Of a stretch of DNA of 49,215 bases, positions 1 to 49,215 are shown piece by piece (position 1 is the first letter of the stretch; each line of letters begins with the position of its first letter). A model generated the notes under the pieces. That model saw only the letters and a program-made list of their open reading frames with translations. It was not told the origin of the DNA and did not search any database. The translations under genes were made by a program, and so were the position numbers. The stretch is from Ruegeria sp. (GTDB lineage Bacteria; Pseudomonadota; Alphaproteobacteria; Rhodobacterales; Rhodobacteraceae). The stretch is taken from positions 12,433 to 61,647 of the forward strand of contig NZ_JALCBM010000016.1 in NCBI RefSeq assembly GCF_028066395.1, given 5' to 3'.

Positions 1-266
1 TCGAACCGGTCCAGCGGCTCCCCACCCGAGAGGATCAGGGCCGGGACGCGAAACTGGCCCAGATCCTCAAGGGTTTCCATGGCTTGCTGATGGCTCAGCT
101 CACCCGGGAACGCCACATCCGCCGAGACGGTATAGCAATGGCGGCATTTCAGGTTGCAGCGCCGCGTCAGGTTCCAGATCACCACCGGCTTCACTGGCCC
201 GGGGCGGCGTTTGCGGACTGGGGTCGGGTTAACCAGCTGATGCATGTATTCGGTCAGGCGGAACAT
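1..266 (-). CDS. nirJ: NirJ, radical SAM haem d1 biosynthesis protein (5' part only)
   Basis: Only the first 88 codons are in the window; the gene continues past the left edge. The N-terminus shows the radical-SAM cluster motif CNLKCRHC (Cys37, Cys41, Cys44) after a WNLTRR lead-in, and a SGGEPL motif at the end of the visible part. NirJ acts in the cytoplasm on didecarboxysirohaem, replacing two propionate side chains on the way to haem d1 (family knowledge). It begins 3 bases after the nirH stop codon and is the last visible gene of the nirE-C-F-DL-G-H-J operon. Without this context a PqqE or AhbC/D relative would be possible, but the location makes NirJ very likely. Confidence 0.93.
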
Positions 267-269
267 ATC

Positions 270-752
270 TCAGCCTTTCGCTTTCAGGCGCAGCCCGGTC
301 TTTTTCAGGATGCGCGTGGAATAGAGGATGTCTCTGGCCCGGCAGGCATCGCCCAGAATGCCGGCGATCTGGGTGCGTTTCGCCTCGACCTCGTCCCGAT
401 CCGCGCCATGGACCATGGCAAACAGGTTATAGGGCCAGTCGGGCAGGGCGCGCGGGCGTTCATAGCTATGGGTGACAAAGGGCAAAGCGCCGATCTGTGC
501 GCCCAGTTCGGTGATACGATCATCGATCACATCCCAGACGGTCATTCCGTTCGACGTCATGCCCAGCTTGTAGTGGTTCGGCGCGGCGGCGATGCGGCGG
601 ATCACACCGCGCGATTTCAGCTCGGCCAGACGGTACAATAACGCGTCCTGATCCATACCAAGGGTTTCGGCGACCCGAGCATAGGGCGCGGGCACCAGCG
701 GCAGGCCGCCTTGCAGCGCCTCGATGATCTCTCTGTCTTTTGCGTCGATCAT
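270..752 (-). CDS. nirH: NirH, sirohaem decarboxylase subunit (Lrp/AsnC-like)
   Basis: A 160-residue protein of the NirD/L/G/H family, which together decarboxylates sirohaem to 12,18-didecarboxysirohaem in haem d1 synthesis. An N-terminal AsnC-type helix-turn-helix fold (about residues 3-50) precedes a ferredoxin-like half containing THSYERP (His95) and the WPYNLF signature. That signature is shared with the NirL half of the neighbouring fusion and differs from the NMWF of NirG, so I call it NirH rather than NirG. The ATG overlaps the nirG stop codon by 4 bases, indicating translational coupling. Despite the Lrp-like fold it is not expected to bind DNA. Confidence 0.92.
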   Translation of the reverse strand: MIDAKDREIIEALQGGLPLVPAPYARVAETLGMDQDALLYRLAELKSRGVIRRIAAAPNHYKLGMTSNGMTVWDVIDDRITELGAQIGALPFVTHSYERPRALPDWPYNLFAMVHGADRDEVEAKRTQIAGILGDACRARDILYSTRILKKTGLRLKAKG

Positions 753-1198
753 GCCGCCACCCGGAAGCCGATGAAAAATTCCTGCAATTTGGGGAAACGG
801 AGAACCTTGATCCCCGTTTCCCGTTCGATCGCATCGGCGGTGGCCTTGATCCCCTCGGGCGTTTCAGTGGCCAGCACGAACCACATGTTCAGCCGGTGCG
901 TGCGTTCATAATTATGGGCGACCTCCGGGTGCGCATTGACTTTGGTCAGGACGGTTTCGAAATCCTCGGGCTGCACAGACATGGCACACAGGCAAAAGGC
1001 CCCACCCATGGCGGCGGCGTCGAAGAAAGGGCCAAAACGGGTGATCACGCGGTCATCCTTCATGCGCGACAGGCGGGTCAGAAGATCATGTTCCGACAGG
1101 CGCAGTTCTTCGGCCACGGCGGCATAGGGCTGCGCGGTCAAAGGCAGATCGTCCTGCATCCGGTTCAGAATGGCGCGGTCGGTGGCGTCCAATGTCAT
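749..1198 (-). CDS. nirG: NirG, sirohaem decarboxylase subunit (Lrp/AsnC-like)
   Basis: A 149-residue member of the NirDLGH sirohaem decarboxylase family. The start is the ATG that overlaps the end of nirDL in an ATGA; the same frame stays open far upstream, but that stretch is antisense-type sequence inside nirDL. The order is a winged-helix half (residues 3-55), then AHNYERT (His95) followed by LNMWFV. The NMWF signature groups it with the NirD half of the fusion protein next door. It works in the cytoplasm in complex with the NirDL fusion and NirH. The 4-base overlaps at both ends place it firmly inside the nirE operon. Confidence 0.91.
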   Translation of the reverse strand: MTLDATDRAILNRMQDDLPLTAQPYAAVAEELRLSEHDLLTRLSRMKDDRVITRFGPFFDAAAMGGAFCLCAMSVQPEDFETVLTKVNAHPEVAHNYERTHRLNMWFVLATETPEGIKATADAIERETGIKVLRFPKLQEFFIGFRVAA

Positions 1199-2184
1199 GC
1201 GGCAACCTCCCTGGCGTGGATCAGCGCGCCGGTCTGTTTGAAACAGCGGGTCGAAAACAGCACCTTGTGCTGCGCGCCCGCCAGTTCGGGCAGGGCGCGG
1301 GCCCCGTCCAGAACCGCCAGCGCTTCGCTGCGCGAACGGGCGTGGATCATGGAATAGAGGCGATAGGGCCAAAGGTCCTCGACCGGGTTGCGCTCGTAAC
1401 ACAAGGTTACGCCAGGGTGGGCTGCTAGCGCCGGTCCGGCGCGGTTGACCTGTTCGGGGGGCATGTCCCAGACCACCATCGCATTGGCCGACCAGCCCAG
1501 CGCCCGGTGGCGCACAATGACCCCGAGGCGCGAGATGATGCCCGCAGCCTGCAGCGCCTCGATCCGCGCCGTCACTTCGTCCGGTGCGCGGTCGAGACCC
1601 CGCGCCAGCAGGGTATAGGGATCGGCCACCAGCGGCAGGCCGGAACTGAGCACCTGCAACAGCGCCCGGTCGCCGTCCTGCAGGGCGCTTGGATCGGGCA
1701 GGCGTGGTGCGGGGATGTTGTGGCCGCTGCCGGTCATGCGAAAACCCAGATCGACATTGAACGGGCGCAGCAGCCGCAGGTCCAGCACCCGCAACCCGGT
1801 GCGGCGGCTGATGCGGGCGAGGGTGGCGTTCACATGTGCGCGGTCGGGACCGGTGGCGACGAACCACAGGTTCCACATATCCTCGCGCTGGTAATTATGG
1901 TTCACGCCGGGTTCGGCATCGATCAGGGCGGCAACTTCTTCCAGACGCTCCTCGGGCGCGGCAACCGCCGCCAGCGTGCTGGCCGAGACCGCCCCCGGCG
2001 CAATCGTGGCCCCCACCCGGGTGATCCGCCCGGTTGCCCGCATGCGGGTCAGCCGATCAAGCACCTCGGCCTCGTCCAGACCCAGTGCGCGGGCCAGCAC
2101 CTGAAAGGGCCGTTCGGTGATGGGAAAGTCGCGCTGAAATTCGTCCAGCAGGCGGCGGTCGATTGGGTCGGTGACATGTTGCAT
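1195..2184 (-). CDS. nirDL: NirD-NirL fusion, sirohaem decarboxylase
   Basis: A 329-residue protein made of two tandem Lrp/AsnC-like units. Residues 1-150 correspond to NirD, with HNYQRE at His96 and MWNLWF; residues about 165-329 correspond to NirL, with CYERN and DLWPYRL. In the second unit the position of the family's conserved His is Cys262. The fusion acts with NirG and NirH to remove two acetate carboxylates from sirohaem. Fused nirDL genes are known in alphaproteobacterial denitrifiers. ATG start at 2184, 3 bases after the nirF stop. NirD resembles NirG and NirL resembles NirH, so the operon carries two copies of an ancestral pair. Confidence 0.92.
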   Translation of the reverse strand: MQHVTDPIDRRLLDEFQRDFPITERPFQVLARALGLDEAEVLDRLTRMRATGRITRVGATIAPGAVSASTLAAVAAPEERLEEVAALIDAEPGVNHNYQREDMWNLWFVATGPDRAHVNATLARISRRTGLRVLDLRLLRPFNVDLGFRMTGSGHNIPAPRLPDPSALQDGDRALLQVLSSGLPLVADPYTLLARGLDRAPDEVTARIEALQAAGIISRLGVIVRHRALGWSANAMVVWDMPPEQVNRAGPALAAHPGVTLCYERNPVEDLWPYRLYSMIHARSRSEALAVLDGARALPELAGAQHKVLFSTRCFKQTGALIHAREVAA

Positions 2185-2187
2185 GGC

Positions 2188-3333
2188 TTACAACCCCGTT
2201 TTGTGCGCACGAGCGGTGAAGAAGATGCCCGAGGGGCTTTCGGCCTCGATCTCGCGCAGCTTTTCGAAGGTCTGCGTGTCGTAAACCATGACCTTGCCCG
2301 CGTCGCGGACGCTGATCCAGACCTCGTGCCCGCGCGGGGTAAACTCCATATGCAGCACCGCCGGGCCGGGTTTGAATTCGTGGATGATGTCCTTGGTCAC
2401 TGAATCGATCACCTGAATCGTGTCGTTCAGCGGATGGGCGAAATTCACCCAGACCTGTCGCCCGTCTGGCCGCGCCATGGCAAAGACCGGCTGACCGTGG
2501 GTCTTGGTGCGCCCCGTTTCGGTCAGGGTGTCCGCGTCGATCCACAGCACCTCGTGATGACCGACGGCGGGCAGGACAAACTCGCGCCCTGTCAGCGCCC
2601 AACCTTCCAGATGGGGCATCTTGTAGACCGGCATTTCCTCTTGCCCGCGCCCATAGTCTGGGAGCACCCGGATCGGTTCCGGAGTGTCAGACCACAGGTC
2701 CAGCGCGGTCAACCCGTCCTCGCCAAACAGGCCGGTGATATAGGTGCGGCCATTGGCGGTGATCAGCGCGTCATAGGGGTTTTTGCCCATGTCGGGGATC
2801 TTGGTGATCTCGGGCGCATCCGCTGCGAAATCGGCGATCCAGGTCTCGCCCGTGTCCCACATGGTAAAGACGAACCGCCGCCCCGGCGCGTCGACAAGGC
2901 CAATGGTCTTGCTGCCGGTAGGGATGTCGGCGACCATCTCAAACGTGTCGGCATCAAACACCCGCACGCCGCCCGGTTCATAGTTCGAAACGGCGACCAG
3001 TTTCCCGTCATCCGAGATTGCGCCGCCAATGGCATTCCCGGCCTGCACGACACGGTTCGCGATGGTCCGCGTGACGATATCGACCTTTGTCAGTCCGCCG
3101 TCGCGGCCAAAGACATAGGCAAAGCGTTCATCGGGCGAATAGACCAGCGAGGCGTGGGACAGATCGCCCAAGCCCTCGATCCGCGCCAGCGCGGCCCGTT
3201 CGGACTGGTCGACCAGAAGGACCGAGCCGGTGGCCCGTTCAATCACCAGCCCCAGGTCTCCGGTCGCTGTGGGTTCGGCCTGCGCGGTGGTCATCAGCAG
3301 GGTGGCGGCAAGGGTGAGGGCAAGATGCTTCAT
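2188..3333 (-). CDS. nirF: NirF, periplasmic haem d1 biosynthesis protein
   Basis: A 381-residue protein starting at the ATG that overlaps the nirC stop (ATGA); a longer reading with 12 more residues is possible but has no support. A signal peptide ending near TTAQA-EPT is clear and there is no lipobox cysteine, so it should be soluble in the periplasm. The rest is an eight-bladed beta-propeller like the d1 domain of NirS, with repeats such as YSPDERFAYVFGRDGG and FTPRGHEVWISVRDAG. NirF binds a late d1 intermediate and is essential for haem d1 formation. It sits between nirC and nirDL. Confidence 0.93.
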   Translation of the reverse strand: MKHLALTLAATLLMTTAQAEPTATGDLGLVIERATGSVLLVDQSERAALARIEGLGDLSHASLVYSPDERFAYVFGRDGGLTKVDIVTRTIANRVVQAGNAIGGAISDDGKLVAVSNYEPGGVRVFDADTFEMVADIPTGSKTIGLVDAPGRRFVFTMWDTGETWIADFAADAPEITKIPDMGKNPYDALITANGRTYITGLFGEDGLTALDLWSDTPEPIRVLPDYGRGQEEMPVYKMPHLEGWALTGREFVLPAVGHHEVLWIDADTLTETGRTKTHGQPVFAMARPDGRQVWVNFAHPLNDTIQVIDSVTKDIIHEFKPGPAVLHMEFTPRGHEVWISVRDAGKVMVYDTQTFEKLREIEAESPSGIFFTARAHKTGL

Positions 3334-3743
3334 GGGGCCTCCGGTTCCAGCAGGTAACGGGCGATCCATTCAGCCTCTTCCACGCTGATCAGGGGTCGCC
3401 ACGGGGGCATGGCTGTGTCGGGGATGCCGTCGAGGATGACGCTGGTCAGAACCTCGGCCTCGTAGTGCTCCAACGTCTCGGACCGCAGATCGGGGCCGAG
3501 GCCGCCTTTGAGCGACAGACCGTGGCACGAGCCGCAATCCTGATGGACAAGGCGTTTCAGCGCGTTTGTGTCGAGCGTGTCGGCGGCGAAGGCGGTGGTG
3601 GTCACAAGTGCGGCCGTCAACAGGACAGCGCGGGCTGTCCAGCCGGATGGCCGGGCGGCAACGCCGGTCCGCGCGCCGGGGAGTGCTTCCCGGCCACCCA
3701 GGGTCGGGCGCGGCCCTGATTTCCTGCATCCAAGCTTAGCCAT
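3330..3743 (-). CDS. nirC: NirC, c-type cytochrome of haem d1 synthesis
   Basis: A 137-residue monohaem cytochrome with one CGSCH site (Cys70-His74) and a probable axial Met in the AMPPWRPL segment. The ATG overlaps the nirE stop in ATGGCTAA. The hydrophobic export segment (about residues 38-54, ending TTAFAA) lies after roughly 35 polar, Arg-rich residues, an unusually long n-region. No later ATG or GTG in frame would give a better start. NirC probably supplies or removes electrons in the last periplasmic steps of d1 synthesis and may also donate to NirS. Confidence 0.88.
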   Translation of the reverse strand: MAKLGCRKSGPRPTLGGREALPGARTGVAARPSGWTARAVLLTAALVTTTAFAADTLDTNALKRLVHQDCGSCHGLSLKGGLGPDLRSETLEHYEAEVLTSVILDGIPDTAMPPWRPLISVEEAEWIARYLLEPEAP

Positions 3744-4497
3744 GTGCCTGCCCCAACAGCTCGGCGACGGGCCGTTCCGCATAGAGCGTGACGACCTTGC
3801 CAATGATGAACAGCGTCGGGGCCTCCAGCCCGGCCTCGCGCACATCCGCCGCCAGACGATCCAGCCGGGACACCATGCGGCGTTCCTCTTGCGTGGTGGC
3901 TTTGCCGACCGCCAGAACCGGGGTGGCGCCGGGCAGGTTTTCGGTCATCAGACCCATGGCGATCTGGCCGATATTGGCCACGCCCATATAAACCACCAGC
4001 GTCGAATCCGGGTCGGCCAGACGCTTCCAATCCAGATCCAGCACCTTGTCGGCCTGCCGGTGCCCGGTGACATACTGGACCGAGGTCGCCAGCCCGCGAT
4101 GGGTCAGCGGCACGCCGGTTGAACTGGACGCGCCTTGGGCCGCGGTGATGCCCGGCGCGTATTCAACCTCGATCCCATGGGACATCAGAAAGGCGGCCTC
4201 TTCCGAGCCGCGGCCAAAGATCATCGGATCGCCGCCCTTCAGGCGCGCGACGATGTGCCCGGCGCGGGCCTCCTCCAGCAGAATCTCGTTGATGCGGTCC
4301 TGCGGCACGGTATGGCATTTCGGGGCCTTGCCGACCGGGATCAACCGCGCGCCGCCGGCGTGCAGGGCAAGTATCTCATCCGAGACCAGACGGTCATAGA
4401 CCACCACATCGGCCTCTTGCAGCTTGCGCAGCGCCCGCAGGGTCATCAGTTCAGGATCACCCGGTCCGGCGCCGATCAGAAAAACCTTACCGCTCAT
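3736..4497 (-). CDS. nirE: NirE, uroporphyrinogen-III C-methyltransferase
   Basis: A 253-residue SAM-dependent methyltransferase that makes precorrin-2 from uroporphyrinogen III, the branch point toward sirohaem and haem d1. The family glycine motif VFLIGAGPGDPELMT is at the N-terminus, YDRLVS follows, and the SAM loop is RLKGGDPMIFGRGSEE. ATG preferred; a TTG two codons upstream is possible. It is the first gene of the d1 operon, with a 190-base leader region holding an NNR-type box at 4618-4631. A housekeeping SUMT (CobA/CysG) is the alternative label, but position makes it the denitrification copy. Confidence 0.93.
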   Translation of the reverse strand: MSGKVFLIGAGPGDPELMTLRALRKLQEADVVVYDRLVSDEILALHAGGARLIPVGKAPKCHTVPQDRINEILLEEARAGHIVARLKGGDPMIFGRGSEEAAFLMSHGIEVEYAPGITAAQGASSSTGVPLTHRGLATSVQYVTGHRQADKVLDLDWKRLADPDSTLVVYMGVANIGQIAMGLMTENLPGATPVLAVGKATTQEERRMVSRLDRLAADVREAGLEAPTLFIIGKVVTLYAERPVAELLGQAHG

Positions 4498-4617
4498 GTG
4501 CAATCTCGCTTGATCTGAATGTCTTCGGAACCCGGAGATCCTGCGCGATCAGAGGACGTTGCTGGGTAAACCGGGCGTGTCATGGGCCAAGGGTGCCGTA
4601 TTCCCGGCGCGGCTTCC

Positions 4618-4631
4618 TTGACTAAAGTTAA
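4618..4631 (-). promoter_or_regulatory. NNR/Dnr box before nirE
   Basis: On the minus strand it reads TTAACTTTAGTCAA, a match to the TTGAC-N4-GTCAA recognition pattern of Dnr/Nnr/Fnr regulators with one substitution. With its centre at -41.5, the start of transcription would lie near 4583, about 86 bases before the nirE ATG. The -10 region is weak (CACCCT). Confidence 0.75.
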
Positions 4632-4687
4632 GGAGCCCGGGATTTGCGCCCGCGCCCCTTGATCCTGCCTGTATCTGCTGCCTCGGC

Positions 4688-5089
4688 TCAGGGTTCGACG
4701 GTGATCATCCCGATCATGTCCTGCGTTTCCCAATGGGGGCCGCACAGATAGTCCTGCGGGCCGGGGGTGAGGAAGGTCAGATCAACCGTTTCCTCGGGGA
4801 ACAGCCGGTCGCTTTCCGGTGCGCTGCCATCTTTCAGCAGAACCGAATGGCTGGTGCGTTTGTCCACATTGACCCAACGCACCGTGGTGCCCGCCTTGAC
4901 CGTCAGTTGGGCAGGGCAAAACCTGTATTTATACATCAGCACCACCTCGGCATCTTCGACCGTGGTCGAGGGCTGACCGAACAGTTCGACATAGCGCTCT
5001 TCGGCCTCGGCGCAGATGTCCGCGGCCTCATCCGCCCAGGCGGGTGCGGCCAGGATCAGCAATGCGGGAAGAAGGCGGTGGGGTTTCAT
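4688..5089 (-). CDS. Periplasmic blue-copper (cupredoxin) protein
   Basis: A 133-residue exported protein with a signal peptide ending PAWA-DE. It carries the type-1 copper pattern: His81 in TSHSVLL, then Cys116, His119 and probably Met125 in the CGPHWETQDM segment. Compared with the C-x2-H-x4-M spacing of pseudoazurin, two residues seem inserted before the Met. Two further cysteines (Cys26, Cys58) could form a disulphide. No NirM-type cytochrome c551 is in the cluster, so an electron-donor role to NirS (or NorC) is plausible. AGGAG precedes the ATG. It lies between nirT and the nirE promoter and is probably co-transcribed with nirS-nirT. Confidence 0.82.
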   Translation of the reverse strand: MKPHRLLPALLILAAPAWADEAADICAEAEERYVELFGQPSTTVEDAEVVLMYKYRFCPAQLTVKAGTTVRWVNVDKRTSHSVLLKDGSAPESDRLFPEETVDLTFLTPGPQDYLCGPHWETQDMIGMITVEP

Positions 5090-5144
5090 GGTCCATGTCT
5101 CCTGTCCGAAAAGGGCAGGGGCCGGATTGCCCGGCCCCCATCCG

Positions 5145-6929
5145 TTAGTGTTTCACCACGTTGATATTGGCCGCATCGTCATCCAGCGCGAGGCTGGTGT
5201 TCAGCGTCACATGGTGGAACCGCGCGGCGGCGTAATCGTCATGAATGGCAAAGCCGACCGTGTAGGTCTTGCCAGCCTCCAGCGGTATGTCACCGGGCGC
5301 GCCCGAGTTCAGCGGACGGGTGAAGACCACGGTCCAGACCCCACCCGAGAGGGTGGCCGAGGCGGCGATTTCACCCTCGTTGACCACGCGCTGTTCCAGC
5401 AGATAGCCGTTGGTGGCGCTGCCATCGGCATAGACGCGCATCAGGTCCAGATAGGTGCCGTCGGCCAGATACTGCTGGATCTGCTCTTCGGCTTCCAGCT
5501 TGTCCCAGCCCCCCAGCGCCTTGCCGCGACGGCCTTTGACCTCGACCTCGGTGCGGCTTTCGCTGATGTATTTGGTCACCGTGTCCTGCGCGGTCATGCG
5601 GCTGGTGAAATCGCCATTGGCGGCAATCGCATCGCCTTCGGGCGCGAAGGGCATATAGGTGTTGTCGGCGTGGCACGAGGCCCAGCAGCCCACCTGTTCA
5701 CCCAGCTCGATCCCGGTGCCGGTGATCATCATGGCAACCTTGATCTGGTTGTCCGGGTCCATCTTGCCGCCATCGACAAAAGGCGCAGGGTTGTGGCCCG
5801 CATCCGGCCATTGCATGCGGATATACAGGTTCTCATCATCATGGGCCGCCTGCACGGTCGCGTCGATGACGCCGCGCTTGCCGGGGATCGGGGTCGGTTC
5901 CAATTCACCGCCTGCCACGATCTTGTTGCCGATCGCATCCAGTTCCTTGGCGTGACAGGTCGAGCACTGATCGCCGCCCTTGGTCAGCGGACGGGCGCCG
6001 CCGTGGAATTTGCCGTTCTGCACCCATTCAAACGAAGCCTGACCGGGATAGAACAGTTTCAGATCGGCGCTGGCAACGGCGGTCCAGTCGATAGTGCCAC
6101 CGACATCGCTGCCGCCACCTCCTGCCGCAGGGGCTTCGCCTGCGGCTTTGGCGCGTTCCTCGGCCACCGCCGCATCAACGGCGGCTGCGATCTGCGCCTG
6201 CACGGCCTCTTGCTGGGCGGCGCGGGCGGCTTTTTCAGCCTCGGCCTCGGCGGCCTCTTTGGCTTCGATCCGCTTTAGGCTGGCCAGATATTCCGCCGGG
6301 ATCGGACGGATGAAGGCGGGGTTTGGCGCTTCCAGCTCTTCCAGATATTCCTCGGTCGCGCGGTCGCGGATGTTCGAATGCGCGATCCCCTTGTGACAGT
6401 CGATACAGGTCTGACCGATCTCCATCGCGTTCAGGTGCTGCTGACGGGCGCGGGGTTTCTGGAACTCGGGCATCATCGATTCGAAATCGTGGCAATTCCG
6501 GCATTCGACCGAGTCGGTGGCCTTCATCCGCTCCCACTCGTTCATCGCCAGATGGATGCGCTTGGCTTCGAATTTCTCGGGCGTGTTGATGCTGCCGACG
6601 ATCTTGCCATACAGTTCCCTGGACGCCTTGATCTTGCGGATCATCTTGTGGGTCCAGTCCTTGGGCACGTGGCAGTCGGAACACACGGCGCCCACGCCGG
6701 AGCGGTTCACGTCATGGATCGTGCCCTTGTATTCCTCATAGACGAAATCGCGCATCTCGTGGCACGAGACGCAGAATTCCTTGGTGTTGGTTGCTTCCAT
6801 GACGGTGTTGAAACCGCCCCAGAAAACGATACCGGCGGTAAAGGCCGCGGCGACCCCGGCCACGGGCATTCCCCACAGGAAATACCGGCGCCAGATCGGT
6901 TTTTTCTTATCCGGTTCGGACTGGGTCAT
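5145..6929 (-). CDS. nirT: NapC/NirT-type tetrahaem cytochrome fused to a haem-binding domain
   Basis: A 594-residue protein. Residues 1-40 are a cytoplasmic start and one membrane anchor. Residues 50-185 form a NapC/NirT tetrahaem module (CVSCH 53, CSDCH 83, CRNCH 143, CIDCH 175), the quinol-oxidising type that passes electrons to periplasmic reductases. An alanine/glutamate-rich helical linker (about 217-268) leads to a C-terminal domain resembling the ethylbenzene dehydrogenase-type haem-binding family (PF09459), with CSTCH at 322 and CWASCH at 415, a CX3CH site. Classical NirT proteins are about 200 residues long. It follows nirS and precedes the cupredoxin gene, suggesting a quinol-to-NirS electron route. 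The domain label for the C-terminal half is from recognition, not a search. Confidence 0.86.
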   Translation of the reverse strand: MTQSEPDKKKPIWRRYFLWGMPVAGVAAAFTAGIVFWGGFNTVMEATNTKEFCVSCHEMRDFVYEEYKGTIHDVNRSGVGAVCSDCHVPKDWTHKMIRKIKASRELYGKIVGSINTPEKFEAKRIHLAMNEWERMKATDSVECRNCHDFESMMPEFQKPRARQQHLNAMEIGQTCIDCHKGIAHSNIRDRATEEYLEELEAPNPAFIRPIPAEYLASLKRIEAKEAAEAEAEKAARAAQQEAVQAQIAAAVDAAVAEERAKAAGEAPAAGGGGSDVGGTIDWTAVASADLKLFYPGQASFEWVQNGKFHGGARPLTKGGDQCSTCHAKELDAIGNKIVAGGELEPTPIPGKRGVIDATVQAAHDDENLYIRMQWPDAGHNPAPFVDGGKMDPDNQIKVAMMITGTGIELGEQVGCWASCHADNTYMPFAPEGDAIAANGDFTSRMTAQDTVTKYISESRTEVEVKGRRGKALGGWDKLEAEEQIQQYLADGTYLDLMRVYADGSATNGYLLEQRVVNEGEIAASATLSGGVWTVVFTRPLNSGAPGDIPLEAGKTYTVGFAIHDDYAAARFHHVTLNTSLALDDDAANINVVKH

Positions 6930-7025
6930 ATCCAGGCTCCGTTTGGCTGTCTTGTCTGGCCCTGGGTGTCAGGCCGGTGGAAATGGCTGGTCGGGTCCGG
7001 CGGCAAGGGGCCGCGGATCACAAGG

Positions 7026-7052
7026 AAAGGGCGGGCGAGGGGCCCGCCCTTT
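7026..7052 (-). terminator. Strong hairpin between nirS and nirT
   Basis: Arms AAAGGGCGGGC and GCCCGCCCTTT (11 bp) around a 5-base loop, starting 22 bases after the nirS stop. No extended T-run follows on either strand, so it may act as a partial terminator or as a 3' stabiliser of nirS mRNA rather than a full stop before nirT. Confidence 0.65.
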
Positions 7053-7073
7053 CGGTCATTGGCAGCGAACCCG

Positions 7074-8750
7074 TCAGGTGACGTGGTTCGAGCGGTTGTA
7101 GACGTTGAACTTGCCGGTTGGCGCATAGAGCCCGTCGATGCGGCCGATCTCTTCCAGCGTTTTGGCGTCGAAGATCACGATCTGGCCGTTCGGCTCTTTC
7201 GAATCCGACAGGTTCCATTTGGAAACCCAGACCTCGGTGCCGTCAGCGTTGAACTCGAAGTGGACGGCAGCGCTGCCTTCGTCTTCGGTGATCTGGATGG
7301 TTTTCACGATCTCGCCGGTCTCTTTCGAGATGACCTGAACGGACTGCTGCACTTCCGGTTCGGGGTGCTTGGTCTGGTCAGCCCAGATGTAGTCCGAGTT
7401 TGGGTGGGTGCGGACAAACAGGCCGGGGCCGTCGGTTTCCACCTCATAGCAGACCTTCCAGGCATCATCCGGACGGTTCTCGGGGTCATTGCCCCAGACC
7501 GTGACGGTGCCGACGCCAAGGTGGGTCGTGCCAGCGACCGGACCGCAATTCGGATCGACCCAGTTGGCGCCCGGGCCGGGGTGTGGCAGGGCGGCTGTGT
7601 CGATCATCGCTTCCAGCTTGTGGGTTTCGGTATCGACGACCACCATCTTGTTCGACGCGTTTGCGGCGATCTGGAAGTACCGGCCTGTCGGGTCGAAGAA
7701 CCCGTCATGCAGGAACTTGGCGCTGTCGATCTTGTCGATCCGCAGATTGTCCAGATCGGTATAATCGACCTGCCACAACTGCCCCAGTTCCTTCACGGCA
7801 ACGATCCAGGTGGGTTCGTTCGGGGTGGTGTAGATCGCGGCCACGCGGGCCTCTTCCACATAATCCCCGTCGACGTTCACGCCGCGCGTCGAAACCACCT
7901 TGACCGGTTCCATCGTCTGCGCGTCAACGATTGCGAAATGCGGTGGCCAATAGCCCCCGCCGATGACGTATTTACCATCACCAGAGACCGCAACGTCGCG
8001 CGCGTCATAGGCAATCTTGACCTCGGACACCAACATCTTGTCGGGGGTCTGCCACAGGTCGATCTTGGTCATCTTGCCGTCGCGGCCCATAGTGTACCAG
8101 AAACGGCCGGGCTGTTCGGGTTCCTCCAGAGCATGGTGTTCCGACGCCTTGAGAACGTGCACCGCATAGCCGGTGGGGATGTGGGTCAGCACCTCTTTGG
8201 TGTCGCCGTCGATCACCGCCACCTTGCCCACGTCACGTTCGATGACGACAAAGAAGTTTTCCCAGTTGCGGCCATGCAGCGGCTCGGTCGGGTAATCGGC
8301 TTCTTCGACATAGACCTTGCGGGTGGCCTTCATCTGTTCCAGCGACATTTCAGGCGGCTTGGGGGCGTCCATCATGATGTAGGTCGCCATGTCCTTGATT
8401 TCCTGCTCGGTCATGATGTCCGAGAAGTTGTTCATGCCGCCCTCGGTGCCCCAGGCAATGATCTTTTCCAGACGATCCTGCCCAAGTTGCAGCGTGCCGC
8501 CTTCGGTCACGGTGCCGTCGGCTGCGGTTTTCTTCCAGTGCGGTTCAAGGTTCTTACCAGTCGCCCCTTTGCGCAAAACGCCGTGACAGCCGGCGCATTG
8601 TTCAAAGTAAAGCTGTTTGGAGGCCTCGAACGCCTCGTCGCTCAGGGTTGGCTCTTGGGCAAGGGCTGGGGCGGCGACGCTGCCCAGCAACATTGCCAGA
8701 CCGACCCCAAAGGCGCGGCCGGTTCTCGTGTAGCTGTGTGCAAGTGACAT
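7074..8750 (-). CDS. nirS: NirS, cytochrome cd1 nitrite reductase
   Basis: A 558-residue periplasmic enzyme reducing nitrite to NO. The signal peptide ends at PALAQ. A cytochrome c domain carries CAGCH (Cys52-His56). The C-terminal d1 propeller has GYAVH (His198, probable d1 proximal ligand) and two histidines matching the family's substrate-binding pair: FLHDGFF (His348) and GTTHLG (His410). The start is the ATG after GGAGAG; an upstream in-frame extension lacks support. It is the first gene of nirS-nirT-cupredoxin and has a perfect NNR-type box upstream at 8812-8825. Everything needed for an active enzyme is present. Confidence 0.98.
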   Translation of the reverse strand: MSLAHSYTRTGRAFGVGLAMLLGSVAAPALAQEPTLSDEAFEASKQLYFEQCAGCHGVLRKGATGKNLEPHWKKTAADGTVTEGGTLQLGQDRLEKIIAWGTEGGMNNFSDIMTEQEIKDMATYIMMDAPKPPEMSLEQMKATRKVYVEEADYPTEPLHGRNWENFFVVIERDVGKVAVIDGDTKEVLTHIPTGYAVHVLKASEHHALEEPEQPGRFWYTMGRDGKMTKIDLWQTPDKMLVSEVKIAYDARDVAVSGDGKYVIGGGYWPPHFAIVDAQTMEPVKVVSTRGVNVDGDYVEEARVAAIYTTPNEPTWIVAVKELGQLWQVDYTDLDNLRIDKIDSAKFLHDGFFDPTGRYFQIAANASNKMVVVDTETHKLEAMIDTAALPHPGPGANWVDPNCGPVAGTTHLGVGTVTVWGNDPENRPDDAWKVCYEVETDGPGLFVRTHPNSDYIWADQTKHPEPEVQQSVQVISKETGEIVKTIQITEDEGSAAVHFEFNADGTEVWVSKWNLSDSKEPNGQIVIFDAKTLEEIGRIDGLYAPTGKFNVYNRSNHVT

Positions 8751-8811
8751 GATCACTCTCCGATTGCTGGTGAGGCAAGTCCAAGGATGAGACATCGTGC
8801 CGGGTTGCTCC

Positions 8812-8825
8812 TTGACCAAAGTCAA
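8812..8825 (-). promoter_or_regulatory. NNR/Dnr box before nirS
   Basis: TTGACTTTGGTCAA on the minus strand, a perfect TTGAC-N4-GTCAA dyad. Twenty-two bases downstream is CATCCT, a -10-like element, giving a predicted start near 8777 and a leader of about 27 bases to the nirS ATG. Confidence 0.85.
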
Positions 8826-8918
8826 CGGGGGGCCTGCAAAATGGGGGGCAGGGGGCGGTTTCGGGGGGAAAGCAGGTGCGGAAAAACCTGTGTTTCGGGG
8901 TCATATTTTCCGGTCGTC

Positions 8919-8932
8919 TTGATATTTGTTAA
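8919..8932 (+). promoter_or_regulatory. NNR/Dnr box before nnrS
   Basis: TTGATATTTGTTAA matches the Fnr/Dnr pattern with degenerate half-sites. With the centre at -41.5, the start would be near 8967, leaving a leader of about 29 bases to nnrS; a weak -10 (TACATC) sits at the expected place. It lies about 94 bases from the divergent nirS box. Confidence 0.7.
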
Positions 8933-8995
8933 GGGCGGCGGCGCGCGGCGCGGCTACATCTTGGGTCAACAAATTCGCGACCAAGGAGAGCAGGC

Positions 8996-10189
8996 ATGTC
9001 GGCAATGATCACGCGCGTCATGGGCGAAGGGTTCCGGGTGTTTTTCCTGTCGGCGGGCCTTTACGGCCTGTTTGCGGGCGGCGCCTGGGGGGTGTGGCTG
9101 CTGACCCAGACCGGGGCGGTGCCTCATGCCGCGCCAAGCTATGCCATGACGCCACCCATGTGGCATGCGCATGAGATGATCTTTGGCTATGCCACCGCCG
9201 CATTGGGCGGATTTTTCCTGACTGCGGTTCCGAACTGGACCGGTGCTGCCGAGGCGCGGGCGCGCTTTATTGCCCTGACCGCGTTCTTGTGGCTGGCGGG
9301 GCGGCTGGCGATGTGGTTTTCCGGCGCGATCCCGGCGGGGCTGGTGGCGGCCTTTGATCTGGCCTTTGTTCCGATACTGGCGGCCAAGATCGCAACACAG
9401 CTGATCCGCCGCCCCAAGCCGCAGAACATGATCTTTCTGCTGCTGCTCAGCTATATCTGGATCGCCAATCTAATGACGCATCTGCAATGGATGGGCGTGA
9501 CAGTGAACACGCTGGACACCGGCCTGCGTGCCGGGCTGCTGTCGCTGTGCTGCATGATCGCCATCCTTGGCGGGCGTATCACCCCGGCCTTTACCCGCAA
9601 CGCGATGAAGCGGGCCGGGGCGCCCGAGGGGACATGGCCGGTGTCGATCGCGGCACTGGACAAGGCGGGCATGGTGACGGCGCTGCTGGTGCCGCTGGTC
9701 ATGCTGGCTCTGGGGGCGGGGCCTGTGGTGGCGGTGCTGGCATTGGTTCTGGGCGGGTTGCAGATTTTGCGCATGGCCCGTTGGCGGGCGTGCTGGGCAC
9801 TGCGGCAACCGATCCTGATCGCGCTGCATCTGGGCCTTGGCATGCTGGCGCTGGGTCTGATCCTGTGGGGTCTTGCGGTGCTGGGCAATGGCAATGAGAT
9901 CGCCGCCCTGCATGTTCTGGGCATCGGCTGCGTCGGGGGCATGACCCTGGCGGTGATGAGCCGCGCCGCACTGGGTCATTCGGGCCGCGATCTGGTGGCC
10001 CCGCCCGCGATGGCGCTGGCCTATGGGCTGATGGCGGTTGCAGCGATCCTGCGGTGGCTGGGCACGGGGCTGGATACGGGCTATCTGACCGCGATGCTGG
10101 TGGCTGACGGGCTGTGGATCGGTGCCATCGCGCTTTATCTGATTGCCATGTGGCCCGCCCTGACCGGGCCGCGTCTTCGCACCGCCTAG
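8996..10189 (+). CDS. nnrS: NnrS family membrane protein
   Basis: A 397-residue integral membrane protein with about 12 hydrophobic segments, matching NnrS, a haem- and copper-containing protein linked to relief of NO stress during denitrification. The N-terminal WHAHEMIFGYA segment and the later GGRITPAFTRN and RAALGHSGR motifs are typical of the family and supply conserved histidines. AGGAGAG precedes the ATG. Its own NNR-type box upstream fits co-regulation with nirS and norC. Its stop codon overlaps, in a shared CTAG, the stop codon of the convergent Hint-domain gene. Confidence 0.94.
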   Translation: MSAMITRVMGEGFRVFFLSAGLYGLFAGGAWGVWLLTQTGAVPHAAPSYAMTPPMWHAHEMIFGYATAALGGFFLTAVPNWTGAAEARARFIALTAFLWLAGRLAMWFSGAIPAGLVAAFDLAFVPILAAKIATQLIRRPKPQNMIFLLLLSYIWIANLMTHLQWMGVTVNTLDTGLRAGLLSLCCMIAILGGRITPAFTRNAMKRAGAPEGTWPVSIAALDKAGMVTALLVPLVMLALGAGPVVAVLALVLGGLQILRMARWRACWALRQPILIALHLGLGMLALGLILWGLAVLGNGNEIAALHVLGIGCVGGMTLAVMSRAALGHSGRDLVAPPAMALAYGLMAVAAILRWLGTGLDTGYLTAMLVADGLWIGAIALYLIAMWPALTGPRLRTA

Positions 10190-11298
10190 ATATGCTCGAT
10201 CAAAGAGCGGCTGTTCTTGATGTGACGCTGGATCATGCTGCGCACCTGATGGCCCTTGACCGGAATGGGTCGTGCCGAGGCCGGGACATGTCCGGGCGTT
10301 GCCAGAGACGGAAACATCTCGAATATCTCGGCCCGCGCTGCCGGGCTGATGCCTTTCAGCGCCTCGGGTCCGGTAAACAGGCTTTCCGAGGGCGCCTGTT
10401 CGGCAAAGATGATCTCATGCTGGTCGAACAGCATGTGGTAATAGGTGACCTGATCGCAGCTGTCATCGACCGAGACACCGGGCACGCCCACCAGTTTATG
10501 CGCGGGCACCAGAACCTCTTTGGTGTCGAACATGCGGATCGCAATGGCCGAGCGGACCAGCATCCGGTGCTGCGGCGACACGCGCAGATCGCGCCGGGGC
10601 AGGCCGCAGCCCAGGGCCCCGGCCTTGATCAGGATCGGACGCAGCCGGGTTTTGGCGGCCAGTTCCGCGCGGCCCAGCTGTCTGCAGCCGATCCAGCGAA
10701 TGCGCTGGGGGCCATTGTCCAGCGTAAGGACCTCATCCCCGGCCGACAACATCTCAATCGCCTTGTCGCCCGATGGGGTTTGAACCATGGTGCCCTGCGC
10801 GAAACAGGGTACGTCCACGATGGTGGTGGGATCAGCAGTATCCGGCGCGTTTGTCGGCGTGACGTTCGAGGCCTGAAACGTATAGGTCGTACCCGGCACC
10901 AGAGGCTCTGACGTGACATAGCCGACAAGGGTGCCGTCCACCTCGACCCGGAAGACATCGATGGTGCCGCCGCTGGGGTTGGTCAGCGAATAGGATTCCT
11001 CAAGATAAATATTGCCGCTGGCAAATGTGGTCGTGCCGTCAAGATCGGTCACGACACCGGTCTGCGTCAGGTCATCGCCGGTTTCGTTGTTGAACCGGTC
11101 GCCGTTGAAAACGGTTCCGGTGTCGGGTAGTCCCGCCCCGCCGTCAAGGATCAGCCCGCCGGCATCATCAGTGACATCGAAAATGCGCCGATCCGTATTG
11201 GGATCAAAGTTCGCATCCAGCGTGATGAAATCCGGGCCGAAATTGAAATCGACCGTGATGACGCCAGGGGCGTAGCCGATAAAGGAATAATTCGCCAT
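10186..11298 (-). CDS. Hint-domain (Hedgehog/intein) protein
   Basis: A 370-residue protein. Residues 1-150 are acidic and beta-rich with no signal peptide that I can recognise. A Hint domain begins at Cys165 (CFAQGTMV), followed by SAGDEVLTLDNG, RWIGCRQL and a late HRMLV/HKLVG region, the layout of the Hint_2 family common in Rhodobacteraceae. Such domains can cleave at the N-terminal Cys; the substrate and role here are unknown. The C-terminal tail is basic, ending IQRHIKNSRSL. It sits inside the denitrification island on the strand opposite to nnrS and norC and is probably an unrelated insertion, although a link is not excluded. Confidence 0.88.
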   Translation of the reverse strand: MANYSFIGYAPGVITVDFNFGPDFITLDANFDPNTDRRIFDVTDDAGGLILDGGAGLPDTGTVFNGDRFNNETGDDLTQTGVVTDLDGTTTFASGNIYLEESYSLTNPSGGTIDVFRVEVDGTLVGYVTSEPLVPGTTYTFQASNVTPTNAPDTADPTTIVDVPCFAQGTMVQTPSGDKAIEMLSAGDEVLTLDNGPQRIRWIGCRQLGRAELAAKTRLRPILIKAGALGCGLPRRDLRVSPQHRMLVRSAIAIRMFDTKEVLVPAHKLVGVPGVSVDDSCDQVTYYHMLFDQHEIIFAEQAPSESLFTGPEALKGISPAARAEIFEMFPSLATPGHVPASARPIPVKGHQVRSMIQRHIKNSRSLIEHI

Positions 11299-11385
11299 CT
11301 TAACCTACCACTCGTTCTGGTGTGCGCTGCGCGGTGCCTTGAGCGTTCAAGTAAACATTTGCGGGTTACTATTCCGCTTATCAAG

Positions 11386-11404
11386 GCCGTATAACGGCAT
11401 TTTT
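11386..11404 (+). terminator. Small terminator-like hairpin between the Hint gene and norC
   Basis: Stem GCCGT/ACGGC (5 bp, loop ATA) followed by ATTTTT on the plus strand. It could stop read-through into norC from the left. The stem is short, so confidence is low. The rest of the 277-base gap carries the norC NNR-type box and otherwise nothing I recognise. Confidence 0.4.
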
Positions 11405-11498
11405 GGGGGTTTGTGGTTAAATCACCGGCATATTTTCCGGTAACAGGTGTCACCCTCCCGCATCGCGACCCCCTCCTAAAAGCTTACTTCACAAAGTC

Positions 11499-11512
11499 TT
11501 GACTTTGGTTAA
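11499..11512 (+). promoter_or_regulatory. NNR/Dnr box before norC
   Basis: TTGACTTTGGTTAA, one mismatch from a perfect dyad and nearly identical to the nirS box. Twenty-two bases downstream is CATTCT as the -10, predicting a start near 11547 and a leader of about 29 bases before the norC ATG. Confidence 0.84.
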
Positions 11513-11575
11513 GGCGCACCTAAGCGCCCGCCGCCATTCTTGCCCCACTAGCAAAGCGGCGCAAAGGAGAGCGCA

Positions 11576-12025
11576 ATGCGCGAAGTCATGACCAAGAGCA
11601 TGGCCCGCAACATATTCTATGGCGGTTCCCTGTTCTTTATCCTCATCTTCCTGGCCCTGTCGGCCCATTCCCACCTGTATATCGTGAACTCCGAAAACTC
11701 GGCGAAACTGGATGACAGCGTGGTGCGGGGCAAGCATGTCTGGGAAAAACATGCCTGCATCAACTGTCATTCGATCCTTGGGGAAGGGGCCTACTTCGCC
11801 CCCGAAGTCGGCAACGTGATGACCCGCTGGGACGTTCTGGACGACCCGGATTCGGCCTTTGAGGCCCTCAAGGGCTGGATGGAGGCGCAGCCCACCGGCA
11901 TTCCCGGTCGTCGGCAGATGCCCAATTTCAACCTCAGCGACGAAGAGATCCGCGACCTGACCAACTTTCTGATCTGGACGGACAATATCGACGCGCAGGG
12001 CTGGCCGCCCAACGACGCGGGCTGA
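11576..12025 (+). CDS. norC: NorC, cytochrome c subunit of nitric oxide reductase
   Basis: A 149-residue membrane-anchored cytochrome c. One transmembrane helix (about residues 12-34) is followed by a periplasmic domain with CINCH (Cys61-His65) and a probable axial Met in RRQMPNF. It takes electrons from cytochrome c or cupredoxin and passes them to NorB for 2 NO to N2O. AAGGAGAG precedes the ATG. It is the first gene of norCBQDEF, driven by the NNR-type box at 11499-11512. Confidence 0.97.
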   Translation: MREVMTKSMARNIFYGGSLFFILIFLALSAHSHLYIVNSENSAKLDDSVVRGKHVWEKHACINCHSILGEGAYFAPEVGNVMTRWDVLDDPDSAFEALKGWMEAQPTGIPGRRQMPNFNLSDEEIRDLTNFLIWTDNIDAQGWPPNDAG

Positions 12026-12041
12026 GAAAGGGAACGGAGCA

Positions 12042-13409
12042 ATGAAATACGAATCCCAAAAAATCGCCTACGCCTACTTTGCAGTAGCCATGGGCCTGTT
12101 CGCGATCCAGGTGCTGGGCGGTCTGCTGGCAGGCTGGATCTATGTATCCCCCAACTTTGTCAGCGAGCTTTTGCCGTTCAACATCGTGCGGATGCTGCAC
12201 ACCAACGCGCTGATTGTCTGGCTGATCCTGGGCTTCTTTGGTGCCGCCTATTTCCTGATCCCGGAAGAGGCCGAGCGTGAAATCCATTCACCCAAGCTGG
12301 CCTATCTGCAACTGCTGATCCTTGTGGTCGGCACGTTGGGTGTGGTGCTGACCTATGTCTTCAACCTGTTCGAAGGCAACTGGCTGCTGGGCAAAGAAGG
12401 GCGCGAGTTCCTTGAGCAGCCCAAATGGGTCAAGGCGGGTATCGTCGTGGCCGCGCTGATCTTCCTTTACAACGTGTCGATGACCGTTCTGAAGGGCAAG
12501 AAGACCGCCATTACCAACATCCTTCTGTTGGGCCTGTGGGGTCTGGCGCTGCTGTTCCTGTTTGCCTTCTACAACCCGGGCAACCTCTCCTTGGACAAGC
12601 AATACTGGTGGTATGTGGTCCACCTGTGGGTCGAAGGCGTGTGGGAGCTGATCATGGCCTCGATCCTGGCCTACCTGATGCTGAAGCTGACCGGTGTTGA
12701 CCGTGAGGTGGTCGAGAAGTGGCTTTATGTCATCGTTGCTGCCGCGCTGTTCTCGGGTATCCTCGGCACCGGCCACCATTATTACTGGATCGGGACACCG
12801 GGGTATTGGCAGTGGATCGGGTCGATCTTTTCCAGCCTCGAAGTCATTCCGTTCTTCGCGATGATGGCCTTTGCCTTCGTCATGGTCTGGAAAGGCCGCC
12901 GGGACCACCCCAACAAGGCCGCGCTGCTGTGGTCGCTGGGCTGTGCCACGCTTGCCTTCTTCGGGGCCGGGGTCTGGGGCTTCCTGCACACGCTGCACGG
13001 GGTGAACTTCTATACCCACGGCACGCAGATCACCGCAGCGCACGGCCACCTGGCCTTCTACGGTGCCTATGTCTGCCTCAACCTGGCGATCTTCACCTAT
13101 GCGATGCCGATCCTGAAAAACCGCGATCCGTATAATCAGGTGCTGAACATGGGCAGTTTCTGGCTTATGAGCAGTGGCATGGTCTTCATGACCTTCGTGC
13201 TGACCTTCGCCGGAACCGTGCAGACACACATGCAGCGGGTGGTCGGAGACTATTTCATGGACGTACAGGATCAGGTCGCGATCTTCTACTGGATGCGCTT
13301 TGGCTCTGGTCTGGTCGTGGTCATCGGTGCGCTGCTGTTCATCTACGCGATCTGGGTCCCCCGGAAAGAGATCATCGAACCCGGTGCAGCTGAAACCCCT
13401 GCGGAGTGA
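12042..13409 (+). CDS. norB: NorB, catalytic subunit of nitric oxide reductase
   Basis: A 455-residue, 12-helix haem-copper oxidase superfamily protein of the short-chain cNOR type, with no quinol-oxidase extension. Haem ligands His53, His334 and His336 and FeB ligands His194, His245 and His246 are all present, as is Glu198 in the HLWVEGVWE segment, agreeing with cNOR numbering. It reduces two NO to N2O at the haem b3-FeB centre. It starts 16 bases after norC; its stop overlaps the norQ start in TGATG. Confidence 0.98.
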   Translation: MKYESQKIAYAYFAVAMGLFAIQVLGGLLAGWIYVSPNFVSELLPFNIVRMLHTNALIVWLILGFFGAAYFLIPEEAEREIHSPKLAYLQLLILVVGTLGVVLTYVFNLFEGNWLLGKEGREFLEQPKWVKAGIVVAALIFLYNVSMTVLKGKKTAITNILLLGLWGLALLFLFAFYNPGNLSLDKQYWWYVVHLWVEGVWELIMASILAYLMLKLTGVDREVVEKWLYVIVAAALFSGILGTGHHYYWIGTPGYWQWIGSIFSSLEVIPFFAMMAFAFVMVWKGRRDHPNKAALLWSLGCATLAFFGAGVWGFLHTLHGVNFYTHGTQITAAHGHLAFYGAYVCLNLAIFTYAMPILKNRDPYNQVLNMGSFWLMSSGMVFMTFVLTFAGTVQTHMQRVVGDYFMDVQDQVAIFYWMRFGSGLVVVIGALLFIYAIWVPRKEIIEPGAAETPAE

Positions 13410-14224
13410 TGGATATGGAAGGCTCCTTCAAACTTGGAACGGGGGCGGCTGACGCCCCCTTCTACCTGCCGCAGGGCGACGAATGCGATGTGTTTGCGGC
13501 CGCCTATACCAACAACCTGCCGGTGCTGCTGAAAGGCCCGACCGGCTGCGGCAAGACCCGGTTCGTGGCCCATATGGCAGCCAGCCTCGGACGCCCGCTT
13601 TATACCGTGGCCTGCCATGACGATCTGGCCGCCGCCGACCTGATCGGGCGCTATTTGCTGAAAGGAGGCGAAACCGTCTGGGTCGATGGTCCGCTGACCC
13701 GCGCGGTGCGCGAGGGCGCGATCTGTTACCTTGACGAGGTGGTCGAGGCCCGCAAGGACGTGACCGTTGTGCTGCACCCGTTGACCGATGACCGGCGCAT
13801 CCTGCCCATCGACCGCACCGGTGAAGAGCTTGAGGCCGCCCCCGGCTTCATGCTGGTGGCATCCTACAACCCGGGCTACCAGAACATCCTGAAAACCCTG
13901 AAACCCTCGACCCGGCAACGGTTCATCTCGATGGAGTTCGACTTTCCGTCGCCGCAGATGGAGGCCGAAGTTGTCGCGCAGGAAAGCGGCCTGCCGCTGG
14001 AACGCTGCAAACCGCTGGTGCGCCTTGCGGGCAAACTGCGCGGGCTCAAGGGTCAGGACCTTGAGGAGGGCGTTTCCACCCGTCTGGTCGTCTATGCCGC
14101 GACGCTGATCGCACAGGGCATGTCCACCGACCGCGCCATCCTTGCCGCCATGATCGAACCTCTGACTGATGACGAGGACATCAAACGCGGGCTCCTCGAT
14201 CTTGTCACGGCTGTCTTTGGGTGA
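13409..14224 (+). CDS. norQ: NorQ, MoxR-type AAA+ ATPase
   Basis: A 271-residue AAA+ protein with Walker A GPTGCGKT, Walker B CYLDEV and a sensor-like SYNPGYQ segment. With NorD it activates NorCB, being needed for insertion of the non-haem FeB iron. The ATG in TGATG, overlapping the norB stop, is preferred; a GTG one codon upstream is the alternative. A paralogous MoxR protein occurs in the cox cluster at 41219-42127. Confidence 0.95.
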   Translation: MDMEGSFKLGTGAADAPFYLPQGDECDVFAAAYTNNLPVLLKGPTGCGKTRFVAHMAASLGRPLYTVACHDDLAAADLIGRYLLKGGETVWVDGPLTRAVREGAICYLDEVVEARKDVTVVLHPLTDDRRILPIDRTGEELEAAPGFMLVASYNPGYQNILKTLKPSTRQRFISMEFDFPSPQMEAEVVAQESGLPLERCKPLVRLAGKLRGLKGQDLEEGVSTRLVVYAATLIAQGMSTDRAILAAMIEPLTDDEDIKRGLLDLVTAVFG

Positions 14225-14233
14225 GGCCGGCCG

Positions 14234-16156
14234 ATGGTCAAGATCGATTTTGAGCCATGGGAACCCGAAGAAACGATCGGGAAACTGTGGCACACCCTGG
14301 CCAGCCGCCTCGATGCACCTTTGGTGCACGAAGGAGCCGCGGTCGACCTCTCGCAGGTCGCGGGGCGGCTGGCCGTCCTCTTTCGGGGGCTTGGGGGCAG
14401 CCCGGGCGTGGAATTGCGCCCGGTCTCGCCCGAGATTTCGCATCACCGGCTCAGTTGGCGCCGCCGTCTGGGCACCGAAGCTGAACTGATGCCGCGCGCC
14501 TCGTTCGATGGCGAGGTGCTGCGCCTGCCGGACCGGCTGTCCGTCTACCCCTCGCGCGAGGCCAATGGCGCGCTCTATGTCTGGCTGGCGGCCGCCGCCG
14601 CCCATGCCGGAACCCGGATCGACGAAGACGACCCCCTGCGCGCCGATCTGCGCGCGCTGAGCGCCGCGCAGACGATGGTCGCGGCCACGCTGGACAACGC
14701 CCCCGGTCTGCGCCCGCTTTACACCGAACTTTGCAAGGGGCTGCTGCAACAGCGCGACGTGCCCGACTTGCCGCCGGATGAGGCCGCGGTCGAGGAACTG
14801 GTTTGCCATATGCTGGGCCACCCGGCGGCATTATCTGCCAGGGCGGAACAGCTTCAATCGCTGGACGAGGCCCTTGCTGCCCCGCGTGGCTACCAGCCCT
14901 TCCGCCCGGTTCCGCTCTGGCCGGAAATGCGCGCCGTCGGGTTTTCGGAACATCATGAGGTTGAAAACCCCGATACCGATGGTCCGCTCGAAGAATCGAG
15001 CGAGAAAACCCACCGCGCCCGTCGCCGCAAATCCGATCAGGCCGAGCGCAACGACAGCTTCATCCTGCATAAGTTCGAAGCGATCCTCAGCTGGGCCGAG
15101 TTCCTGAACCTCAACCGTCGCGTCGATGATGACGATCCCGACAATGCCAAAAAGGCCGCCGACGATCAGGAGGAGATCGGGCTGGGCCAGATCTCCAAAG
15201 CCCCGCCGACGCGGCTGAAACTGCATCTGGACCTCGCGCCCGAGGATGTGGATCGCGAACGTCTGTCGGGCCGTGTCCTCTATCCGGAATGGGATGTGCG
15301 CACGGGCCAGTATCTGCCCGATCACGTCAACGTTCTGACCTCGGATGCTGATATCCGCGCCGACGCCGCTGAATTCGGCAAAGATCCCGCCACCGCCCGC
15401 CGCATCCGCGCCATCAAACGCCAGTTCGAGGCGCTGCGCCCGGGCCGTGTCATGACACGCGGCCATCTGGATGGCGACCAACTGGATATCGAGGCCGCCG
15501 TGCGCGCTGAAACCGACCGCCACGCCAGCGGCGAAGGCAATGAACGCATCTGGCTGCAGTCTCGGCCTGAGGCGCGTGATCTGGCAGTCTCGATTCTGCT
15601 GGATGTCAGCCGCTCAACCGAAAGCGCCGTCACGGGACGCGCGGTGATTGACATCGAACGCGAGGCGCTGGCCGCGCTGGCCTGGGGTCTGAACGCCTGC
15701 GGCGACGATTTCGCCATCCACGCCTTCAGTTCGCTGAAACGGCAGCGTGTCTATGTCCAGCGGTGCAAACGCTTTGATGAGCCGATGGGCACAGCGGTCG
15801 AACAGCGTATCGCCTCGCTGCGCCCGGGCCATTACACGCGGCTAGGGGCTGCCATTCGCCATTGCTCGGCTGATCTGGCCGGACAATCGCGCAAGCGCCG
15901 CTTACTGCTGGTGATCACCGACGGCAAACCCAACGATCTGGACCATTACGAGGGCCGCCACGGTATCGAAGATTCTGCCATGGCGGTGCGCGAGGCCCGC
16001 CGCGCAGGGCAATCCGTGTTCGGAGTCACCATCGACAAAACCGGCAAAAGCTGGTTCCCGCGCATGTTCGGGCAGGGCGGGTTCGCCGTCATCCCCGACC
16101 CGCACCGCCTGACCATGGCCCTGCCACAGATCTACCGCCAACTGGTCGGCGCATGA
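14234..16156 (+). CDS. norD: NorD, VWA-domain activator of nitric oxide reductase
   Basis: A 640-residue cytoplasmic protein with a C-terminal von Willebrand A domain. The MIDAS motif is D457-V-S-R-S461, with the later TDGKPND segment completing the metal site. The N-terminal 400 residues are the NorD-specific helical region, with an acidic or charged stretch near residues 245-310. It partners NorQ in maturing NorCB. Spacing is 9 bases after norQ, and the stop overlaps the norE start in ATGA. Confidence 0.95.
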   Translation: MVKIDFEPWEPEETIGKLWHTLASRLDAPLVHEGAAVDLSQVAGRLAVLFRGLGGSPGVELRPVSPEISHHRLSWRRRLGTEAELMPRASFDGEVLRLPDRLSVYPSREANGALYVWLAAAAAHAGTRIDEDDPLRADLRALSAAQTMVAATLDNAPGLRPLYTELCKGLLQQRDVPDLPPDEAAVEELVCHMLGHPAALSARAEQLQSLDEALAAPRGYQPFRPVPLWPEMRAVGFSEHHEVENPDTDGPLEESSEKTHRARRRKSDQAERNDSFILHKFEAILSWAEFLNLNRRVDDDDPDNAKKAADDQEEIGLGQISKAPPTRLKLHLDLAPEDVDRERLSGRVLYPEWDVRTGQYLPDHVNVLTSDADIRADAAEFGKDPATARRIRAIKRQFEALRPGRVMTRGHLDGDQLDIEAAVRAETDRHASGEGNERIWLQSRPEARDLAVSILLDVSRSTESAVTGRAVIDIEREALAALAWGLNACGDDFAIHAFSSLKRQRVYVQRCKRFDEPMGTAVEQRIASLRPGHYTRLGAAIRHCSADLAGQSRKRRLLLVITDGKPNDLDHYEGRHGIEDSAMAVREARRAGQSVFGVTIDKTGKSWFPRMFGQGGFAVIPDPHRLTMALPQIYRQLVGA

Positions 16157-16713
16157 GCGACCGCAGCGCCCAGCCGGGCGGCCTGATCGACGAGTTGCCC
16201 GGAGAACTGCTGATGTGTGTGCTGATCATCAGCGAATTGCTGGTCTTCGGCGCGGGCCTGATTGCCTTCATGGGCGTCCGCCTGACCGACCCGGCAGGCT
16301 TTGCCGAGGCGCAATCGCATCTCTACCGCACCGGCGCTGTCTTCAACACGGGCGTACTGGTCACCTCGGGCTACCTTGCTGCACAGGCATTGTGGTGGCG
16401 CCACGCGCAACGAACTGCGGCACGGCTGGCGCTGATTGGCGCGGCGATGCTGGGCATCCTGTTCCTGATCATCAAGGGCGCGGAGTATGCAGGCAAGGCG
16501 GCACAAGGCATCACCTTTGAAACGCACCCGTTTTTCCTGTTCTACTACCTGCTCACCGGGTTCCACGCCGCCCATGTGTTGGCCGGTGTCGGCCTCCTGC
16601 TGCTGGTCGCCTGGCGGGACGCCCCACGCAATATAGAGGCCGGAGCCCAGTTCTGGCACATGGTCGATCTGGTCTGGATCATGCTCTTCCCCGTGATCTA
16701 CCTGCTGGGATAA
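16153..16713 (+). CDS. norE: NorE, cytochrome c oxidase subunit III-like protein
   Basis: A 186-residue membrane protein with about five helices and the CoxIII-type features LPGELLMC at the start, GAEYAGKAAQG in the middle and GFHAAHVLAG and HMVDLVWI near the end. NorE is an accessory protein of the nor operon; it is not part of the purified reductase but supports full NO-reducing activity. It overlaps norD by 4 bases and is followed after 5 bases by norF. Confidence 0.93.
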   Translation: MSDRSAQPGGLIDELPGELLMCVLIISELLVFGAGLIAFMGVRLTDPAGFAEAQSHLYRTGAVFNTGVLVTSGYLAAQALWWRHAQRTAARLALIGAAMLGILFLIIKGAEYAGKAAQGITFETHPFFLFYYLLTGFHAAHVLAGVGLLLLVAWRDAPRNIEAGAQFWHMVDLVWIMLFPVIYLLG

Positions 16714-16718
16714 AAGCG

Positions 16719-17006
16719 ATGTCCGCAACTTCATCTTTTCCCAAATACTCCCGCCGGAGGCTCCCGAACTCACCCACACGCGCCTGGCTCTGGCTTTTGG
16801 CACTCAGCCTCGGCTCAACTCTGCTGACCCTTCTGCCTATTCCCGGTGCCGTATTGGCAGGCGGTATCCTGATCCTCGCCCTGATCAAGGCGCGGCTGAT
16901 TCTGGCGTGTTACCTCGACCTTGCGCAAAGCACGCCCTGGCTGCGGGGCTTCACCCTGGTGCTGACCGGCTTTGCGGCGCTGGTCTACGGTCTCTACCTG
17001 ATCTGA
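16719..17006 (+). CDS. norF: NorF, small membrane protein with a repeat-derived N-terminus
   Basis: A 95-residue protein with two or three hydrophobic segments (about residues 23-55 and 75-95), similar to NorF/cytochrome oxidase subunit IV-like proteins that accompany norE. The first 22 residues are polar and include SSFPKYSRR, which is the translation of a dispersed repeat found again at 42130-42152. No ATG, GTG or TTG after the repeat would give a better start, so the repeat appears to have become coding sequence. SD is weak (AAAAGCG). It is the last gene of the nor operon. Confidence 0.83.
   Translation: MSATSSFPKYSRRRLPNSPTRAWLWLLALSLGSTLLTLLPIPGAVLAGGILILALIKARLILACYLDLAQSTPWLRGFTLVLTGFAALVYGLYLI
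16729..16751 (+). repeat. Dispersed intergenic-type repeat, copy 1 (inside norF)
   Basis: A 23-base segment containing CATCTTTTCCCAAATACTCC is identical to bases 42130-42152. Here it is followed by CGCCGGAGG instead of a G-rich hairpin. It lies within the norF reading frame. A 23-base exact match is not expected by chance in a window this size. Confidence 0.85.
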
Positions 17007-17018
17007 GCCCAAAAAAGA

Positions 17019-17040
17019 GCCGCCCCGAAAAAGGGGCGGC
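17019..17040 (-). terminator. Intrinsic terminator of hemA
   Basis: Perfect stem GCCGCCCC/GGGGCGGC (8 bp, loop of 6). On the minus strand it is followed by TCTTTTTT, a clear U-run, 27 bases after the hemA stop. It may also help end the convergent nor transcript. Confidence 0.88.
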
Positions 17041-17067
17041 AGGTGACAAAGCAAAGGGGGCTTTGAA

Positions 17068-18291
17068 TTACTGTGCGGCCATCGGCATCCGCGCGATCTG
17101 ACAGCGTTGCCACAGGGCCGAGAGCGCACCAATCAGGTGGTCGATATCCGCATCCGTATGCACCGGCGATGGCGTGATCCGCAGACGCTCGGTGCCTTTG
17201 GGCACGGTGGGATAGTTGATCGGCTGGATGTAGATGCCGAACTCTTCCAGCAGCGTGTCCGAGATGAATTTGCATTTCACCGGATCGCCCACCATCACCG
17301 GGATGATGTGGCTGGGATTGGGCAGATGTGGAATGCCCTCGGCATCCAGCCGGGCGCGCACCTGCGCCACGCGGGCTTTTTGCAGGTCACGTTCCGCACC
17401 CGACTGTTTCAGATGCCGGATCGAGGCGGCAGCGCCTGCGGCAATCGCCGGGGGCAGGGCGGTGGTAAAGATGAACCCGCTGGCGAAACTGCGCACGAAA
17501 TCGCACAGCGCCGCCGAGGCCGCGATGTAACCGCCGACGACTCCGAACGCCTTGCCCAAAGTGCCCTCGATCACCGTCAGACGGTGCATCAGCCCTTCGC
17601 GCTCGGCAATGCCACCGCCGCGGGGCCCGTACAGGCCAACGGCGTGAACCTCGTCCAGATAGGTCATCGCGCCGTATTTGTCGGCCAGATCGCAAATCTC
17701 CTTGATGGGGGCGATGTCGCCATCCATGGAATAGACCGATTCAAAGGCAATCATCTTCGGCGCGTCCGGGTCGGCGGCGGCAAGACGGGCCTCAAGATCG
17801 GCCAGATCATTATGTTTCCAGATCACTTTCTGCACCCGCGAATGGCGGATGCCCTCGATCATCGACGCATGGTTCAGCGCATCGGAAAATACGATCAGAC
17901 CGGGGATTTTCGCTGCCAGTGTTCCCAGCGCCGCCCAGTTTGACACATAGCCCGAGGTGAACAGCAACGCGGCCTCTTTCCCATGCAGATCGGCCAGTTC
18001 CGCCTCAAGCAGTACATGGTCATGGGTGGTGCCCGAGATGTTGCGCGTGCCACCCGCGCCCGCGCCGCAGCGGTCCAGCGCGTCATGCATGGCCGCGATC
18101 ACCGAAGGGTGCTGCCCCATGCCCAGATAGTCGTTGGAACACCAGATGCGCACATCGCGCTGTACCTGCCCATCGGTCTGACGCGCGTTCGGGAACGCGC
18201 CGCAGCGGCGTTGCAGGTCGATGAAAACGCGATAGTTGCCCTCATCCCGCAAATTATCCAGACTCTGGGTGAAAAATCGCTCGTAGTCCAT
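17068..18291 (-). CDS. hemA: 5-aminolevulinate synthase
   Basis: A 407-residue PLP enzyme making 5-aminolevulinate from glycine and succinyl-CoA, the first committed step of alphaproteobacterial haem synthesis. The PLP lysine is Lys247 in EGTLGKAFG; other family motifs are [18 protein letters not shown] and YLDEVHAVG. The ATG follows GGGGAGC; the open frame extends 23 codons upstream without support. An NNR-type box at 18354-18367 and a TAATCT -10 suggest induction with denitrification, supplying tetrapyrrole for haems c, b and d1. This is likely a second, denitrification-linked hemA. Confidence 0.96.
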
Positions 18292-18353
18292 TTCGGTTGC
18301 TCCCCGGGATACTGGCTTTGGCCCAAGATTATGCCCGACGCGAGGGCCACGAC

Positions 18354-18367
18354 ATGACAATAGTCAA
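18354..18367 (-). promoter_or_regulatory. NNR/Dnr box before hemA (shared spacer with dnr)
   Basis: TTGACTATTGTCAT on the minus strand. Twenty-two bases downstream is TAATCT, a good -10, with a predicted start near 18319 and a leader of about 28 bases to hemA. In the other direction no convincing -10 for the regulator gene is visible at the matching distance, though the box could also autoregulate it. Confidence 0.78.
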
Positions 18368-18449
18368 GTTCATGCAAGGAAAGACATGTTGTAGCTGGCT
18401 GGGGTTTGGCATAGCCCTTTGGGCAGGGGCATGAAGAAAAGGACCCGTC

Positions 18450-19142
18450 ATGGCGCATGAAGCACAAAAGGCCATCGCGCGGCAGTCGCTGCTGCTCAAA
18501 AGCCTGCCCGAGCAACATGTCGACACCTTGCTGAGCCACGCGATCTGGCGGCGCTATGACCGGGGTGAGACGATCTTTCTGCAGGAAGAAGAGGCCAAGG
18601 CGGTGCATGTGGTGCTGGCCGGATGGGTCAAGCTGTTCCGCATGTCACCCACCGGGTCCGAGGCCGTGGTCAGCGTCTTTACCCGTGGCGAAAGCTTTGG
18701 CGAGGCCGTGGCCCTGCGCAACGTGCCCTATCCGGTCTCGGCCGAGGCGGTGTCCCCCTGCGAGGTGATGCACATCCCCAGCCCCCTGCTGCTGTCGCTG
18801 ATGCGCGAGGATCCCGAGATCGGCGTGTCGATCCTGGCCGCGACCTTCAGCCATCTGCATGCTCTGGTGGCGCAGTTGGAGCAGTTGAAGGCGCAGACCG
18901 GGGCGCAGCGGGTGGCCGAATTCCTGCTGAACCTTTGCGTCAATGACAAAGGCGGATGCGAGGTGGAACTGCCCTATGACAAGATGCTGATCGCCGGGCG
19001 TCTGGGGATGAAACCCGAAAGCCTGAGCCGCGCCTTTTCGCGCCTGAAAACCGTGGGCGTGCGGATCAACCGCAATCATGCGGTGATTTCGGATGTGGTG
19101 GGGTTGCGTGATTATGCCGAAAGCGATCCGTCCGAGAAATAG
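18450..19142 (+). CDS. dnr: Crp/Fnr-family regulator, Dnr/Nnr type
   Basis: A 230-residue regulator: cNMP-binding-like beta roll (about 25-125), long dimer helix (about 128-155), and a winged helix with the HTH around YDKMLIAGRLGMKPESLSRAF. It lacks the N-terminal cysteine cluster of Fnr. Such proteins (Dnr, NnrR, Nnr) sense NO, probably through haem, and activate nir and nor promoters. The E-SLSR recognition helix is compatible with TTGAC-type boxes. It diverges from hemA and is followed by the globin-cyclase operon. A cAMP-binding Crp role cannot be excluded from sequence alone. Confidence 0.88.
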   Translation: MAHEAQKAIARQSLLLKSLPEQHVDTLLSHAIWRRYDRGETIFLQEEEAKAVHVVLAGWVKLFRMSPTGSEAVVSVFTRGESFGEAVALRNVPYPVSAEAVSPCEVMHIPSPLLLSLMREDPEIGVSILAATFSHLHALVAQLEQLKAQTGAQRVAEFLLNLCVNDKGGCEVELPYDKMLIAGRLGMKPESLSRAFSRLKTVGVRINRNHAVISDVVGLRDYAESDPSEK

Positions 19143-19215
19143 GGGCGGCGCCGCATGGGCGAGACATAACAACGCTTAAAAGTTAACAAAACTGTCATTT
19201 TGATATATGCTCGCA

Positions 19216-19234
19216 GTGTTATCGCCAATAACAC
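19216..19234 (+). promoter_or_regulatory. Perfect palindrome before the globin-cyclase operon
   Basis: GTGTTATcgccaATAACAC: 7-bp perfect arms around 5 bases, ending 13 bases before the preferred GTG start of the truncated haemoglobin gene. Its layout suits a dimeric repressor operator near the transcription or translation start; an mRNA hairpin hiding the start is the alternative. It does not match the NNR-type box. Confidence 0.6.
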
Positions 19235-19247
19235 TTCGGTTTTTGTT

Positions 19248-19616
19248 GTGAGTCAGACCATTTACGAGAAATACGGCGGGTTCAAAACCATCAGCCGCAT
19301 CGTGATGTCATTCTATGAGATGGCATTGGAATCCGAACAGATCGGCGATCATTTCGATGATATCGACATGCCGCGCCTGATCGATCATCAGACCAAATTC
19401 GTGTCTTCTCTGGTCGGTGGCCCGGCCTCGTTCAGCGATGACCGGATCGAGGCGGTGCATCGCCATCTGAACATCTCGCATGATGATTTCGATGAGATGA
19501 GCGCCCTGTTGCGCGAGGCGCTGGAGATGCACGGGATGGCTGATGGGGATATAGATATCGCGCTTGAAGCGATCGAATCCAAACGCGCCATCATCGTGGC
19601 CCGGACCGCCGCATGA
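19248..19616 (+). CDS. Group 1 truncated haemoglobin
   Basis: A 122-residue protein from the GTG giving MSQTIYEKYGG, which fits family N-termini; a TTG 48 bases upstream is also open. Features of trHbN-type globins: YEKYGG start, SFY with Tyr23 at B10, HQTKF (47-51), VGGP (56-59) and proximal His71 in AVHRHLNIS. These proteins bind O2 and NO; many dioxygenate NO to nitrate. The gene overlaps the PAS-cyclase gene by 4 bases (ATGA), so the two are translationally coupled, and it follows the Dnr-type regulator. A haem sensor feeding the cyclase, or NO detoxification, are the two possible roles. Confidence 0.87.
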   Translation: MSQTIYEKYGGFKTISRIVMSFYEMALESEQIGDHFDDIDMPRLIDHQTKFVSSLVGGPASFSDDRIEAVHRHLNISHDDFDEMSALLREALEMHGMADGDIDIALEAIESKRAIIVARTAA

Positions 19617-20671
19617 GCATTCTTGCCATCAATGAGCATCTGCTGCGGGCGATCGGGGTGGGGGTCGCGGTGCTGCGGGCCTCGGACCTGACCTTTGTGT
19701 TCCACAACGGCCCCTTTGCCGAATGGTTCGGCACGCCCGAACCGGGCCAGACCCTGCTGGACATCCTGCCCGATCTTGATCTGAAAGAGCTGGAGGATGT
19801 GAAGCAGTCCGGTCTACGCTATTCGGTTGAGTTGCAGATCAAACCCAAGCGCCGCACGCTGATCTTTGCCACAGCCATCTCGCTGGCCAATGGGCTGGAA
19901 GAACAGGTGCTGGTGGTCGAATGCCAGAACATCACCCGCATCCGCGAGTTGGAGAGCATGATCGACAGCTATTCGACCATGGTGGAACGCAATACGCGTG
20001 AGTTGGAGCGCGAGAAGGAACGGGTCGAGCGCCTGCTGCTGAACCTGATGCCGCGCGCGGTCTATGAAGAATTCAAGACCTTCGGCGTGGTGACGCCGCA
20101 GCTTTATGATAAGGTGTCGGTGGTCATGCTGGATTTCGTGGGCTTCACCGATTTTGCCGCCAAGACCGACCCGACCGTAACGCTGAGCGAGTTGAACGAC
20201 ATTTTCACCGCCTTCGACCGGATCGTGGAACAATTCGGGTGTGAGCGGATCAAGACAATTGGTGACGCCTATCTGGCGGTCTCGGGCATGCCCGATGCCA
20301 CGCCGGATCATGCCACGGCGGTGGCCCATTGCGCGGTGCGTTTCCTGCGTTATCTGGAGCGGCGCAATGAAAGCCATCCGCATAAATGGCAGGCCCGTAT
20401 CGGGCTTGGCATGGGCGCGGCGGTTGGTTCGGTCGTTGGTATCCAGAAATATGTCTATGACGTGTTCGGCCCGGCGGTGAACATCGCCTCGCGCCTGCAG
20501 GTCTTTGCCAATCCGATGAATATCGTCGCCCCGGAAGAGATGAAGTATGCCCTGATCGACGAGTTTCAGATCACCGATCTGGGGCCGAGCGACATCAAGG
20601 GGATGGGGCGGATGGAACTGATCAACGTGACCTCGCGGCTGGGAACGCCGCAGAAAACCCGGATGTTCTAG
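19613..20671 (+). CDS. PAS-domain class III adenylate cyclase
   Basis: A 352-residue cytosolic protein: N-terminal PAS-like domain (about 10-110), a charged coiled-coil signalling helix (about 112-145), then a class III cyclase domain (165-345). Metal ligands are Asp174 (MLDFVGFT) and Asp218 (IGDAY); transition-state residues are Asn290 and Arg294 (NIASR). The purine-selecting pair is Lys214 (IKTIGD) and Asp283 (YDVFG), the adenylate- rather than guanylate-cyclase combination. No haem-nitric oxide (H-NOX) domain is fused; the partner haem protein is the truncated globin encoded just upstream. The PAS assignment is from fold-like pattern only. Confidence 0.88.
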   Translation: MSILAINEHLLRAIGVGVAVLRASDLTFVFHNGPFAEWFGTPEPGQTLLDILPDLDLKELEDVKQSGLRYSVELQIKPKRRTLIFATAISLANGLEEQVLVVECQNITRIRELESMIDSYSTMVERNTRELEREKERVERLLLNLMPRAVYEEFKTFGVVTPQLYDKVSVVMLDFVGFTDFAAKTDPTVTLSELNDIFTAFDRIVEQFGCERIKTIGDAYLAVSGMPDATPDHATAVAHCAVRFLRYLERRNESHPHKWQARIGLGMGAAVGSVVGIQKYVYDVFGPAVNIASRLQVFANPMNIVAPEEMKYALIDEFQITDLGPSDIKGMGRMELINVTSRLGTPQKTRMF

Positions 20672-20674
20672 GCC

Positions 20675-21289
20675 CTAGTCATCCTGCGGTAACAGGCCCA
20701 ATCCGCGCAGATAGATGCCGATCCCGGATTCCAGCAATTCCTCGGGCGGGAAAGGGGATGTCGCGCCGGTGTTGCGGGCGAACAACTCGACCACACCGTG
20801 GCTCATGGCCCAGATATGGGCCGAGAACATTGAGGCGGGCGGGCGTTTTTCCGGCGGGATATGCTGCGATAGATCAGCGGCGGCCTTTTCCAGAACGGTT
20901 CGGGCGCGGTTGGCAGCAAGGGCCAGTTCCGGCGTGCGGTTGACCGAGATGCCGCTTTCAAACATCGCGATGTAATGGCCGGGATGCTTGCGGGCAAAGG
21001 CCAGATAGGCGCGGCCCGTGGCCTCGAACGCGGCCAGGGCCGAGGGCTGGCCCTTGTCATAGGCGAACTGCATCAGGTCGGCGAACATCTCGAACCCCTG
21101 ACGGGCGGCTTCGGCGATCAGGTCCTCGCGGCCTTCGTAATGGCGATAGACGGCGGCGGGGGTGACGCCTGCGGTTTTGGCGGCCTCGGACAGGGTGAAA
21201 CCGGTCGGGCCTTTGGCCTCGATCAGGGACAGCGCCGCCTCGATCAGCGCTTGTTTGAGGTTTCCGTGGTGATAACCGCGCTTTGTCAT
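20675..21289 (-). CDS. TetR-family regulator
   Basis: A 204-residue regulator. The N-terminal TetR DNA-binding domain shows FTLSEAAKTAGVTPAAVYRHYEGREDL (helix-turn-helix about residues 31-55), preceded by the typical YHHGNLKQALIEAAL. The C-terminal half resembles the WHG-type ligand/dimer domain (SHGVVELF near residue 170). It converges on the cyclase gene with only 3 bases between stops and has no obvious target operon next to it. Confidence 0.88.
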   Translation of the reverse strand: MTKRGYHHGNLKQALIEAALSLIEAKGPTGFTLSEAAKTAGVTPAAVYRHYEGREDLIAEAARQGFEMFADLMQFAYDKGQPSALAAFEATGRAYLAFARKHPGHYIAMFESGISVNRTPELALAANRARTVLEKAAADLSQHIPPEKRPPASMFSAHIWAMSHGVVELFARNTGATSPFPPEELLESGIGIYLRGLGLLPQDD

Positions 21290-21369
21290 TCCGGCCCCGG
21301 CCGCTGTGGTTTGTTTTTCTGCTCTGGTTTCAACACATAGCCCAAGCGCCGGGGCGCGTCCAACCGATC

Positions 21370-22239
21370 CTAGGCGTCCCAGATGTCTGGCCCGCCGCAG
21401 ATATCCGGGTCGGGCAGGCCCACCGCTTCGGCGTTTTTCTCGTCATACTCCAGCGCGCCCAAAACGGTCTGAATTGCGGCCAGCCGCGCGCGTTTCTTGT
21501 CGTCGGATCGGATGATGGTCCAGGGGCAATGTTCGGAATGCGACCGGGTCAGGGTTTCGGCAATCGACGCGGTGTATTCATCCCACTTGCCCAGCCCGGC
21601 AATATCGATAGGGCTGAGTTTCCATTGCTTTAGCGGGTCGGTTTCACGTGCCAGAAAGCGGTTCAACTGCTCGGCACGACCGACATTCAGCCAGAACTTG
21701 AACAGGTGGATGCCGTCATTGACGAAGCCATGTTCCAGCGGCATCACCTGACGAAAGAACCGTTCGCGCTGTTCGGGGGTGCAGAAGCCAAAGACGTTTT
21801 CCACCACGCCGCGATTGTACCAGCTGCGGTCGAAGAAAACGATTTCCCCAGCCGAGGGCAGATGTGGGATGTAGCGCTGGAAATACCACTGGCTGCGTTC
21901 CGCGTCCGAGGGTTTGCTGAGCGCCACGTTCCGCGCCCCGCGCGGGTTCAGGTTCTCGCGAAATCGCTTGATCGTGCCGCCTTTGCCTGCCGCATCACGG
22001 CCTTCGAACACGATAGCGACGCGTTGGCCGGTGGATTTGACCCAGGCCTGCAACTTGACCAGCTCGATCTGCAGCGCATCCATCTGACGGTTGTAATCCT
22101 TGCCCTTCATCCGTTCGGAATAGGGGTAGGTGGGGTTCAGGATGTCGCCCTTCTTGGCATCCTTGATGGCCTTGCGAATGTCATCCGGGGCGTTCTTGCG
22201 GAAATAGTCTTCAATCGAGCCTGTTTCAGAACCGGTCAT
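21370..22239 (-). CDS. ppk2: Polyphosphate kinase 2
   Basis: A 289-residue PPK2-family enzyme that transfers phosphate between polyphosphate and nucleotides. Walker A is [11 protein letters not shown] (Lys86), Walker B is FFDRSWYNR (Asp137, Arg138), and the lid region carries [10 protein letters not shown]. Length and motifs fit the single-domain class I type. It is transcribed in the same direction as the upstream hydrolase gene, 48 bases away. Nucleotide preference (GDP or ADP) cannot be decided from this reading. Confidence 0.95.
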
Positions 22240-22287
22240 GCGCGCCTCGTGATAAAATCCATACCTGACTATGGATTACGCCGAGGG

Positions 22288-23241
22288 TTAACGCAAACCC
22301 GCCCGCTGCGTGGCGCGGTCGATGGCGGCGGCAACCTCGGGCGCGGCGACGACTTGTGGCATGTGGCCGATACCTTCCAGTTCGATCAGTTCCGCACCGG
22401 GAATCTGTTCGATCAGGCGGGGAGCATGCCAGTCGAGAAAGACGGTCGTATCCGCCGTGCCATGCACGATCTCGGTGGGTACGGAAATCTCACTATATCG
22501 CGGCTGCAATTCGGTGACCTCGGCCAGCAGATTGGCGCGTTGTTTGGCATTTGCATGCATCGAGGACCGGCGCATGCTGAGGCCGGTGCCGAAATGGTCG
22601 GCATAGCCTTCGGGCGCCGTCTGGGGCGCGAACACCTTGTTCAGTGCCTCGTCCACATACCAGTCCGGCACATAGGCCGTGATCAGCGGCAGGACCAACG
22701 CGTTACCCGCCGAGGTCGCGCCAATCGTGTTGAACGCGTCCAGAGGCGTCTCCCACGGGATTGCGGCAGGGGCGATCAGCACCAGACCCGAGATATTCTC
22801 GGGCCGTGTTACCGCCCAGGCCAGCGCGACCGACCCACCATAGCTTTGTCCCGCTACGATGGGCTTGTTCGCGCCCAGTTGTGCGGCAGCCCGTTGCAGG
22901 ATTTCCGCTTGTTCCACAATGGTTTCGCCATCGGGGTTAAAGCTGTCAGAATAGCCCAATCCGGGGCGATCAAATGCGATGACGCGATAGTTCTCGGCCA
23001 GAATGGGGGCCAGAGCAAAGGTCATGTCGCGGGTATTGCCGCTGGAGCCGTGGATCAGCACCACATCCGGCCCGTCACCCATGACCACGGCGTGAACGGC
23101 GATGCCATCAACCTCGACAATCTGACCTTCGACGGGGAAATTTGCCTCCGCCATACTCTCGCGCTGACTGACGCGCCATGCCGTTGCTGCGGTAAGGACC
23201 AACAGCAGAAGGCAAAGGGATATCAGAAGCTTAGTGGCCAA
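22288..23241 (-). CDS. Alpha/beta hydrolase, membrane-anchored or exported
   Basis: A 317-residue protein with an N-terminal hydrophobic stretch ([18 protein letters not shown]), then an alpha/beta hydrolase core: oxyanion region VLIHGSSGN, nucleophile elbow GQSYGG, and the late GIGHMPQ carrying the catalytic His. Substrate unknown. The start appears to be a TTG within the last codons of metA (11-base overlap); no ATG is available that would keep the hydrophobic N-terminus. Translational coupling with metA is likely, without a known functional link. Confidence 0.86.
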
Positions 23242-24148
23242 TCTTACTCATGTCGAACGGGGTTGTCTGGTATATCTCGTTGATCCAGTTGCCATAAAGC
23301 AGATGCGCATGGCTGCGCCAACGGTTCTGCGGTGTCTGGCTGGGATCGTCGTCGGGATAGTAGTTGATCGGTACGTTGATCGGCGTGCCATTGGCCACGT
23401 CGCGATCATATTCCTGTTTCAGCGTGTCGCTGTCATATTCGAAATGATTGAAGATATAGAGCGCACGGTGATCCGGGTCCTCAACCAGACAGGGGCCCAC
23501 ATCATCACTGCCCAGCAGGGTTCTCAAGCCGGATGCAGCATCGATCTCGGCCTGTTTCATCTCGGTCCAGCGGCTGACGGGAATCACGCAATCGTCTGAA
23601 AACCCGCGCAAAAACGGCGAGGATTCATCAAGATTGCGATGCCGAAAACAGCCAAATGCCTTGGCGTCCAGCATGTGTTTACGCACGTCATGAAAGTGGT
23701 TGATCATCGCCATCCCGCCCCAGCAAACGCCAAAAGTGGAATGCACGTTGGTCTGCGTCCAATCAAACACCTCACTGATTTCATCCCAGTACGTGACATC
23801 GGTGAAATCGAGATGCTCGATGGGCGCGCCGGTGATGATCAACCCGTCGAACTTCTGGTCCTTAACCTCCTGAAAAGGATGGTAGAACTCAGCCATATGT
23901 TCGGCAGCAGTGTTCTTGGTCTGATGCTCGGTCATGCGGATCAGCGACAGCTCGATCTGCAGCGGCGTGGCCCCGATCAGACGCGCGAACTGGTTTTCGG
24001 TCTGGATCTTCTTGGGCATCAGATTCAACAACCCGATCCGCAGGGGGCGGATGTCCTGACGTGCGGCCTGATCGTCGGCCATGACCATCACGCCCTCATC
24101 GGTGAGGACGTCAAAGGCAGGCAGGTCGGATGGGATCTTGATCGGCAT
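23231..24148 (-). CDS. metA: Homoserine O-acyltransferase (MetA), probably acetyl-CoA type
   Basis: A 305-residue MetA-family enzyme activating homoserine for methionine synthesis. The catalytic Cys142 lies in GVCWGG, with the His in FNHFEYD. Residue 111 is Glu (GAPIEHLDF) where E. coli has Gly; published work on this family links Glu111 to acetyl-CoA and Gly111 to succinyl-CoA use, so homoserine O-acetyltransferase is the more likely activity. It lies 37 bases after the P-loop gene. No SAM-II-type riboswitch is seen in that short gap. Confidence 0.95.
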
Positions 24149-24185
24149 GGGTCACGTTGTTGAAGCTGTGAATGAAATCTGGAAC

Positions 24186-25058
24186 TTAGGGCCGGTTGGG
24201 CCGGGTCTCAAGGGTGTGTTCGATCAACTCGTCGAAATCGCCGGCGTCACGCACTTTGGCGATGTCATCGGCGGTGACGGTGATGCCCCAATTGTTGGCC
24301 ATAGCCTCGTATCTCGGCTGACGATGGGCCAGCGCGCGGGCATAGGTCCAGCGGATGAACGCGTCGGGATCGACCTCGTCCGCCGCGCAGCCCTGTTGAG
24401 CCAGATATTCGTCCCAGACCTGCGTCAGGAATTCGGCCTGATAGGACATTGGCTTGGGGGCTTTGTCGAAACGGCGGATCAACTCGTTGGTATGCGCCTC
24501 ACCCCCCTTGATCCAGACCATCAGCGTATGGCGGGACAGTTCGGACAGGACCTGATCCTTGGGATCGTTCGGATCGACCCATTCGCAGATCGACCCACCC
24601 GTGTCGCAGATGAAGTGTGGGTAATGGTACAGTTTCCGCGCCCGGTCGATGAAGTATTTCGTATCCAGCAGGGCGTGGATTTCGGCCAGGCGGAACTGTT
24701 CCTGCCGGCGGCGGTATTCGGCGATCTCAAGCCCGCCCAGGGCCGGATTGCCCGGTTTGCCCAGATAGGCCGAGACGGGGGTCAGATTCTCGAACGAGAT
24801 GTTCGAGCCGATATAGATCGAATCCGACAGCAAAAGCTCGCGCAGAAAGGGGACCTTCATCGCTTCGGCTTTGGCGTTGTCGGCGATGTATTCGCCCATA
24901 TAACGCGTGCCGATGCGGTAATCGATCGAGTAGTGGAACCAGTCGCCCGCATCCCGCAAACGGTTCGAGACGAAGGATTTCCCAAGCCCCGACATGCCGA
25001 AAAACAGCACTTTTTTGCGCGCCGCGTCGCGCCATTCCCGAGCTGAGGCGTAGATCAT
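24186..25058 (-). CDS. P-loop ATPase of unknown function
   Basis: A 290-residue protein with one clear motif, the Walker A GMSGLGKS (21-28), near the N-terminus, followed by YRIGTRYMGEYI. I see no signal peptide or membrane segment. The remainder (ICDTGGSICEW, IRWTYARALAHRQPRYE) is not a family I can name beyond a Rhodobacteraceae P-loop protein. It probably is the first gene of a P-loop-metA-hydrolase unit. Confidence 0.75.
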   Translation of the reverse strand: MIYASAREWRDAARKKVLFFGMSGLGKSFVSNRLRDAGDWFHYSIDYRIGTRYMGEYIADNAKAEAMKVPFLRELLLSDSIYIGSNISFENLTPVSAYLGKPGNPALGGLEIAEYRRRQEQFRLAEIHALLDTKYFIDRARKLYHYPHFICDTGGSICEWVDPNDPKDQVLSELSRHTLMVWIKGGEAHTNELIRRFDKAPKPMSYQAEFLTQVWDEYLAQQGCAADEVDPDAFIRWTYARALAHRQPRYEAMANNWGITVTADDIAKVRDAGDFDELIEHTLETRPNRP

Positions 25059-25107
25059 GATCCGCTGTCCCTTGTTTCGCCCTAGCTAATTCGGGTGGAT
25101 GGCAAGG

Positions 25108-26019
25108 TCAATCACGTCTGCCGGATCGGCTGAGGATTATCAGCCCTGCGGCCAGAACGGCAAAGCCCAGATAGGCGTTCGAAGGCAGGGATTCGTCGCG
25201 CACCAGCGCGCCCAGAACAATGGCGATGGGCGGGATGATCAGCGTCACCAGCATCAGATTGCCGCTGCCCGCCTGCGCCAGCACCCGGTAATAGAGCAGA
25301 TAGGCCCCGGCGGTGGCGACGACCGAGTAATAGGCGATGGACACCCAAGTCTGCCACGGTTGGCTCAGCGATGGCATCCCATCCACGATCAGCATCAGGG
25401 GCAGCATCATCACCGTCGCGCCGGTCAGCATTCCGGCGGCGGCGATTTGCGGGGGCAGGTGACCCAGTCGGAACCGCGCCCAGACGGAGGCCAATGCGTA
25501 AGACAGCGTGCCGCCCAGAATGGCCAGTTGCGCCAGATTGCCCAGGCTGAACTGCAGGAGGTTCCCAAGCCCGATGGTGATCGACACGCCCAGAAAGCCC
25601 AATGTGACGCCGATCAGTTTCGGCCTGCTGAGTCTTTCGTCACGAAAGAACGCGGCAGCCAGCAGCACGCCGAAGATGGCGGTGGCGGCGTTCAGGATCG
25701 AGGTCAGGCCGGTTTCGACATAAAGCTGCCCCCAGGCCATCAGCGAAAAAGGCAACACGTTGTTGAGAAACCCCATGACCAGAAACGCGCCCCAGATGCG
25801 CGGGTCTTTTGGGATCGGCAGTTTTTGAACGGCGATCACGGCCCACAGGACCAGCGTGGCCCAGAACACCCGGTGAAACACGGTGGTGACAAAGGGAACC
25901 GTATCCAGCGCGATGCGGATGGACAGGAAGGAAACGCCCCAGATCACGCCGAGCAAAACAAGTTCGGCAAACGCGCGGGCAGAGAAGGATTTCTGAGGTG
26001 CCACGCCTTGTTCTGTCAT
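25108..26019 (-). CDS. EamA/DMT-family transporter
   Basis: A 303-residue membrane protein with ten hydrophobic segments in two repeated EamA halves; the first half starts LVLLGVIWGVSFLSIRIAL and the second contains GGTLSYALASVWAR. It is a drug/metabolite-type exporter of unknown substrate. A second, divergent EamA protein is encoded at 27355-28266. Confidence 0.9.
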   Translation of the reverse strand: MTEQGVAPQKSFSARAFAELVLLGVIWGVSFLSIRIALDTVPFVTTVFHRVFWATLVLWAVIAVQKLPIPKDPRIWGAFLVMGFLNNVLPFSLMAWGQLYVETGLTSILNAATAIFGVLLAAAFFRDERLSRPKLIGVTLGFLGVSITIGLGNLLQFSLGNLAQLAILGGTLSYALASVWARFRLGHLPPQIAAAGMLTGATVMMLPLMLIVDGMPSLSQPWQTWVSIAYYSVVATAGAYLLYYRVLAQAGSGNLMLVTLIIPPIAIVLGALVRDESLPSNAYLGFAVLAAGLIILSRSGRRD

Positions 26020-26051
26020 CTATGACCCGGCGCGGCGACCCGTTTCCTGCG

Positions 26052-26077
26052 AAAAAACCCCGCCGGTTCGGGCGGGG
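26052..26077 (-). terminator. Intrinsic terminator of the FadL-type gene
   Basis: Stem CCCCGCC/GGCGGGG followed on the minus strand by GTTTTTTC, located about 26 bases past the stop codon of the FadL-type porin gene. Confidence 0.87.
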
Positions 26078-26102
26078 CTTTGGAATGGTTATGATATGCG
26101 CA

Positions 26103-27236
26103 TCAGTTCAGAGCGTATGTGATCTGGAACCCGACACTCCAGGCGCTGTTGCCGGTGAAGTTGGCCCTAACTCCCCCCGCGCCATCTGCCGTTGCATCTC
26201 CGATGTCAGTGTAGCGTACCCCACCCGAAATCTTAGCCTTCTCCAGAGAGTAAGTTCCACCTAGGCCAATGCTCCAGAAACCGTCCGTTGGCCCTAGATT
26301 CGATACGATATCACCTTGAGAGCTTTCATAGCCCAGTGTTACCGCACCCGAAAATTCTTCGGAAAACTGATACCCTAGACCAAGTGAGTAGGTGAAGGTA
26401 GCACTTTCGTAGTCAACCAGGTTAAGGCCACCGGTTGCTGCGGTGTAAACTGGCGGTGCGTATACCAATTGGGGCCAATCGACCCAGCGAACTGAACCAA
26501 ACAGCAGAGTCTTCGGCGCAACGCCCGTCTGGAAATCCAAGTTAACCGATTGCGGTGTTACGACTTCGCTTGTGGTGGTGGTAGAACCACGACCAGCTGG
26601 GGTGGTGATGGTTTCAATTTGTGAGACGTCGTGGGTGATCTTCGAATTGTAGGTTAACGCTACCCGCGCGGCAATTTCGGGTTTTTCCCAGGCAACACCG
26701 ATAACATATCCCAAGTCAGTTGTGTCATTCGTGTCAATTTCGTAACTGCCGACAATTGGGACGGAGACATTTGCCGACACGCGCTGAACCCTCAGACCGC
26801 CAATCGCGCTGAACCCGCCATTTAGTTTGTACCGCAGTAGGGCAGTGACGGCGTCGGTGTCGGCGGTGGCGCGCAATACGTCGGTGCCGCCCCCGGTATT
26901 GATCGACAGGGGGTAATTTGCAGCATATGCGATATCAGCACCGAATGGCTGGTCGTACATTATTGCAAAATCTAGCTTTTCGGTAAGTGCGGTTTTGTAT
27001 CCGAAATGCGGAGTGAAGAAGCTGTTCGCGACATTACCTGAATCAACGGGCTGACCAGTTGTCAGGCTAGGCATTGTACCGCTGACGCTGGGATCGGTAT
27101 ATCCCAGGCGAAGTTGCACCACTGTGCCTTCTTCGAAAATCAGGTTTATGCCCTGACCACTGCGGTCCAGACCGCCTGCTTGTGCGGTCGTTGCGCCGAC
27201 GCATAGTGCGCATGCTGATAGCAGCGTCTTGTTCAT
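26103..27236 (-). CDS. OmpP1/FadL-type outer-membrane porin
   Basis: A 377-residue protein with a signal peptide ending ATTAQA-GG, and an N-terminal GLDRSGQGINLIFEEG segment and beta-strand repeats ending in an aromatic/Asn C-terminus (QITYALN), as in FadL-family transporters of long-chain fatty acids and other hydrophobic compounds. ATG chosen after GGGAGGA; the frame opens 46 codons upstream without support. Base use looks more AT-rich than the flanking genes, which could mean later acquisition. It ends at a strong terminator and starts a single-gene unit. Confidence 0.9.
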   Translation of the reverse strand: MNKTLLSACALCVGATTAQAGGLDRSGQGINLIFEEGTVVQLRLGYTDPSVSGTMPSLTTGQPVDSGNVANSFFTPHFGYKTALTEKLDFAIMYDQPFGADIAYAANYPLSINTGGGTDVLRATADTDAVTALLRYKLNGGFSAIGGLRVQRVSANVSVPIVGSYEIDTNDTTDLGYVIGVAWEKPEIAARVALTYNSKITHDVSQIETITTPAGRGSTTTTSEVVTPQSVNLDFQTGVAPKTLLFGSVRWVDWPQLVYAPPVYTAATGGLNLVDYESATFTYSLGLGYQFSEEFSGAVTLGYESSQGDIVSNLGPTDGFWSIGLGGTYSLEKAKISGGVRYTDIGDATADGAGGVRANFTGNSAWSVGFQITYALN

Positions 27237-27354
27237 TATATCCTCCCTACACTGTCCATTTGTCTGCCTGATACGCTCCCTCAACGCATTCCGGCGGGTG
27301 TTACCGGTCTCTACATTCTTACACGTTAAGAAATCGTCAATCGGTGACCGAACG

Positions 27355-28266
27355 TTACTTGGCCGCAGACACACGCTGGGGTGTTGCGGAATTGTTACGA
27401 TTCTCGGACCAGACGTTCAGGAAAATTCCGGTAAAGATCACAGCTGCGCCGAGCAGGGTCCAGAAATCCAGCGGCTCGTGATAGAGCAGCATTCCGACAA
27501 CGGCGATGGTCGGAAGCCGGGCGAAGTCGAAGGGGACGACAACGGTGGCCGGGGCAATGGCCAGCGCGTTGGTGATGCAGAAATGCGCCAGCAGGCCGGC
27601 CAGCCCGATCAGCAACAGGAAAGGGGCGGTTTGCCATGAGGGCAAGACCATCTGCCCATCAATCCCCGCCGCTGCCAACCCCAGGACACCCTGCATCAAA
27701 GTCAGCCAGAACATGATGCAGCCGATGCTGGCGGTACGGGTGAGGGTTTTGGTGGAAATATTTGTCAACGCAAAGAAAATTGCCGATGCGGCGGCGCAGG
27801 CAACGCCGAGGTTCAGCGGGGCCGTGCCGGGCCGCGCCACGATCAGGATGCCCGCAAAACCGATCAGAGCGGCGATCAGGCGCAGGGCGGTCAGGCGTTC
27901 CCCAAGAAACAACGGCGACAGCAGGATGACCCAGATCGGGTTGGTGAACTCCAGCGCAAAGACCTGTGCCAGAGGGATGACACCCACCGCGTAGAACCAC
28001 AGGTTCTGGCCGGTGAAATGCATGACATTGCGCACCCCGTGCAGGCCCAGCCTTTTGGTTGTGACCTGAGGCCATGCGCCGCTGAAGGTCAGGACGGCTG
28101 CAACCACACACAGGCCCACGACGCTGCGGTAGAACATGATCTCGAACGTGTCATGGGTGACGCTCAGCTCGCGCCCAGCCACGGCCATGGACGAGAACGC
28201 GGCAATCGCCCCGGTCATCCACAGGGCGGCCTTGCCGATCTGGGGTTTGCTGCTGTCCAAAATCAC
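27355..28266 (-). CDS. EamA/DMT-family transporter
   Basis: A 303-residue, ten-segment membrane protein of the EamA family with the typical first-half YRSVVGLCVV and NPIWVILLSPLFLGERLT motifs. The GTG at 28266 is assumed as start; an in-frame ATG 16 codons later would shorten the first helix. The substrate is unknown. The organisation does not link it to guaA, whose terminator lies between them. Confidence 0.88.
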   Translation of the reverse strand: MILDSSKPQIGKAALWMTGAIAAFSSMAVAGRELSVTHDTFEIMFYRSVVGLCVVAAVLTFSGAWPQVTTKRLGLHGVRNVMHFTGQNLWFYAVGVIPLAQVFALEFTNPIWVILLSPLFLGERLTALRLIAALIGFAGILIVARPGTAPLNLGVACAAASAIFFALTNISTKTLTRTASIGCIMFWLTLMQGVLGLAAAGIDGQMVLPSWQTAPFLLLIGLAGLLAHFCITNALAIAPATVVVPFDFARLPTIAVVGMLLYHEPLDFWTLLGAAVIFTGIFLNVWSENRNNSATPQRVSAAK

Positions 28267-28327
28267 CCTGGCCCGTTTACAGGTTAAGCTTTGGGATCAA
28301 TAACGTCTTGGCAGGGTTTGGGAAATG

Positions 28328-28351
28328 AAAAAGCCGGGACAGGGCCCGGCT
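28328..28351 (-). terminator. Intrinsic terminator of guaA
   Basis: Stem AGCCGGG/CCCGGCT (7 bp) followed on the minus strand by TTTTTC, immediately after the guaA stop codon. Confidence 0.87.
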
Positions 28352-28356
28352 TTCGT

Positions 28357-29916
28357 TCATTCCCACTCGATGGTGCCGGGAGGTTTTGAGGTGATGTCGT
28401 AGGTACAGCGGTTGATGCCCTTGACTTCATTGATGATCCGCGTGGCGGTTTCGCCCAGAAATTCGTGGGTGAAGGGGTAGTAATCCGCCGTCATCCCGTC
28501 GACCGAGGTCACCGCGCGCAGGGCGCAGGCGTAGTCATAGGTGCGCCCGTCACCCATCACGCCGACGGTGCGGACGGGCAGGATGGCCACGAAGGCCTGC
28601 CAGATTTCGTCATAGAGCCCATGCTTGCGGATCTGGTCGATATAGACCGCATCCGCCTCGCGCAGGATGTCCAGCTTTTCGCGGGTGATCTCGCCGGGGC
28701 AGCGGATGGCCAGACCGGGGCCGGGGAAGGGGTGGCGACCGATGAAGCTGTCGGGCAGGCCCAGCTCGCGGCCAAGTGCGCGGACCTCGTCCTTGAACAG
28801 CTCCCGCAGGGGTTCGACCAGTTTCAGGCCCATCTTTTCGGGCAGGCCGCCTACGTTGTGGTGCGATTTGATGGTGACCGACGGACCGCCCGAGAAGGAA
28901 ACGGATTCGATTACATCCGGGTAGAGCGTGCCTTGGGCAAGGAACTCGGCCCCGTCGATGGTATCGGCATGTTTCTGGAACACATCAATGAACAGCTTGC
29001 CGATGATCTTGCGTTTGGTCTCGGGGTCGGACTGGCCTTCGAGTTCACCCAGAAACAGTTCACTTTCATCGGCATGGATCAGCTGAATATTATAATTGTC
29101 GCGGAACATGCCCACGACCTCTTGCGCCTCGTTCTTACGCAGCAGCCCGTGATCGACAAAGACGCAGGTCAGCTGATCACCGATGGCTTCATGAATCAGG
29201 ATCGCTGCGACAGAGCTGTCGACACCGCCGGACAAGCCGCAAATTACCTTTTTATCCCCGACCTGTTCACGGATCTTTTCGATCATCTGTTCGCGATAGG
29301 CTCCCATGGTCCAGTCGCCCTTGAACCCGGCCAGTTTCACGAAATTCTCATAGAGTTTCGCGCCTTTGGGGGTGTGATGCACTTCGGGGTGGAACTGCAC
29401 CGCATAGAAATGACGGCTTGCATCGGCAGTGATCGCATAAGGCGCGTTGGGTGAGGTGCCGTAGACCTCAAACCCAGGTGCGATCTGGCTGACATGGTCA
29501 CCATGGCTCATCCAGACCTGCTCGTCACCTTCGGCGAACCAGCCATCAAGGATATCCAACCGGCTTTCCGGCGTGACAAAGGCACGGCCGAACTCGGCGG
29601 TGCCGTGGCCGCTTTCGACCTTGCCGCCCAGTTGGTGCATCATCACCTGCTGGCCGTAACAGATGCCCAGGATCGGCACGCCATAGTCGAAAATCTCTTG
29701 CGGGGCGCGGGGCGAGCCCTCGCGCGTGACGCTGTCCGGCCCGCCCGAGAAGATCACGGCACGCGGCGCCATCTGGCGCACGAAATCCATCGTGACATTC
29801 TGATAGGGGTGAATCTCGCAATAAACATTCAGTTCGCGCAGGCGGCGTGCGATCAGCTGCGTTACCTGGCTGCCGAAGTCGATGATCAGAAGGCGGTCAT
29901 GGGTGTCTTGGGTCAT
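28357..29916 (-). CDS. guaA: GMP synthase (glutamine-hydrolysing)
   Basis: A 519-residue enzyme converting XMP, ATP and glutamine to GMP. The class I glutamine amidotransferase domain has Cys86 in GICYGQQ and FHPEVHHT; the ATP-pyrophosphatase domain has GLSGGVDSS; the C-terminal dimer domain ends in KPPGTIEWE. Full length, monocistronic, with its own terminator. Confidence 0.98.
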
Positions 29917-29990
29917 GCTTGGCTATTAGGTCGCAAGCCTTGCATGTGCAAGCGCTATGACGTCAATTGAGCGCAGGGAGAGCGCGCGAC

Positions 29991-30431
29991 ATGGCACAAA
30001 TGACAATGCGGGCCGCCACAGGGGCGGATGCAGAGGCAATCCGGGCCTGTATCGCGGCGGCTTATGACAGCGCCCGGCGCGAGATTCCCGATCTGCCGGA
30101 TGTGACCGAAGGTATTGCCGCCGATATCGAAACTCGGTCGGTTTTTGTTGCCGAAGGTCGCGGACAGGTCATGGGTGTCATTATCTTCGCTGCGCAGGAT
30201 GATGCCATCCTGATCAATAACCTTGCGGTCAGCCCGCAGGCGCAGGGGCAGGGCATCGCCCGCCATTTGCTGGAACAAGCCGAATCTGCGGCGCGCGCGG
30301 CGGGGCTGAGCCGCCTTCACCTGCGGACCCATCGGCTGATGCAGGGCACCCGGGCGATGTACCACCATCTGGGCTGGGCCGAGGTGGATGTTCAGGGCAA
30401 CACCGTTCGGATGGAGAAGCCCGTCACCTGA
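29991..30431 (+). CDS. GNAT-family N-acetyltransferase
   Basis: A 146-residue acetyltransferase with the acetyl-CoA-binding segment NLAVSPQAQGQGIARHLLE and a C-terminal YHHLGWAEV. The ATG at 29991 follows GGGAGAG; an upstream TTG is possible. The substrate is unknown. It diverges from guaA and is followed by 112 bases with no recognised element before mttB. Confidence 0.88.
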   Translation: MAQMTMRAATGADAEAIRACIAAAYDSARREIPDLPDVTEGIAADIETRSVFVAEGRGQVMGVIIFAAQDDAILINNLAVSPQAQGQGIARHLLEQAESAARAAGLSRLHLRTHRLMQGTRAMYHHLGWAEVDVQGNTVRMEKPVT

Positions 30432-30543
30432 CACCTGATGCAACATGTCGCTTTTCCCCCGATAGCGCCGTAAAAAACCTGCGGCGATCCCGGCGGTTCC
30501 TGTAACAAACGGATCAAACGAAGCAGACAGACCGGATTTACGC

Positions 30544-32088
30544 ATGTCAGAGGCTAACACCCGGCGCAGAACTCGGGGCGGTGGTGGTGCCGCCCGTCGG
30601 GCCGAGCGCACAGCGGTTGTCATCGAAACCGCGAAATACATCGAACGCAATATTCCGAATTTCGAGGTCCTCAACGAAGAGGCGCTGGAAATCATCGAAT
30701 ATAACGCGGATACCATTCTGGAAGAGGTTGGCGTCAACTTCGTCGACAACCCCGAGGCGCTGCAGCGCTGGCGTGATGCGGGTGCGGATGTCACCGGCGA
30801 ACGGGTGCGCATTCCGCGCGGGCTGGCGCGTGAGCTGATCAAGACCGCCCCCAGCGAGTTCACCCAACATGCCCGCAACCCGGAAAAATCCGTGGTCGTG
30901 GGTGGCCGCAACATGGTTCTGGCCCCGGTCTACGGCCCTCCCTTCGTGCGCGATGTGCAGGGTGGCCGTCGTTATGCCACCATGGACGATTTCAACAAGT
31001 TCGTGAAACTGGCCTATATGTCCAAATGGCTGCACCATTCGGGCGGCACGGTGTGCGAACCGACCGATATCCCGGTGAACAAGCGCCATCTGGACATGCT
31101 GATGTCGCATATCACCCTGTCGGACAAGCCGTTCATGGGCTCGGTCACCGATCCCAGCCGTGCGCAGGATTCGGTTGAGATGTGCGAGATTCTGTTCGGC
31201 AAAGAGTTCGTGCAGAACAACACGGTGATGACCTCGCTGACCAACATCAACTCGCCGATGACCTTCGACGACGTGATGATGGGCTCGCTTGAGGTTTATG
31301 CGCGCAACAATCAGGCCTGCATCATCTCGCCCTTTATTGTGGGCGGTGCGATGGCGCCGGTTTCGGTTGCGGGTACGTTGACACAGGTTCTGGCCGAGGT
31401 TCTGGCGGGCGTGGCCTATAGCCAGATCATCCGCCCGGGCGCGCCTGCGATCTTTGGCGCCTTTGTGTCCTCGATCGACATGAATTCCGGCGCGCCGACC
31501 TTTGGTACGCCCGAGGCGTCGCATGTCACCTATGGCGCGGGTCAGCTGGCCCGGCGTCTGGGGCTGCCGTATCGTTCGGCGGGGTCGTTCTGCGGCTCGA
31601 AATTGCCCGATGCGCAGGCGGCGTATGAGACGGCGAACTCGTTGAACATGGGTCTGTTGGCTGGCGTGAACTTCATGCTGCATTCCTGCGGCTGGCTCGA
31701 AGGCGGGCTGGTCGCGGACTTCGAGAAGTTCGTTATGGATGCCGATCAGTTGGGCGTACTGCACGGGCTGGCCAAGGGCATCGCCTATGACGAGAACGCG
31801 CAGGCCATGGATGCGATCCGCGAGGTTGGTCCGGGCGGGCACTATCTGGGGTGCGCCCACACGCAGGCCAACTTCAAGGAAGCGTTCTGGAAAACCGAAG
31901 TGCTGGACTACAAGCCCTTCGAGACCTGGGAAGAGGAAGGCGCCCGCGATACGCGGACGCTGGCCAGTGCGCGGGTCGAACATCTGCTGGCCAACTACCA
32001 GCAGCCGCAACTGGACCCGGGCGTCAAAGAGGCGCTGGACACTTATGTGGCCCGGAAAAAAGAGTCGATGCCCGACGCGTTCACCTGA
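30544..32088 (+). CDS. MttB-family (non-pyrrolysine) methyltransferase
   Basis: A 514-residue member of the trimethylamine methyltransferase family (MttB). No in-frame UAG occurs, so it is of the non-pyrrolysine branch, members of which demethylate quaternary amines such as glycine betaine (MtgB) and carnitine. Visible segments include GPPFVRDVQGG, KPFMGSVTDP, IISPFIVGGAMAPVS and the HSCGWLEGG region. Start ATG 30544, with weak SD. The corrinoid protein and the tetrahydrofolate methyltransferase it would need are not adjacent. It converges on the DUF6477 gene without overlap. Confidence 0.9.
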   Translation: MSEANTRRRTRGGGGAARRAERTAVVIETAKYIERNIPNFEVLNEEALEIIEYNADTILEEVGVNFVDNPEALQRWRDAGADVTGERVRIPRGLARELIKTAPSEFTQHARNPEKSVVVGGRNMVLAPVYGPPFVRDVQGGRRYATMDDFNKFVKLAYMSKWLHHSGGTVCEPTDIPVNKRHLDMLMSHITLSDKPFMGSVTDPSRAQDSVEMCEILFGKEFVQNNTVMTSLTNINSPMTFDDVMMGSLEVYARNNQACIISPFIVGGAMAPVSVAGTLTQVLAEVLAGVAYSQIIRPGAPAIFGAFVSSIDMNSGAPTFGTPEASHVTYGAGQLARRLGLPYRSAGSFCGSKLPDAQAAYETANSLNMGLLAGVNFMLHSCGWLEGGLVADFEKFVMDADQLGVLHGLAKGIAYDENAQAMDAIREVGPGGHYLGCAHTQANFKEAFWKTEVLDYKPFETWEEEGARDTRTLASARVEHLLANYQQPQLDPGVKEALDTYVARKKESMPDAFT

Positions 32089-32388
32089 TCACACATAACG
32101 TGTGGCGCGGCTGGCCTGGTACAGCTGCGCCTCACCGATCAGGGCAATCATCAGGTCCAGATGCCGGACCAGAGAATAGGCCGCGTCGTCCTCTTGCCGC
32201 TGGGTGTTGACGTCCCGCTCCATCTCCATCAGGCGCATCAGCGCGGCACCCGGACCGGGCAGCGCGCCATATCCCAATATCCTTTGCAGGTGCCGGTCGC
32301 GGTCATAGTCCTGCGCCCCGATCTTGGCCGCCCGGGTCAACAGACGGGGGCGGCGGAGTGTGGTGATCATGCTCATCAGGTCCTGCAC
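32089..32388 (-). CDS. DUF6477-type small protein
   Basis: A 99-residue basic/helical protein with TLRRPRLLTRAAKIGAQDY near the start and LVRHLDLMIALIGEA near the end, which I recognise as the DUF6477 family restricted to Rhodobacterales. Function unknown. The GTG start is uncertain; ATGs at codons 5 and 7 are alternatives. It diverges from the DUF6456 regulator gene across a 240-base AT-rich spacer, a pairing that may be conserved. Confidence 0.72.
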   Translation of the reverse strand: MQDLMSMITTLRRPRLLTRAAKIGAQDYDRDRHLQRILGYGALPGPGAALMRLMEMERDVNTQRQEDDAAYSLVRHLDLMIALIGEAQLYQASRATRYV

Positions 32389-32499
32389 GGGAGTAATCCT
32401 TTCATTGCTTTTGTCTGCAGGAGTTGTGGCACAACCCTAGCGGGTGTTGCCTTGCAGGCCCTCGTGCCGAACTATGGTTTCACGACTGTTTATCTTTTT

Positions 32500-32581
32500 G
32501 AATCAATTCTAGCTGATGTCGTCTGTGATTAACGAACGAGTAACGAAAGCGACTCTAGTTAGAATTGGTTAACTAAGAATC
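32500..32581. promoter_or_regulatory. AT-rich divergent spacer with three GANTC sites
   Basis: GAATC at 32500-32504, GACTC at 32551-32555 and GAATC at 32577-32581 fall in the spacer between the DUF6477 and DUF6456 genes. GANTC is the CcrM methylation site of alphaproteobacteria, and clusters in promoters often mark cell-cycle control. Direct promoter elements are not clear. Confidence 0.45.
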
Positions 32582-32628
32582 CGACGACGAACATTGGCAG
32601 TTTGATTTGTCGACGAGGGCGAAAAACT

Positions 32629-33735
32629 ATGGAAAACAGCATGGCTTTAACCGTTCCCGCATGGGTTCCCGAAGGGGCGCAACGATATCTTGCCCATACG
32701 GAATCAGGACGGTCGATACGGGAAATTGCACGGTCTGCGGGGTGCCATGCTTCGACAATCCTGCGGCAGATTCGCCGGATCGAAACGCGCCGGGACGACC
32801 CGCTGGTGGATGCGGCACTGCAATCTCTGGCCGAGGCACATTTTGCGGAGCGTGACGTGTTCCCTGCGGCGCGGTTTGACGAGGTGCCGAACCCGCTGGC
32901 GGCACAGGATCAGGAGTTCGATCAGGAAGCGTTGCGTGTGCTGCGCCGCCTGTGTGAGACCGGTGCGGTTCTGGCCGTGGCCGAGGATATGGACAAGGCC
33001 GTGGTCGTCCGCGATAACGGCGACAACGGCACCACGAAAACCGCTGTGGTCGAATGCAAGATCGCCCAGGCGCTGGCCCTGAAAGACTGGATTTCCTGCG
33101 ACAATCCCGGGCGCATCTCGCGTTATCGGATTTCATCTGCGGGCCGGTCGGCGCTGAGCCATCTGATCGCCGAGGCGGAAAACCGCGCCCGCGCACAGAA
33201 TGAGTTCGGGATGGCCGAAGCACAGGCCCCGTTTCAGGGGTTTGGCGGTCATCAGCCCTGCGAGGTGACCCAACCCAAGCGCGGCGCGCGGGCGCGGTAC
33301 AGCGCGGCGGAAAGCCCGCTGATCGCCCTGTCGCGGCGGCGGGACAGGGACGGGAACCCGTTTCTGGACGAATCCCTTGTGGGCGCGGGCGAACGCCTGC
33401 GCGAGGATTTCGAACTGGCCCAGATCGGGCCGCAGGTCGCGCAGAACTGGGACCGTTTTCTGACCGGTGGCGGCCGCGGTGGGTTCGACTCCTCGACCCC
33501 TATGGCCAGCGGTTCCTCGGGCGCGCGGGATCGGGTGGCAAAGGCGCTGGCGGATCTGGGGCCGGGCCTCAGCGATGTGGCGCTGCGGTGCTGTTGCTAC
33601 CTAGAGGGGCTGGAGCTGGCGGAAAAGCGCATGGGCTGGTCGGCGCGCTCCGGCAAGATCGTGCTGCGGATCGCCCTGCAACGGCTGAAGCGCCATTATG
33701 AGGATCAGGCCGAGCGTGACCGTCTGATCGGCTAG
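32629..33735 (+). CDS. HTH protein with C-terminal DUF6456
   Basis: A 368-residue protein with an N-terminal helix-turn-helix (SIREIARSAGCHASTILRQI, about residues 28-47) and a C-terminal DUF6456-like segment (GPGLSDVALRCCCYLEGL and WSARSGKIVLRIAL). The middle region carries another wHTH-like stretch. The start is ATG 32629; ATG 32641 is equally possible. It is a probable DNA-binding regulator conserved in alphaproteobacteria, of unknown role. Its 3' end is 47 bases from oxyR. Confidence 0.8.
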   Translation: MENSMALTVPAWVPEGAQRYLAHTESGRSIREIARSAGCHASTILRQIRRIETRRDDPLVDAALQSLAEAHFAERDVFPAARFDEVPNPLAAQDQEFDQEALRVLRRLCETGAVLAVAEDMDKAVVVRDNGDNGTTKTAVVECKIAQALALKDWISCDNPGRISRYRISSAGRSALSHLIAEAENRARAQNEFGMAEAQAPFQGFGGHQPCEVTQPKRGARARYSAAESPLIALSRRRDRDGNPFLDESLVGAGERLREDFELAQIGPQVAQNWDRFLTGGGRGGFDSSTPMASGSSGARDRVAKALADLGPGLSDVALRCCCYLEGLELAEKRMGWSARSGKIVLRIALQRLKRHYEDQAERDRLIG

Positions 33736-33782
33736 CCATTTGCATGTCTTGCGATTTGGCGCGCAAGTGATAGTCAGAGGTT

Positions 33783-34706
33783 ATGAATTTCACCCTCAGA
33801 CAATTGCAATATTTCCGCGCGGTGGCCGAGAAACGTAATTTCGGCCGCGCCGCGCAATCCTGCCATGTCTCGCAACCGGCGCTGTCGGTGCAGATCAAGG
33901 CGCTGGAAGAGGTGATGGGCGGCCCGCTGTTCGAACGGCAGGCACGGGATATTCTGCTGACGCCGCTGGGGCGCGATGTTCTGGACCGGGCCTATCAGGT
34001 GCTGGACTCTGCCGACCGGCTGGACCGGTTTGCCCGCGATCATTCGGGCGGGCACCGGTCCCTGTCGATTGGCATCATTCCAACCGTCGCGCCCTATCTG
34101 CTCCCCGGGGTTCTGGCCGGTCTGCGCACCGGAGATGTCTCACTGCGGGTGCAGATTCGCGAATCCAGAACCGAACATCTGCTGTCGATGCTGCGCACGG
34201 GTGAGATCGACGCTGCCGTTCTGGCCTTACCTGTTGCCGGAGAAGGGCTGATAGAGGAACCCTTGTTTCAGGACCACTTCCTGCTGGCGGGCAGTCAGAC
34301 CCGGTTGAACCGCCTGACGGTCAGCCCCGAGGCCCTGCGCCCCGTCGATCTTAAAACCGCGCATCTGATGTTGTTGGAGGATGGCCATTGCCTGACCGAT
34401 CAGGCGCTGGAGGTCTGTGGGCAAAATCGCGGCAGCAGCCAGATCAACATGGGCGCGTCCTCGCTGGCGACCCTGTCGCGTCTGGTGGCCGAAGGGTTCG
34501 GCCTGACCCTGATGCCGGAACTCGCCGCCCGGGCCGAGACCGAGGCCGTGCCCGGCCTGCATCTGCTGCGGTTCAGCGCACCGGAACCTGCGCGCAGTAT
34601 CGGCCTTGTGCGCCGCGCCTCGTCTCAGCCCGAGGATTGGTTCGAGAAACTGGCGCAGGTGATGCGGCAGGTGGGGGAAGAGATCGTGGCCGAGACCCGC
34701 GCATGA
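33783..34706 (+). CDS. oxyR: OxyR, LysR-type peroxide sensor
   Basis: A 307-residue LysR-family protein with an N-terminal winged HTH (NFGRAAQSCHVSQPALSVQIKAL) and, in the sensor domain, GHCLTDQALEVC. Cys203 and Cys212 are spaced exactly as the E. coli peroxide-sensing Cys199/Cys208 pair, which form a disulphide on oxidation. It is convergent with the peroxiredoxin gene, the likely local target. Confidence 0.92.
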   Translation: MNFTLRQLQYFRAVAEKRNFGRAAQSCHVSQPALSVQIKALEEVMGGPLFERQARDILLTPLGRDVLDRAYQVLDSADRLDRFARDHSGGHRSLSIGIIPTVAPYLLPGVLAGLRTGDVSLRVQIRESRTEHLLSMLRTGEIDAAVLALPVAGEGLIEEPLFQDHFLLAGSQTRLNRLTVSPEALRPVDLKTAHLMLLEDGHCLTDQALEVCGQNRGSSQINMGASSLATLSRLVAEGFGLTLMPELAARAETEAVPGLHLLRFSAPEPARSIGLVRRASSQPEDWFEKLAQVMRQVGEEIVAETRA

Positions 34707-34730
34707 AAAAGGCCCGCCAATTGGCGGGCC
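34705..34730 (-). terminator. Terminator of the peroxiredoxin gene
   Basis: A perfect 20-base palindrome (34711-34730, GGCCCGCCAA and its complement) is followed on the minus strand by TTTTTC. It may also slow the convergent oxyR transcript. Confidence 0.85.
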
Positions 34731-34753
34731 CAAATCTACAGGGACCTGTCGGA

Positions 34754-35302
34754 TCAGGCCAGCGCGGGCTCGCGCGCCTCGTCCAGATGTTTCATCAGGT
34801 TTTCGGGGGATGACACGCCATAGGGGTCCTCGGGGCAGTTATCCATCAGGCCGGGCTCTTCGAACCATGCCTCGACCACGCCGTCATTGACGATGGCTGC
34901 ATAGCGCCACGAGCGCATGCCAAAGCCCAGATTGTCCTTGTCGACCAGCATGCCCATCTTGCGGGTGAACTCACCCGACCCATCGGGGATCACCTTGACG
35001 TTTTCCAGACCCTGATCCTTGGCCCATTTGTTCATGACAAAGCTGTCATTGACGGACATGCAATAGATGTCATCGATTCCCTTGGCGGTGAAATCGCCAA
35101 AGCCTTTTTCAAAGCCGGGCAGTTGATAGGTCGAGCATGTGGGCGTGAATGCGCCGGGCAGCGAGAACAGGATCACGCGCTTGCCAGCAAAGTAATCGGC
35201 GGTTGTCTTGTCTTCCCAACGGAACGGGTTCGGCCCCTCGATGGCCGCGTCACGGACGCGGGTGTGAAAGGTCACGTGGGGCAGTTTGGCTCCGGATTTC
35301 AT
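34754..35302 (-). CDS. Peroxiredoxin (Prx5-type)
   Basis: A 182-residue thiol peroxidase with the active-site segment PGAFTPTCS (peroxidatic Cys) and VNDSFVMNKWAKDQ, typical of the Prx5/AHP1 group. It reduces H2O2 and organic peroxides using glutathione or thioredoxin. The ATG follows AAGAGG; a TTG two codons upstream is the alternative. It is convergent with oxyR and divergent from lipA. Confidence 0.93.
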   Translation of the reverse strand: MKSGAKLPHVTFHTRVRDAAIEGPNPFRWEDKTTADYFAGKRVILFSLPGAFTPTCSTYQLPGFEKGFGDFTAKGIDDIYCMSVNDSFVMNKWAKDQGLENVKVIPDGSGEFTRKMGMLVDKDNLGFGMRSWRYAAIVNDGVVEAWFEEPGLMDNCPEDPYGVSSPENLMKHLDEAREPALA

Positions 35303-35374
35303 GATCAACCTCTTGTGAATCGATGTGTTTCTGCCGTGATCTATAAGGATTCTAAATTCGCTTCAACGCCGGAT

Positions 35375-35391
35375 ATTCTGCGAATGCGAAT
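35375..35391. promoter_or_regulatory. Candidate operator, copy 1 (peroxiredoxin side)
   Basis: ATTCTGCGAATGCGAAT, with ATTC and GAAT arms. It differs at three positions from the element at 35441-35457. It lies upstream of a possible peroxiredoxin promoter (TTGAAG, then TATAGA on the minus strand). Confidence 0.42.
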
Positions 35392-35440
35392 ATTTCTATA
35401 CAGCGGAAATAAAAGGGTAAAATACATCTTTTGACAGGCG

Positions 35441-35457
35441 ATTCTGCGCTTGCGAAC
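35441..35457. promoter_or_regulatory. Candidate operator, copy 2 (lipA side)
   Basis: ATTCTGCGCTTGCGAAC, similar to the element at 35375-35391. It falls in the 17-base spacer after a TTGACA -35-like sequence (35431-35436), so a bound repressor would cover the lipA promoter. The following -10 (GAACTA) is poor. Confidence 0.42.
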
Positions 35458-35553
35458 TAGCGGCGCATAGCGGCCATGCGCCGCTGGTATAGAGATATCG
35501 GGCGGTCTATGTTAGGGACAAAGCGATATGACCCACAGTCAGGAAAGCCGCCC

Positions 35554-36504
35554 GTGCGTGATCTGAAAATTCCCGAGCAACGTCATCCTGAAAAGGCACA
35601 CCGCCCCGACAACGCGCAGCCGAAGAAGCCGAAATGGATTCGTGTCAAGGCGCCCGGCGGCAAGGGCTATGCCGACACGCACAAGATCATGCGCGAAAAC
35701 AATCTGGTCACCGTCTGCGAAGAGGCCGGATGCCCCAATGTCGGCGAATGCTGGAGCCAGGGCCACGCCACCATGATGATCATGGGTGAGATTTGTACCC
35801 GTGGCTGCACCTTCTGCAATATCGCCACCGGCCGCCCCGACACACTGGATGCGTTTGAACCCGGTCGTGTGGCGCATGCGGTTGAAAAACTGGGGCTGAA
35901 CCATGTGGTGATCACCTCGGTCGACCGCGATGATCTGACCGATGGCGGGGCCGAGCATTTTGCCCAGACCATCCGCGCGGTGCGGCATCGCTCTCCCAAG
36001 ACCACCATCGAGATTCTGACGCCCGATTTCCTGAAATGCGACTCGTCGGTGCTTGAGGTCGTGGTCGAGGCGAAACCGGATGTGTTCAACCACAATCTGG
36101 AAACCGTGCCGGGGCTTTACCCGCAGGTCCGACCCGGCGCGCGTTATTTTCATTCGCTGCGGTTGCTGCAACGGGTGAAGGAAATGGACCCGTCCATGTT
36201 TACCAAATCCGGCATCATGGTGGGTCTGGGTGAGGATGAGCAGCAGGTCCGGCAGGTCATGGACGACATGCGCGCCGCCGATATCGATTTCCTGACCATC
36301 GGCCAGTACCTGCAGCCGACGCCCAAACATCACGGCGTGGACCGTTTCGTGACGCCCGAGGAATTCGCGGCCTATGAAAAGGCCGCCTTCGGTAAGGGCT
36401 TCCTGATGGTCTCGGCAACACCGCTGACCCGATCCTCGTACCATGCGGGCGATGATTTCGCGCGGCTGCGCGCTGCCCGTCAGCAGAAACTGAGCCAGGG
36501 GTGA
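35554..36504 (+). CDS. lipA: Lipoyl synthase
   Basis: A 316-residue radical SAM enzyme inserting two sulphurs into protein-bound octanoyl groups. The auxiliary cluster Cys55, Cys60 and Cys66 lies in [12 protein letters not shown]; the radical-SAM cluster is CTRGCTFC (Cys81, Cys85, Cys88); the late RSS motif is in TRSSYHAG. The GTG at 35554 after AGGAAAG is preferred over a longer frame beginning in the promoter. The stop overlaps the GTG of the M20 gene (GTGA). Confidence 0.97.
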
Positions 36505-37652
36505 ACTCCGAACTTCAGGACTGGCTGACCGGGATTCGCCACGAGTTGCATGAGGTGCCCGAGGTTTCGGGGCAGGAGCGTGGCACAGCGGCCAGTATCG
36601 CCAATCTGCTGCAGGCCTGCACCCCGGATCAGGTTCTGACCGGCATCGGTGGACATGGCGTTGCGGCGGTCTATGACAGCGGCCAGCCGGGACCGACCGT
36701 TGCCATCCGGTGTGAGCTGGACGGGCTGCCGATACAGGAAATCTCGGACCTGCCTTATGCCTCGCGCTATCCCGGCACCGGGCATCTATGCGGCCATGAT
36801 GGCCATATGGCGATGGTGCTGGGCGTGGCCTTCCGCCTTGGACAGGCGCGGCCTGCGACGGGGCGTGTGGTGCTGATCTATCAACCGGCCGAGGAAACCG
36901 GGCAGGGCGCTGCCGCCTTCCGCGTCGATCTTCAATTCGCGCAGATCGCACCGGATTACGTGTTCTCGCTGCACAACCTGCCGGGCTTGGAACTGGGCAA
37001 GGTTGAACTGTGCGAGGGGCCCGCGAATTGCGCCTCACGCGGGATGCGGATTGTGTTGACGGGTAAGACCTCACACGCCGCTGCTCCGCAGGACGGGGTC
37101 TCGCCGGCGGGCGCGTTGTCGGCACTGATCCCGGGACTAACCGCGCTGGGGTCGGGGGGCAATCTGGACGCGGCCTTTGCGCTGACCACGGTGACCCATG
37201 CAACTTTGGGCGCGGCAACTTTCGGCGTGGCCCCGGGTGAGGCCGAGCTGTGGGTGACCCTGCGCACCGTCTCGGATCAGCGCATGGCCGATCTGGTGGC
37301 CGAGGCTGAGGCACTGGTTCATCAGGTCGCGGCAGATGAAGGACTGTCGGTAACCATTTCGTATCATGATGTTTTTGAGGCTTGCGTAAACAACGCCGAA
37401 GCCGTTCAGATCCTGCAAGACGCCTGCCTTGCGCAAGGCGTTCCTCTGCGGTTCACGGCGTCGCCGCAAAGGTTCTCCGAAGATTTCGGCCAGTTCGGCA
37501 AAGGTGCGAAATCGGCGATGTTCTGGCTGGGATCGGGAGAGGACCATCCGCAATTACATAACCCGGACTATGACTTCCCCGATGCGCTGATTCCCATCGG
37601 CAGCGGCATTTTTCTGGCCGTCATCGACCGAGTACTGGGGCTTGGAGGCTAA
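36501..37652 (+). CDS. M20-family amidohydrolase
   Basis: A 383-residue metallohydrolase of the M20D type (N-acyl amino acid amidohydrolase/IAA-hydrolase-like). Metal-binding segments are [19 protein letters not shown] and HNLPG; the dimer domain has [12 protein letters not shown]. The substrate is unknown. GTG start overlapping the lipA stop by 4 bases, so translation is probably coupled. It is convergent with hpt, 3 bases apart. Confidence 0.92.
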
Positions 37653-37655
37653 CGG

Positions 37656-38198
37656 TCACCCCTCGACAAACCGCACCTTGCCGATGAAGGGCAGGTTGCG
37701 GTTGCGTTGTGCATAGTCGATGCCATAGCCCACGACAAATTCATCCGGAATCTCGAACCCGATCCAGTTGGATCGGAAATCAACCTCGCGTCGGCTGGGT
37801 TTGTCCAGCAGGGCGATGGATTTCAACCGCCCCGGCTTGCGGCTTTGCAGCAGCTTGGTGACATGGTTCAGCGTGTGGCCGGTGTCGACGATATCCTCGA
37901 CCACCAGCACGTCGCGCCCTTCAATTGCACCGCGCAAGTCTTTGAGAATGCGTACTTCCCGGCTGCTCTCCATCGAATCGCCATAGGAGGACGCCTCAAG
38001 GAAATCGACCTCGATCGGCAGGTCCAGCTCGCGCACCAGATCGGCGATGAATACGAAACTGCCGCGCAGCAGGCCAACGACCACCAGCTTGTCGGTGCCG
38101 CCAAATTCAGCGGTAATCTCGCGACACAATTCCTCGATCCGCGCGGCAATGGCCTTGGCCGAGATCATCTCATCTATCACATATGCGCGGTCGCTCAT
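37656..38198 (-). CDS. hpt: Hypoxanthine phosphoribosyltransferase
   Basis: A 180-residue purine-salvage enzyme with the PRPP-binding motif [14 protein letters not shown] and the early [16 protein letters not shown] chosen after a GGGGGC stretch; an 18-residue upstream extension is unlikely. Converts hypoxanthine or guanine with PRPP to IMP or GMP. Confidence 0.95.
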
Positions 38199-38271
38199 CA
38201 CTGCCCCCTTGATCTTTGGCGCGCAACATACGACATGACGCGCCATTGTCACCAGTTAATGCCCGGATGCC

Positions 38272-38715
38272 ATGCCAACCCATTCTGAGACCCGTCCGCT
38301 GCCCTATACCGCCCAGCAGATGTACGATCTGGTTGGTGACGTGGCGAAATACCCCGAGTTTCTGCCCTGGTGTTCTGCCGCCCGCATCCGCCGGACTTTT
38401 GACAGGGGCGAGGCCAAGGTGATGGAGGCCGATCTGGTGATCTCGTTCAAGGTGTTCCGCGAACGGTTCGGCAGCCGGGTGACGCTATTTGATGCACAGA
38501 AACGGATCGATACCGAATATCTGGACGGCCCGTTCAAATACATGCGCTCGGATTGGCAGTTCGAGGATACCGATCAGGGCTGCAACGTGTCCTTCCACGT
38601 GGATTTCGAGTTCAAGAACGCGGTGTTGCAGGGCATCATTGGTGTTGTTTTCAACGAGGCCATGCACCGCATCGTCCGCGCCTTTGAACAGCGCGCCGCG
38701 CAGCTTTACGGCTGA
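38272..38715 (+). CDS. COQ10/RatA-like START-domain protein
   Basis: A 147-residue type II polyketide-cyclase/START fold protein with YDLVGDVAKYPEFLPWCSAARI and FNEAMHRIVRAFEQRA, the ubiquinone-binding COQ10 pattern. It probably assists ubiquinone delivery to the respiratory chain. It starts 73 bases from the divergent hpt. Confidence 0.92.
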   Translation: MPTHSETRPLPYTAQQMYDLVGDVAKYPEFLPWCSAARIRRTFDRGEAKVMEADLVISFKVFRERFGSRVTLFDAQKRIDTEYLDGPFKYMRSDWQFEDTDQGCNVSFHVDFEFKNAVLQGIIGVVFNEAMHRIVRAFEQRAAQLYG

Positions 38716-38753
38716 GGCTTGCCGCCAAGGCCGCGCGCGCTAGACTGCGCCGT

Positions 38754-40049
38754 ATGGCTGATCTGACATCTTCACTCGCCGCGTTTGCCGCAGGCCCCAT
38801 ATCGACCACATCGCAGGCACGGATTGTAACATCCCTGTCCGCGCTCGACTGGCTGGCCGTAGGTCGCGCCGGGGCGGATGAGCCTGTCTCGCGCATCATC
38901 CGCGACATGGTTCTGGCCGAGGGCGGCGCGGCGCAGGCAAAGCTGTTCGGCGGCGGGGCCGCGCCCTTGCGGGCGGCAGCTTTGGTCAACGGCACGATCT
39001 CGCACGCGCTGGACTATGACGACACCCATTTCGCTCATATCGGCCACCCCTCGGTCGCCGTCTTTCCCGCCGCGCTGGCGATTGCCGAGTTCGAGGACAA
39101 ACCAATTGTCGACCTGCTTGAGGCCGCGCTGATCGGGATGGAACTGTCGATTCGTATTGGGTTGTGGCTGGGGCGCGGCCATTATCAGGCCGGGTTTCAC
39201 CAGACCGCCACCGCTGGTGCCTTTGGCGCGGCCGTCGCTGTGGGCCGCGTGATGGGATTCGACGCAGATCAGATGCAGGCGGTTCTGGGTCTAGTCGCCA
39301 CCCGCGCGGCCGGGCAAAAGGCGCAGTTCGGCACCATGGGCAAGCCCTACAACGCGGGCCAAGCCGCCGCGAACGGGATTGAGGCCGCCATGCTGATCCG
39401 CAGCGGGTTTGAGCCAAACGCAGGTGCCATCGAAGGCCCTCATGGCTTTGGAGCGACCCATCTTGGGGCCGATGACACGGCCACTGCGCTCGCGGGGCTG
39501 GGGGATGAGTGGCTGTTCGAATCGGTCAGCCACAAATTCCACGCCTGTTGCCACGGGCTGCACGCAGCACTTGAGGCCGCGCGCGATCTGGACATTGCCG
39601 AACCGGAAGTGGCCGAAATCAGGATCAAGACCCATCCGCGCTGGATGAGCGTCTGCAATCAACTGTCGCCGACCACCGGGCTGGGGGCAAAATTCTCGTA
39701 TCGCACGGTGATTGCAATGCAGGCGCTGGGGTATGATACGGCGCTGCCCGACAGCTACTCTGACGATGTCTGCACCGATCCGCGCCTGCGGTCCCTGCGC
39801 GACCGGATCACGGTTGAGGCCGATGACAGCCTCTCGGAAACACAGGCAAACCTGTCCCTGCTGCGTCGTGACGGCGCACGGCGCGAGGCCACCCATGATC
39901 TGCTGACGCCGATGTCCCTGTCAGATCGCGAGGATCGCGTGCGCCAGAAGGCGGCAAAACTGATCGGCGGGGATGAGGCCGACGCGATCTGGTCAATGCT
40001 GCGCACCGGTGGGCGCGCAGCGGAATTGTCTGACAGGCTGGGCGGTTAG
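38754..40049 (+). CDS. MmgE/PrpD-family protein
   Basis: A 431-residue member of the MmgE/PrpD family (2-methylcitrate dehydratase-like). Family features seen are [38 protein letters not shown] and an N-terminal helical bundle. The substrate is unknown, since no other propionate or methylcitrate genes are nearby. It converges on pyrC with a 4-base overlap. Confidence 0.9.
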
Positions 40050-41083
40050 ACCACCCGCCAGTGCAGCGGAAAGCCCGGATCGAACACCGTAACCGGCCCG
40101 TCGCCCGAGTCGATCTTGGCCGGATACTCTACCGGATCACCCTTGGTCAGGGTGATGGTGTCTTCATTCACCGGCAGGCCGTAGAAACCCGGGCCGTTCA
40201 GCGATACAAAGCCTTCCAGCTTGTCCAGCGCATCCACACGATCAAACATCTCGGCCACCAGCGACATGGTGTTCGTCGCCGTAAAGCAACCGGCGCAACC
40301 ACAGGCCATTTCCTTGTTCGCATCCGTATGCGGCGCGCTGTCGGTGCCCAGAAAATACCGCGCATCGCCCGAGGTCGCGGCGGCCAGCAGCGCCAGCCGG
40401 TGCTCCTCGCGCTTGGCGACGGGCAGGCAGTAGTAATGCGGCTTGATCCCGCCGACCAGAATATGGTTGCGGTTTATGATCAGATGGTGCGCAGTGATGG
40501 TCGCGCCCAGATCACGTTCATTGGCTTTGACGTAATCCACCCCGTTTGCGGTGGTGATATGCTCCATCACCACCCGAAGACCGGGCGTCGCCTTGCGAAT
40601 GGGGTCCAGAACGCGGTCGATGAACACCGCCTCACGATCAAAGATATCGATCTCGGCATCGGTGACCTCGCCATGCACACACATGGGCAGGCCGATCTCG
40701 GCCATCCGCTCCAACACCGGGCGCACCTTGTCGAAATCGCGCACGCCCGAGGCCGAGTTGGTTGTGGCCCCCGCCGGATACAGCTTGACCGCCTTGACCA
40801 GCCCGCTGGCATGGGCAGCGGCAACATCATCGGCATCGGTATCCTCGGTCAGATACAAGGTCATCAGCGGCTCGAATATCATGCCAGCGGGCAGGGCGGC
40901 CAGAATGCGGTCGCGATAGGCGGCGGCCTGATCGCCACGCACCACGGGCGGCACCAGGTTCGGCATGATGATCGCGCGGGCGAAATGGCGCGCGGTTTCG
41001 GGCAGGACGGCCTGCAACATCGCGCCATCGCGCAGATGCAGATGCCAGTCGTCGGGGCGGCGGATTGTGAGGGTATCGGTCAT
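40046..41083 (-). CDS. pyrC: Dihydroorotase
   Basis: A 345-residue class II dihydroorotase of pyrimidine synthesis. Metal ligands His14 and His16 are in [10 protein letters not shown], the carboxylated lysine is probably that in [10 protein letters not shown], and further histidines lie in MCVHGE, AHHLI and GTDSAPH. Full length, ATG start. Confidence 0.97.
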
Positions 41084-41218
41084 GTCGCCCCGGCTAGCAC
41101 ACAGGCTGCCCGCGCGAAAGACCTTGTCAACGCGCCGGATCGCCGTAAGTCACCCAAAAGACCCGGTCTTGACGTGCACCCGCCGCCGTGACCTGTTGTC
41201 CCGAGGGAGATTTTGAAC

Positions 41219-42127
41219 ATGACGCAACCCAATTCCATCGACGCGGTACAGCAGATGCTGGGGGCGCAGGGCTATGTCTGCGGCCGGGCACTGGCCACGG
41301 TGGTGTTCCTGTCGCTGAAACTGGGACGGCCGCTGTTTCTGGAAGGCGAGGCTGGCGTCGGCAAGACCGAGATCGCCAAGGCGCTGGCCACCGGTCTGAA
41401 CCGCCGCCTGATCCGGCTGCAATGCTATGAAGGGCTGGATGCGTCCTCAGCCGTTTATGAATGGAACTTCCCCGCGCAGATGGTCGCCATCCGCACGGCG
41501 GAGGCCGCAGGCGGCTCGGATCGCGGCGCGTTGCAGTCCGAACTGTTCTCGGACGACTACCTGATCGAACGCCCTTTGCTGCAAGCGATGCGCCCCGATG
41601 AACAGGGCGCACCGGTGCTGCTGATTGACGAGTTGGACCGCACCGATGAACCGTTCGAAGCCTTCCTGCTCGAAGCGCTCAGCGATTTTCAGGTCACCAT
41701 CCCTGAACTCGGCACCATCGCCGCGCCACAGCCACCCATCGTCATCGTCACCTCCAACCGCACGCGCGAGGTGCACGACGCCCTCAAACGCCGCTGCCTC
41801 TACCATTGGGTCGACTACCCCGATTTCGACCGCGAGATCGAAATCCTGCACGCCCGCGCCCCCGAAGCCGCTGAGGCGCTCAGCCGCGAAGTGGTGGCCT
41901 TCGTCCAGCGCCTGCGCACCGAGGACCTGTTCAAGAAACCCGGCGTCGCCGAAACCATCGACTGGGCCAAGTGCCTGCTGGCGCTCGACGTGATCAACCT
42001 CAGCCCCGAGGTGATCGGCGACACGCTGGGCGCGATCTTGAAGTACCAGGACGATATCCAGAAACTGCAGGGGTCCGAGGCCAAACGCATCCTCGATCAA
42101 GCCAAAGCCGACCTCGAACCGGCCTGA
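41219..42127 (+). CDS. coxD: MoxR-type AAA+ ATPase (CoxD-like)
   Basis: A 302-residue AAA+ protein with Walker A GEAGVGKT (43-50), Walker B LLIDELDR and a sensor TSNRTREV. With the VWA protein that follows it forms a CoxD/CoxE-like pair; in CO dehydrogenase clusters these assist copper-sulphur or molybdenum centre maturation. ATG after GGGAG; a TTG two codons earlier is possible. Fifty-eight bases with a dispersed repeat separate it from the next gene. The gene symbol is by analogy. Confidence 0.88.
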   Translation: MTQPNSIDAVQQMLGAQGYVCGRALATVVFLSLKLGRPLFLEGEAGVGKTEIAKALATGLNRRLIRLQCYEGLDASSAVYEWNFPAQMVAIRTAEAAGGSDRGALQSELFSDDYLIERPLLQAMRPDEQGAPVLLIDELDRTDEPFEAFLLEALSDFQVTIPELGTIAAPQPPIVIVTSNRTREVHDALKRRCLYHWVDYPDFDREIEILHARAPEAAEALSREVVAFVQRLRTEDLFKKPGVAETIDWAKCLLALDVINLSPEVIGDTLGAILKYQDDIQKLQGSEAKRILDQAKADLEPA

Positions 42128-42129
42128 TG

Positions 42130-42177
42130 CTTCATCTTTTCCCAAATACTCCGGGGGTATGGGGGCAGCGCCCCCAT
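42130..42177 (+). repeat. Dispersed repeat with GC hairpin, copy 2
   Basis: Bases 42130-42152 are identical to 16729-16751. Immediately after is a hairpin ATGGGGG/CCCCCAT (42159-42165 and 42171-42177). It fills most of the spacer between the MoxR and VWA genes and may act as a terminator or stabiliser within the operon. Confidence 0.85.
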
Positions 42178-42185
42178 GAACAGTA

Positions 42186-43442
42186 ATGGCCGAGCAACTC
42201 CCTCTGGATATCCCCGCCAACCCGAAACTGGCGCAAAACATCACCCATTTTGCCCGCGCCCTGCGCAAGGCCGGGCTGCCGATCGGCACGGGCCGGGTGA
42301 TCGACGCCATCCGCGCAGTAGAAGCGGCGGGGTTTACCGAGAAACGGGATTTCTACTGGACCCTGCATGCCTGTTTCGTCAACCGACCTGAACATCGCAC
42401 GGTCTTTGCGCAGGTCTTCCGCCTCTACTGGCGCGACCCGCGCTATCTGGAACATATGATGGCGATGATGCTGCCCGCCATCCGCGGCATGCAAGAGGAA
42501 CGCCAGGCCGACGCCGCCGAAAAACGCGCGGCTGAGGCGTTGCTGGATGGCGTAGAACGCGACGCCCCCGAGGCTGCGCCGCAAGAAGAGGAAACCGAGA
42601 TCGAGATTGACGCCACCCAGACCGCCTCCTCCGAGGAACGGCTGCGCAATCTCGATTTCGAACAGATGAGCACCGCGGAAATCGCTGAAGCCAAACGGAT
42701 GTTGGCGCGTCTGACTCTCCCGGTCAAACCCTTCAAATCCCGTCGCGGGCAGGCTAGCGCCTTGGGCCACCGTATCGACCGCGCCCGCACCCTGCGCGCC
42801 GCCATGCGTCAGGGCGGAGAGCTGCGCGATATTGCCCGCCAACAACCGCGCCCCCGCTGGCCCAATCTGGTGGCGCTCTGCGATATCTCTGGCTCGATGA
42901 GCCAGTACAGCCGGATCATCCTGCACTTCCTGCACACGGTCTCGAACGCCAAAGGGGCGGGATGGGCGAAGGTCCACGCCTTCACATTTGGCACAAGGCT
43001 GACCAATATCACCCGCCACCTGCATCAGCGCGACGTTGACGCCGCCCTAGCCGCTGCCGGAGCCGAGGCGCAGGATTGGGAGGGCGGCACCCGCATCGGC
43101 GACTGTCTGCATCAGTTCAACCGCGACTGGTCGCGCCGGGTTCTGGGGCAGGGGGCGGTGTTGCTGCTGATCACCGATGGGCTGGAACGGGGTGATCCTG
43201 AATTGCTGGAGAAAGAGATCGAACGCCTGCACCTGTCGGCCCGGCGCCTGATCTGGCTCAACCCGCTGCTGCGCTGGGACGGGTTCGCTCCACGGGCGCA
43301 GGGGATCGCCACCATGCTGCCGCATGTGGACAGCTTTCGCGCCGGTCATTCGATTGCCTCGCTAGAGGATCTGGCCACCGTAATCTCGCAACCCGATGAC
43401 CAAGGGCAGAAAGCGCGGCTGTTGACCGCGCTTTCGGAATAG
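42186..43442 (+). CDS. coxE: VWA-domain protein (CoxE-like)
   Basis: A 418-residue protein: N-terminal helical region with an acidic central segment (about 125-155), and a C-terminal VWA-like domain whose MIDAS motif is D233-I-S-G-S237 and later TDGLERGD. CoxE-type partner of the MoxR ATPase encoded just upstream. Gene order MoxR-VWA followed by xdhC, the MoCo-binding protein, coxS and coxL supports a role in molybdenum hydroxylase maturation. The gene symbol is by analogy. Confidence 0.87.
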   Translation: MAEQLPLDIPANPKLAQNITHFARALRKAGLPIGTGRVIDAIRAVEAAGFTEKRDFYWTLHACFVNRPEHRTVFAQVFRLYWRDPRYLEHMMAMMLPAIRGMQEERQADAAEKRAAEALLDGVERDAPEAAPQEEETEIEIDATQTASSEERLRNLDFEQMSTAEIAEAKRMLARLTLPVKPFKSRRGQASALGHRIDRARTLRAAMRQGGELRDIARQQPRPRWPNLVALCDISGSMSQYSRIILHFLHTVSNAKGAGWAKVHAFTFGTRLTNITRHLHQRDVDAALAAAGAEAQDWEGGTRIGDCLHQFNRDWSRRVLGQGAVLLLITDGLERGDPELLEKEIERLHLSARRLIWLNPLLRWDGFAPRAQGIATMLPHVDSFRAGHSIASLEDLATVISQPDDQGQKARLLTALSE

Positions 43443-43445
43443 CCG

Positions 43446-43946
43446 TTACGAGAGCTGTTCCTCGTTGCATTTGCGGGCCATTTCCATGGCCTTGTAGGTG
43501 CCGGTCAGATCGACGGTAAAGGCAAATTCCTTTTCCGGGAACACGACCATGACCTTCTGCTTGGCCAGATCATCGGCAAATTGCGGATCGTCCGACAGTA
43601 CATAGCCGCCCGAATAGCCCTTGGTGATGTTGCCCTTCATCCCCGTCGCCTCTCCAAGATAGATATTATCCCCCAGCAAAATCGCCACGGCTTCCTTCTC
43701 GCCCCGCTTGATATCAGTCTTGGCCTTGGTGAAGACCCCCACATAGCCAACGCCGCGATCTTCGGTCAGGCCCATCTGCACGACGTTCTCGGAATCGTCG
43801 ACCGCCTCGATCAGGCAGGATTTCTTGTCCTGGTCTATAAAGACCTTCCAGCCTTCGACCTCACCATATCTCAGAAATGTATCGGCCCAGCCCGCGCTTG
43901 CCGTCAGCAGGCCCAGGGCGGTTCCCAGTGTAAGAATGCGTTTCAA
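43446..43946 (-). CDS. Exported protein of unknown function
   Basis: A 166-residue protein with a signal peptide ending SAGWA-DT. The mature part is beta-rich with no catalytic motif I can name. Two cysteines (Cys44 in KKSCLIE and Cys161 near the end) could form a disulphide. It is convergent with coxE, 3 bases apart, and its upstream 204-base region leads to xdhC. The general layout resembles small periplasmic Rhodobacteraceae proteins, but I do not recognise the family. Confidence 0.78.
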   Translation of the reverse strand: MKRILTLGTALGLLTASAGWADTFLRYGEVEGWKVFIDQDKKSCLIEAVDDSENVVQMGLTEDRGVGYVGVFTKAKTDIKRGEKEAVAILLGDNIYLGEATGMKGNITKGYSGGYVLSDDPQFADDLAKQKVMVVFPEKEFAFTVDLTGTYKAMEMARKCNEEQLS

Positions 43947-44150
43947 CTCTTTGTCTCCGCGTTAAATTTTTTGAGATGCTTCGGGGCAAACCCCAACCGC
44001 ACCTGCACGCTAGAACCAGAAAGCGGCACATTCAATCAAAAGTGAATATGACCGCGAAATCGGCTTGTTAGCGCCGGAAGGCGTGTGCGCGGGACGCTTT
44101 TCATTGCGTCAAAGCAGCCTATGTTGGCACCAAACAGGCCGGAGGTCTTC

Positions 44151-45119
44151 ATGGAACGATTCGACAATAGCCCGGAAACCGCCCTGCGCTGGTATCGCGC
44201 GGGCAAAGGTGCGGCACTTGCCACGGTTGTCGAAACCTGGGGCAGCGCCCCGCGCCGCGTGGGCGCGCAGCTGGTGATTGCCGGGGACGGGCGGATCGAA
44301 GGCTCGGTCTCGGGCGGGTGCGTCGAAGGCGCGGTGATTGTCGAGGCGTTGGAAGCGATTGAAGAGGGCGAGGCGCGCCTGCTGGAATTCGGCGTCAGCG
44401 ACGAGGATGCCTTTGCCGTGGGGCTGGCCTGCGGCGGCACGATCCGGGTTCTGGTGGAACCGGTGGGCGCGGTCCTGCCCGAGGCGATGCTGTCCGATCT
44501 TGTCGCCGCCCGCGCCCGGCGCGAGCCGCTGGCCTATGAGGTCAATGTCGAAACCGGTCACCGCGCCCTGCGCCGAAACGCCTATGCCGAGCGGCTGCGG
44601 ATGGATCGATCCGGGTTCGAGGCGGACGGGCAGACCTTTGTCGCCGTACACAATCCGCCCTTGCGGTTGATCGTGGTGGGCGCGGTTCATATCGCGCAGG
44701 CTCTGGTCCCGATGGCACGGATTGCTGGCTACGACCCGGCAATTATCGATCCGCGTGAAGCTTTTGCCTCAAGCGCCCGGTTTCCCGGCGAAAAGATCCT
44801 GACCGATTGGCCGAATGAGGCCGTGGCCAGGCTGGGTCTGGACAGCCGCACGGCGCTGGTGCTGCTGACCCACGATCCGAAACTGGATGATCCAGCCTTG
44901 CAAGCCGCATTGCAGGCCGGGGTGTTCTATATCGGCGCTTTGGGCTCGACCCGAACCCACGCGAAGCGGGTGGACCGTATGGAGCAGGCCGGGTTCACGT
45001 CCGACCAGATCGAGCAGATCCATGGCCCGGTCGGGCTGGATATCGGCGCGGCAGACCCATCCGAGATTGCGGTGGCCATTCTGGCGCAGATGACCGCAGT
45101 TCTGCGGGGCAAGGCGTGA
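44151..45119 (+). CDS. xdhC: XdhC/CoxF-family molybdenum cofactor protein
   Basis: A 322-residue protein with the XdhC N-terminal pattern ALATVVETWGSAPRRVGAQL and SGGCVEGAV, the LACGGTIRV segment, and a C-terminal Rossmann-like region with GALGSTRTHAKR. XdhC binds and sulphurates Moco for xanthine dehydrogenase-type enzymes; the CoxF name is used in cox clusters. ATG after GGAGGTC; an upstream extension lacks support. Its stop overlaps the next gene. Confidence 0.92.
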   Translation: MERFDNSPETALRWYRAGKGAALATVVETWGSAPRRVGAQLVIAGDGRIEGSVSGGCVEGAVIVEALEAIEEGEARLLEFGVSDEDAFAVGLACGGTIRVLVEPVGAVLPEAMLSDLVAARARREPLAYEVNVETGHRALRRNAYAERLRMDRSGFEADGQTFVAVHNPPLRLIVVGAVHIAQALVPMARIAGYDPAIIDPREAFASSARFPGEKILTDWPNEAVARLGLDSRTALVLLTHDPKLDDPALQAALQAGVFYIGALGSTRTHAKRVDRMEQAGFTSDQIEQIHGPVGLDIGAADPSEIAVAILAQMTAVLRGKA

Positions 45120-46117
45120 AGTTCGGCCCGGTTCCACTGGCTCAGGCCGAAGGCGCTATTCTGGCCCATTCGGCGCAGACCGGGGACCGAAAGCTGCGCA
45201 AAGGGATCATCCTGACGGTGGAGCATATCGCTCTCTTGCAGGCTGCAGGCCAGACCGAGGTCACCGTCGCCCGCCTGGACCCCGGCGATTGTCATGAGGA
45301 TGAGGCCGCCCGGATGCTCGCCGCCGCGCTGGCGCCGGACCCGAAACAGGCAAACCTGCGCGTGACCGAGGCGTTCACGGGCCGTGTCAACCTGCTGGCC
45401 GATGGCCCGGGGGTTGCTGTGCTGGACCTCGATGCGTTGCGGCGGTTCAATCTGGTCAACCCGATGATCACGGTGGCGACCGTGCCGCAATATCAACAGA
45501 TGAGCGCGGGCGGGATGGTGGCGACGATCAAGGTCATCTCTTACGCGGTGCCCGGGGCCGATGTTCTGCATGCGGCCCGGCTGGCGCAGGGTGCGGTCCG
45601 TCTGGCCGCCCCCGTGCACGAATCCGCCGGTCTGATCGTGACGGATATTCCGGGTGGTCCCGGCAACGAAAAGGGCATCGCCGCGATCCGGGGCCGGGTT
45701 GAGGCGCTGGGGATGGAACTGACCGACCTGAAAATCGTACCGCACCAGCAGCAGGCGCTGGCGAATGCGCTTGGCGATCTGGACGGGGATATCGCGATGA
45801 TCCTGACCGGCTCTGCCACGTCCGATGAAAACGATGTGGCCCCCGGCGCAGTGCGCGCCGCTGGTGGACAGGTGGACCGGTTCGGCATGCCCGTCGATCC
45901 GGGTAACCTGTTGTTTCTGGGTGATTTGGATGCGCGCCCGGTCATTGGCCTGCCGGGTTGTGCCCGGTCCCCGGCCTTGAACGGGGCCGATTGGGTTCTG
46001 TCCCGCATCGCCTGCGGGATTGAAACCACTGGCGCCGATATTGCTGCAATGGGGGTTGGCGGGTTGCTCAAGGAAATCCCGACCCGACCGCAACCACGGG
46101 CCGCCAAGGGCAAGTGA
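45116..46117 (+). CDS. Molybdopterin-binding protein of the cox cluster
   Basis: A 333-residue protein resembling MoeA/MogA-type molybdopterin-binding proteins: AEGAILAHS at the start (as in Moco-binding heads), [14 protein letters not shown] in the middle, and a C-terminal [16 protein letters not shown] (MoCF-like). It probably supplies Moco to the CoxL subunit. GTG start overlapping xdhC by 4 bases. Confidence 0.83.
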
Positions 46118-46198
46118 CGTAACGGCATTTTTGCCCTTTGCGCCCTGTGCCTCATCTTCAGAAGATCAGGCGGCGAAGCTGCGGAAAAACCGGGGAAA

Positions 46199-46222
46199 AA
46201 TTTTTGTTCTCAAACAAAAATT
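46199..46222. repeat. AT-rich inverted repeat before coxS
   Basis: Arms AATTTTTGTT and AACAAAAATT around CTCA, 10 bp perfect, in the 154-base gap between the molybdopterin-binding gene and coxS. It could form an mRNA hairpin or serve as an operator. Nothing else is recognised in this gap. Confidence 0.7.
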
Positions 46223-46271
46223 CCCGTGTTTAACTCGGTCGCAAGGGAGAAATCAAAATTGGGAGGATCTC

Positions 46272-46757
46272 ATGGCACAGGTCTCAATGACCGTGAACGG
46301 ACAATCCGTGAGCGGTGATATCGAGGGCCGGACACTGCTGTCCAGCTTTCTGCGCGATCACCTGTCACTGACCGGCACCCATGTAGGCTGCGATACCGCG
46401 CAATGCGGGGCCTGCGTGGTGCATGTGAATGGCGAAGCGGTCAAATCCTGCAACATGCTGGCGCTGGAGGCTGACGGGGCCGATGTGGGCACGATCGAAG
46501 GGCAGGCGGATGACGACGGCACGCTGAACGTAATTCAGCAGGCGTTTCAGGATCATCATGGGCTGCAATGCGGGTTCTGCACACCCGGCATGGTGATGAG
46601 CGCAGCGGCTTTGCTGAAAGAGAACCCGCGCCCGACGGAAGCGGAGGTGCGCAAGTATCTTGAAGGCAATCTGTGCCGTTGCACGGGCTACCACAACATC
46701 GTCAAGGCGATCATGGCCGCATCCGGTCAGGACGTCAGCAGCATCGCCGCCGAATAA
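46272..46757 (+). CDS. coxS: CoxS, iron-sulphur subunit of a molybdenum hydroxylase
   Basis: A 161-residue small subunit with two [2Fe-2S] clusters: plant-type Cys40, Cys45, Cys48 and Cys60 ([10 protein letters not shown]) and C-terminal Cys100, Cys103, Cys135 and Cys137 ([16 protein letters not shown]). ATG after GGGAGGA. It transfers electrons from the Mo centre in CoxL to a FAD subunit. It precedes coxL by 54 bases containing a 23-base palindrome. Confidence 0.97.
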
Positions 46758-46767
46758 CGCGGCGGAC

Positions 46768-46790
46768 AAGAATTTTCGACGAAAATTCTT
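46768..46790. repeat. Perfect palindrome between coxS and coxL
   Basis: Two 11-base arms AAGAATTTTCG and CGAAAATTCTT around a single A. It lies just before the coxL ribosome-binding site (GGGAGGAG, 46795 onward). It may be a regulatory hairpin or a dispersed repeat. Confidence 0.75.
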
Positions 46791-46811
46791 TTCCAGGGAG
46801 GAGAACAAGCA

Positions 46812-49172
46812 ATGCCCAAAGATAGTGGCATCGGAGCCAGTTCCAAGCGACGCGAAGACGTGCGCTTTCTGACCGGAGCGGGTAATTACACCGACGACAT
46901 CAACGTACATGGTCAGGCCTATGTCTATTTCCTGCGATCCGATATCGCACATGGCCGGATCAGGAATATCGACACTTCGGCAGCGGCGGGCATGCCCGGC
47001 GTGGTCAAGGTTTTCACCGGCAAGGATTTCGAAGGCGTGGGCGGCATGCCCTGCGGTTGGGAGGTGACCGACAAGCACGGCGCACCGATGCAGGAACCGC
47101 CGCACCCCATCCTTGCGCAAGGCAAGGTGCGTCATGTGGGTGATCCCATTGCCGCCGTTGTGGCCGACAGTCTGGAACAGGCCCGCGACGCGGCTGAGGC
47201 GATTGATCTGGATATCGAAGAACTGCCCGCCGTTCTGGACATGAAAGCCGCCGCACAGGATGGTGCGACGCTGATCCATGACGATCTCAAGAACAACATC
47301 TGTTACGACTGGCAATTGGGCGAGGCGGATGACGCCAAGGTCAATGAGGTCTTTGCGGGCGCGGCCCATGTGACCACTCTGGATCTGGTCAACAACCGTT
47401 TGGTCGCCAACCCGATGGAACCGCGCGTGGCCGTGGCCGAATACAATCGGGCGACCGAGGATTACACGCTCTACACCACCTCGCAGAACCCGCATGTGAT
47501 CCGGCTGCTGATGTGCGCCTTTGTGCTGGGCCTGCCCGAGCACAAGGTCCGCGTGGTGGCCCCGGATGTGGGCGGTGGTTTTGGCACCAAGATCTTCCAC
47601 TACGCGGAAGAGGCCTTCTGTACCTTCGCCGCCAAGGCCTGTGGTCGCCCGGTCAAATGGACCGCCAGCCGGTCCGAGGCGTTCATGTCGGACGCACAAG
47701 GGCGGGATCATGTCAGCACCATCGAGCTGGCGCTGGATGCGGACAATAACTTTGTTGGTCTGCGCACCAATACCTATGCCAATCTGGGCGCGTATCTGTC
47801 GACCTTTTCCAGCTCAATCCCGACCTGGTTGCATGGGACACTGATGGCGGGCAATTACAAGACGCCGGTCATTCAGGTGAATGTGAAAGCGATGTTCACC
47901 AATACGGTGCCGGTGGATGCCTATCGCGGTGCCGGCCGGCCCGAGGCGACCTATCAGTTGGAACGCGTCGTGGACAAGGCTGCGCGTGAATTGGGGGTCG
48001 ATCCGATTGCCCTGCGCCGTCAGAACTTTATCACTCAGTTCCCCTATGACACGCCGGTGGCGCTGACCTATGACACCGGGGATTACAACGGGACGATGGA
48101 CAAGCTTGAGGCCGCCGCCGATCTGGCAGGCTTTGCCGCGCGCCGTTCGGCCAGCGAGGCCAAGGGCAAGCTGCGCGGTCTTGGTATCAACTGCTATATC
48201 GAGGCCTGCGGGATTGCTCCGTCGAATATCGTTGGCATGCTGGGGGCCCGGGCAGGCCTTTATGATGCGGCGACCGTGCGGGTGAATGCCACCGGCTCGA
48301 TCAGCGTCATGGTTGGCGCACACAGTCACGGGCAGGGGCATGAGACCGCCTTTCCGCAGGTTGTGGCCGATATGATCGGTATTGATGAATCGATGGTCGA
48401 GATCGTGCATGGCGATACCTCGAAAATCCCGTTTGGGATGGGCACCTATGGCTCGCGTTCGCTGGCGGTTTGTGGCTCGGCCATGGTCAAGGCGACCGAG
48501 AAGGTGATCGAGAAGGCCAAGAAGATCGCGGCGCATCTGTTGGAGGCGTCCGAGGCCGATATCGAGCTGAAGGACGGTCAGTTCAGCGTTGCGGGCACCG
48601 ACAAGTCGGTAGCCTGGGGCGATGTGACCCTGACCGCCTATGTGCCGCACAACTATCCGCTGGAAGTGGAGCCGGGGCTGGAGGAGACGGCGTTTTACGA
48701 CCCGGCCAACTTTACCTTCCCCTCGGGCGCTTATGCCTGTGAGGTCGAGGTTGATCCCGAGACCGGTCAGGTCAGCATCGAGGCCTTCACGGCGGCGGAT
48801 GACTTTGGCAATATCGTCAACCCGATGATCGTCGATGGTCAGGTCCATGGCGGGATTGGGCAAGGCATTGGTCAGGCGCTGTTGGAGAACTGCGCCTATG
48901 ATGAAAACGGCCAGTTGTTGAGCGCGTCCTTCATGGATTACGCGATGCCGCGGGCCGATGATGTGCCGTTTTATGCCGTGGACCATTCCAGTCAGACGCC
49001 CTGTACGCATAATCCATTGGGCGTGAAGGGCTGTGGTGAGGCGGGGGCCATCGGTTCACCTCCGGCTGTGGTCAATGCTGTGCTGGACGCGCTGAATTCG
49101 GGCGGCAAGGCTGTTGATCACATCGATATGCCGGTGAGCCCGTCGCGCGTTTGGGCCGCGATGAACGGATGA
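46812..49172 (+). CDS. coxL: CoxL, form II large subunit of a molybdenum hydroxylase
   Basis: A 786-residue molybdenum-binding subunit of the xanthine oxidase family. The active-site loop is AYRGAGR (370-376), the form II signature, not the AYXCSFR of true (form I) CO dehydrogenase. The catalytic Glu is Glu743 in GCGEAGAIGSP, and the Moco-binding segments VGGGFGTK and GQGHETAF are present. Form II enzymes may oxidise substrates other than CO. In form II operons coxM usually follows coxL; the window ends 43 bases later. Substrate uncertain. Confidence 0.95.
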   Translation: MPKDSGIGASSKRREDVRFLTGAGNYTDDINVHGQAYVYFLRSDIAHGRIRNIDTSAAAGMPGVVKVFTGKDFEGVGGMPCGWEVTDKHGAPMQEPPHPILAQGKVRHVGDPIAAVVADSLEQARDAAEAIDLDIEELPAVLDMKAAAQDGATLIHDDLKNNICYDWQLGEADDAKVNEVFAGAAHVTTLDLVNNRLVANPMEPRVAVAEYNRATEDYTLYTTSQNPHVIRLLMCAFVLGLPEHKVRVVAPDVGGGFGTKIFHYAEEAFCTFAAKACGRPVKWTASRSEAFMSDAQGRDHVSTIELALDADNNFVGLRTNTYANLGAYLSTFSSSIPTWLHGTLMAGNYKTPVIQVNVKAMFTNTVPVDAYRGAGRPEATYQLERVVDKAARELGVDPIALRRQNFITQFPYDTPVALTYDTGDYNGTMDKLEAAADLAGFAARRSASEAKGKLRGLGINCYIEACGIAPSNIVGMLGARAGLYDAATVRVNATGSISVMVGAHSHGQGHETAFPQVVADMIGIDESMVEIVHGDTSKIPFGMGTYGSRSLAVCGSAMVKATEKVIEKAKKIAAHLLEASEADIELKDGQFSVAGTDKSVAWGDVTLTAYVPHNYPLEVEPGLEETAFYDPANFTFPSGAYACEVEVDPETGQVSIEAFTAADDFGNIVNPMIVDGQVHGGIGQGIGQALLENCAYDENGQLLSASFMDYAMPRADDVPFYAVDHSSQTPCTHNPLGVKGCGEAGAIGSPPAVVNAVLDALNSGGKAVDHIDMPVSPSRVWAAMNG

Positions 49173-49187
49173 GTTGAGAGGGCGGGT

Positions 49188-49207
49188 GCGAGGGGCCAGC
49201 CCCTCGC
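49188..49207. repeat. GC hairpin after coxL
   Basis: Stem GCGAGGGG/CCCCTCGC (8 bp, loop CCAG) begins 15 bases after the coxL stop. There is no T-run in the few bases visible. It resembles the GC hairpin of the dispersed repeat at 42159-42177 and could be part of another copy. Confidence 0.6.
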
Positions 49208-49215
49208 GCTCCCCG

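Follow-up and report, generated by a model that had tools for sequence, protein, structure and literature searches.

A truncated haemoglobin gene paired with a PAS–class III cyclase gene in Alphaproteobacteria: a putative gas sensor in two polypeptides

The gene pair and the domains of its proteins

We analyzed a stretch of 49,215 nucleotides of a Ruegeria sp. genome (the window, in its full length), in which the gene of a small truncated haemoglobin directly precedes, and overlaps, the gene of a PAS–coiled-coil–class III cyclase. The features discussed below are as follows:

18450–19142, forward strand: Crp/Fnr-type regulator (PF00027, PF13545), listed as context only and not in the unit
19183–19211, forward strand: promoter-like TTAACA-17-TATGCT before the pair, weak (consensus scan; recurrence in Ruegeria upstream regions)
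19248–19616, forward strand: group 1 truncated haemoglobin gene, 122 residues, GTG start (PF01152; Tyr, Phe, Gln, and His pocket residues)
19613–20671, forward strand: PAS–coiled-coil–class III cyclase gene, 352 residues (PF00211; AlphaFold2; Foldseek)
19613–19930, forward strand: PAS domain, cyclase residues 1–106 (predicted PAS order of strands and helices; PAS_8 in relatives)
19931–20083, forward strand: signalling coiled coil and transducer helix, residues 107–157 (helices in the model; many invariant residues in 25 aligned rows)
20090–20632, forward strand: class III catalytic domain with D174, K214, D218, D283, N290, and R294 (alignment of 54 representatives)

The identities that a sequence-only reading of this DNA had given to the two proteins hold in Pfam searches, with 56.2 bits for the globin against PF01152 (cut-off 21) and 140.1 bits for the cyclase against PF00211 (cut-off 21.9), and the 4-base overlap that it described is the ATGA at 19613–19616. 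Its starting position for the globin, 19216, lies in another frame; the start codon is most likely the GTG at 19248, which aligns with ATG starts in relatives. The window globin has the proximal histidine, TyrB10, PheCD1, E11 glutamine, and glycine motifs that mark group 1 truncated haemoglobins (trHb1s). In the alignment, Tyr23 (B10), Phe36 (CD1), Gln48 (E11), and His71 (F8) are present in all 53 scoreable paired globins of the family defined below, as are the 2 glycine motifs (G10, G11, G57, and G58). In alignments to solved trHb1s, the columns of Tyr23 and Gln48 hold different residues in 3aq7 and 3aq9 than in 3aq5, in keeping with the presumed position names B10 and E11. Judging from these conserved pocket residues, the window globin is predicted to bind haem and a gas.

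The paired globins also carry a signature on helix E, DHQTK, around Gln48. Compared with 14 unpaired or CheA-borne trHb1 domains, namely the subset of unpaired globin matches whose locus was returned, D46 occurs in 53/53 paired globins versus 1/14, H47 in 53/53 versus 2/14, T49 in 52/53 versus 1/14, and K50 in 51/53 versus 1/14. The 4 residues flanking Gln48 form a candidate docking or relay surface, and the signature may merely be a subfamily marker.

In the cyclase, Lys214 and Asp283, which the earlier reading had singled out, are found by alignment together with Asp174, Asp218, Asn290, and Arg294. We take Asp174 and Asp218 to be the metal aspartates, Lys214 and Asp283 the ATP-type residues, and Asn290 and Arg294 the transition-state residues. 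All 6 are intact in 46 of the 53 scoreable cyclases, position 214 being Lys in 45 of them and Arg in 1. These residues fit an adenylate cyclase, which is the putative activity of the window enzyme. Its AlphaFold2 model (mean pLDDT 82.4, pTM 0.53) comprises a PAS-like alpha/beta domain, a long helix (residues 107–145), a short helix (148–157), and the cyclase part, and its top 2 Foldseek matches are the bacterial adenylyl cyclase domain 5o5l (E 8e-20) and 5o5k, with chains of soluble guanylate cyclase next. The N-terminal PAS fold stands on the topology of this model and on its relatives, as a permissive PAS_8 search (E ≤ 10, best value 7e-6) recovers 22 of 25 family members, with the window protein itself under the Pfam cut-off (E 0.0057, 17.0 bits versus 21.8). 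The family alignment has no conserved His in the PAS domain, and the sole conserved PAS Cys, Cys104 at the junction with the coiled coil, is kept in 47/52 representatives. As stated in the earlier reading, the cyclase has no fused haem domain: the globin is in a separate frame, and Pfam scans of the globin, the cyclase, and their immediate neighbours found no HNOB domain. The same genome encodes eleven class III cyclase domains and, near a contig end (L001, 111–443), a second truncated haemoglobin.

Linkage, spread, and co-inheritance

Family loci were collected by cyclase searches under strict limits (E 1e-55 in the class and phylum samples; the best 80 of 526 matches among GTDB contigs), so that remoter members are under-represented; cyclases of approximately 26–40% identity were not counted in the family, 2 such loci (L212 and L213) being searched with both profiles, and a contig-end fragment (L029) was excluded from the pairing counts. 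The globin lies upstream of the cyclase in all 118 loci compared, within 134 bases in 116 of them. Near-copies are included in this number and some genomes occur twice; clustering at 85% identity yields 54 representatives, all of which keep the pair. Among these, 31 overlap (25 by exactly 4 bases), 13 have gaps of 1–10 bases, and 8 have gaps of 17–134 bases. The other 2 (L160 and L166), counted as paired, carry stop-interrupted cyclase genes, the distance from the globin to the cyclase piece found being 309 and 418 bases; neither entered the trees, and the counts of active-site, haem, and signature residues exclude L166. Stop codons interrupt the cyclase frame in 2 pairs (L124/L160 and L130/L166). 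The concern that the adjacency might be peculiar to a single genome does not apply, since it recurs in many genomes (118/118 loci).

Matches to the cyclase at the set limit occur in 44 of 394 genomes of the window's taxonomic family (its own included). All 24 full-length members among them have the globin directly upstream, and, apart from these and L029, the matches are of lower identity and mainly cover the catalytic part. At E 1e-55, the cyclase family is present in 17 of 385 genomes of the class and 3 of 398 of the phylum, all 3 belonging to the window's class; each of the 2 samples includes the window's genome and one family member. Among the best 80 of the 526 relatives on GTDB contigs are loci of Ruegeria, Leisingera, Tritonibacter, Roseibium, Stappia, and others, the closest named ones being from Ruegeria (93% cyclase identity) along with a metagenome-assembled genome (MAG) at 95%. 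In the samples searched, the distribution of the pair is thus patchy, and it is seen only in Alphaproteobacteria. A Treponema plasmid cyclase with 27.8% identity over 90% of the query was considered to lie outside the family because its gene is longer (3 kb) and no globin is among its annotated neighbours.

From the globin side, 18 globins in the 385 class genomes score above 110 bits against a profile of the paired globins, the next-scoring reaching at most 92 bits, and 16 of the 18 adjoin the cyclase. The remaining 2 (in G431 and G700) have no such cyclase nearby; the one in G431 (L199, 5931–6383, minus strand) lies beside a gene that by eye resembles an aromatic-ring oxygenase. In the search with both profiles, genome G125 was found to carry a second cyclase copy of 35% identity (L212, minus strand), degenerate and split over 2 frames, with an intact globin gene directly upstream that keeps all haem residues. 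No member of the cyclase family without the globin was seen in the 118 loci examined. Arranged head to tail in many alphaproteobacteria, the 2 genes appear inseparable, suggesting an enzyme for cAMP synthesis whose gas-sensing part, the haemoglobin, is detachable.

Natural fusions of globin and cyclase were not seen. Six globin matches in long open frames, opened as candidate fusions, proved to be CheA-type chemotaxis kinases, 3 by Pfam and 3 by eye; the inspection covered these 6 and left out those in G473, G530, G677, G487, G690, and G767 (>590 residues) and some shorter frames. The kinases are alphaproteobacterial and contain trHb1 domains: in L188 and L191, Pfam finds the order Hpt, globin, dimer, kinase, and CheW, and in L195 a globin ahead of the kinase core plus a second within the CheW region, while L190, L192, and L197 are CheA-like by eye. 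We found no report of a trHb1 inside CheA in the open-access literature searched. The trHb1 fold is thus built into other signalling proteins of the class as well.

Trees of the globins and the cyclases (52 rows each) have their main groups in common. L113, a second pair in Ruegeria sp. ANG-S4, groups with a Rhizobiaceae MAG (L112) in both, and the plasmid-borne pair of Novosphingobium pentaromativorans US6-1 (L003) groups in both with a genome of the window's family. Distances between globins and between cyclases are correlated (Mantel r 0.81; 0 of 2000 permutations as high), the nearest cyclase partner being among the 3 nearest globins in only 38 of the 52 rows. By these tree and distance comparisons, the pair moves as a unit; such agreement indicates joint inheritance and not contact.

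Genomic setting and cyclases that have lost catalytic residues

The sequence-only reading placed the pair directly behind a Dnr-type NO regulator and beside denitrification genes. The regulator is of the Crp/Fnr type and ends 105 bases before the globin; the Dnr assignment was not confirmed, the best NCBIfam match being FtrB at 115.7 bits, below the cut-off of 211. Farther upstream in the window lie a hemA-type gene and norB/Q/D/E-like genes. This context would suit an NO sensor tied to denitrification, with the Crp/Fnr-type regulator in its circuit. However, nor, hemA, and the Crp/Fnr-type (dnr) regulator are found in none of the flanks of the 117 other loci (tblastn, E 1e-20, half of the query; about 8 kb on each side where sequence is present), including the 38 Ruegeria-like loci that share the window's downstream genes, and of all the window genes upstream of the pair, only one, of unassigned function, recurs, in a single locus. 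All 38 Ruegeria-like loci retain the window's downstream genes, TetR, PPK2-like, and metA-like (names of the latter 2 assigned by eye), so the upstream genes seem to have arrived here, and the denitrification setting looks accidental rather than part of the system. The genome moreover possesses a separate H-NOX, a protein type with a role in NO sensing: its only HNOB match (L202), on another contig, is a classical H-NOX beside a GGDEF (diguanylate cyclase) gene. With its contextual support lost, we dropped the link to denitrification and regard a sensor of this kind as improbable.

Upstream of the globin, the promoter consensus scan gave 1 hit where 0.9 was expected by chance; most aligned Ruegeria upstream regions share the TTAACA and a TATA-like block, and the sequence farther upstream differs. 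A perfect inverted repeat, GTGTTAT-CGCCA-ATAACAC (19216–19234), was rejected as an operator for lack of conservation across 29 other upstream regions. In one sub-branch (L003, L138, L139, L141, L142, L147, L148, L150, and L151), OsmC-like genes lie within 9 kb of the pair, most of these loci also having FAD-dependent oxidoreductase genes and some alpha/beta-hydrolase or PLP-enzyme genes (names partly by eye).

Gene-family comparison of the flanks identified no third gene that adjoins the pair across the family. This result, and the replacement of Cys104 in 5 of 52 representatives that nonetheless retain the globin, speak against a scheme in which the globin would serve the cyclase by redox chemistry or haem delivery, for instance via Cys104, instead of sensing a ligand. 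The position of that cysteine at the PAS–coiled-coil junction and its retention in the other 47 are what such a scheme has in its favour, and we consider it most improbable.

Seven of the 53 scoreable cyclases have lost both Asn290 and Arg294, 2 of them also Asp174, and 6 have Arg at position 214; the lost residues are needed for catalysis as a homodimer. Six of the 7 form one clade, with support of 86/99 in the cyclase tree, which is below the starred level, and 98/98 in the globin tree. In all 6, a PAS histidine kinase gene overlaps the end of the cyclase or starts within 30 bases of it, kinase starts being open-frame starts that may be off. In the seventh case (L152), a PAS histidine kinase gene is divergent and beside the globin. 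Seven more representatives, all with intact cyclases, have a kinase of this subfamily that starts, in divergent orientation, about 1.0–3.0 kb upstream of the globin, and L162 has one upstream in the same orientation. Because 6 of the 7 losses belong to one clade, the association with the kinase represents few events. The globins beside these cyclases, like the one beside the still more degenerate copy in G125, have intact haem residues, which suggests that the globin–PAS–coiled-coil part is of value without cAMP synthesis; in this branch, it possibly steers the kinase. If so, the clade would be a natural experiment in which a sensor was re-wired to another output.

An intact globin next to a degenerate cyclase would also be expected of an enzyme with a task of its own. 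The main rival explanation holds that the globin is an NO dioxygenase or handles O2 or reactive oxygen species, protecting the cell or the cyclase, with the PAS domain sensing another cue and the 2 proteins sharing a stress operon without contact. TrHb1s with TyrB10 and GlnE11 are also known as NO-dioxygenating enzymes, and by its resemblance to these the globin could act alone. The 2 of 18 close globins without such a cyclase, one beside the oxygenase-like gene named by eye, and the OsmC-like and flavoprotein genes that recur near some pairs point the same way. Against this explanation stand the pairing of every cyclase in the 118 loci with a globin, the overlap of the genes in 31 of 54 representatives, by exactly 4 bases in 25, the PAS domain without a conserved His, and an E-helix signature that, by its presumed position, flanks Gln48 and does not consist of the pocket residues themselves. 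On balance, we think the enzyme explanation unlikely, if less so than any other rival.

The pair as a putative split sensor and its known counterparts

The proposal that the 2 genes encode a split gas sensor, already made from the sequence alone, has gained from the occurrence of the pair in many genomes, the finding of the cyclase only with a globin, the invariant haem pocket, the PAS domain devoid of a conserved His, and the E-helix motif; the part concerning NO and denitrification did not survive the comparison of 117 loci. We regard it as probable that the 2 genes constitute one signalling device in two polypeptides, in which a haem globin acts as the sensor that switches a cyclase. The globin would bind haem and a gas, most likely O2 and possibly NO, and would dock, in a putative physical contact, at the end of the cyclase dimer formed by PAS and coiled coil. 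From there, the coiled coil would transmit the ligand state of the haem and so switch the synthesis of cAMP from ATP, a direction of regulation that we infer. In the lineage in which the cyclase chemistry has been lost, the globin signal would probably be passed to the histidine kinase encoded directly downstream. A joined globin–cyclase AlphaFold2 model, made from L113 read through the stop (461 residues; mean pLDDT 84.4, pTM 0.43; without PAE or interface score), gave in Foldseek only matches of the kind already seen.

More tentatively, a free 2/2 globin may serve as the haem subunit of a soluble guanylate cyclase-like PAS–coiled-coil–cyclase and have given rise, in one lineage, to an adaptor without cyclase activity that relays the signal to a histidine kinase, a combined proposal that we hold as a possibility rather than an expectation. 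If true, it would amount to a new class of gas sensor and to a case of one sensor switched from second-messenger to phosphorelay output. Truncated haemoglobins are widespread, but few have a settled role, and they are mostly discussed as NO-detoxifying or O2-handling proteins. A globin tied to a cyclase would give them a concrete role in signalling, testable with 2 small soluble proteins, and, were the sensor reading true, the haem part of an enzyme resembling soluble guanylate cyclase could come from an unrelated fold on a separate chain. We found no published description of the globin–cyclase pair in the open-access literature searched, most subscription papers being outside the scope of the search.

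Among the catalytic parts, the closest solved relatives of the window cyclase, in both catalytic domain and transducer helix, are class III adenylyl cyclases of the mycobacterial Rv1625c/Cya type, with Foldseek identities of 38% and 37% to 5o5k and 5o5l and 34–35% to the Rv1625c entries. Rv1625c is membrane-bound, and we know of no globin partner for it. The best solved relatives of the globin are stand-alone trHb1s (3aq5, E 3e-13, and the HbN-type 1idr), which have the Tyr, Gln, and proximal His in common with it, whereas the paired globins differ in carrying DHQTK on helix E and in standing in tandem with a cyclase.

Control of a signalling enzyme by a globin is likewise found in globin-coupled sensors and in HemAC-Lm of Leishmania, which are fused proteins with 3/3 sensor globins. 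HemAC-Lm, which PMC12755159 also mentions, is a haem-containing adenylate cyclase. By comparison, the window globin is truncated and a separate protein, globin and output domain are in separate reading frames in the window and its relatives, and the pair is therefore not a globin-coupled sensor.

Soluble guanylate cyclase has the same order of PAS, coiled coil, and class III cyclase as the window protein. The window model aligns with both of its chains in Foldseek over approximately 360–395 columns (E about 2e-15 to 2e-18, 18–21% identity), and an rmsd of 15–20 angstrom over these long alignments means equal domain order only, not a common rigid shape. The 2 systems differ in that soluble guanylate cyclase has a fused H-NOX, whereas the window pair has a separate trHb1, and in that the window enzyme has Lys/Asp instead of the GTP-type residues. 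The HNOBA domain (PF07701) matches all 25 family members examined at E ≤ 10 (best 2.4e-5); in the window protein it is below the cut-off (17.5 bits versus 23.4) and covers the helix end only. A control, an ordinary REC-cyclase of the same genome, also matches part of this end, so that we rejected the HNOBA match as proof of kinship with soluble guanylate cyclase and take it as weak support. The GGDEF protein beside the H-NOX of L202 has an HNOBA match at its N-terminus.

Bacterial H-NOX proteins and their partner diguanylate cyclases or kinases are, like the window pair, a haem sensor and an effector encoded by neighbouring genes, but they differ from it in haem fold, effector enzyme, and messenger. 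Because no H-NOX is fused to or adjacent to the window pair and HNOBA stays below its cut-off, the pair is a member of neither system. In our reading, the pair would work like soluble guanylate cyclase or like an H-NOX–effector pair without belonging to either.
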